From Chloroflexota bacterium (GTDB lineage Bacteria > Chloroflexota > Anaerolineae > Anaerolineales > Villigracilaceae), in assembly GCA_021414245.1 (NCBI GenBank), contig JAIOOU010000005.1:1-34371 (forward strand): DNA of 34,371 bases, given 5' to 3'. Below the pieces are notes generated by a model. It ran no database searches. It was not told the origin of the DNA and saw only the letters and a program-made list of their open reading frames with translations. Position numbers and translations under genes: made by a program. Below are positions 1 through 34,371 of this stretch, piece after piece. How positions within the stretch are numbered: the stretch's first letter is position 1; the number at the start of each line of letters is the position of its first letter.

Positions 1-71
1 TCCACGACCAGCCGCACCGCCTCTCTCTTCCGTTCTACACTATAATGCAACATCCCTTTTCTTCCAGACAT

Positions 72-108
72 AAAAGCACCTCCGTGAGATTATCTCATGA
101 GGTGCTTT
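72..108 (-). terminator. Hairpin terminator downstream of the PP2C phosphatase gene
   Basis: A ten-base arm at 73-82 (aaagcacctc) pairs with 99-108 (gaggtgcttt), and an inner tgaga/tctca pair extends the stem. Read on the minus strand it ends in a T-run, so it suits the minus-strand gene that stops at 156. It may also serve a gene lying left of the window. The rest of 1-155 shows no gene. Confidence 0.6.
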
Positions 109-155
109 CTTTTCCTGTCCGTTTTTAGGGGGTCAATTCAAACGGGAGCTCTTTT

Positions 156-1400
156 TTATTTTTTATCAATGGCTTGAATGGTAACCAGGGTGACATCATC
201 GTCCTGTTTGGAGCCATCCTGATATTTCATGAGTGTGTCCAGCAAATAATCACAACCCTTCTGAGCGTCGACATTCAACAAGTCGCTCAAGGTCGTTTTG
301 ATGCGATCCAATCCAAAGGGTTCCCCTTTTGGATCACGGCAATCGGTCATGCCATCTGTAAATAGAAGCAGGGTGGAACCGGGAGGGAGAGTTACAGAGC
401 CTTCATCCAATGTGATCGCATCCCACAAACCAAGGGCCATGCCCGGTTTATGGGTCAAACGATCCACGCTTCCATCCGGATGCAAAAGCAGGGGGGGCTC
501 ATGACCTGCCCGCGCAAAATTAAAGACGCGCGTTTTCAAGTCCAGGATGCCATACAGTACGGTGACGAACTGGGTGGATTTTTGCAGGCGGGTGATGTGG
601 CGATTGACCACCCGAAGGACTTCACCGGCGGTCAGACCGATGTCCGCTTCCGCCATGATAAGGGCATGGGCCCGCGCCATGAAGAGAGCCGAAGGGACGC
701 CTTTATCGGCAACATCACCGATAACCACTCCAACCTGGTCATCCTTGAGAAGAAAAACATCATAGAAGTCACCGCCCACCTGCCGGGCCGGCAGGATGCG
801 GGCACCAAAGCCGAAGTCCGGCAATTGAGGCAGTTCATCCGGCAGAATACTTAATTGAATATCCGCTGCAACTTGCAGTTCCCGTTCGAGTCTTTCCTTC
901 TCGATCAACTGGGTCTGGGCTTCCTTCAACTCGTCAAAAGCTGTTTGCAGCTGGCGATTCTTTTCACTAAGATCACGGAAGGTTTGGGTATTGGTGGCAT
1001 CCAGACGCTGGCTTAATACACGCACCATGGAGATGGAAAGTTCGGGATGTCTGCTGGTCAGCTCCAGGAATTGAGCGCGGCTCATGGAAAGCAGGGTGGC
1101 CTCGCCGCGCGAGCGCACACTTGCAGTCCGATGCCCGCCGGGCATGATCAAGCTCATCTCTCCTAGATACTCACCCTCTCTCAGAATATTTAATAGCATT
1201 TCCTCGGTCTGGCCAACGGCCATTAATACCTCAAGGATGCCTTTCATGACAATGTAAAAATGATCGCCCGGATCGCCTTCGTGAAACAATATCTCACGGT
1301 CGGCAAGCTCCCTGACATCCAGTGATGAAAGGATCCCGTCCAATTCTTTCTCGGGAAGATCGGCAAATAAGGGGATTTTGGAGAGGAGGTTTACGCTCAT
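156..1400 (-). CDS. Cyclic nucleotide-binding domain / SpoIIE-type PP2C serine phosphatase
   Basis: This 414-residue cytoplasmic signalling protein has two recognisable parts. Residues 1-125 form a cyclic-nucleotide-binding (Crp-like) sensor, with the typical FHEGDPGDHFYIVMKG and GEYLGEMSLI segments. Residues about 140-180 are a charged helical linker likely to be a coiled coil. Residues about 180-410 are an RsbU/SpoIIE-type PP2C phosphatase: the GGDFYDVF and GDVADKGVPSALFMA segments carry the metal-binding aspartates, and LLLFTDGMTDCRD is the C-terminal metal motif. Such proteins usually dephosphorylate a STAS-domain antagonist in response to a ligand. No anti-sigma kinase is present here, so the target is unknown. 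The gene begins 6 nt after the kinase gene stops, so the two are probably co-transcribed. The Shine-Dalgarno site is weak. Confidence 0.92.
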   Translation of the reverse strand: MSVNLLSKIPLFADLPEKELDGILSSLDVRELADREILFHEGDPGDHFYIVMKGILEVLMAVGQTEEMLLNILREGEYLGEMSLIMPGGHRTASVRSRGEATLLSMSRAQFLELTSRHPELSISMVRVLSQRLDATNTQTFRDLSEKNRQLQTAFDELKEAQTQLIEKERLERELQVAADIQLSILPDELPQLPDFGFGARILPARQVGGDFYDVFLLKDDQVGVVIGDVADKGVPSALFMARAHALIMAEADIGLTAGEVLRVVNRHITRLQKSTQFVTVLYGILDLKTRVFNFARAGHEPPLLLHPDGSVDRLTHKPGMALGLWDAITLDEGSVTLPPGSTLLLFTDGMTDCRDPKGEPFGLDRIKTTLSDLLNVDAQKGCDYLLDTLMKYQDGSKQDDDVTLVTIQAIDKK

Positions 1401-1406
1401 ATGGGT

Positions 1407-2066
1407 TTATTGTTTCCGGGTGAGATCCATTACTTCCTTGCCGGCCAGCTTGTCCTGGATGCGGCGGGTGACGAGTTCCATATGGCCGGGTTGGTTCACG
1501 ATATCCAGGTCGTTGGTCTGAATGGTCAGGACCGGACAAAGATCGAATGAGCCAAGCCATTCATTGTAAAAAGAATCAAGCAGGGACAGATATTCAGGTG
1601 TGATGCCCGTCTCCATGTTGCGTGCCCGTCTGCGGATACGGTCCATCAGGACGGTCACAGGCGCCTTGAGATAGATCAAGAGGTCCGGGCGCGGCAATCC
1701 ACCCACAACCACTTCAAACAACCTGCGGTAGGCAAGGTAGTCACGTTCACCCAGGTTTCCCATATGGTGCAATGCCCGCGCAAAAATATGGGCGTCTTCA
1801 TAAATACTCCGGTCCAATATGGCGGAACGCGCATCCCGGGAGGCTTCGAGATACTGGTCTGCACGATGACCGAGGAAGAACACCTGCAGATGAAAGGACC
1901 AGGCGTGCATATCACTGTAGAAATCGGAAAGATAGGGATTGTCGGCAACGGATTCGTAACCCGTCCACCAGCCGAGGCGCGCACCAATGCGCTCTGTAAG
2001 AGTGGTCTTGCCCGCACCTATATTCCCTGCCACCAAAACCAGATGCTTCGCCATATCTTGTGGCAT
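1407..2066 (-). CDS. Deoxynucleoside kinase family protein
   Basis: This is a 219-residue P-loop kinase of the deoxynucleoside kinase family (dGK/dAK/dCK type), which phosphorylates deoxynucleosides for nucleotide salvage. The Walker A loop GNIGAGKTT is at residues 14-22. An ILDRSIYED segment gives the family's DRS motif, and RIRRRARNMETGI resembles the arginine-rich lid. Length is normal. The chosen ATG has no clear ribosome site; a second in-frame ATG (residue 5, at 2054) is an equal candidate. It is the first gene of a probable two-gene unit with the downstream phosphatase. Substrate preference cannot be read from the sequence. Confidence 0.88.
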   Translation of the reverse strand: MPQDMAKHLVLVAGNIGAGKTTLTERIGARLGWWTGYESVADNPYLSDFYSDMHAWSFHLQVFFLGHRADQYLEASRDARSAILDRSIYEDAHIFARALHHMGNLGERDYLAYRRLFEVVVGGLPRPDLLIYLKAPVTVLMDRIRRRARNMETGITPEYLSLLDSFYNEWLGSFDLCPVLTIQTNDLDIVNQPGHMELVTRRIQDKLAGKEVMDLTRKQ

Positions 2067-2123
2067 ATTTTATCATGCAAGGGGGATTGCTAGTATAATA
2101 TTGACTGCAGGAGACTCAGATCC

Positions 2124-2582
2124 ATGAAAATCCGCGATGCATCAGGCTGGACTATGTTCATTTTCGGGATAATTGCAATCCTGCTTGGCATGCTTGGCTT
2201 GATCCGGCCCGAGATTCTTCTTTCCATCCTGGGCTTTGAAGTTGTCGAACAGGCGGGACGCGGGGCAGGCGATTACACTCCCGTTTTCATAACCGCCTCC
2301 TCCATGGCATCCCTCAACATGGGTGTGTATTATGTACTAGCTGCCCTGAATGATGTAAAAATCTTTTATCGCTGGACGGTCCCTTTTCGGGGTTTGACCT
2401 TCCTGGCTTTCACAACCAGCGTGATTGCCGGGATCGCCCCGGCCGGCTTTCTAGGCGTGGGGATTTGGGAGCTGGCAGGCGGGGTTTCGACCGGCTTGGC
2501 CCTTTATTCTGAAGGCAAAAAAGCCCCGATGGAAATACCCTCTGAAAAACCCGTCCGCGGAAAAAGCAGGATCAAGAGGTAA
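2124..2582 (+). CDS. Four-helix membrane protein of unknown function
   Basis: I do not recognise this family. The 152-residue product has about four hydrophobic segments (residues roughly 10-30, 55-75, 88-106 and 112-130), followed by a basic C-terminal tail rich in Lys, Arg and Pro that is probably cytoplasmic. A caggaga ribosome site lies at 2107-2113 and a TATAAT hexamer at 2094-2099, in the 57-bp gap shared with the divergent kinase gene, is a plausible -10 box. It is followed after 2 nt by the SpoIIAA-like gene, so the two are almost certainly co-transcribed. Confidence 0.8.
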   Translation: MKIRDASGWTMFIFGIIAILLGMLGLIRPEILLSILGFEVVEQAGRGAGDYTPVFITASSMASLNMGVYYVLAALNDVKIFYRWTVPFRGLTFLAFTTSVIAGIAPAGFLGVGIWELAGGVSTGLALYSEGKKAPMEIPSEKPVRGKSRIKR

Positions 2583-2584
2583 TC

Positions 2585-2947
2585 ATGAAATCCAAATGGA
2601 TCGAACACAACGGCAAGAGAATTTTTTACCAGGATTATTCAAACTTCTTTTTCAATGAGAAGGGTGTGAAACAGGAATTGGACGAATGCCAGACCCAAGT
2701 GATGGCTGAACCTGAGAATTCGGTCCTGGTGCTCACAAATCTGGGCAACACAGAGATCACAATGAACCTTATGCCGCTCCTAAATGAAGCCTCAAAGGCA
2801 ACCCGATCCCATGTTCGCAAGACAGCCGTGATGGGCGTGGCGGGCATCAAACGCACCCTGGGGGATCTGCTTTCCAGAATCACCGGCCAGGAATTAATGT
2901 ATTTCACCAATGAAATCGAAGCCAAAAACTGGCTGACGAAAGAGTAA
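2585..2947 (+). CDS. SpoIIAA/STAS-like small protein
   Basis: This 120-residue soluble protein resembles the SpoIIAA-like (STAS/SEC14-type) family. Features include the ENSVLVLTNLGNTEIT strand region, a central helix, the KTAVMGVAGIKRTL segment at residues about 78-91, and a C-terminal EAKNWLTKE helix typical of these domains (compare 'E-E-A-K-x-W-L' endings). Members bind lipid-like or protein partners, but their role is mostly undetermined. The gene lies 2 nt behind the membrane-protein gene. A PP2C phosphatase of the kind that often acts on STAS proteins lies 1.2 kb away on the other strand, but nothing in the sequence links the two. Confidence 0.7.
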   Translation: MKSKWIEHNGKRIFYQDYSNFFFNEKGVKQELDECQTQVMAEPENSVLVLTNLGNTEITMNLMPLLNEASKATRSHVRKTAVMGVAGIKRTLGDLLSRITGQELMYFTNEIEAKNWLTKE

Positions 2948-2960
2948 TTCAAGAATTCAT

Positions 2961-2994
2961 AAAACGGCCCGCATTAAATCATGCGGGCCGTTTT
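2961..2994. terminator. Bidirectional rho-independent terminator
   Basis: A perfect 14-bp stem (aaaacggcccgcat at 2961-2974, reverse complement at 2981-2994) encloses a 6-nt loop. A- and T-runs on both sides let it work in both directions, between the plus-strand SpoIIAA-like gene and the minus-strand ABC transporter operon that converge here. Confidence 0.92.
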
Positions 2995-3018
2995 ATTTAC
3001 AGATGATTCAACTGGACT

Positions 3019-3819
3019 CTATACCGTTTCGAGAGTTCCGCGTTGTTTCGCCTGTGTTTCAAACCACGCAAACAGCACGTATCCCACAAAACCATATATT
3101 AATCCAATGCCAAGTTCAGTGATCAGGAGGGGCAAAATGTCATTTAATGAGGCGCCGCCTACCAGGGCCCGGGAAGCCGCAATGCCGCGGGTCAGGGGCA
3201 GGATGTTCGATACCACCTGCATCCAGGCCGGCAGGGATTCAATTGCCACATTGGCCCCGGAAAATATCAACAGGCTGAAATACACGAAGTTGTTGACGAA
3301 CATGACGTTGGCGGTCAGCAAGCTCAGACAGCCCATCAGCAGGCCAAGTCCGCAGGTGCTAAAGGTGGTGATCAGGATCGTTAAACCAAGGGCAGGCATA
3401 TCGGTCCGCGAAAGATCGAGTCCCATGAGCAGCACCCCCCAAGTTAACGCGATGACCACACCAATGGCTCCGTCGATCACATGCATGAAGGCCCTGCCAA
3501 AGAAGATCATAAAACGGTTGGCCGGTGTCCCAAACAGATAGGGCAGAGTCCCCGCATCCCGGTCACCGCCAACGCTCATTGTCACTCCGAAAATGCCGCT
3601 GATCGAGGTGATCTGGATCGCATTTCCAATCACGAAAAAACTTGCGTTCTTTCCGCCCGAGGCATAGGTTCCCAGAAAAACAAAAAAGAACATCTGCGCC
3701 AAAGGCATGATGATCTTGGATGCCATATAGGTCACCGGGCGCAGCCATGCGAACAGTGCGCGATAGGAAAGCAGGGTTCCCTGCCAGAACAAACGGGTGT
3801 TTTTAATAATGGTATTCAT
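3019..3819 (-). CDS. ABC-2 type transporter permease (second permease)
   Basis: This is a roughly 266-residue integral membrane protein of the ABC-2 family with about six membrane segments, for example near residues 35-55, 105-130, 140-165, 170-190 and 230-255. The GDRDAGTLPYLFGTP segment between helices is characteristic of ABC-2 permeases (the E/D-x-G-T-L motif after helix 2). The start is taken at ATG 3819; an in-frame TTG at 3825 would overlap the previous stop by 4 nt. It is the last gene of a three-gene operon with the ATPase and another permease, and probably forms a heterodimeric exporter. The substrate is unknown; drug, lipid or polysaccharide export are all possible. Confidence 0.9.
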   Translation of the reverse strand: MNTIIKNTRLFWQGTLLSYRALFAWLRPVTYMASKIIMPLAQMFFFVFLGTYASGGKNASFFVIGNAIQITSISGIFGVTMSVGGDRDAGTLPYLFGTPANRFMIFFGRAFMHVIDGAIGVVIALTWGVLLMGLDLSRTDMPALGLTILITTFSTCGLGLLMGCLSLLTANVMFVNNFVYFSLLIFSGANVAIESLPAWMQVVSNILPLTRGIAASRALVGGASLNDILPLLITELGIGLIYGFVGYVLFAWFETQAKQRGTLETV

Positions 3820-3821
3820 GG

Positions 3822-4619
3822 TCAATCCACATCCAGGGTTGCATCAACACGCGCCTTATACAGCATGATCCTGAACAATTGGCTGGCGATCACCAGGTCC
3901 ACAATACTGAAAAGGATCATCATCCCCCATGAAAATGCGATCTGCGGAAAAGGCATGTCCGCGGTGGATGTGCCATGCAGGGCGATCGCGGCCCAGTACG
4001 GGGGAAGCAGGTAACTGACCGGGGTCGTCCAGTCCGGCAGAAGGGCGATCGGGAACAGGAATCCGCACAGGATGTAAACCGGAAACTCCATCGCATTCTG
4101 CCATTGCTGGATACTGCGATACATCACAAAGACCGGCGCGATCGTCAGACCAAAACAAATAAAGGCGAACATGCTGATCAACAGGGTGGCAAAAAACAAC
4201 AAGGGCTGGGTCAGCGTCAACGAATATCCAAATAGGGCCGCCGCAAGCGCGTAGGAGACCACCATCGAAAGCAGGGATTGGAACACATTGGCCAGGTTCT
4301 TGCCGAAGACGATCACGTCAAAAGGTGTGGGCATGCCCACCAAGGACTCAAGCGTACCGGTCCAGCGCTCCACATTAATACTGTTTCCTGAAACGAAAAG
4401 CAGGCTGCTCCACAGCCCGGTCAACCCGCTGCCGATGACCACGAACATGGCATAATCCCCGCCCTTGTCACGCAGCATGAACAGGGCCAGAATGGCGATG
4501 ATCATGGGCTGAAAGACGATCGCGAACAGTACAAAAGCGTCGCTGAATTGTGTGCGAAGCGACATTTCCGCCACAACCAAAACCGTTCGCCAGTACTTAA
4601 ACAGATTCCCGTAATTCAT
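3822..4619 (-). CDS. ABC-2 type transporter permease (first permease)
   Basis: A 265-residue ABC-2 permease with about six membrane segments. The INVERWTGTLESLVGMPTPF segment matches the conserved ABC-2 E-x-x-x-G-T-L-E-x-L motif. Its ATG overlaps the ATPase stop codon by 4 nt, and a GGGAGG ribosome site lies within the end of the ATPase gene, which points to translational coupling. It pairs with the following permease to form the membrane part of the exporter. Confidence 0.92.
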   Translation of the reverse strand: MNYGNLFKYWRTVLVVAEMSLRTQFSDAFVLFAIVFQPMIIAILALFMLRDKGGDYAMFVVIGSGLTGLWSSLLFVSGNSINVERWTGTLESLVGMPTPFDVIVFGKNLANVFQSLLSMVVSYALAAALFGYSLTLTQPLLFFATLLISMFAFICFGLTIAPVFVMYRSIQQWQNAMEFPVYILCGFLFPIALLPDWTTPVSYLLPPYWAAIALHGTSTADMPFPQIAFSWGMMILFSIVDLVIASQLFRIMLYKARVDATLDVD

Positions 4620-5587
4620 GCGGCACCTCCCACCAGGCGCACATAGGCATCTTCCAGCGTGGGCTCCCGCACAATGACACTGCCCACGCGTTGACCTTCA
4701 AGCGCATTCATCACATCCGGCACAGCCTCCGCCCCGCGGGTGGTTTGGATCAGGAGCATTTGCTTTTGTTCTCGGTCTTCAACAGACAGGGCATCAACAA
4801 AAGGGAGTTTCCGTAATTTTCCAAGCGCCTCCTCGGAAGTTCCAAAGGTCTCCACTTCCACCACGGACAGATCCGAGACATGCTGTTTCAGGCCGCCCGG
4901 GGTATCCAGAGCGATCACACAGCCCTTGTTGATAATGGCAATGCGGTCCGACAAGGCATCCGCCTCAAACATGTAATGCGTGGTAAGCAAGATGGTCTTC
5001 TTTTGGGATTGCAGATTCAGAATCACGCTGCGGAACTCCCGTGCGCCGACCGGATCCAGACCAATGGTCGGCTCGTCCAAGAACAGGATGTCTGGGTCAT
5101 GCAGGAGCGTGCGGGCCACATGCAGGCGCTGCTTCATCCCGCGTGAATATCCGCCGACGCGCTCGTTGCCGCGTCCCTTCAGCCCGACCAATTCCATTAA
5201 ATATGGAATGCGTTTTTTGGAGACGGCAGGGTCAACCCCGTACAGACTGGCAAAATAACGCAGGTTGTCATCGCCGGAAAGACGCCAGTACAAACCGCGT
5301 TCACCGCCAAAGATAAAGCCGATGCGCCTGCGTACGTCCGTGGCCTGTTTGACGGCATCAAATCCGGCGATGCTGGCTGACCCTCCCGTGGGAATCAACA
5401 GGGTCGTCAACATTTTGATCGTGGTTGTTTTTCCGGCCCCATTCGGACCCAGCAAACCAAAAAGCTCGCCCTGCTTCACGTCAAAGGAGATGTCGTCCAC
5501 GGCAACCACTTCCTTGATGGACCGATTAAAAACACCGATCTGGGCCCGATAGACACGCCTGAGATGTTCCACTTCGATTGCGTTCAT
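4616..5587 (-). CDS. ABC transporter ATP-binding protein (ABC-2 exporter)
   Basis: This 323-residue ATPase powers the exporter formed with the two downstream permeases. Walker A GPNGAGKTT is at residues 47-55, the signature YSRGMKQ at 147-153, Walker B ILFLDEP at 167-173, and the H-loop histidine near 204. The position where most ABC ATPases carry the Q-loop glutamine reads FIFGGERGLYWRL, with no Gln. This resembles the DrrA/NatA-like export subfamily, where F-G-G-x-R-G-L-Y variants are seen, and is not necessarily inactivating. The C-terminal 90 residues form the extra domain common in this subfamily. The ribosome site aaaggaaactc precedes the ATG, and a promoter lies 40 bp upstream. Confidence 0.93.
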   Translation of the reverse strand: MNAIEVEHLRRVYRAQIGVFNRSIKEVVAVDDISFDVKQGELFGLLGPNGAGKTTTIKMLTTLLIPTGGSASIAGFDAVKQATDVRRRIGFIFGGERGLYWRLSGDDNLRYFASLYGVDPAVSKKRIPYLMELVGLKGRGNERVGGYSRGMKQRLHVARTLLHDPDILFLDEPTIGLDPVGAREFRSVILNLQSQKKTILLTTHYMFEADALSDRIAIINKGCVIALDTPGGLKQHVSDLSVVEVETFGTSEEALGKLRKLPFVDALSVEDREQKQMLLIQTTRGAEAVPDVMNALEGQRVGSVIVREPTLEDAYVRLVGGAA

Positions 5588-5627
5588 GAGTTTCCTTTTC
5601 TAAAATGGTGACGGCAATAGTAGAACA

Positions 5628-5657
5628 ATTGTACACTAATCTGCGGGGATTTTTCAA
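5628..5657 (-). promoter_or_regulatory. Predicted sigma-70-type promoter of the ABC exporter operon
   Basis: On the minus strand, TTGAAA (5652-5657) and TACAAT (5628-5633) are separated by 18 bp, about 40 bp ahead of the ATPase start codon. Both hexamers differ from consensus at one or two positions. Confidence 0.5.
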
Positions 5658-5702
5658 GTTGAGTGTTGTATACTTTGGAAAATCATTCCTAGGAGAAACA
5701 AC

Positions 5703-6209
5703 ATGGGCGTTTTCAATCTATTTGGCAAAAAACCGGACAAGAATACCCCGGTCCTTTCAGCAGAGCAGGTCATTCAGCGCATCCTGGAGGTTAATCGCGA
5801 TACTGCCCCCTTCAAGATCGTCGACGGCAAGTCTGAAGGCGTGGACCTGATCGCCGAATGGAAGATCGTGGATGCGAAGTGGTACGAGATCTTCGCCAAG
5901 GCAAATCTAACCAAGACCTTTCGCATTTATCTGAAACTGGATCCGGCCAAAAATGAAGTGCGGGCCAAAGACCAGGAATATACCGTCGAATGGCGGGCAG
6001 GCGTGCCGGGACTCAAAGCAGCGGTCAGCTCCTTTCAAGGGCAGCAGACTTCGATTGAATTCGGAGCCGCGTATGCCTTCACCGAGGAAGGAAAAGCTGG
6101 TGAAGTCTACAAATATCGCTTCAGCACAAATGAATTGAAAAAACCGATCCAGGATGCCGTCACGGCCTGCGGTTGGAAATATAAAGGTGTCGCGTTCGGC
6201 AAGTTATGA
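5703..6209 (+). CDS. Conserved hypothetical protein
   Basis: This 168-residue soluble protein has no signal peptide or membrane segment and I do not recognise a named family. The sequence alternates strand-like and polar stretches (KSEGVDLIAEWKIVDAKWYE, TFRIYLKLDPAKNEVRAKD, EYTVEWRAG), which suggests a beta-sandwich or barrel. An aggag ribosome site lies 8 nt before the ATG. Its stop overlaps the start of the next lipoprotein gene by 4 nt, so the two are translated together. Confidence 0.8.
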   Translation: MGVFNLFGKKPDKNTPVLSAEQVIQRILEVNRDTAPFKIVDGKSEGVDLIAEWKIVDAKWYEIFAKANLTKTFRIYLKLDPAKNEVRAKDQEYTVEWRAGVPGLKAAVSSFQGQQTSIEFGAAYAFTEEGKAGEVYKYRFSTNELKKPIQDAVTACGWKYKGVAFGKL

Positions 6210-6823
6210 GAAACAAAACAGACCTGCTTCTTCCTGCCCTGACCCTGGCTATTCTTCTGCTTTCTTGCGGGACCAATAATTCCGGGCAGTCGGACTCTCC
6301 GGATGCAAACGCCCTGCGGACGGAGGCGGTTTCCACCTTCGCTTCATCCCTGACCGAGACTCTGGCTGCTGTTCCCGCGGCATCCCCCACACGGACAGTC
6401 CGCCCTTCCATTACTTTCCCGGCCATCACATTAACACCGGTGACTCCGCCTACTTCCAATCCCTGCTATAACCTGCTGTGGATCAAGGATGTGACCATCC
6501 CCGACGGCACCCAAATGAAGGCCGGCGAGATCTTCACAAAGACCTGGCTGGTGCAAAACATCGGCGGTTGTGCCTGGCGGGCGGGATTCACCTTTAACAA
6601 TGTCGGCGGCAACCCGATGCGCGGAAACCCTGTCACCCTGCAGGAGGCGATCCAGACCGGCTCCAAACGCGAAATATCCGTTCAACTGGTTGTCCCCGGC
6701 GGCGAGAGCGGGCTGATCCAAAGTTCCTGGCGCATGGCGGATCTGGAGGGAAATTATTTCGGCGACACGCTCTCCATCAACATCATGGTTGGTGATGCCG
6801 CCACACCCACCCGCTCTCCCTAA
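6206..6823 (+). CDS. Lipoprotein with an NBR1-type Ig-like domain
   Basis: This is a 205-residue secreted lipoprotein. A short hydrophobic signal ends in the lipobox LLSC (Cys21), followed by a Ser/Thr/Pro-rich linker to about residue 85. The rest is an Ig-like domain of the kind named after human NBR1, with DVTIPDGTQM, FTKTWLVQNIGGCAW, and SSWRM followed by the FGD turn. In bacteria this domain is common in Chloroflexota surface proteins; its ligand is unknown. The gene starts on the ATGA overlap with the preceding gene. A longer paralogue lies at 13400-14131. Confidence 0.85.
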   Translation: MRNKTDLLLPALTLAILLLSCGTNNSGQSDSPDANALRTEAVSTFASSLTETLAAVPAASPTRTVRPSITFPAITLTPVTPPTSNPCYNLLWIKDVTIPDGTQMKAGEIFTKTWLVQNIGGCAWRAGFTFNNVGGNPMRGNPVTLQEAIQTGSKREISVQLVVPGGESGLIQSSWRMADLEGNYFGDTLSINIMVGDAATPTRSP

Positions 6824-6841
6824 AATCATCCCGGGTCAAAG

Positions 6842-6850
6842 TGCTATAAT
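6842..6850 (+). promoter_or_regulatory. Extended -10 promoter element
   Basis: TGCTATAAT carries a perfect -10 hexamer (6845-6850) with the upstream TG of extended -10 promoters. It lies 28 bp ahead of the small gene at 6879. No good -35 box is visible, as expected when an extended -10 is used. Confidence 0.5.
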
Positions 6851-6878
6851 TAACAAAGAAAGACAAAAGGAGCACATC

Positions 6879-7100
6879 ATGCCTACCCCCAAGAATAACG
6901 GTGAGAAGAAATTTAAGCGCGAGATCCCACAGGAAACCCGCGAACATTACAGAAAGGCCCGCGAAGAAATGCGCGAGGCCATCAAGGGATTTCTGCCGGA
7001 AGGCTTTCTCGAACACCGCCGTGCAGCCCGCAAGGAAATGATGCTGGCCATGCGCAGCCTGCTGGATGCCGCGATCGAAAAAATGGAAGAAAAAGCCTGA
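6879..7100 (+). CDS. Small highly charged helical protein
   Basis: This 73-residue protein consists almost entirely of charged, amphipathic helix-forming sequence rich in Arg, Glu and Lys, with no membrane segment or signal. I do not recognise a family. The ATG at 6879 was chosen over a longer upstream frame because a strong aaaaggag ribosome site precedes it by 6 nt and a promoter lies just upstream. The following cupin gene begins 2 nt after its stop. Confidence 0.75.
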   Translation: MPTPKNNGEKKFKREIPQETREHYRKAREEMREAIKGFLPEGFLEHRRAARKEMMLAMRSLLDAAIEKMEEKA

Positions 7101-7102
7101 TA

Positions 7103-7468
7103 TTGAACGGACCCGCAAAGAATGGAAAGACTGTTTCCATTGTCAACGCAGAGCATTACGAATGGGGCGATAACGCGGACGGTTGGCACCTGCTCAAACG
7201 GGATGACTTGAGCATCCTACAGGAACGCGTGCCTGCCGGGCAAACGGAGGTCATGCATTACCACAACGTTTCGCGGCAATTCTTTTATATTCTTGATGGT
7301 GAGGGGCAGATCAGGCTGGAGAATGAATTAATCACACTGCTCAAAGGCGAAGGCCTTGAAATTGACCCGCTTGTAAAACATCGCTTTGAAAACAACTCAA
7401 GCCGGGAGGTTGTTTTTCTGGTCATCTCCATTCCCAAAAGTCACGGGGACAGGGTTAATGTGGAATAA
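7103..7468 (+). CDS. Cupin domain protein
   Basis: This 121-residue single-domain cupin carries the first cupin motif, roughly G-x5-H-x-H-x3-x4-E, as QTEVMHYHNVSRQFFYILDGEG (residues about 47-68), and the second motif as GEGLEIDPLVKHRFENN (about 82-98), which supplies the last metal-binding His. Such proteins range from sugar-modifying enzymes to ligand-binding regulators, and the substrate is not readable here. The only suitable start is a TTG at 7103, 2 nt after the preceding stop, with a ggaag ribosome site inside the preceding gene, which implies translational coupling. Confidence 0.85.
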   Translation: MNGPAKNGKTVSIVNAEHYEWGDNADGWHLLKRDDLSILQERVPAGQTEVMHYHNVSRQFFYILDGEGQIRLENELITLLKGEGLEIDPLVKHRFENNSSREVVFLVISIPKSHGDRVNVE

Positions 7469-7499
7469 AATGCACCCAGGTACATTCCCATCTTCGATC

Positions 7500-9188
7500 T
7501 CAGTCTCTTCTTCTCCCAAATAACACCCACAAGAACACCACTCCGGCAGCTCCGAGCAGGCCTGCCCCCAATTGACCATTCCCATTATTTAATAGCAGCA
7601 CCCCGCTGACCAGAAATGCGGCGAAGATCACAGCCCCGGTCAACCGGTCCACCGAGCGCCCCAGGGTGCGGACTTCGCGCGTCACCTGCGGAGACTGCAC
7701 GGTTAATCCGCCCGTTTCCATTTGGGCAAGCACACGGCTGGCCTGGGACGGCAATGCGATAAAAGTCTGCACCACATCCCCAACCTGTTGGAGGATATTG
7801 TCCAGACTGAAAGCGGATGACGTCTCCTCCTCCACAAGTTTGCGCGCATACGGGGTGAGCTGCTGCCATAAATTAAAGTCCGGGTCGAGTCCCGTGCACA
7901 TTCCCGAGAGGATCGCCACAGTACGGACCAGCATCAGGAGATCGTTCGGCACCTGGAAAGGGGTATCCACCATCACATCACGGACACGATGACCGATGTC
8001 ACGCACTTCACCCGGGCGCACGTTCCGCAGGTCACTCATCGACATCCCCCAAAACCGGTCGAATACCGCGGCGGAGGCCTGCTCCAGTTCCTGTGTATCC
8101 GCACCGGGCAGTAAAAATCCCAACTCCTTGTAGGATTTGATCAAACGCGCCGCGTCGCGGGTGCCGACTGCCACAACGGTTTCACGCAGACCCATGCGCA
8201 AATTTTCAGGAACCCTTCCCACCATGCCAAAATCCACAAAGGTCAATTGCCAGCGCACCTTCTTTTGCCTGCCCCCTTTGGCTGGCCGCAATGGCGTGAT
8301 GAACAGATTACCCGGGTGCGGATCGGCATGGAAGAATCCATCCTCAAATATTTGTTCAAGATACGTGTCGAGTAATTTGCGCGCCACCTCTGCCCGGTCA
8401 ATGCTGGCGGCAGTGATGGCATCGTAGTCCGTGATCTTGATCGCAAAGACATCCTCAAGTGTCAGCACACGCAGGGTGGAAAGGCCGCGCACCACACGCG
8501 GCACGCTTACATATCGGTCGTCCTTGAAATTCTCAAAAAAAGTTTCGGCGTTGCCGGCTTCCTGGTTGTAATCGATCTCCTCATATACCGTGGCGGAGAA
8601 CTCGCGCAACAGAGCCGGCACATCGGCATGTTCACGCACGGGCCGGTAGCGCATCAGCCAGGCGCCCACCCGCCGCAAGGCAGACAGGTCAACGGTCACG
8701 ATGGATGCGATGCCCGGCCGCTGGATCTTCACCACGACGTTAAGAAAATCCGCATCTTCCCCGGGCCTCAATTTGGCTCTGTGCACCTGGCCAAGGGATG
8801 CCGCTGCAAGCGGGTTCTCGTCAAACCATTCGAATTTTTCCGCAAGCGGCGCGCCAAGTTCCTCTTCGGCCAGCTGACGAATATCCGCATAAGGTTCCGC
8901 CGGGACCTCGTCCTGAAGGTCCGCCAGAGTTTCCGTGATCTCAGCAGGCAGAACATCCAGACGTGAAGATAAAAATTGCCCGACCTTGATCATCACGCCG
9001 CCCATCCGCAAAGCCAGTGCCCGAAACCGCAGGGCTTCGCGACGAAAGCGTTCGGAGCGTGTTCGTTTTGCCAGCTGGCGAAATCCGGTCCGGCGAAGGA
9101 CCAATTCCCACCAGATAAAGCGGACGATCATGCCCGCAAAAAAGACAAGAATGCGGTTATAACGGCCGCGCAGACGGGGTTTTTTCAT
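7500..9188 (-). CDS. AarF/ABC1/UbiB-family kinase-like protein
   Basis: This 562-residue atypical protein-kinase-like ATPase belongs to the AarF/UbiB (ABC1/ADCK) family, which supports isoprenoid quinone or lipid metabolism at membranes. The family's KxGQ motif is at residues about 68-84 (IKVGQFLSSRLDVLPAE). The Ala-rich loop AAASLGQVHRA and VVKIQRPG follow, then the catalytic HADPHPGN near residue 290 and the metal-binding VDFGMVG near 317. Two C-terminal hydrophobic helices (about 510-560) anchor it in the membrane. The start was placed at ATG 9188, which has a TGGAG ribosome site, rather than 63 nt upstream. A UbiA-family gene lies nearby on the other strand. Confidence 0.93.
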   Translation of the reverse strand: MKKPRLRGRYNRILVFFAGMIVRFIWWELVLRRTGFRQLAKRTRSERFRREALRFRALALRMGGVMIKVGQFLSSRLDVLPAEITETLADLQDEVPAEPYADIRQLAEEELGAPLAEKFEWFDENPLAAASLGQVHRAKLRPGEDADFLNVVVKIQRPGIASIVTVDLSALRRVGAWLMRYRPVREHADVPALLREFSATVYEEIDYNQEAGNAETFFENFKDDRYVSVPRVVRGLSTLRVLTLEDVFAIKITDYDAITAASIDRAEVARKLLDTYLEQIFEDGFFHADPHPGNLFITPLRPAKGGRQKKVRWQLTFVDFGMVGRVPENLRMGLRETVVAVGTRDAARLIKSYKELGFLLPGADTQELEQASAAVFDRFWGMSMSDLRNVRPGEVRDIGHRVRDVMVDTPFQVPNDLLMLVRTVAILSGMCTGLDPDFNLWQQLTPYARKLVEEETSSAFSLDNILQQVGDVVQTFIALPSQASRVLAQMETGGLTVQSPQVTREVRTLGRSVDRLTGAVIFAAFLVSGVLLLNNGNGQLGAGLLGAAGVVFLWVLFGRRRD

Positions 9189-9240
9189 GTAGATGTGCTC
9201 CAGGAAGGATGATAACGCGATTGTACACCCGCAGCCAAAC

Positions 9241-9272
9241 AAAAAAGGCATCCGCGAGCGGATGCCTTTTTT
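9241..9272 (-). terminator. Rho-independent terminator
   Basis: A perfect 14-bp stem (aaaaaaggcatccg at 9241-9254, complement at 9259-9272) with a 4-nt loop and flanking A/T runs. It ends the minus-strand DUF4404-like gene that stops at 9284. Confidence 0.9.
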
Positions 9273-9283
9273 AGTTCATTTCT

Positions 9284-9550
9284 TTATATTCCGGCGTTGC
9301 TCAGAATGGTGAACAAACTGGAAAGTGCCGTCGTGAGTTCGGGATAGGCAAGCTCAAAATGGTCTATCGAAGCCTCAAGCCTTTCCATCATGGACGGCAG
9401 GGGTTGTTTCGATTCGGCGCGTTCAAGTAATTCGCGGATATCCGCGGAAAGCTCGCGCAGGAGTTTCTGCCCTTTTTCGTCATCAGGCTTGATCCCCTCG
9501 ATCTCCTTGTTCAATTGTTCAAGCAGTTTGTCAATTTCCTGGCTGTTCAT
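9284..9550 (-). CDS. DUF4404-like small helical protein
   Basis: This 88-residue, two-helix protein resembles DUF4404, with an N-terminal leucine-rich helix (LLEQLNKEIE...LLRELSADIRELLER), a Pro-containing turn, and a C-terminal helix ending in the family-typical LSNAGI. It probably forms a coiled coil; its function is unknown. The start is placed at ATG 9550 because an agaggtg ribosome site lies 6 nt before it. It follows the gene at 9629-9886 and precedes a strong terminator. Confidence 0.75.
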   Translation of the reverse strand: MNSQEIDKLLEQLNKEIEGIKPDDEKGQKLLRELSADIRELLERAESKQPLPSMMERLEASIDHFELAYPELTTALSSLFTILSNAGI

Positions 9551-9628
9551 AAAAGCACCTCTTTTGGATGGCCTGGCACGACTAATCTTCATATTCATTT
9601 TACAACTTTTTTCATTTTCCAACGAAGA

Positions 9629-9886
9629 TCATTGCAGGATCTCCCGGTCGGCCTGTTCAACCTCCGCCTGGATACGCCTGACCTCCTCCTTCACCTCCGC
9701 GGAGGCGCTGGGCGTCATGGAAATGAACTTCACCATGTCCCGTGCCTGTCGCAGCAGGTCCTTTACATTTGCGATATAGGAAAAATCAAAACGACCGCCC
9801 TCGGGCGGAATCGGCAGTTCACGCGCCTTTTGGATCAACGCCCGCGCACGGATGATGCGTTCAGCGGCAGGGATCAGTTTTGCCAT
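9629..9886 (-). CDS. Small helical protein of unknown function
   Basis: This 85-residue basic-to-acidic helical protein has no membrane segment or signal and belongs to no family I recognise. The C-terminal third (ASAEVKEEVRRIQAEVEQAD) looks like a coiled coil. The start is ATG 9886, preceded at 6 nt by a strong aaggag site. It is probably co-transcribed with the DUF4404-like gene, which begins 78 nt later. Confidence 0.72.
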   Translation of the reverse strand: MAKLIPAAERIIRARALIQKARELPIPPEGGRFDFSYIANVKDLLRQARDMVKFISMTPSASAEVKEEVRRIQAEVEQADREILQ

Positions 9887-9996
9887 ACATGCTCCTTCCG
9901 AAATTTGGTTCACACAATATCCTGCAATAATAATACAATGGGCCGTAAAATAAACAAAACAGACTATGCCTGTTAAGATTTAATAAAGGAGATCTT

Positions 9997-11037
9997 ATGA
10001 ATTCAATTTTCGCCATGTGGCGCAAGTCACTTTCCCAGCTCATCAAAATGGATGACAAAAAGGAGTGGGACGGGCTGGACATCCTTTCCAAGTGGTTCAT
10101 TGCCACCCGATCGGCCGTGGGCACGATCACCCTGTACTCCGGCCTGGTCGGCGGACTTCTGGCCTGGCAACATCAATACACCCTGCACAGCCCGTTCAAT
10201 GTTCTGACATGGCTGATCCTGACTCTCGGCCTGTTCATTGCACACGGCACGAACAACCTGATCAACGATTACACGGATTTCAACCGCGGCATTGACAAGG
10301 ATAATTACTTCCGCACCCAATACGGAGTCCATCCGCTGGCCCAGGGATTTTGGGACAAGGCCACTCATTTGAGATGGTTCGGCGTGAGCGGCCTCCTGGC
10401 GGCCCTCTCCGGATTCTACGCCCTGTACGTCACGAACTTCTCCCCCACAGTCGCCTGGCTTTTCGGGATCGGCGCTTTTATTCTTCTTTTCTACACGTAC
10501 CCCTTAAAGTATATCGGCATCGGCGAGCTTTCCATCTTCATTATCTGGGGACCCTTGATGATCGGCGGCGTATTTTTTGTCCTGACGGGTGTGTGGAGCT
10601 GGGCGGTCATCCTGGCCAGCCTGCCGATCGGACTTAACGTGGTCACAATCAACCTTGGGAAGCACACAGATAAAGGGAAGGAGGACAAGGTCAAAGGTGT
10701 GCGAACCCTGCCTGTGTTGGTGGGCGAAACCGCGGCGCGCTACATTACCATGGCTGCCATCATTATTTCCTATCTTGTGACTCTTTACCTGATCTTTGTC
10801 AATCATTTCTTTACCCCTGTGATGCTGCTGGTCTTCCTGGCTTATAAACCGGCCCAGACAGCGCTTCAACGTCTCTCGAAGCCGCGGCCGGCAGAGCCGC
10901 CCGCCGGGTATCCGATCTGGCCGCGCTGGTTCTCCACCGTGTGTTTCGTTCACAACCGTGTATTCAGCAATTATTTTGTGAGCGCCCTGATCGCGGACAC
11001 GCTCCTGCGAACGTTCCTTCCCAATTTCTGGAAATAG
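9997..11037 (+). CDS. UbiA-family prenyltransferase
   Basis: This 346-residue polytopic membrane enzyme has about eight or nine helices and should transfer a prenyl chain to an acceptor. The first Asp-rich motif is NNLINDYTDFNRGID at residues 86-100, and the second region is HTDKGKEDKVKGVRTLPVLVG near residues 222-243. Together they bind the Mg-prenyl-diphosphate. The N-D-Y-x-D...G-x-R-T-L-P pattern is closest to MenA-like (1,4-dihydroxy-2-naphthoate) enzymes, but no men or ubi biosynthesis genes adjoin it, so the acceptor is uncertain. An aaaggag site lies 6 nt before the ATG. A hairpin terminator follows. Confidence 0.87.
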   Translation: MNSIFAMWRKSLSQLIKMDDKKEWDGLDILSKWFIATRSAVGTITLYSGLVGGLLAWQHQYTLHSPFNVLTWLILTLGLFIAHGTNNLINDYTDFNRGIDKDNYFRTQYGVHPLAQGFWDKATHLRWFGVSGLLAALSGFYALYVTNFSPTVAWLFGIGAFILLFYTYPLKYIGIGELSIFIIWGPLMIGGVFFVLTGVWSWAVILASLPIGLNVVTINLGKHTDKGKEDKVKGVRTLPVLVGETAARYITMAAIIISYLVTLYLIFVNHFFTPVMLLVFLAYKPAQTALQRLSKPRPAEPPAGYPIWPRWFSTVCFVHNRVFSNYFVSALIADTLLRTFLPNFWK

Positions 11038-11061
11038 ATCGATACCAACCGCCCATTATCG

Positions 11062-11097
11062 ACAGGTTCCAAAGAATTCAATAACTTCGGAACCTGT
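11062..11097 (+). terminator. Hairpin terminator after the UbiA gene
   Basis: acaggttcc (11062-11070) pairs with ggaacctgt (11089-11097) around an 18-nt loop, followed by a T-rich tract (tttgattta). It lies 25 nt after the UbiA stop. Confidence 0.65.
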
Positions 11098-11148
11098 TTG
11101 ATTTATCAATGTGTGTACTGAAAATAAAGCGGACTGAATCGGGGTTTT

Positions 11149-11682
11149 CTATAATTTCTCGATGCTGTATCCATGCACTTGAAACACATTGACCAGGCCC
11201 AGTTTCACACGAATCACTTCCGGCTGTTTGCCAAGCTGATAGGTAATCGTGGCGTCCTGAATGGGACGGAAGGCCTGCTTGTAGAATTCGGGCGGGTCCT
11301 GGTCCTCGGAGAACATTTTCCCTTCGATCACAAACGGTCCGGAGTAGATCATGGCTTTAAAGGGTACATTGAAATCGATCCAATAATCCAGCAGAGTCTC
11401 CTGGGCCGGGACATCATCGGCAAGAATGGCAATGACCTGGTTCATGGAGGGAATATGCCAGGTTGGAAAGGTCCGCGAAGGGGTCTTCAACCTGCCCAGT
11501 GACTGCACGATCACATTGGCAAGAAAAAAATCGTAGCTCTCATTTTCCGCGATGCGGGTGTCGCTGGCGGCTTCAAAAGCGGAATACTCCATGTCGCCCA
11601 GCCCCTTGGCGATATATTCGGTGGTGAGCACAGAGACGTGCTGCGGACCTCTTTCCTGATTCTCATCTTCTTCAGATTGCAT
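11149..11682 (-). CDS. Conserved hypothetical protein
   Basis: This 177-residue soluble protein belongs to no family I recognise. After an acidic N-terminus (MQSEEDENQ) it alternates beta-like segments (FNVPFKAMIYSGPFVIEGKM, VIRVKLGLVNVFQVHGYSI) with an FPTWHIPSMNQVIAILADD stretch. The start is ATG 11682, which has a gggaga ribosome site, instead of the in-frame ATG 39 nt upstream. It is a single gene, separated from its upstream neighbour by a hairpin. Confidence 0.72.
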   Translation of the reverse strand: MQSEEDENQERGPQHVSVLTTEYIAKGLGDMEYSAFEAASDTRIAENESYDFFLANVIVQSLGRLKTPSRTFPTWHIPSMNQVIAILADDVPAQETLLDYWIDFNVPFKAMIYSGPFVIEGKMFSEDQDPPEFYKQAFRPIQDATITYQLGKQPEVIRVKLGLVNVFQVHGYSIEKL

Positions 11683-11734
11683 CGTGAATCTCCCGGCGGA
11701 TTGATGAGCCGATTCTATCATCCTTCCCCGGATG

Positions 11735-11767
11735 AAAAAAGGACACGGCCATCTGCCATGTCCTTTT
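11735..11767 (-). terminator. Rho-independent terminator
   Basis: On the minus strand AAAAGGACATGGC pairs with GCCGTGTCCTTTT (one G-U pair), with a 5-nt loop and a T-run. It ends the duplicated-domain membrane protein gene that stops at 11791. Confidence 0.8.
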
Positions 11768-11790
11768 GGAAATTCATTGAAAGAGTTCGA

Positions 11791-12504
11791 TCAGGCGGCA
11801 CGGTCCAGGGCGACCTGGGCCTTGTTATTCGGGTCGTAGCGGACGTAGACCATCCTGCCAACCGAGTATTTTTCACGCGAGGTGTCGGCGATGGCAGCCT
11901 GAGTCTCGGCTTTAAAGGGTGATCCGATCTGGGGAGTGACATCAAATGTCAGGCGGAACATCGAACCGGAATCGCCCACACGAATGTTCATGTCGGAAAC
12001 GGTCAGGATTTTTGCCCTGGCTTCCTCACCTGTCTTGCGCAGCTGTTCGTAATATTGATCCTGCTGCTGCATGGCGGCCTGGATCGCGGCAATATTTCCG
12101 GAGTTGGCGCTGGGTGCACCCAGGGATTCAATTGCGACCTTGCTGATATCGTTCGGGTCGTAGCGGACCGTAACGGAAGCGCCGGGGGTGATCATGCCAA
12201 TCTGCAGACGGCCAACAAAGGTGGTAGCCATGGCCTGAAAAGGCGGCCGGTCCGCGGGAGTGACCTGGAGGGTCAGGCGCACCTGGGGGCTGTCATTCAT
12301 CGTCACGCCGGTATCTTGAATCCCAATGATGACGGCCGATGCGGGAACACCTGTTTTCACCAGTCCGCTGTTCTGGTTCATATTCTTGAACATGCGGAAC
12401 AGGAAAAATCCAGCTGCGCCCAGGGGAATAATTGTTGAGGCACATACACAGACCGTAATGAAGATCGAAAACAAGCCGGATCCGAGAAAGTTTGTGAGAT
12501 CCAT
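11791..12504 (-). CDS. Membrane-anchored protein with two DUF3592-like repeats
   Basis: This 237-residue protein has one N-terminal membrane helix (residues about 10-38) followed by two copies of the same ~75-residue domain, at about 50-125 and 160-235. Each copy has the plan: Ala-x-Val/Ile-Leu start, a DTG or DSG turn, a three-strand region with V-T-P-x3-P-F-x-A, and a closing V-R-Y-D-P-N-x(4)-V-A-x-(E/D) strand. The closing motif resembles DUF3592, which also occurs once in the gene at 20379-20786. The two copies are separated by a Gln/Glu-rich helix. Function is unknown. The aaaggag ribosome site is clear. Confidence 0.82.
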   Translation of the reverse strand: MDLTNFLGSGLFSIFITVCVCASTIIPLGAAGFFLFRMFKNMNQNSGLVKTGVPASAVIIGIQDTGVTMNDSPQVRLTLQVTPADRPPFQAMATTFVGRLQIGMITPGASVTVRYDPNDISKVAIESLGAPSANSGNIAAIQAAMQQQDQYYEQLRKTGEEARAKILTVSDMNIRVGDSGSMFRLTFDVTPQIGSPFKAETQAAIADTSREKYSVGRMVYVRYDPNNKAQVALDRAA

Positions 12505-12606
12505 TTGATAAATTCTCCTTTAACTTTTATTGGATTTTATTTTCGAAAGTTTATCATTGGGATCTTTTTTTGGGTCTGCCCCATTTGGGGGAATGCGTAG
12601 AGGAGA

Positions 12607-13035
12607 TTAAGACGGGGGTGGCGGTGATTGATTATCCCGCTCCCAATTTTGAATGGCGCTCTTGATCCATTTTCGGCGCGTGAATTGAGGGGCGCGGACC
12701 TTTTCGAATTCAATTAACCTATCCGCAGCGGCGCGGTCTCCGGCTGTTTTTTGAAGGAGATCATCATATAAAATGGATGCATCGAGCGCATCCCCAAAGA
12801 TCTCGTCGGCGGCATAGGGTTTGTTAAAAATACCATGCAGGGCATCCTTGAGCCAGTCAAACATCCCCGGTCCCTGCGGACCTGATCTCCCGATTCCGCC
12901 GGCGTCATTCCCTTCCGGCTCGTAGATCTGAATGCCGCAGTTCGGACAGCGGGTCAATTCATAGTGAAAGTATGCACCGCAATTGGCACATTCAAATTCG
13001 TTTTCAGCGGGTCCGGGATCAATACTGGTTGGCAT
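12607..13035 (-). CDS. Zinc-ribbon protein of unknown function
   Basis: This 142-residue soluble protein has an N-terminal zinc ribbon, ECANCGAYFHYELTRCPNCG (two C-x2-C knuckles, residues about 16-35). A Gly/Pro-rich linker leads to a helical C-terminal domain of about 85 residues (AADEIFGDALDASILYDDLL...FTRRKWIKSAIQNW) that I do not recognise. The aaagga site before ATG 13035 decides the start over an ATG 15 nt upstream. Confidence 0.8.
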   Translation of the reverse strand: MPTSIDPGPAENEFECANCGAYFHYELTRCPNCGIQIYEPEGNDAGGIGRSGPQGPGMFDWLKDALHGIFNKPYAADEIFGDALDASILYDDLLQKTAGDRAAADRLIEFEKVRAPQFTRRKWIKSAIQNWERDNQSPPPPS

Positions 13036-13050
13036 GGGGAATCCTTTCAT

Positions 13051-13399
13051 ACTGGGTTTATGTAATCATAATTCAAGATGGCTGATTCCCGAGGGTGTCG
13101 TCGCTCCATGAATACAGAGGGAACACACAGAGTAGGGTCTTTGTAGGGGAAACGTAGGTCGTGACGAGAAACTTGACTGTTAGAATGAAAGAATGAATGA
13201 ACGTCCAATGATCACACTGGGCAGCAAATTGCCTGCTCCCATCCCTGCCAAAACCCCCAACTAGGAAAAAAAATGATCGGAGCAGGGCCAGCCTCCCGTT
13301 AAGAGAGAGGCGTTCCCTTCATCTCCAACTTGAAGTTGGAATCAGTTTTCGCAGCTCCCTGCGAAGGTATCTCATATTTTAAAGCAGAAAGGAATCCAA
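13051..13399 (+). promoter_or_regulatory. Gene-free leader with four consecutive hairpins ahead of the lipoprotein gene
   Basis: No gene is visible in this 349-bp stretch. Its right half can fold into four hairpins in a row: cctgctcc/ggagcagg (13232-13239 with 13279-13286), gcctc/gaggc (13291-13295 with 13307-13311), tccaactt/aagttgga (13324-13331 with 13333-13340, a near-continuous palindrome) and ttcgcag/ctgcgaa (13348-13354 with 13359-13365). The last ends 34 nt before the lipoprotein ATG. A TTGACT hexamer near 13169 may belong to a promoter. This could be a structured 5' leader, or the third hairpin could be an operator. Confidence 0.4.
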
Positions 13400-14131
13400 A
13401 TGAAAACAAAATTGTCTGCCCTGATGGCAGCCCTGATCGTGCTCGGCCTGCTCGTCAGCGCCTGCGGCGGAAGCAATGCAGAAGCAACCCCAACCATGAG
13501 CGTGGAGGAGGTGCAGACCATGGCCGTTTCCATCTTTTCACTTGGTTTAACCCAGACCGCACTGGCCGCCCCCACAAACACCCTCCTGCCAACCGGAACG
13601 CCGGCACCCGTGTTCCCGGCGCCCACACTTTCCAACGTGACTTCGTTTGGGACCAGCGTTGTCAGCACCAGCCCGGTCACAGCCTGCAACGGCCTGGCTT
13701 ATGTCAGCGATGTGACCATTCCCGATAACACCCCGATGACTCCCGGCCAGACATTCACAAAAACCTGGAAGGTCCGAAACAGCGGCACCTGTGCATGGGA
13801 GGCGGGCTTTAAGTTTGCCTTTACAACCGGGGATGCGATGGGCGGGGCAACCTACGTTCTGCCGCAAAGCGTACCGGCGGGTACACAGATCGACATCTCC
13901 ATTGCGATGACAGCTCCTAATAAAACGGGTTCGATCAAGGGCAGCTGGCGCATGTCCACTGCCACGGGCCAATTTTTCGGCGACGAGGTATATCTGATCA
14001 TCCTGGCAGGCGGGGCAACCGGGACAGCCACAAATAACGGTGCTGCCACAACGCCAGGCACGGCCACATCAACACCGACCGCCACGGCCACTACAGCGCC
14101 AACGGCCACCTCAACATCTGCTGCACCCTGA
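13400..14131 (+). CDS. Lipoprotein with an NBR1-type Ig-like domain and a Thr-rich tail
   Basis: This 243-residue surface lipoprotein has a signal ending in the lipobox LVSAC (Cys22), then a low-complexity linker rich in Thr, Pro and Ala. The Ig-like NBR1-type domain spans about residues 90-205, with DVTIPDNTPMTPGQTFTKTW, SGTCAWEAGFKF, GSWRM and FFGDEVYLII segments. A ~35-residue tail of alternating Thr and Ala closes the protein and probably sits at the cell surface. It is a paralogue of the gene at 6206. An aaagga ribosome site and a hairpin-rich leader precede it, and a terminator follows. Confidence 0.87.
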   Translation: MKTKLSALMAALIVLGLLVSACGGSNAEATPTMSVEEVQTMAVSIFSLGLTQTALAAPTNTLLPTGTPAPVFPAPTLSNVTSFGTSVVSTSPVTACNGLAYVSDVTIPDNTPMTPGQTFTKTWKVRNSGTCAWEAGFKFAFTTGDAMGGATYVLPQSVPAGTQIDISIAMTAPNKTGSIKGSWRMSTATGQFFGDEVYLIILAGGATGTATNNGAATTPGTATSTPTATATTAPTATSTSAAP

Positions 14132-14156
14132 TTGTTCGGTCAGCAGAGGCAGGCGG

Positions 14157-14183
14157 AGCGGACGAGAAATCTCGTCCGCTTTT
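14157..14183 (+). terminator. Rho-independent terminator
   Basis: agcggacgaga (14157-14167) and tctcgtccgct (14170-14180) form a perfect 11-bp inverted repeat followed by tttt, 25 nt after the lipoprotein stop codon. Confidence 0.85.
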
Positions 14184-14279
14184 GATTCCAGGGCAGGCAA
14201 TTCATCCAGGAAGGCATGAAAACAGAGTTTGCAGGTCTAAAAAGGGAAAGCTGTCAGATTTCCCAAGATGGTTGATTCG

Positions 14280-14301
14280 CATTTTACGCGGTTGTAAAAT
14301 G
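14280..14301. promoter_or_regulatory. 8-bp inverted repeat upstream of the 808-residue gene
   Basis: cattttac (14280-14287) and gtaaaatg (14294-14301) form a perfect inverted repeat around gcggtt, 47 bp ahead of the GTG start. It is too weak for a terminator and may be an operator. Confidence 0.3.
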
Positions 14302-14348
14302 AAAATAGACAAAGTTCGTTCTCAATAAGCCGCCGAAAGGGGTGTGCT

Positions 14349-16775
14349 GTGAACATGAAAAAGAAGATGCTTGAAGTCCTGACCGTGACGTTTTATATTT
14401 TTACAACGCTCCTTGTAATTCTGACGGGGGTCGGGGTCCTGATCATATTAAATGTTTCGGGGATCGGCTGGACCTGGGAGATCGCCGGGGCCCTGGTGGG
14501 AGTGGCACTTTTCTATTCAGCCAGCCGGACAAAATGGGGCCGAAACCTCATCCCGCTGCTGAAATTTTTCCTGCCATTCATTGACTACCTCATCACGCGC
14601 GCCAGAAAACAGGCGGAATGTGAGGAGATCGTCAACAACATGGAACTGGCATTAAAGAGATACCGTCTCTTTGACCGGCTCCAAAGCGGGTACGCCATCC
14701 GGATTAACCACGCAAGTAAACTTTCCCCCCAGTGCCGGGATGGATTAAAAAGGGAGATCATGGGTGTAACCGGGGGAAAAGATGCCATTTGTTCCTGCTC
14801 CGAAACCATTGCAAGATGCATGGCTCAATCCATGGACTACAGGATTCCCGCCATTCTTTATTATGAATACTTTCATAAATTCGATATCGAACATTTATCC
14901 GCAAAAAAATTGTATAACGACATAAAAAATGATTCAGGCATGCTTCGCGAACTCGCCGCCATTTTGTTCCGATCCGGATTGCTGCGCGATCCGGATGATT
15001 TTGAGATCACGAACAGCAAGATTCTGGCAGGCGACTCAACCACAAGTGTGCTGGTGGCCACGCCGAAGAATCTCTTCCCCCACCAGGCAGAGGATCTGCT
15101 GCCCTTCCTGTCGGACATGGATGAATATGAGTTGGAGGAACTAAAAGAGAGGGTGCGAAAATTCCGCGGGCTTTTGAAGGTCGCCCGCGGATATCTGACC
15201 TTCCTGAAGGTGAATGGCGTGTTCAGCAAACGATACAGGGTCAACGCCTATAAGATGCTGCGCGTGATCAAGAGAAACCTCGGAACGGTCCTGCAGAGCG
15301 GACATTTGCTGAATGTACTCGATAACACGGAAACGATCGTGCCGGCCATCCTGAACTGGCAGGGCAAAAGGCTGATCGGCGCCCATTTATCCAACGGGCA
15401 ATCGAAAGACCGACAGTTGATCGACGGGCTGAGCCTGATCTCGCAGATCATCTTCCTCAGCATTAATCACAAGGAGATGGAAGCCATCAAGAGTCGCGCC
15501 TGCAGGGAGGCGGCGGACAACTGCACGGCCGTGGACTTGAATCTGGCCTATCTTCTGCTGCGAGCGAAGCCGCAGAAAATCCCCGGCGGAGACGGGCAGG
15601 GATTTGTCAGCATCGAGGATATTGCAAGGGATTGGGAATCCGAAATCCGCACCCGGATCAAAAAATCAGAAAAGGGATATCAAAAGGAGACGCTTGCCAT
15701 TCGGGAGAATCTGCAGGAAGGCAGCTGGATCAACCGGATCCACCTGCTGCGGGAATTCATCAATCAAAACATGATCTCGCAGAACAGGGAGGGAATCCAC
15801 AAGCTGAAGGAGATCATCAGGCGCAACCCGGGCACGGACACGGTCCTGAAGAGCCTTTTCCTGAACCTCAAACTGGAAACGATCGAACGCTTCCTCGAGG
15901 CCCGTACCGTGACCGCCTACATTATCACCTTTGACAGTGAAAAGGGAAGCATGGCCCGCTTAATCGACAGCTTTGTCAGCAGTGACGGGCAGGCTGCCCT
16001 TCAAAAGGCGGGAATCATCAATGAATATAAAGGCAGGCCGAAATATGTATTTAAGGAATACATAAAACAATGCCGCCTCGGAATCGTTCCCAAAGGCATG
16101 CCTTTTGACAAGTTCTATCAATCCTTTGAAAGGGATTTGAAGAAGTTATACAAGTATCAGCTCAGGGGATCGGGAACTTCCAAAAACCAGCTTGGAAAAT
16201 TCGAGGTGATCATCCATCGTTTTGGGCTCTCGGGCCGGGACCGGCACGGGTTCGACAAATTCAACACCGAAGCCACCAAACGGCATGCCCTGCCGAAATT
16301 CAGGCTCCTGCTCGCGGAGACATTGGATGTGGAGGATATGCTCGCGATCATGGGCTATGAGAAGACCAACATCGATGAAAAAGAGAATTTCGCAGCCATT
16401 CTCGAGGATGTAAAAGGACAGGCTGCCATTCTGGATTTCGTTGAACCGGCCATCCGGGGATTAACCAAAAAACAAAAAAACAGCCTGCGGGATAATGACC
16501 AGAAGATAAAAGAGAGACTGCTTTTCCAAAGCGGATTCCGAACGTCCAAAGAACTTGAACAGGCAATGGAGGAAGGCAGGGTTAGAAAGCTGGCTGAGGA
16601 AACACTGAGCGGTATTCTGGAGGAATTGCCTCCCTTCGATAAAGACCCGGGGCTGTGCAGGAAAATCTCCAGCCTGTACCTTGGCAACCTGCATGATCTC
16701 TCCTGTCTCGGACAGATTCGAAATCTGCCGATCCATCGCAACGTTCCCGCACCGGTTTTGGCATCAGCAACCTGA
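14349..16775 (+). CDS. Large membrane-anchored helical protein of unknown function
   Basis: I cannot assign this 808-residue protein to any family. Two hydrophobic segments (residues about 13-34 and 42-59) anchor its N-terminus. The remaining 700 or more residues are soluble, mostly alpha-helical and strongly basic, with no P-loop, kinase, nuclease or repeat pattern visible. A cysteine cluster CSCSETIARC lies near residues 139-148, and YELEELKERVRKFRGLL is a likely amphipathic helix. The GTG start at 14349 is preferred because the aaagggg site (14335-14341) lies 7 nt before it, against 13 nt for the ATG at 14355. The gene is monocistronic, with a terminator on each side. The region 16829-16861 just after it holds a small aattgcag/ctgcaatt hairpin. 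Confidence 0.82.
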   Translation: MNMKKKMLEVLTVTFYIFTTLLVILTGVGVLIILNVSGIGWTWEIAGALVGVALFYSASRTKWGRNLIPLLKFFLPFIDYLITRARKQAECEEIVNNMELALKRYRLFDRLQSGYAIRINHASKLSPQCRDGLKREIMGVTGGKDAICSCSETIARCMAQSMDYRIPAILYYEYFHKFDIEHLSAKKLYNDIKNDSGMLRELAAILFRSGLLRDPDDFEITNSKILAGDSTTSVLVATPKNLFPHQAEDLLPFLSDMDEYELEELKERVRKFRGLLKVARGYLTFLKVNGVFSKRYRVNAYKMLRVIKRNLGTVLQSGHLLNVLDNTETIVPAILNWQGKRLIGAHLSNGQSKDRQLIDGLSLISQIIFLSINHKEMEAIKSRACREAADNCTAVDLNLAYLLLRAKPQKIPGGDGQGFVSIEDIARDWESEIRTRIKKSEKGYQKETLAIRENLQEGSWINRIHLLREFINQNMISQNREGIHKLKEIIRRNPGTDTVLKSLFLNLKLETIERFLEARTVTAYIITFDSEKGSMARLIDSFVSSDGQAALQKAGIINEYKGRPKYVFKEYIKQCRLGIVPKGMPFDKFYQSFERDLKKLYKYQLRGSGTSKNQLGKFEVIIHRFGLSGRDRHGFDKFNTEATKRHALPKFRLLLAETLDVEDMLAIMGYEKTNIDEKENFAAILEDVKGQAAILDFVEPAIRGLTKKQKNSLRDNDQKIKERLLFQSGFRTSKELEQAMEEGRVRKLAEETLSGILEELPPFDKDPGLCRKISSLYLGNLHDLSCLGQIRNLPIHRNVPAPVLASAT

Positions 16776-16883
16776 AGGCCACGCGCAATACCCAGTTCAA
16801 CGTAGTTGTTTCTTTTGACCCTCACGCTAATTGCAGGCCTTGCTTTACAGAGTCTGCAATTGAAGAAATAATCCTGAAATCGC

Positions 16884-16923
16884 ATATCAAAAGAGGACGA
16901 GTGGTCTCGTCCTCTTTTGATAT
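16884..16923. terminator. Bidirectional terminator between convergent genes
   Basis: A perfect 17-bp stem (16884-16900 with 16907-16923) around a 6-nt loop, with caaaag and cttttg near the outer ends of the stem arms. It serves both the unknown 808-residue gene and the beta-helix lipoprotein gene, which converge here. Confidence 0.9.
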
Positions 16924-16945
16924 CAATCAGTCCATTCATTAATCA

Positions 16946-19261
16946 TCAAGGGCAGCGATCCTCGACGACCAGCCGCTCGGAAAAACCATTCGTATTGAAC
17001 GCCTCCAGTTCGTAGCGGAGAGATTTATTCGTGGGTGGATTTTCTTGATAAACGGTCTGGCTGGACTTGAAGGTTGCGATCTCTATACCGTTCCGATATA
17101 AGGTGTATCCATCTGCTCCGACTGATTTTGTCCATGCCAGTTTGAGGGAATAGCCGTTTTGGGAACAAACCCGTTTGTTGATCACGAAACCGGATGGCGC
17201 AGATGGAAGTTCGAGAAAGGCCACTGGCTGAATGGGCAGACCTTCGGCCTGATCATTGGGCTCAACAGTGATTCCCGAGACCCAACAATGCTCAGTGCTG
17301 TTTGGAATCTGCACCCACCACCAGCGTGGATCCAACTCATTGCGGCCGTTGGCCTGTGTGGTGTCTCCCTTCTTAAAACCTGTGACGTCTTTATACAAGG
17401 TGCCGGGACCTTTCCGACAAAAGGCATTTTTTGCGAAGGTGAGAATGACGAATGTGGGAGCCTGTGGTGTGTCTGTATAAAGGGGAATAACCCCCGGAAC
17501 CCCACCGGAGGGCGTTACGAATTCAAGGGGTGCAATGGCTGTGGAATAATCACTTTCATAAGCCCCCACATCGCAGGTGACCTCTCTCGGGCGTTCAGAC
17601 CCGCGTACATCCTCACTTAATGGGCAGATCAAGCCCGCATCGATCAGCGGGCTGCCTGCAAGGAGAGGAAGATACTTGACTCCTGCAGGTCCTGTGGAGT
17701 CAAGCGGACCGAACCTGAGGTTGGCCTCGGTCCAACTGGAATTACAAACAAATTCTCCACGGTCAACAACGGCTGCATTACATCCTATGACAATGACAGA
17801 ATCCACAACCACCAAATTCGAGGGAGGGGAAAATGTTGAAGACAATCCCACCGCCCTACGGTTGCCTGCCACCGTGACATGGACCAACTCCAAATGTGCC
17901 GAATCTTCATGGTCAATCGCAAAATAGATACTGCCGCTAATCGTTGTGTTTTTCAGGCCAACCTGGGAATCCCCTCTGGCATACAACCCGGTGTAATTAC
18001 CAACAAAGGACGATTTGGAAATATCCACCCGGCCGCCATACGCATCGACCCCGCGACAATTGTTTTCGTAAATATTGCTGGATTCGATGTTGGTCCTGCC
18101 CTTTACGTTTTGGATTGCGCAAACCTGTCTATCATAGCTTTGGTTTAAAAAGATTCGCACCTCAGAAATTGACAAATCGGGCCGCTCATCAGAAGGAATA
18201 TACGGAGTCCCATCCACATGATTTCTGAAAATCGACGGGACATCATTGACTAACGCCTTCCCCCTGTTATTTGAGATCACACCACCATGGATTGTCATTT
18301 GTCCGTGATTCACAATGGCAATGCTGGAGCTGGCAGCAAGTTCCGGTCCGCCCAGATAGCCATTGTTATCAACCGTACTATTTGAAATGACAACCTGACC
18401 ATTTTCATCATTAACAATCGCCGATTTGGTATTTCGCCGAAGGGTGGTTTCGAGGATCGAAAGCGAGCCGCCAAGAAAGCCGCCGTTGTTCAAAATCCCG
18501 ATATTATTTTCTTCAATCACAGTCCCATTGTTGATCAATGCATCGCCTTCATTATGGATCCCTGTATTGTTCCCTGCGATCGTGGAATGATTGATGGCAA
18601 CAACACCATTTCTCTGAATATGTACCCCAAGTTCATTATTCGAAACCAGGGAGTCATTGTCAATCGTCACATGACCTCCAAGGATTTGTATACCAGTCTG
18701 CTGGATCTCGATCAGGGAATTGGTGATCCTGGCAAGACCATTCCCTTGAACAAGTATGCCGAGCCGGCCATTGTACAAGCGGCAATTTTCAATCGTGATA
18801 TCCGCACGTCCGTGCACATTAATCCCGCCAATTGCGCCATTGCTGGCGTCAATGCCCAGATTTCGAATGACAACGGGGATTGAACTGCCCGCTTCAAAAG
18901 TATAGGCGCCATGGGCTGAATGGAAAATGGTCTGCTCACGTCCGGCGCCAACCAGGGTGACACCATTAATAAGTTCGTATAAAGAACGCCCCGACCGCGC
19001 AGGAGTTGCGGGGTCTTCGGTAACATAATAATCGCCGGGGCCAATATTGATGGTGCTGTTGAGGGTGGTCTTCGTCAACGCCGCCCGCAAGGTAAGGCAT
19101 GCCGCCGCCTCACTCAGACAATCGTTCGCATCATCGCCGGAAGTGGAAACAAACAAAATGCCCGGCGCCAATACTCTTTCAGCAACCGGGATCAAGCCGC
19201 AACCTTGAGAGAGGGCGGCCATGACAAAAATCGCAATAAGTGCCCTGGAAAATTTATTCAT
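16946..19261 (-). CDS. Modular surface lipoprotein: right-handed beta-helix, bacterial SH3 and fibronectin-III-like domains
   Basis: This is a 771-residue exported lipoprotein. The signal ends in LSQGC (Cys21). The next part (residues about 35-130) has the DDANDCLSEAAACLTLRAAL segment common at the start of polymorphic outer-surface beta-helix proteins. Residues about 110-500 form a right-handed parallel beta-helix with many N-N-x-G/G-N-x-x-G turns (NosD/pectate-lyase-like). CDVGAYES near 575 matches the choice-of-anchor-Q end motif. A bacterial SH3 domain follows (FCRKGPGTLYKDVTGF ... CWVSG, about 610-670), then a fibronectin-III-like domain to the end. It is likely a surface adhesin or polysaccharide-binding protein. 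The ribosome site (AAAGGG) is about 10 nt from the ATG, farther than usual. Confidence 0.88.
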   Translation of the reverse strand: MNKFSRALIAIFVMAALSQGCGLIPVAERVLAPGILFVSTSGDDANDCLSEAAACLTLRAALTKTTLNSTINIGPGDYYVTEDPATPARSGRSLYELINGVTLVGAGREQTIFHSAHGAYTFEAGSSIPVVIRNLGIDASNGAIGGINVHGRADITIENCRLYNGRLGILVQGNGLARITNSLIEIQQTGIQILGGHVTIDNDSLVSNNELGVHIQRNGVVAINHSTIAGNNTGIHNEGDALINNGTVIEENNIGILNNGGFLGGSLSILETTLRRNTKSAIVNDENGQVVISNSTVDNNGYLGGPELAASSSIAIVNHGQMTIHGGVISNNRGKALVNDVPSIFRNHVDGTPYIPSDERPDLSISEVRIFLNQSYDRQVCAIQNVKGRTNIESSNIYENNCRGVDAYGGRVDISKSSFVGNYTGLYARGDSQVGLKNTTISGSIYFAIDHEDSAHLELVHVTVAGNRRAVGLSSTFSPPSNLVVVDSVIVIGCNAAVVDRGEFVCNSSWTEANLRFGPLDSTGPAGVKYLPLLAGSPLIDAGLICPLSEDVRGSERPREVTCDVGAYESDYSTAIAPLEFVTPSGGVPGVIPLYTDTPQAPTFVILTFAKNAFCRKGPGTLYKDVTGFKKGDTTQANGRNELDPRWWWVQIPNSTEHCWVSGITVEPNDQAEGLPIQPVAFLELPSAPSGFVINKRVCSQNGYSLKLAWTKSVGADGYTLYRNGIEIATFKSSQTVYQENPPTNKSLRYELEAFNTNGFSERLVVEDRCP

Positions 19262-19460
19262 GTTTTTTTGACCCTTTCGAAGACCTGAGTGAATCCCGCC
19301 AATATTGTCGCTTATCTATTGGAGACAATTGAAGACCACGACGATGAATTCATTATACGGGATTGTCCACTCAAAACCAAATGCTCCCTTTGGGGGAAGC
19401 AGATTGTTTTCCCGTCCAAATCTATTTCCGACCATCGGCATCCTGGAGTTCTATGAACCC

Positions 19461-19489
19461 TTGAATTTCCGCCGGATATTCCATATACT
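19461..19489 (+). promoter_or_regulatory. Predicted promoter of the VOC-family gene
   Basis: TTGAAT (19461-19466) and TATACT (19484-19489) are spaced by 17 bp, leaving a leader of about 60 nt before the ATG at 19558. The rest of the gap 19262-19557 shows no gene. Confidence 0.55.
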
Positions 19490-19557
19490 GCAGGTCTCTC
19501 CTGAAAAAGGAGTATAAACCGGCGTCCTTAAAAATCCAATTCAGGCAGGATGATGAC

Positions 19558-19920
19558 ATGAAGATCAAGGCAGCCAACACCATACTCTATTGCAAAAAAT
19601 GGCGGGAAACCGTTGACTTTTACCGGGACGGATTGAAACTGCTGGTAATCTCTTCCAACGAATGGTTCGTGGAATTCAAGCTGAACGAATCCGCGCGGCT
19701 GAGCGTTGCGGACGAAGCGCGCACCTCCGTCAAGAGCGGGGATGGCAAAGGCATCACGATCAGCCTGCAGGTTCAGGACCTTCAAGCGCTGCATTCCGAA
19801 TTGATCGAAACCGGATTCGATCCGGGGCCGGTCAAGGAAGTCTGGGGCTCACAGGCCTTTTACCTGCATGATCCCGAGGGCAACCGGCTTGAATTTTGGG
19901 CGGGACGCGCAAAAGCCTGA
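19558..19920 (+). CDS. VOC-family (glyoxalase/bleomycin-resistance/dioxygenase fold) protein
   Basis: This 120-residue single-module VOC protein shows the family layout: TILYCKKWRETVDFYRDGLKLLVI at the N-terminus (broken here by Cys-Lys-Lys), a metal-site strand FVEFKLNESARLSV, an internal ITISLQVQDLQALHSELIETGF, and the C-terminal FYLHDPEGNRLEFW with the last metal-binding Glu. Such proteins bind or modify small molecules; the substrate is not readable. A good promoter lies 70 bp upstream and a caggat-type ribosome site precedes the ATG. It has no co-transcribed neighbour. Confidence 0.9.
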   Translation: MKIKAANTILYCKKWRETVDFYRDGLKLLVISSNEWFVEFKLNESARLSVADEARTSVKSGDGKGITISLQVQDLQALHSELIETGFDPGPVKEVWGSQAFYLHDPEGNRLEFWAGRAKA

Positions 19921-19959
19921 ATCCGGATCTCATTCAACCTTTTTCGGAAGTAAATAAAA

Positions 19960-19988
19960 AGTCTCCCCACAAAATTTGCGGGGAGACT
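19960..19988 (-). terminator. Rho-independent terminator
   Basis: agtctcccc (19960-19968) pairs with ggggagact (19980-19988). The A-run at 19955-19960 is the T-tract on the minus strand, so it ends the small membrane protein gene at 20013-20183. It may also stop readthrough from the VOC gene. Confidence 0.8.
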
Positions 19989-20012
19989 GTCATTCCTCCG
20001 GGGACGGAAGGA

Positions 20013-20183
20013 TTACATACCTTTTACGAACAGGCTGGCAACCAGGACGATATAACCGACAACGACGAACCAGAACGCAAAAGCGGAAACAAAGGGGATG
20101 GTGACGAAGGATCCGAGCAGGCCAAGCACGGCCAGCACAACCGAGATCCAGAAGAAGAGTTTGGTGGGCGGATTCATTTTCAT
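20013..20183 (-). CDS. Small two-helix membrane protein
   Basis: This 56-residue protein is almost all hydrophobic, with two membrane helices (residues about 9-28 and 33-51) and a short charged N-terminus. No family is recognised. The start is ATG 20183, with a gaggag site 7 nt upstream; a TTG 15 nt farther would overlap that site. It is monocistronic with its own terminator. Confidence 0.7.
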   Translation of the reverse strand: MKMNPPTKLFFWISVVLAVLGLLGSFVTIPFVSAFAFWFVVVGYIVLVASLFVKGM

Positions 20184-20335
20184 TTCGATTCTCCTCAAAA
20201 TAATATTGTCCCCGGGAATGACGATTTAATTATACATATGGATTTTAATTTTGCAACCGGGAAATATTTCCGATTTAACTCCTCGCTGCGGCCTCCAAGC
20301 GGGCATCGCCTGGCTGGCCGGCAGGGAATAAAAAA

Positions 20336-20369
20336 TCAGCCCCGACAGGGTCTTGTTGGTCAGGGCTGA
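20336..20369 (-). terminator. Rho-independent terminator of the DUF3592 gene
   Basis: tcagcccc (20336-20343) pairs with gggctga (20363-20369), and the A-run just left of 20336 gives a T-tract on the minus strand. It lies 10 nt after the DUF3592 gene stop. Confidence 0.8.
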
Positions 20370-20378
20370 AATCTTTTT

Positions 20379-20786
20379 CTATTTCTTAACCTGGAAACCG
20401 AGCCAGATCCCGAGGATCAGAAACGGCAGGCCGATCACCGTCAGGACAAAGGCACCGAGATACTTGGACCAGAATGAATCCAGGGCCACATGCTTGATGT
20501 TTGCCGGATCATAGACCACATCCACCCGGTCGCCAATATCGTATGCAGGCGGCGCGGTGCAGACATTCCCGTAATAACGGACCGGTTCGCCGGCTTTCGT
20601 GTCAAAGTCAATGACCGGGCAGTACGACCCGCCGCCGTCCGAACTGCTGGAATACTGCAGGTCCACGACGCGGCCCGTCACCGTTTCAGCGGTCTTGAGG
20701 AAGCTGACTTCGCGGGTATAAAGATAGCCTGCGATCAACATCAGGATCAAGCCCAATACGGTTGAAATATTAAAGAACTTTTTCAT
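20379..20786 (-). CDS. DUF3592-domain membrane protein
   Basis: This 135-residue protein has an N-terminal membrane helix (residues about 9-25), a DUF3592 extracytoplasmic domain (AETVTGRVVDLQ ... YCPVIDFDTKAGEPVRYYG ... YDIGDRVDVVYDPANIKHVALDSF), and a C-terminal helix (about 112-132). The role of the family is unknown. The start is ATG 20786, with a ggaggt site 5 nt upstream; the in-frame GTG 6 nt earlier overlaps that site. The 180-bp gap to the next gene shows nothing clear. Confidence 0.85.
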   Translation of the reverse strand: MKKFFNISTVLGLILMLIAGYLYTREVSFLKTAETVTGRVVDLQYSSSSDGGGSYCPVIDFDTKAGEPVRYYGNVCTAPPAYDIGDRVDVVYDPANIKHVALDSFWSKYLGAFVLTVIGLPFLILGIWLGFQVKK

Positions 20787-20967
20787 AAACACCTCCAGTT
20801 GCCTCTAAAGGAATTTCCCGTTGGTCCGATCATACGACCGGGTGCTTTTCCAGGTCCATCCCCAATTTGACCCACCACCCGGCTTTCGAAGTATCCCCCA
20901 CCTGGATTGATTGCATGCGATACTTTTCACCGCTGTTATTCTGAAGGAGGGAGGAACCGCATTCCAT

Positions 20968-22182
20968 CTATCCGGAATTGACCTGGTTTTTTCCGTCCTT
21001 TTTGGCCTGGTACAGGGCGGTATCGGCGCGTTTCAAGACCGCCTTGAGGTCCTCCTGCCCGCCGTCAAAGGTGGCGATGCCCATCGACAGCTCGATGTTG
21101 AAAGCCTGGGAACCGAATTTCAGCGGACTGTGCGTGACGCGTTCATGGATGCGCCCGGCGATCTCGAGTGCCCGCTCCCCGTCCGCATTGACCAGCATCA
21201 CGATAAACTCATCCCCGCCGAAACGGGCCGCCAGATCGAAGGCGCGCACCTCGGCAGGCAGGATGGCGGACAGGTGCTGCAAAAGCGCATCCCCGGCGTC
21301 GTGGCCGTGGCTGTCGTTGATCAACTTGAAACCGTCCACATCCATCAGCAGGAAGGAAAGCCTTTCCTTTTCACGTTTGACCCGTTCAAATTCCCTGTCG
21401 GCATGTTCGAAGAAGTGACGCCGGTTGGGGAGTCCGGTCAACGGGTCGGTCATGGCGAGCTGCACCAGTTCGAGCCGGGCAGTTTCCAGGTCCAGCTCGA
21501 GCCGCGCGCTGTTGATCAGGAAAAAGTAAAAGGTCCAGATCAGGAGCGAGATCAGGGCAAACAGCGCAAACCAGGCGCTGTACGGGTCTGTGAACAGGTC
21601 GATCGGAGCGGATCGAGTCAGAGCGTATCCGGTGCGGACCAGGGGCAGGAGGGCCGTCAACAGGAAGACGATTCCCGCGCCGCGGGTGGTACGTCTTAAT
21701 TCGGGGTTGGGGTTGTTGAGGAGAGCCCAGCCTGAGCGGACGATCAGGAACAACAGGGCGGACGAGATGACCGCGATGCGGGCATTGATATTGGGGGCCG
21801 GATAGGTGAAGTAGGCATGCAGGCCGAAACAAAGAGCAAAGACGAGGAAATTGGTCCTGCTGAAAGCGGACTTGCCGTAGAACAGACAAATACCTTCGTA
21901 GATCAGGACTTCGGCATATACGGTGGCGGCATTGCCGAGAATGATCGAGAAAAAATCGGGAATATAGCCGCGCAGGGTGATGAGCAGATAGCCTGCGCCA
22001 AAGACCAGGTCAGCCAACACCCAGCGTTCAAAACCCGGGTAGGTCCGCCGGCCCTTCCAATACAAAGCCATGATCATGCCCAGCACAAAGGGAGTGATCG
22101 AAGAGATCGCCCCCAGGGTCCGCACATCCAGAATCAACTGCACCTCACTGATCGTTGTGGCCGGGATCGAAATAGGCCACAC
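20968..22182 (-). CDS. Membrane-bound diguanylate cyclase (GGDEF)
   Basis: This ~404-residue c-di-GMP synthase has six or seven N-terminal membrane helices (residues about 25-230), a short helical linker, and a GGDEF domain in the last 165 residues. The active-site loop ARFGGDEF is intact near residues 318-325. The inhibitory-site RxxD is present as RAFD exactly five residues before GGDEF, so product feedback should be possible. MTDPLTGLPNRRHF marks the domain start. The only start preserving the first residues is a GTG at 22182 without a ribosome site; GTG or TTG codons a few residues downstream are possible. It is the third gene of an operon with the PKD lipoprotein and the 161-residue membrane protein. 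Confidence 0.92.
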   Translation of the reverse strand: MWPISIPATTISEVQLILDVRTLGAISSITPFVLGMIMALYWKGRRTYPGFERWVLADLVFGAGYLLITLRGYIPDFFSIILGNAATVYAEVLIYEGICLFYGKSAFSRTNFLVFALCFGLHAYFTYPAPNINARIAVISSALLFLIVRSGWALLNNPNPELRRTTRGAGIVFLLTALLPLVRTGYALTRSAPIDLFTDPYSAWFALFALISLLIWTFYFFLINSARLELDLETARLELVQLAMTDPLTGLPNRRHFFEHADREFERVKREKERLSFLLMDVDGFKLINDSHGHDAGDALLQHLSAILPAEVRAFDLAARFGGDEFIVMLVNADGERALEIAGRIHERVTHSPLKFGSQAFNIELSMGIATFDGGQEDLKAVLKRADTALYQAKKDGKNQVNSG

Positions 22183-22206
22183 TTAAATGGATTATAAATC
22201 CAAAGT

Positions 22207-22692
22207 TCAGGCAGCGGACAAGGGTTCGATGGCGACGATCTGGCGCAGCTTCGGCACGAAATAAACGCGATAGGCCGTTTCACTTTGAACCTGCCAGGGA
22301 CGGACCGGAAGCCGGAACGACTGGCCGGCAACGGTTAGAAACCAGCCCGAACGCCCGCGGCTGCGGACCGTGATCGGACCCGTCAGGCTTTCCACCCGGC
22401 CGGCCTTCACAGCTTGACGGGCTTGAAAATAGTAGCCCATTCCAGCGGCCAGCGCGGCCAGAAACAATAAGGAAGCCGTGATCCACTGGGCGGGAACGAG
22501 CGGTTTGTTGGCCACACCGTACAGGATCAAGGCCAGGAACAGGCCGATAAACAAGGCACCGACAATGTTCCCCATGCCGGCGCTGAGCAGGCTGCGCTTT
22601 TGCGCCGGCCCGAGTTGACCCAACCGATTGGCCGCCAGGTCTTCCGGTCCGATCTTGAATGCGCGAAGTAATTCTTCCTGATGATTCAGCAT
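22207..22692 (-). CDS. Two-helix membrane protein with a C-terminal beta domain
   Basis: This 161-residue protein has two membrane helices (residues about 43-62 and 70-90), between a soluble N-terminal helix (ELLRAFKIGPEDLAANRLGQL) and a C-terminal, mainly beta domain (GPITVRSRGRSGWFLTVAGQSFRLP ... YRVYFVPKLRQIVAIEPL). No family is recognised. It has a strong aaggag site and begins 9 nt after the upstream lipoprotein gene ends. The cyclase gene starts 24 nt after its stop. Confidence 0.8.
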   Translation of the reverse strand: MLNHQEELLRAFKIGPEDLAANRLGQLGPAQKRSLLSAGMGNIVGALFIGLFLALILYGVANKPLVPAQWITASLLFLAALAAGMGYYFQARQAVKAGRVESLTGPITVRSRGRSGWFLTVAGQSFRLPVRPWQVQSETAYRVYFVPKLRQIVAIEPLSAA

Positions 22693-22701
22693 ATCTTCTC
22701 C

Positions 22702-24543
22702 TTAACAAATGCGCGTGATGGCGATCAAGATGGTACGCCTGCCGGTAAATCCATTCGCGTCCTGCACATCCAGGATCAAGCGGCCAAACCCATTGACCTC
22801 ACAGCCGCCAAATGAAACCGTATTTGACGGCGCCCAGGCCAGGCTCGAGCCCGACCCGATCTCGAATTCAGTCCCTCCGTTTCCTGCGGCATCCGTCGGG
22901 TAGGCAAAGGACCATTTGAATCGATAGGGATCCTGCCCTCCGCTTGCAAAGCCCGAAAGCGTGATCGATTCATCCGGACCCACGCTTCCGCCATCCTGCG
23001 GGTTGTCAATCGTCACGAGGATATTCGGAGGCGGCAGCACTTCCAACGAAACCGAGGCGCTCGCGCTCGCTCCCGCCGGATCGGTGGCGGTCAGCCTCAA
23101 GGTGCGGGTCCCGACAGTATTAAAGGTCACCGAGCCGCGCTCGCAATCATTGATCGGGAAAGGGTCGCCTGATACATCGCTGGACCAGCGGCAGTTAAGC
23201 TGGCCCCCATCCACATCCATTGCGGAGGCGCGCAATTTAACCGGTTCGCCCTGATAGACCTGCGATCCCTGGTGCGGACTTTGGATCGAGACCAACGGCG
23301 GTTGGTTGATTCCGCTGGCAATACCTGTACAGGCTTTATATAATTCCTTCTGATAACGCAATTTGATCACTTTGACAGAGTCGATGCCGACAAACAACCA
23401 GATGCATCCCTCGGCCTTCCATAACGCCCCGCCCTCGGAAGGCATTCCCGCCGGATTGGCGCGAAAGCGCGGACCCGCCTCGAGGCTGGCGAAGGGTCCA
23501 ATGGCGCCGTACAGCAGCAGTTTGAACTCGCCGCCGATCACGCCGCGCAGATCGACCTGGCCATTGAAGCTGGGGTTGGGTTTCAGAAAATCAAAGGAGG
23601 CCTCGCTCAGGTCCTTGAAGCCGGTATCCGAGTTGTAGCTAAACCCGGCGGCCAGGGTCATCTTCTGACCGATGGCATAATCCAGCTTGGAACTCAATTC
23701 GCCATCCCCCTGAAGGTAAATACTAAGGATCGGCACGAACACCACCGGAACCGGTCCGATCCACAGCGTGAAGGGACTGAACTCGTGCCGGGCGATCTCG
23801 ATCTTTTTATGGAAGCTCGAGACATCGCCCTTCACATTGAGCGAGACGTTTTCGAAGATGCCGATGCGGGTCATGAAGTTCAGGTCGGGAATCTCGGCGC
23901 ACACCCCGAAGACCTTGTCGTTACAGGAAATATTCAAGTCAGTCTCGAGCTTGGGTTCCAGACTGGCATTGCCGACCACCTTCACTCTTCCGCCCGTCCC
24001 GAAATCCGTATCGATCGAGTAGGAAAGCGGCTGCGGACCCAGTACAGCTGTATCCATGATGGATTGGCCGGCCCTGCCCGGTTCGCTAAAAGTCACACCC
24101 GGTAAAAACCAACTGGAACGGATATCCTCGGGCCGCAGATCGCGCACGGTAGCCGCATGGCCCTCATGGACCGCTTCGATCAATTCCGCATCCGCGGTCT
24201 CAACGATGACCTGTCCACCCTCCGTCCGTTTGGATACGACCTTGCGCAGCAAGCCATAGGGCGCGGCCTGCGTGGCGTCTGAGACCAACACATCGCCAGC
24301 CTCCAAATCTTCCAGGAGCGGCGAGGAAGCACTGAAGGTCAGCGTAACCCCATCCTCGGAAACACTCTGCAACGAGGACTGCAGGCTGGCATCCATTACT
24401 TTTGTGGTGGGGGGAATCATATAATCCGTGGGCGCGGATGCAGGCGGCGGCGTGGGCGTCCCGCCTTGTGGAAGGTTGCAGACCGTGGTCAGGATCAAAA
24501 CGAGAATGGAAGCCGTGATTCTTCGGACCGATTCTTTCTTCAT
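22702..24543 (-). CDS. Exported protein with C-terminal PKD/Ig-like domains
   Basis: This 613-residue secreted protein has a basic N-terminus and a hydrophobic signal ending LILTTVC. The Cys could be lipidated, although Val just before it is unusual for a lipobox. A Pro/Thr linker follows. The central ~350 residues are beta-rich and unrecognised. Two PKD/cadherin-like Ig domains close the protein: PPLVSIQSPHQGSQVYQGEP ... LRLTATDPAGASA, then ILVTIDNPQDGGSVGPDESI ... LDVQDANGFTGRR. The start is ATG 24543 with an aaggag site; an upstream GTG overlaps it. It is the first gene of the operon with the membrane protein and diguanylate cyclase, so it could be a surface component of a c-di-GMP-controlled function. 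Confidence 0.83.
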   Translation of the reverse strand: MKKESVRRITASILVLILTTVCNLPQGGTPTPPPASAPTDYMIPPTTKVMDASLQSSLQSVSEDGVTLTFSASSPLLEDLEAGDVLVSDATQAAPYGLLRKVVSKRTEGGQVIVETADAELIEAVHEGHAATVRDLRPEDIRSSWFLPGVTFSEPGRAGQSIMDTAVLGPQPLSYSIDTDFGTGGRVKVVGNASLEPKLETDLNISCNDKVFGVCAEIPDLNFMTRIGIFENVSLNVKGDVSSFHKKIEIARHEFSPFTLWIGPVPVVFVPILSIYLQGDGELSSKLDYAIGQKMTLAAGFSYNSDTGFKDLSEASFDFLKPNPSFNGQVDLRGVIGGEFKLLLYGAIGPFASLEAGPRFRANPAGMPSEGGALWKAEGCIWLFVGIDSVKVIKLRYQKELYKACTGIASGINQPPLVSIQSPHQGSQVYQGEPVKLRASAMDVDGGQLNCRWSSDVSGDPFPINDCERGSVTFNTVGTRTLRLTATDPAGASASASVSLEVLPPPNILVTIDNPQDGGSVGPDESITLSGFASGGQDPYRFKWSFAYPTDAAGNGGTEFEIGSGSSLAWAPSNTVSFGGCEVNGFGRLILDVQDANGFTGRRTILIAITRIC

Positions 24544-24701
24544 GCTCACTCCTTATCAAACCTCTAAGATGGATGTTGATCCGGTCCTGCATTTCCAAAT
24601 CCTATTTGGTTTTCCCCTAACAGGTCAGGGTGGGTATTTTTATCATCCCAGAATTTATGCAATTACACCATAACGCGCATCCCCGGTAAAGGCTTTAATA
24701 G

Positions 24702-24839
24702 ACCTCTTGCATAAGTTACAAGGCTTTTACGTGTAAAACCTTTTTGAACCACTGAGACACGGAAACACCGAGAAAAAATAATCAAAAACTCCGTGGCTCG
24801 GTGTCTCCGTGGTTAGGATTTTTGACTTTTGCAAGAGGT
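24702..24839. mobile_element. MITE-like non-coding element with 15-bp terminal inverted repeats
   Basis: acctcttgcataagt (24702-24716) and acttttgcaagaggt (24825-24839) are inverted repeats matching at 14 of 15 positions. Between them lies a long imperfect palindrome built on aaccactgagacac and its partner ctccgtggtt. There is no coding capacity and no clear target-site duplication. The element fills most of the 355-bp gene-free gap between the PKD lipoprotein and the 74-residue gene. Confidence 0.6.
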
Positions 24840-24904
24840 TTTCGAATGGGGTCGATATGTTATATTGAGGTGATCGGAAATCCCGCCTGCAAAAGGAAGT
24901 TCAA

Positions 24905-25129
24905 ATGAGATACAGATTTCGATTTATCATCGACGACGAAGCCATCGCGGAGTTCGAGACCGATGCCAATCCCCCCGGCATCGGCGATGAAGTGGTGATC
25001 GGGCCGAAGCTGATCGCCGCGGACAAGGCCGCCCTGAGCCACAATACCTTCGTGGTGGACAATGTTCTGCACCTGTTCAACGAACCGGCCTCGACCCTGG
25101 TGGAGATCATGCTGGAAGTGCTGGATTGA
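24905..25129 (+). CDS. Small hypothetical protein
   Basis: This 74-residue soluble protein has a beta-strand-rich N-terminus (YRFRFIIDDEAIAEFETD), a GDEVVIG turn, and a C-terminal STLVEIMLEVLD strand. No family is recognised. An aaaggaag ribosome site lies 6 nt before the ATG. It lies directly downstream of the MITE-like element and is followed by a bidirectional hairpin. Confidence 0.68.
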   Translation: MRYRFRFIIDDEAIAEFETDANPPGIGDEVVIGPKLIAADKAALSHNTFVVDNVLHLFNEPASTLVEIMLEVLD

Positions 25130-25169
25130 CCGGCGCGGCTAAAATTCATCGAATTGCCAAAATAGTATA

Positions 25170-25201
25170 AGAGACAGCCACCCTCGCAGGCGACTGTCTC
25201 T
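25170..25201. terminator. Bidirectional hairpin between convergent genes
   Basis: agagacag (25170-25177) pairs with ctgtctct (25194-25201). It separates the plus-strand 74-residue gene from the minus-strand two-helix gene. The T-tract is short, so the efficiency is uncertain. Confidence 0.6.
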
Positions 25202-25220
25202 TTGCAATTCCGCGCCGACC

Positions 25221-25424
25221 CTATATGGGAATGAGGTGGAGCAGCAGGATGATCCCCAGGACGACCTGTCCGGCCACCAGGAACCAGAAGTAGACCGGGC
25301 TCTTCTCACGGTCAATGACCGAGGTGTTGCCGTAATCGTCACCGGACGTGACCCGGCCGCGGAAAACGGTAAAGCCCGCGTACAGCAAAAGCACAACTCC
25401 CAGAATGGACTGCCAATTGAACAT
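25221..25424 (-). CDS. Small two-helix membrane protein
   Basis: This 67-residue protein has two membrane helices (residues about 4-21 and 46-65) joined by a charged loop (GRVTSGDDYGNTSVIDREKS). No family is recognised. The aaggagatgtcgc-ATG context gives a strong ribosome site. It is monocistronic. Confidence 0.75.
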   Translation of the reverse strand: MFNWQSILGVVLLLYAGFTVFRGRVTSGDDYGNTSVIDREKSPVYFWFLVAGQVVLGIILLLHLIPI

Positions 25425-25511
25425 GCGACATCTCCTTTTCCAAACAATAAAGGGCCGAAATGCAATGCAGGCTGCAATGAATTAAGAACAGCATACAGGT
25501 GAAAAATTCGA

Positions 25512-25536
25512 ATAAAAATCCCCCGAATTTCCTAGT
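25512..25536 (+). repeat. Left copy of a 25-bp direct repeat
   Basis: These 25 bases are identical to 27850-27874, in the same orientation. Core: aaatcccccgaatttcctag. The two copies bracket the hydrolase gene, the LURP-like gene and the palindromic repeat array. Confidence 0.7.
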
Positions 25537-25559
25537 GGACCCGGCCTTCAAGGCCTGTG

Positions 25560-26405
25560 TCAGGCGGGCGATTTGTTCACGCGGCGTTCCAGGAAATCAA
25601 GTACCAGTTGATCGAATTTTTCAGGCTGTTCGAGGTACACAAGATGGCCTGAATGCGTGACCACCTGCCACTCCGAATTCCGGATGCTGTTTCGAATGAC
25701 CCCGGAATGTGCGTGATTGTCCGCGGTATCAAACTCACCGACCATGACCAGGACGGGTACTTTTATCCCGGAAAGATGCGGCCGTGCTTCCGCTTCGTCC
25801 AGTATTTCGACCGGATAGTCCGCCAGGTTTTGCGGAAAGGCGCTCAGGATCTCGCGTAAACGGGCCCGTGCGGAGCGGTTCTCTTCGGCGACCAGCCACG
25901 GGTCGTGCGCCCAGAATTCAATAAATTGCCCGACAGTTTCCTCGCCCCACCGATTAAGCCCGCGGCGATATTCGCCCTGGGAATCAAACTCCACGCCCCG
26001 CGCTTCCGCTCCAACCAGCACCAGGGCACCCACCCGCTCCGGGCAGGCAATCGCAAAGTCGAGCGCCAGCCTTCCACCTGCCGAACCGCCGATCAGAATT
26101 GCCGTCTGAAGTCCAAGGAAATCAAACAATCCCTTCAAGGTTTCGACTTCTGAATAGGATGCGGCAGGTGGTTTGGAGTTTCCATATCCGGGCCGGTCAT
26201 AGCGGATCACGGTGTAGCTTTTGGAATACGCCTTGAATTGTGCATCGAAGACCAGGCTGTGAAGCAATCCATCGTGCAGAAAGACGACCGGCAGTCCTTC
26301 GCCGGCCACTTCGTAGTGGATGGTGTTCCCCGCCACGCCGGTCAGGCCGGATGCGGAACCTGTTCGGGCGACGATCTCCCGGGTCGAAGTAACGGCAATC
26401 GGCAT
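25560..26405 (-). CDS. Alpha/beta-fold hydrolase
   Basis: This 281-residue cytoplasmic alpha/beta hydrolase has a full catalytic set. The nucleophile elbow is GGSAGG (Ser near residue 107), the acid is in GEFDTADN (near 230), and the His is in HSGHLVYLEQP (near 257). HDGLLHS supplies the oxyanion-hole turn and RYDRPGYGNS follows beta-4. The substrate is unknown; such enzymes include esterases, epoxide hydrolases and lactonases. The start is ATG 26405, with a gggagg site; the TTG 12 nt upstream overlaps it. It may be monocistronic. Confidence 0.9.
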   Translation of the reverse strand: MPIAVTSTREIVARTGSASGLTGVAGNTIHYEVAGEGLPVVFLHDGLLHSLVFDAQFKAYSKSYTVIRYDRPGYGNSKPPAASYSEVETLKGLFDFLGLQTAILIGGSAGGRLALDFAIACPERVGALVLVGAEARGVEFDSQGEYRRGLNRWGEETVGQFIEFWAHDPWLVAEENRSARARLREILSAFPQNLADYPVEILDEAEARPHLSGIKVPVLVMVGEFDTADNHAHSGVIRNSIRNSEWQVVTHSGHLVYLEQPEKFDQLVLDFLERRVNKSPA

Positions 26406-26502
26406 GCGGCCTCCCAATCCATTAAATTAAGATGATGTGTGTGTTTCGCAGGTGACCCGGTCTGGAATCAACTTTCAGGTTGAGACTCCGCCGGGCTGGA
26501 GC

Positions 26503-27327
26503 CTACCAATCGTAGAAATAACCCTGGCGATTCCTCAAACTGTCATAATACAAGGCCAGGCCGAGCGCGATCAACAACACGTTTTCCTCGCTGCCGGACA
26601 GGTCCCGGCTGATCGATTGCAGCGCCGGATGAATCGGCCGGGTGCTTTCCGGGTGCGGATTACGGATCCAGGTGTCGGTGATGGCCGCGATCTCGCGCCC
26701 GTTGACCGTCAGCTTGTCATAGTTCACTTCACGGGATGTCAGGCGGTTGAGCAGGCTCTTTTCCTTGTTCCAGCGCCACTCCGCCACCCAGCGGGCTTCC
26801 AGCGTCCCATCCTTGCTGCGATACAGACAGTTTGGGTAAGTGACCGCGATGGAGCCGTCCTCTACCCCATCGACGGTTGTAACCACTTGAATGTTTTTAT
26901 CGGCCACGCTTTTACTGGTGACCTTTAACTCGATACGCCCCCGGCTGGTCTTGAGAATGACCGGGCCGTTCCTGGCTTGATGGCGTTCAAGCGTAAAGGC
27001 CATCCAGCCGGGACCTTTCGGGTCCTGCAAAGAGGCCACCACGCCCTGGGTATATCCATCACTGCGGCCAAGACCGGTGGTGTTCAGCCACCAGCCCTCC
27101 CATCGGCTGGAGAGATCCGCCCATGCATCAGGTCCCCACTCGCGGAGCGCCGCGGAGGCCAGGTATTCCTCGCCCTCCTTTTCCGGCCGGGTATTCATTT
27201 TTTTCACTGTGGAGGAGGCGGTTCGAAAGAAAAAGATCATCGCCCCGATAAAGATCACTAAAAAGAAGATGAACGCCAGACATCCCAATCCGAAGATGAC
27301 CAGGATCAGCACAAGATTATTATCCAT
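26503..27327 (-). CDS. Membrane-anchored protein with a possible LURP-one/scramblase-like domain
   Basis: This 274-residue protein begins with one membrane helix (residues about 4-35). A soluble beta-rich domain follows, with RGRIELKVTSKSV, GSIAVTYPNCLYRS and GREIAAITDTWI strands, and the C-terminal SEENVLLIALGLALYYDSLRNR helix buried in hydrophobics. The late D-x-W/Y...L-L-I-A-L-x-L-x-x-D pattern recalls the LURP-one/phospholipid-scramblase fold, a weak resemblance only. The reading frame continues upstream into the palindromic repeats, but ATG 27327 has the aaggagaaac site and defines the real start. Confidence 0.72.
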   Translation of the reverse strand: MDNNLVLILVIFGLGCLAFIFFLVIFIGAMIFFFRTASSTVKKMNTRPEKEGEEYLASAALREWGPDAWADLSSRWEGWWLNTTGLGRSDGYTQGVVASLQDPKGPGWMAFTLERHQARNGPVILKTSRGRIELKVTSKSVADKNIQVVTTVDGVEDGSIAVTYPNCLYRSKDGTLEARWVAEWRWNKEKSLLNRLTSREVNYDKLTVNGREIAAITDTWIRNPHPESTRPIHPALQSISRDLSGSEENVLLIALGLALYYDSLRNRQGYFYDW

Positions 27328-27562
27328 GGATTGTTTCTCCTTATGGTGGATGATCGCCGTGGACCGGGACCATGCTGCGTGCCGATTGGCCTGCCGGGGT
27401 GACCGGTCAGCATGCATGAACTGCGCCGGTCGATCGGGAAACGAATTGAACCATCCTACCATATACGACCCATTCCCCATAGTGACGATCCTGTCTTTGG
27501 CAAAGGGTTTCGAAGGTTTTAAACTCCCCAGAGCAGGCCATACGGGGAAAAGGAAGAAATGA

Positions 27563-27841
27563 TGTCGTTGCGAGGAGGGTGCGCGAAGCGCCCCGACGCG
27601 GCAACCTGCATATGCACGGGAGGTTGCTTCGTCGCCGCTGCACGGCTCCTCGCAACGACATGAGATGAGAAAGAGCGACACTCGTCGAAGGCCCCCGCGA
27701 AGCAGGTGTCGTTGCGAGGTGGGTGCGCGAAGCGCCCCGACACGGCAACCTGCATATGAACGGCAGGTTGCTTCGTCGCCGCTGCACGGCTCCTCGCAAC
27801 GAAATGAGATGAGAAAGAGCGACACGTCGTCGAAGGCCCGC
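27563..27841. repeat. Two tandem copies of a palindromic dispersed repeat (REP/BIME-like)
   Basis: Two ~135-bp units start at 27563 and 27707 (period 144 bp). Each begins with tgtcgttgcgagg, contains an inner gcaacct/aggttgc hairpin, and ends with a cctcgcaacga segment (14-bp perfect inverted repeat in unit 1: 27563-27576 with 27647-27660). The copies differ by a few substitutions and short indels. Six-frame reading yields the Cys-Glu-Glu peptide typical of dispersed repeat ORFs, not real proteins. Confidence 0.82.
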
Positions 27842-27849
27842 GCATTCCG

Positions 27850-27874
27850 ATAAAAATCCCCCGAATTTCCTAGT
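27850..27874 (+). repeat. Right copy of the 25-bp direct repeat
   Basis: Identical to 25512-25536. In this copy the next bases (tgac) complete the -35 box of the HU-like gene promoter. Confidence 0.7.
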
Positions 27875-27902
27875 TGACTTGACCTCCCGATTTTTATAGA
27901 AT
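27874..27902 (+). promoter_or_regulatory. Predicted promoter of the HU-like gene
   Basis: TTGACT (27874-27879) and TAGAAT (27897-27902) are spaced by 17 bp, 55 bp ahead of the ATG. The -35 box begins on the last base of the 25-bp repeat; the other copy has tggac here, so this is the only copy with a good box. Confidence 0.6.
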
Positions 27903-27957
27903 TTTTTCAAGGCATGGGACATGGGAGCCCGTGCATTAGAGGTAAAGGAGGTATCTC

Positions 27958-28362
27958 ATGAGCGTCAAGTTCAACATCGTCGAGCGGGGCAACCCGAGCA
28001 ACCGGGCGGCCCCAAAGAAGTTCTACCCGTCCATCCAGTCGACCGGGCGGGTGACCACCCGTCAGCTGGCGGAACAGGCCGCCAAAGAGTCGACCATGAG
28101 CCCCGCGGACATCATGGGGGCGATCGAGATCTTCCTGAGCGTCATCCCCGCCGAGCTTGCCAAGGGCAACATCGTTGAGCTGGGTGACTTCGGGACGTTC
28201 TGGCTGAAGACGACCTCGGAAGGGGCCGCCACAGCCGACGAGGTGCGCGCTTCCCAGATCACCAGCATCCTGCCGCGTTTCAACCCCGGCAGGCACTTCA
28301 AGCAGATGCTCGACCGGATCGAGTACGTCAAGGGGGGCCTGACCTCCCAACCGGACGAGTAA
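27958..28362 (+). CDS. HU-family DNA-binding protein (HU-related, Bacteroidetes-type)
   Basis: This 134-residue basic DNA-bending protein belongs to the HU/IHF superfamily. It starts MSVKFNIVERGNPSNRAAPK, has APKKFYPSIQSTGRVT, and carries the DNA-binding arm GNIVELGDFGTFWLKTTSEGA and PRFNPGRHFKQML. This layout is that of the HU-related family (TIGR01201 / HU-HIG type) abundant in Bacteroidetes, longer than ordinary ~90-residue HU. The aaaggaggt ribosome site is near-perfect and the gene has its own promoter and terminator. It lies next to tandem repeats and a restriction-modification gene; transfer from another phylum is possible. Confidence 0.9.
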   Translation: MSVKFNIVERGNPSNRAAPKKFYPSIQSTGRVTTRQLAEQAAKESTMSPADIMGAIEIFLSVIPAELAKGNIVELGDFGTFWLKTTSEGAATADEVRASQITSILPRFNPGRHFKQMLDRIEYVKGGLTSQPDE

Positions 28363-28375
28363 CCCGCCATCGCTC

Positions 28376-28405
28376 AGACGCCCCGCATGCGGGGCGTCTC
28401 CTTTT
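28376..28405 (+). terminator. Strong rho-independent terminator of the HU-like gene
   Basis: A perfect 12-bp palindromic stem (28376-28399, core gccccgcatgcggggc) is followed by ccttttg, 14 nt after the HU stop codon. Confidence 0.9.
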
Positions 28406-28480
28406 GTAGGGACCGAAGCCCCGGCCGTAGTGCCTATGCGAATACCAAACCGGCTCCCTGCCGATACCAAGAGGCGGGGA

Positions 28481-28590
28481 AAAACATTTAGAAGTTTTCC
28501 GGAAAACATTTAGAAGTTTTCGGCAAAAGGTTTAGAAGTTTTTCCAAAAACATTTAGAAGTCTTTGGGAAAAGGTTTGGAAGTTTTTGTG
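28481..28590 (+). repeat. Five 22-bp tandem repeats (iteron-like)
   Basis: Five copies of the unit aaaacatttagaagtttt plus a 4-nt spacer start at 28481, 28503, 28525, 28547 and 28569, exactly 22 bp apart. Copies 3 and 5 have aaaagg in place of aaaaca; copy 5 also has a tttgga change. Each unit is an imperfect palindrome, and the unit 1/2 junction (gttttccggaaaac) is a perfect one. 22 is not a multiple of three, so it does not code. It lies between the HU terminator and the restriction gene. Confidence 0.85.
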
Positions 28591-28603
28591 AACTGTCCTA
28601 GGG

Positions 28604-28628
28604 AGGTTTCCGGCGAGGTCGGAGACCT
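28604..28628. promoter_or_regulatory. Short hairpin between the tandem repeats and the restriction gene
   Basis: aggtttccg (28604-28612) and cggagacct (28620-28628) pair with one G-U. No gene lies here. Its role is unclear. Confidence 0.3.
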
Positions 28629-28664
28629 ATGCCGAGCGTGAAGTCTTCAGCATATTATTTCGGC

Positions 28665-28703
28665 TGTCAGCTGCTTATGACAAAATGTCAACCCCAAATG
28701 ACA
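28665..28703. promoter_or_regulatory. Two tandem TGTCA-N8-TGACA dyads upstream of the restriction gene
   Basis: TGTCA (28665-28669) and TGACA (28678-28682) flank 8 bp; 3 bp later TGTCA (28686-28690) and TGACA (28699-28703) again flank 8 bp. The two dyads are 21 bp apart, two helical turns, and end 35 bp before the ATG. Such an arrangement suits a dimeric repressor, like operators of restriction-modification systems. Confidence 0.6.
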
Positions 28704-28738
28704 GGTTTTCTTGTAAAATCAATCAAAGGGAAAAACAA

Positions 28739-31675
28739 ATGCCAATTACACCGCAGGACTTTGTAACCAAATGGAAGCGCGTGACGGCTCGTGAGAAGCA
28801 AATTTATCAGGAGCATTTCCTGGATATTTGCCAGCTTGTCGGCCATCAAACCCCAAATGATTACGACCCCACGGGCACACGCTTCGCTTTTGAAATGGGA
28901 GCGGCCAAGACCAGCGGCGGACAAGGCTGGGCGGATGTGGCCAAAATCGGCTTTTTCGGTTGGGAATACAAAGGCAAGGATGCCGACCTTGAAAAAGCCT
29001 ATGAACAATTATTACGGTACCGCGATTCCCTTGAGAATCCCCCGCTTCTGATCGTTTCCGATATCAATAACATCATCATCCGCACCAATTACACCAATCT
29101 TGCCACGCGGACTTTTACCCTCACCCTCGACGACCTGCTCAACCCTGAAAGCATTAAAACCCTCAAAACCGTCTTCACCAATCCGGAACAGCTTAAACCG
29201 CAGGAGACCATTGAAAGCGTAACCCAGGAAGCCGCCAAGCAATTTTCGACCCTGGCAAACGTTCTGCGAAAATTCGGGGAGGAACCGCAGGAAGTGGCGC
29301 ATTTCCTAATCCGTTTGTTGTTCTGTCTATTCGCGGAAGATATTGGTTTGCTGCCTGAGAAACTCTTCCCAAGACTATTGGAGCAAACCCGCCGTAACTC
29401 AAAGGATTTCGCAGAGGTCTTGAAACAATTATTCCGAGCGATGAATACAGGCGGATATTTCGGCGCGGACAAAATATTGCATTTCAACGGCGGATTGTTC
29501 GACGACGACCATGTGCTGCAATTGGACAGCGACGCCATGGACATCATCAGCGACATTGACGGGTTGGATTGGGGAGCCATCAAGCCCTCCATCTTCGGAA
29601 CTCTTTTCGAGCGTGGACTTGACCCAAGCAAGCGTTCCCAACTCGGCGCGCATTACACCGGAGAGGACGATATTATCCTGATCGTCGAACCTGTGCTGAT
29701 GAAACCCTTGCGGGACGAATGGGCCAGGGTAAAAGATGAAGTGCAAAAGATAAAAACCGAGGAAGAAAAGGCCAAAGATAAGAAAAAGAAGGATTTACAG
29801 AAGAAAATCAAGAGCACTTTGCTAGCCTTTGCGGACAAGATCGCAGCGGTAAAAGTGCTTGACCCGGCCTGCGGAAGCGCCAACTTTTTATATGTGGCTT
29901 TGCGCCTTTTACTGGATTTACAAAACGAAGTATTGAATTTCTCGGACGAAATGGGCGCAGGTAGACCATATATTACAGTGACACCTGCTCAACTTTATGG
30001 CATTGAAACCAACGAGTACGCCCACGAACTCGCGCAAATGACCATTCAAATTGGTTACATTCAATGGCTGCGTGATAACGGCTACGGCCAGCCTGCGGAG
30101 CCAATTCTCAAGAAGACAAACAATATCGTGAATATGGATGCGATCCTAACCCCCTCCGCCTTGGCAGGCACCTCCCCCAAATCCGTAGATGAGAAGACCC
30201 TTAAATCAAGAAGCGGTCCGGATTTGGGGGAGGATGGGAGGGGGTCCGAACCCACATGGCCCGCCGTGGACGTCATCATCGGCAACCCGCCGTTCTTGGG
30301 AAGCATCAAACAACGAGAAGAGCTTGGCGAAAAATATCTCGATGATCTCACATTACTTTATAAAGATCGTGTTCCACCTAAAAGCGACTTTGTTTGCTAT
30401 TGGTTTGAAAAATCACGTCAGGCAATAGTAGATGGAAAAGTAAAGCGCGTTGGCTTAATTGCAACTCAAGCAATCCGCAAAGGTCTAAGTCGAACTGTAC
30501 TAGATCGAATAAAAGAAACTGGCGACATTTTTACGGCTTATAGCAATCGCCCTTGGGTTCTTGATGGAGCTTCTGTAAGAGTTTCTATAATTTGTTTTGA
30601 TGATGGTTCAGAAAAGGTAAAGATTTTAGACGATAAGCTTGTTGAAACAATCAATCCAGATTTATCCTCTTCGGCAGATATAACAACCGCAAGTGTGCTT
30701 TCAGAGAATGAAAATATTGCATACCCCGGAACTAAAAAATATGGCGCATTTGATATTGAACCAGAACTTGCTCAAAAGATGCTTGCAGATAAAAGCAATC
30801 CAAACGGCAAGCCCAACTCAGATGTTATAAAACCTTGGGTAAATGGAAGCGACCTTGTAGGAAATCGTCGTAGTATGTGGATTATTGATTTTGGCGTAAA
30901 GACGCCGATTGAAGTAGCCGCACAATATCAATTACCTTTTGAGTATGTCCGTAAAATTATCAAACCAGAAAGAGACAAAGAAAGAATTGCAAGCACAAGA
31001 GATAACTGGTGGTTATTTGAAAGACAAAGACCAGAAATGCGGCAAGCCCTTTCCAACCTAAAGCGCTTTATCGCAACTCCTGTTGTCTCAAAGTATCGAA
31101 TTTTTGTTTGGCTCTCACATCCAACAATTCCTGATGCAAAAGTAACTGTGTTTGCCAAAGATGATGATTACTCATTCGGCATTTTACATTCAAGATTGCA
31201 CGAAATTTGGAGTTTGTTTACTGGTTCGCGACATGGAGATGGAGGCAAAGAAGGTGGCAGACCTGTTTACAATATTTCTACCTGCTTTGAAACCTTCCCC
31301 TTCCCCTTCTCCCCTGGGCACGAGCCGAAGAACGATCCGCGCGTGAAGGCGGTCGCCCAGGCCGCGAAGGAACTCGTCGAGCAGCGAGACCGCTGGCTAG
31401 ACCCCCACCCATCCTCCCCCAAATCTGCTGGGGAGGAGACTTCAAAATTAAATAGCAATGCAGATTTGGGGGAGGTGCCTGCGAAAGCAGGCGGAGGGGG
31501 CAAGCGCACGCTTACGAATTTATATAACCAACGTCCCACCTGGCTGGATTTGGCACATAAGAAACTGGACGAAGCTGTCTTCGCGGCTTACGGCTGGAAG
31601 AATGACCTGTCAGACGAAGAGATATTGGAAAAGTTATTGGCTTTGAATTTGGAGAGAAGCGCTACGACGTCCTAA
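28739..31675 (+). CDS. MmeI-like type IIL restriction-modification enzyme (nuclease, N6-adenine methyltransferase and recognition domain in one protein)
   Basis: This 978-residue enzyme should methylate and cleave DNA at one site through a single recognition domain. The N-terminal nuclease is marked by D66-X9-E76-Y-K78, the MmeI D-X9-ExK pattern (GWADVAKIGFFGWEYKGK). A helical spacer follows. Methyltransferase motif I is DPACGSANFLYV (Asp375), with Ala replacing the usual last Gly of DPACGSGNF. Motif IV NPPF is at residues 516-519. The target-recognition domain and the C-terminal LYNQRPTWLDLAHKKLDEAVFAAYGW helices follow. Two linkers are palindromic-element insertions (residues about 471-502 and 888-921). 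Base composition falls sharply between about 30340 and 31290. The start is ATG 28739 with an aaaggga site. Confidence 0.93.
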   Translation: MPITPQDFVTKWKRVTAREKQIYQEHFLDICQLVGHQTPNDYDPTGTRFAFEMGAAKTSGGQGWADVAKIGFFGWEYKGKDADLEKAYEQLLRYRDSLENPPLLIVSDINNIIIRTNYTNLATRTFTLTLDDLLNPESIKTLKTVFTNPEQLKPQETIESVTQEAAKQFSTLANVLRKFGEEPQEVAHFLIRLLFCLFAEDIGLLPEKLFPRLLEQTRRNSKDFAEVLKQLFRAMNTGGYFGADKILHFNGGLFDDDHVLQLDSDAMDIISDIDGLDWGAIKPSIFGTLFERGLDPSKRSQLGAHYTGEDDIILIVEPVLMKPLRDEWARVKDEVQKIKTEEEKAKDKKKKDLQKKIKSTLLAFADKIAAVKVLDPACGSANFLYVALRLLLDLQNEVLNFSDEMGAGRPYITVTPAQLYGIETNEYAHELAQMTIQIGYIQWLRDNGYGQPAEPILKKTNNIVNMDAILTPSALAGTSPKSVDEKTLKSRSGPDLGEDGRGSEPTWPAVDVIIGNPPFLGSIKQREELGEKYLDDLTLLYKDRVPPKSDFVCYWFEKSRQAIVDGKVKRVGLIATQAIRKGLSRTVLDRIKETGDIFTAYSNRPWVLDGASVRVSIICFDDGSEKVKILDDKLVETINPDLSSSADITTASVLSENENIAYPGTKKYGAFDIEPELAQKMLADKSNPNGKPNSDVIKPWVNGSDLVGNRRSMWIIDFGVKTPIEVAAQYQLPFEYVRKIIKPERDKERIASTRDNWWLFERQRPEMRQALSNLKRFIATPVVSKYRIFVWLSHPTIPDAKVTVFAKDDDYSFGILHSRLHEIWSLFTGSRHGDGGKEGGRPVYNISTCFETFPFPFSPGHEPKNDPRVKAVAQAAKELVEQRDRWLDPHPSSPKSAGEETSKLNSNADLGEVPAKAGGGGKRTLTNLYNQRPTWLDLAHKKLDEAVFAAYGWKNDLSDEEILEKLLALNLERSATTS
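30150..30244 (-). repeat. Palindromic element inserted in-frame in the restriction gene (copy 1)
   Basis: This 95-nt element runs from ccccctcc to gggaggggg. Its core is a perfect 15-bp inverted repeat, cctcccccaaatccg (30171-30185) with 30219-30233, around a 33-nt AT-rich loop. Translated in the gene's frame it gives ~32 residues rich in Ser, Gly and Pro with no counterpart in the family, just before motif IV. The reverse complement matches the copy at 31402-31500. Confidence 0.85.
31402..31500 (+). repeat. Palindromic element inserted in-frame in the restriction gene (copy 2)
   Basis: This 99-nt element runs from ccccc to gcggaggggg in the opposite orientation to copy 1. A perfect 16-bp inverted repeat, cctcccccaaatctgc (31413-31428) with 31460-31475, holds a 31-nt loop, followed by a gcctgc-gaaa-gcaggc hairpin. 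In the frame it adds ~33 residues to a surface linker before the C-terminal RTLTNLYN helix. Confidence 0.85.
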
Positions 31676-31718
31676 ACGCAACGACTCGCAAGAATCAAAA
31701 CAGATAGAAGGAGGTCTT

Positions 31719-31913
31719 ATGAAAGAAAAATTGCCAACGAATCTTATTGATGGGGCACAATGTAAGGTAATTAGCGGCGTGCATGAGGGGAAATCTGGCA
31801 CCATCCGGGATATAAAGACCGGGAAAACGGGTCATGTTTCCATTACCGTCGTCCTGCCAGACGGAGATCGAATCAAAACCCTTGCGAAAAACGTGGTTGT
31901 AATAAAAACATAA
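31719..31913 (+). CDS. KOW-motif small protein
   Basis: This 64-residue protein is essentially one KOW motif (GAQCKVISGVHEGKSGTIRDI, residues about 12-32) followed by a short strand and turn (VSITVVLPDGDRIKTLAKNVVVIK). KOW modules bind RNA or ribosomal surfaces in NusG and L24; a lone KOW protein of this size has no assigned role. A gaaggaggt site precedes the ATG by 5 nt. It lies between the MmeI gene and a decayed copy of that gene's 3' end, so it may have been brought in with that rearrangement. Confidence 0.72.
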   Translation: MKEKLPTNLIDGAQCKVISGVHEGKSGTIRDIKTGKTGHVSITVVLPDGDRIKTLAKNVVVIKT

Positions 31914-31934
31914 TCACAGTCTGGCGCGGCCAGA

Positions 31935-32022
31935 CCGTCTTCGCATTCTGCGGCTGGAAGAACGACCTATCGGATAAGAGATTTTGGAAAAGTTATTGGC
32001 GTTGGATATGGAAAGGTCGGGG
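31935..32022 (+). pseudogene. Decayed remnant of the 3' end of a second MmeI-like gene
   Basis: These ~88 nt closely match the end of the intact MmeI gene (31575-31660): the segment encoding VFAAYGWKNDLSDEEILEKLL appears as VFAFCGWKNDLSDKR and then shifts frame through a one-base loss. The offset between copies is 360 bp. The remnant keeps the end of the gene only and has no open frame. It is directly followed by the palindromic pair. Confidence 0.72.
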
Positions 32023-32027
32023 TAAAC

Positions 32028-32203
32028 ACCCCCTCCGTCCACTCCCTATCGGTCGGGACACCTCCCCCATTCAAAACCATGAATGGGGGAGGAAAAGGCA
32101 GCGTAGAAATAGGAACCAAATTTTTTATTCAATGCAAGGTTTTTCTCCCCCAATTGTGTTCTTCAATTGGGGGAGATGTCCCGCTCTTGGGGACAGAGGG
32201 GGT
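32028..32203. repeat. Two inverted palindromic elements of the same family
   Basis: The left element carries cctcccccattc (32061-32072) with its 12-bp complement at 32081-32092. The right element carries ctcccccaattg (32145-32156) with its complement at 32164-32175. The outer arms (accccctccgtcc on the left, ggacagagggggt on the right) also match as inverted repeats, so the pair forms one large inverted structure. The right arm ends 3 nt before the DUF559 ATG. The same outer and inner arms occur in the two copies inside the restriction gene. Confidence 0.82.
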
Positions 32204-32206
32204 CTA

Positions 32207-32587
32207 ATGCACAAACGCACAACCCCCAAAGTCTTTGCAAACGCAAAAGAACTAAACCGAAGCCTCACTCCAGCCGAAGAAAAACTCTGGACGAATCTCC
32301 GCGCCCACCGCATGGGAGAAGTCCATTTTAGAAAACAACATGCCATTGGCAACTATATTGTGGATTTTTGTGCCCCCCGCAGAAAACTTGTTATTGAATT
32401 GGATGGCAGTCAACACTTGGAACAGGAGGAATATGACAGGGAGCGAACCATCTTCCTGGAATCAAAAGGTTATCGGGTGCTAAGATTTTGGAATAAGGAT
32501 GTGACGAATCATATGGAGAAGGTTCTGAATGCGATCTGGGAAGCCTTGGGAGAAGAGCGCGGCGATAAAAATAATTCTGCAAATTAA
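32207..32587 (+). CDS. DUF559-domain (Vsr-like endonuclease fold) protein
   Basis: This 126-residue protein matches DUF559, a family with a Vsr/restriction-endonuclease-like fold, with the expected conserved blocks: TPAEEKLWTNLRAHRMGEVHFRKQHAIGNYI, IVDFCAPRRKLVIELDGSQH (candidate catalytic Asp/Glu/Asp/His), YDRERTIFLESKGYRVLRFWNKDV and a C-terminal helix. Length is normal. The start is ATG 32207 because its ribosome site (agaggggg) is supplied by the adjacent palindromic element; an in-frame ATG at 32132 lies before the element and lacks such a site. No methylase adjoins it. Confidence 0.87.
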   Translation: MHKRTTPKVFANAKELNRSLTPAEEKLWTNLRAHRMGEVHFRKQHAIGNYIVDFCAPRRKLVIELDGSQHLEQEEYDRERTIFLESKGYRVLRFWNKDVTNHMEKVLNAIWEALGEERGDKNNSAN

Positions 32588-32621
32588 ACCACAAGCGCCC
32601 TGTGCGGGCGCTTGTGTGGTT
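32587..32621 (+). terminator. Hairpin terminator after the DUF559 gene
   Basis: acaagcgccc (32591-32600) pairs with gggcgcttgt (32606-32615), extended after a two-base bulge by aacc/ggtt. It begins at the stop codon. No strong T-tract follows, so termination may need Rho. Confidence 0.55.
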
Positions 32622-32640
32622 AAGTTGATCCCAACAACAA

Positions 32641-32757
32641 TCATTCGGTTGATCTCTTAATCAAACGGATTGCAACAACAACTAGTATTGTTGCAGCGAA
32701 TGGAATTGCCATAATCTTTGCGAACTCGTAAAGAAAATTGACTAAATTCTCTAACAT
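32641..32757 (-). CDS. 38-residue hydrophobic small protein
   Basis: This short gene has a near-perfect aaaggaggtga site 5 nt before its ATG. It reads MLENLVNFLYEFAKIMAIPF, continues into AATILVVVAIRLIKRSTE, and stops at TGA 32641-32643. The product is a single membrane helix with an Arg/Lys-rich C-terminus. No family is recognised; it could be a small membrane regulator or a type-I-toxin-like peptide. It lies between the DUF559 gene and nrdJ in otherwise gene-free sequence. Confidence 0.6.
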   Translation of the reverse strand: MLENLVNFLYEFAKIMAIPFAATILVVVAIRLIKRSTE

Positions 32758-32781
32758 CAACCTCACCTCCTTTTAACAATT

Positions 32782-32822
32782 CAGGTGACAGACACTTTCG
32801 CGAAGCGGGTGTCTGTCACCTG
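32782..32822 (-). terminator. Long hairpin at the end of nrdJ
   Basis: caggtgacagacac (32782-32795) pairs with gtgtctgtcacctg (32809-32822), a perfect 14-bp stem. It lies 14 nt past the nrdJ stop and may end that transcript. It may also be a copy of a dispersed repeat. Confidence 0.6.
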
Positions 32823-32836
32823 CTTATTTATCTAGA

Positions 32837-34371
32837 TCAGCACTCACTAAATCCACAAGCGTAGCACTTCCTGCACCCCTCTTCATTGACCACGGCCGCC
32901 TCCCCGCACTCGGGACAGATGTCGCCGATCTTCATGGCGGCGGGCTGGTCCTTGGTGAGCACGCCGTTGCTGTTGGGAATGACCGCTTCAGTCACCACGC
33001 CGCTCTTCTCGTTCAGGTACTGGTCGAGCACCTGGCCGATGCCGTCCGGCAGGGAGCGCACGCGGTTGATGCCGAAGCCGAGCGAGCGTCCGCCGCCGAT
33101 GCCGATCAGCTGGACCACGATCTCGCGCATGCGGTCCACGGGCTGGACGGGCGAAGCCATGCGCAGGATGTACGAGATCAGGCGTCCGATGGCCTCGGAG
33201 ACCGCGGCGATCTCGGAGCCGGCTTTGGCCGTGTTAACAAAGGCCTCGAAGGGCTGCGCGCCGCCGTTCTCGTTGATGGTGATGAAGGCCTTGCCCACGG
33301 GCGTCTCGATGTTGTACGTGCGGCCGGTCAAGGCGCGCGGGCGGGATTTCTTGGTGCCGTGATAAATGACCTCATTGGCCGCTTTGGCGGGAGCCGCTTC
33401 GGGCGCGGGAAGAGGCGCCTTCTTGTCGGCGGTGGCTTTGGTCTCGAGCACGACCTTGTCACGTGAGCCGGTCACGTACACGGTGATTCCCTTGCAGCCG
33501 AGTTCCCAGGCGGTCATGTAAGCCTTGGCGACGTCCTCCTCGGTGGCGTTCTCGTGAAAGTTGACGGTCTTGGAAAGCGAGTTGTCCACGAAGGCCTGCA
33601 GGGCGCCCTGCATGAGCACATGTTCCTCAGCGGAAATATCGGCCGAGACCACGAAGGTATCGCGCACGGCCTGCGGGATCTCGCTGATGTTCTGGCAGGT
33701 GCCGTCGTTCATCACGCGCTCGACGATCTCCTGGCGTTTCTCCTCGCCGAGGCCGAGCTTCTTGAGGGCTTCATCGAAGCGCGGGCTGGCGTAGGTTAAT
33801 TTCAAGTCCTTGCCGTTGTCGTTGACGTGGCGGATATAGGCGAGCGCGAAGACGGGTTCGCAGCCATAACCTTCACAACCGGCGACGGTGGCGATAGTAC
33901 CGGTCGGCGCGACGGTGGTCTGCGCGGCGTTGCGGATGCCGTGCTGCTTGATGCCGCTTGTGATCGCATCCCACTTAACTTCGGGCCTGTTCCAGTTATT
34001 CTGATACGGAGCCAACGCCTTGGGCGCGGTCCACTTCATATCGTCCATGTCGTAAATGGACCCTTCGATGGCGGGGAACGGTCCGCGCTCTTCGGCGAGC
34101 GAGACGCTGGTCTGCATCGAGTGATAGCGTACGAACTCCATCACCTGTGCGCCGAATTCCTGGCCTTCTTTCGAGCCGTAGCGAACGCCGGCATGATACA
34201 TCAGGTCGGCCAGGCCCATGATGCCCAGGCCGATGCGGCGCGCACGATGCGCAGCTTCGGATAGCTGCGGCACGGCCGGCACATACGCGTTGGCTTCGAC
34301 CACATCATCGAGGAAGCGGGTCGCGGTCACAACGGACTGACGCAAGGTTTCCCAATCGACGGTGCCATCGG
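32837..34371 (-). CDS. nrdJ: Adenosylcobalamin-dependent (class II) ribonucleotide reductase, C-terminal part
   Basis: This is the last ~510 residues of the B12-dependent ribonucleoside-diphosphate reductase, which makes deoxynucleotides. The frame is open to the window edge ([11 protein letters not shown] at the start), so the N-terminal part is off-window. Visible are [28 protein letters not shown], the barrel's [38 protein letters not shown] and [12 protein letters not shown] low-complexity Ala/Lys/Pro linker leads to a basic segment and the C-terminal zinc/redox ribbon CPECGEAA ... [12 protein letters not shown]. The radical Cys/Asn/Glu site normally lies earlier and cannot be seen. The stop is followed by a long hairpin. 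Confidence 0.95.

Follow-up and report, generated by a model that had tools for sequence, protein, structure and literature searches.

Triplex-type palindromes around DUF559 genes suggest a small nuclease as the missing partner of a repeat family long known in E. coli

In many bacterial phyla, genes for the small nuclease DUF559 (YcjD) are mostly flanked, on one or both sides, by palindromes in which a hairpin is accompanied by a mirror copy of its purine arm. The association is strong and enriched over control genes, and dispersed copies of the motif co-occur with the gene. In one genus the same ends also bound elements that lack the gene, in E. coli the motif is present at a given site in some strains and absent in others, and some copies lie in frame within host genes. 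Together this suggests that DUF559 is the partner so far missing from a repeat family long known in E. coli, and that it spreads or maintains this family. With moderate confidence, we take DUF559 genes and triplex-type palindromes to form one selfish genetic element.

The window, i.e., the whole stretch of DNA that was analysed (34,371 bp), contains a DUF559 gene preceded by a symmetric double-hairpin element (Table 1). The element is 176 bp long and consists of outer arms and two hairpin-and-mirror-arm motifs in inverted orientation. In each, a pyrimidine arm is followed by a purine arm and then by the mirror copy of the latter; the 18-nt linker of the right half may pair with itself (TGTCC with GGACA). 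Its terminal arm includes AGAGGGGG at 32195-32202, which is also the ribosome site of the DUF559 gene, 4 nt 5' of the ATG at 32207, and the frame of the gene is open upstream across the whole element, so that the open frame extends over 266 aa. The first-pass annotation had described a ribosome site that is the terminal arm of a palindrome and is open in the frame of the gene, and had placed both in the interval 32028-32587; sequence and interval are as it described them.

Folded as single-stranded DNA, the element is predicted to form two inner 13-bp hairpins (32061-32092 and 32144-32176) within an outer stem that spans its full length. The folding energy is -47.7 kcal/mol compared with a shuffle mean of -25.3 (z -7.0), and none of 200 shuffles equals it. 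The motif scan used here asks for a hairpin plus mirror arm with 8-nt arms, one mismatch and loops of up to about 30 and 24 nt. Applied to the whole window it finds three places, namely the two halves of the element and 31402-31437 on the minus strand, and none of 1000 mononucleotide shuffles of 31977-32226 holds the motif. When the loops are restricted to at most 6 or at most 10 nt, the window scan gives no plus-strand motif in 31951-32250. The window motif thus shares its succession of arms with the published bacterial intrastrand triplex motifs (TM), but fails the loop limit of 1-6 nt used in the search for them. No Rfam family matches the window at the gathering threshold.

Table 1. Features of the window discussed in the text, with their positions and the basis of each assignment.
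Feature	Position	Strand	Basis
MmeI-like type IIG restriction-modification gene adjoining DUF559; motif 31402-31437 within ORF	28685..31675	+	Pfam, ORF listing, motif scan
Duplicate 3' end of an MmeI-like gene, shortly 5' of the element	31937..32015	+	repeats of 31577-31656 at 79% and 88% identity
Symmetric double-hairpin (REPIN-like dimer) element	32028..32203	.	ssDNA fold, inverted repeats, motif scan
Left half: hairpin 32061-32073/32080-32092 and mirror arm CCCCCTC	32029..32092	-	motif scan, inverted repeats
Right half: TCTCCCCC...GGGGGAGA, 18-nt linker, mirror arm AGAGGGGG	32144..32202	+	motif scan
DUF559 (YcjD/Vsr-like PD-(D/E)XK nuclease) gene, 126 aa	32207..32587	+	Pfam E 1.3e-39

The window protein scores 134.9 bits against the PF04480 profile, which has a curated cut-off of 20.6, and is predicted to be a PD-(D/E)XK or Vsr-like nuclease from its conserved acidic residues and its solved relatives. 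The residues E24, D53, E64, D66 and D77 are invariant among 13 diverse DUF559 sequences, and the related structures are 3hrl (endonuclease-like, E 1.9e-41) and 3r3p ('Mobile intron protein', E 8.2e-6), the latter presumably the homing endonuclease I-Bth0305I. According to the accessible text of two papers, YcjD has been placed in the PD-(D/E)XK superfamily and its profile detects Vsr (PMC1189080), and the Caulobacter DUF559 protein VsrA is needed for the SOS response upon loss of a cytosine methyltransferase (PMC12907096). For the window protein Pfam lists only DUF559 and MTES_1575, and an HUH (Y1) transposase is not among them.

The first-pass annotation had stated that DUF559 reading frames in other genomes are often preceded by translated G-rich palindromes, and had asked whether such palindromes share their arms. 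The flanks of the family were surveyed in three sets of loci: 62 loci from the phylum of the window and 30 from the order of a Lysobacter genome, both collected with the Pfam profile, and 80 named loci from many phyla, being the best 80 of 577 relatives. Genomes were scanned with a two-sequence alignment in place of alignment A1, which was too diverse for this purpose; the first of the two sequences includes a translated palindrome, so that the 3' side of L123-L202 is biased. When long-ORF rows, partial rows and rows cut by contig ends are left out (22 from the own phylum, 27 from the many-phyla set and 2 from the Lysobacter order, which we take to be Xanthomonadales), 40, 53 and 28 standalone genes with full flanks remain, 121 in all, with at least two genes duplicated between sets (L127/L208 and L194/L227).

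A motif lies within 250 nt of 111 of these 121 genes, the many-phyla part being the best 80 of 577 relatives. By set, it is found on either side of 33/40 genes in the own phylum, 51/53 in many phyla (again from the best 80 of 577) and 27/28 in the Lysobacter order; it is found on both sides of 68/121 (16 in the own phylum, 36 in many phyla and 16 in the Lysobacter order), and on the upstream side of 28, 45 and 21 genes, respectively. Control windows from these loci that lie at a distance of over 450 nt, scanned identically, hold the motif in 14 of 1338 cases, about 1% (3/267, 8/895 and 3/176), and among control genes it occurs in 0/22 PIN and 0/28 Uma2 cases. The palindromes expected in the first-pass annotation are hence a common feature of the family, and the enrichment over other genes, whose absence it had named as a refutation, is found in this sample. 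The mirror-arm scan was devised after the loci and the Holder paper were known and is in this sense post hoc, with controls that received the same scan. With the published loop limit of at most 6 nt, 73/121 DUF559 genes remain positive (16/40, 35/53 and 22/28), against 7/1338 control windows (0/267, 5/895 and 2/176), 0/22 PIN genes and 0/28 Uma2 genes.

The flanks can also be compared with no assumption about their letters, by comparing the 250 nt that precede the gene with the flank that follows it, taken as reverse complement. Inverted similarity then appears in 42/53, 11/21 and 5/19 cases, compared with 10/1639, 0/125 and 0/113 for shifted flanks and with 0/22 for PIN and 0/28 for Uma2 genes; a further set gives 17/28 against 3/137. 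Direct similarity is raised as well (8/19, 7/21 and 24/53 against 1/113, 7/125 and 16/1639 shifted). The flanks are, in other words, often inverted copies of each other with their tails toward the gene. In the Lysobacter order the third arm points to the gene in 20 vs 8 and 22 vs 7 cases and in many phyla in 42 vs 15 and 38 vs 16, while its orientation is mixed in the own phylum (20 vs 18 and 15 vs 13). As to the shared arms of the first-pass annotation, the same letters recur at both termini of a cassette and among members of a lineage, but across phyla it is only the layout that is common.

Plain hairpins with a stem score of 12 or more, a count that overlooks many motifs, occur upstream of 23/46 DUF559 and 0/22 PIN genes, and downstream of 13/46 and 4/22. 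PIN genes are usually preceded by an antitoxin gene and form a weak upstream control, and the Uma2 loci come from 3 genomes. The motif is lacking at 10/121 standalone genes; among the seven of these in the own phylum are L009 and L011, which have 17-bp hairpins with long loops. Two Planctomycete loci, L190 (both sides) and L191 (5' side), carry hairpins whose loops are about 30 nt long and include TTGCA, a variant layout that the scan missed in L190. At L153, L126 and L040 motif units stand in tandem next to DUF559 when inspected by eye, which suggests local amplification.

In its own genome the window gene is one of four DUF559 genes, three intact and one split in two, and each of the four has a motif to one side, at a distance of no more than about 250 nt; the letters differ among them. 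The split gene (L005/L004, G000:C7:31519-31907) is interrupted by a GC-rich stretch of about 120 nt. The element type of the window, searched as GGGGAGATGTCCN{2,16}GGACAGAGGGGG in 31 related genomes, occurs at 20 places in 12 of them, 12 of these places lying within 1 kb of DUF559 and 8 not. In the genome of the window it occurs once, and this is counted against the single-element reading. Dense arrays of DUF559 copies and fragments are seen at L270 (G017:C1:963500-980000), at L271-L273 (G001:C8, C66), in G012:C10 and in G094:C18; the first genome has more than a dozen DUF559 profile matches in about 15 kb. Besides repeat families with as many as 13 copies, these arrays contain window-type elements and further short ORFs, and they look like cassette arrays. 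In the window itself, the duplicated 3' end of the MmeI-like gene looks as if a restriction-modification gene had been lost or swapped there. The ORF of that gene contains repeat-like peptides at roughly 30190-30350 and 31400-31500 (DLGEVPAKAGGGG, with PSSPKSGPLLDL on the other strand), and one such stretch, 31402-31437, is the mirror-arm motif.

To see how dispersed copies relate to the gene, consider the order of the Lysobacter genome, where 48 of 151 genomes have DUF559 at E 1e-3 or better, some as fragments or distant relatives. The TM pattern GGGAGAGGN{4,5}GGGTGAGGG is present in 28 of the 151 genomes, and the backwards pattern in none. DUF559 occurs in 25 of the 28 pattern-positive and in 23 of the 123 negative genomes (Fisher p 2.4e-12, ancestry ignored), and genomes with DUF559 hold 834 of 839 pattern copies, up to 135 in one genome (table summed by hand). 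There are exceptions in both directions: three genomes without DUF559 carry 1, 3 and 1 copies, and 23 genomes with DUF559 lack the exact pattern. Spread of the element in genomes that lack DUF559, the other outcome that the first-pass annotation had named as speaking against a partnership, is hence not what this sample displays, nor, exceptions apart, what E. coli shows (below). A first genome pattern, restricted to one linker length, gives an undercount.

Elements with these ends also exist without the gene. In the genome G424, five stretches of 829-1120 bp that lie between inverted motifs have blocks in common at 76-97% identity. At their ends they match a DUF559 cassette (L269), the ends of which span roughly 50 bp (906-957 and 1315-1362). 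In L264, the only gene-less element with ORFs listed, those between the ends reach at most 116 aa. Pieces matching L264, flanks included, number 34-85 per genome in 20 genomes of the genus of G424, and its locus has different content in ten congeners. The cassette has a full-length match in 16 of the 20, at one place, and is represented by two separate parts in the remaining 4, broken or decayed, from which it follows that the cassette moves rarely in this genus. In G502, where it is broken, there are 7 matches to the cassette query compared with 28-51 elsewhere, yet 37 pieces match L264.

The gene can also be found inside other genes. Where DUF559 lies in a long ORF with enough flank, a motif stands upstream in 26 of 30 cases and is in most read in frame as peptide, e.g., PLPVGEGQGEG, so that the translated palindromes expected in the first-pass annotation do occur. 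Pfam scans of 27 long ORFs place DUF559 between host domains in 10; named by their domains, these are valS, another class I aminoacyl-tRNA synthetase, metH (three times), uvrA, priA, a type I R subunit and two MmeI-like enzymes. Of the other 17, which in part may be fused neighbours, 11 have restriction-modification or DNA-methyltransferase domains on at least one side, DUF1156 being counted as such a domain on our assumption. A splicing (Hint) domain is not among the Pfam families listed for the 27, with 25 of 35 families shown for L191. Plasmid matches came from 44 records, some of chromosome size.

Filled and empty sites can be compared between hppD and hmgA. The gap is 462 nt in the one filled locus that was measured, with a motif near each end, and 21-142 nt in 17 loci without DUF559; filled and empty loci are too diverged for the ends to be placed at base level. 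Among 30 loci of 66 matches, a motif lies at most 250 nt upstream of hmgA in 5/6 with DUF559 there and in 0/24 without. One locus with DUF559 at hmgA, L297, has imperfect motif-like stretches on both sides that the scan missed. This locus, and the failed loop limits of the window motif, slightly lower our confidence in a single element.

The protein YcjD of E. coli is a DUF559 protein. In MG1655 a palindrome (16 bp by eye) reaches into the GTG start codon of ycjD, the last codons of which read CCCTCTCCC, and CCCCTCGCCCCTCTGGGGAGAGGGTTAGGGTGAGGGG follows downstream, ahead of fabI. This flank sequence is similar to TM_ECO, the repeat described by Holder et al. 2015, for which the accessible text gives the layout CCCTCNCCCN3-6GGGNGAGGGN3GGGNGAGGG (PMC4666352). 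According to the same text, there are 23 TM_ECO in MG1655 and 3610 in 262 genomes, with 29 in strain 55989 and 1 in IHE3034, and they are absent from Salmonella; a section heading states stable triplex formation in vitro for the E. coli TM, BoxC structures were found by a related tool, and no link to a mobile element was found (PMC4666352). The words nuclease and DUF do not occur in its main text, which ties TM_ECO to no gene. Triplex motifs rich in G/C are reported to be abundant in Microcystis, Anabaena and Nostoc.

Of 5375 genomes that match a query made of ycjD and its downstream repeat, 3364 cover at least 80% of it. Among 60 evenly sampled E. coli records, in which strains of one lineage are not independent, 37 records with ycjD have 12-27 matching places (median 19) and 23 without it have 1-19 (median 5; Mann-Whitney p 3e-9, with the ycjD locus subtracted). 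The exceptions are PCN033, with 19 places and no ycjD, and four others, including O157:H7 86-24, with 12 each. In five records that lack ycjD (L356-L359, L361), TetR and efflux genes stand upstream of fabI instead of ycjD and sapF. The eef operon has been placed at that locus in the accessible text of PMC12817139, and ycjD and the eef operon therefore alternate at one locus.

Individual motif sites in E. coli differ between strains. Between hrpB and mrcB there is an inverted pair in REL606 and 2014C-3097, none in MNCRE44 (presumably ST131), SCU-122 and TUM1226, and a pair collapsed to a single hairpin in UTME-14; between deoD and deoB the motif is present in E2865 and MS 69-1, and a different hairpin in CJ236, O157:H7 AC-5 and M45. 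At these two loci the flanks align closely and a short patch is replaced, with neither target-site duplication nor clean insertion; other loci are too diverged for such a comparison. This argues against simple cut-and-paste, and would fit copying during break repair or recombinational import. The site between zntA and tusA looks inherited, since 50 of 59 sampled rows have it at full length; its length variants were considered as motif gain and rejected, as they consist of REP-like or other DNA.

Several of these results bear on explanations in which DUF559 does not spread the repeat. Ordinary terminators or attenuators of a small gene would account for palindromes near it, since hairpins near genes are common (a downstream stem of at least 12 in 4/22 PIN against 13/46 DUF559 genes), and termination was the guess of the Enterobacter 638 authors in the accessible text of PMC2869309; but the mirror-arm form is found at 0/50 PIN and Uma2 genes, and the motif, which is read in frame, is not confined to the downstream side but stands upstream too; this makes the explanation very improbable. 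The chance that the association is a sampling artefact is negligible. The query for the named-genome loci was indeed a protein with a translated palindrome at its C end, and this matters for the 3' side of those 80 loci (the best 80 of 577); the two Pfam-profile sets alone give 60/68, however, and the upstream side is absent from the query, so that an artefact is excluded for the main claim.

Two further explanations give DUF559 a place beside the repeats. A Vsr-like host enzyme that repairs or maintains triplex or hairpin lesions would let motifs be tolerated only alongside it, and the gene might lie near motifs because they regulate it. The printed relationship to Vsr (PMC1189080), the need for VsrA in the SOS response (PMC12907096), the instability of E. 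coli TM loci (PMC4666352), each as given in the accessible text, and the co-occurrence of motifs with DUF559 in the order of Lysobacter and in E. coli all agree with such a role, which we nevertheless regard as unlikely, as it leaves unexplained the inverted copies on both sides with inward tails, the gene-less elements with the same ends and the in-frame copies in valS, metH, uvrA and priA. Somewhat more doubtful is that DUF559 genes are cargo, or parasites of homing type, that insert into existing repeats spread by another enzyme or by plain recombination. The relationship to a mobile intron protein (3r3p), the existence of gene-less motif pairs, and the replication slippage discussed in the accessible text of Holder et al. 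(PMC4666352) speak for it, but 834 of 839 copies lie in genomes with DUF559, the only gene compared. DUF559 as the agent remains the simplest account, because it covers the inverted flanks, the gene-less elements with the same ends, the concentration of copies and the settlement in frame.

If DUF559 and the palindromes are one element, its typical unit would be a hairpin with mirror purine tail, then DUF559, then an inverted copy of the first part; in some units, the window's included, the dimer is on one side only, here 5' of the gene. The Vsr-type PD-(D/E)XK enzyme would recognise the single-strand hairpin or the triplex of the motif and nick or cut either at this structure or at the target, after which the element, or a motif copied in trans, may spread via recombinational repair; for the patch replacement in E. 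coli, repair-based copying is a better fit than cut-and-paste. Gene-less motifs would then persist mainly while the genome keeps a copy of DUF559, and since the motif is open in frame, units could settle between the domains of host proteins. A further step is to see here a new class of transposable element across bacteria, whose sole protein would be a Vsr-like structure-specific nuclease, whose triplex-forming ends would be its recognition signal, whose gene-less offspring would arise in trans, whose in-frame ends would allow life inside essential proteins, and of which the TM repeats of E. coli would be the offspring of YcjD. This wider claim we put forward tentatively. A link between DUF559 and TM repeats would give both a testable function, and could explain the wide differences in TM number among E. 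coli strains. The Vsr-like nuclease family is not known to move repeats; if true, the link would add a mobile partnership based on a nuclease family.

Comparison with known systems gives both likeness and difference. The E. coli copies described here fit the TM_ECO layout closely, and TM_ECO share with them paired inverted copies, unstable loci and strain-to-strain differences, as far as the accessible text goes; the loops of the window motif are longer than the TM_ECO search allows (PMC4666352). In the literature searched, which covered neither preprints nor most subscription papers, there was no report of a link between DUF559 and repeats, and the words endonuclease, DUF and triplex do not occur in the main text of the RepRanger paper (PMC12306157). 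DUF559 belongs to the same nuclease family as Vsr and the Vsr-like mobile intron protein (3r3p), and spread by repair, as in homing, would explain patch replacement. The repeats described earlier by Hoyne et al. and cited in Holder 2015 are, we presume, the 'PIT elements'.

A homing gene resides at one site and is not known for flanking palindromes, gene-less copies or a large number of unrelated insertion sites; DUF559 has all three, its gene-less copies being dispersed. As with the MITEs of IS elements, gene-less elements share terminal inverted repeats with a gene-bearing copy, but DUF559 is not a known transposase family, and the alleles compared lack target duplication. Rickettsia palindromic elements and inteins are selfish DNA that lies in frame inside protein genes, as DUF559 insertions do; the DUF559 insertions differ in that the insert carries a nuclease domain and Pfam lists no splicing domain. 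The closest likeness is to REP/REPIN-RAYT (TnpA-REP), in which a small gene lies between inverted copies of a short hairpin-plus-tail element, and dispersed single and paired copies are concentrated where the gene is present. RAYT proteins are HUH tyrosine transposases, REP tails are GTAG-type tags, and flanking by inverted copies of a dispersed repeat is typical of the system; this last feature is found for the DUF559 family. Since the HUH transposase is absent, DUF559 is not a member of RAYT/REPIN, and we read the association as a mobile partnership of nuclease and repeat, similar in operation to RAYT/REPIN but with an unrelated Vsr-like nuclease, which would move or cut the repeat. The data are compatible with the proposal of the first-pass annotation that DUF559 proteins may mobilise or process such repeats in the way that RAYT transposases act on REP elements. 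It differs from REP/RAYT in its PD-(D/E)XK enzyme, in a repeat tail that is a mirror, triplex-capable purine arm, and in copies that lie in frame within host proteins.
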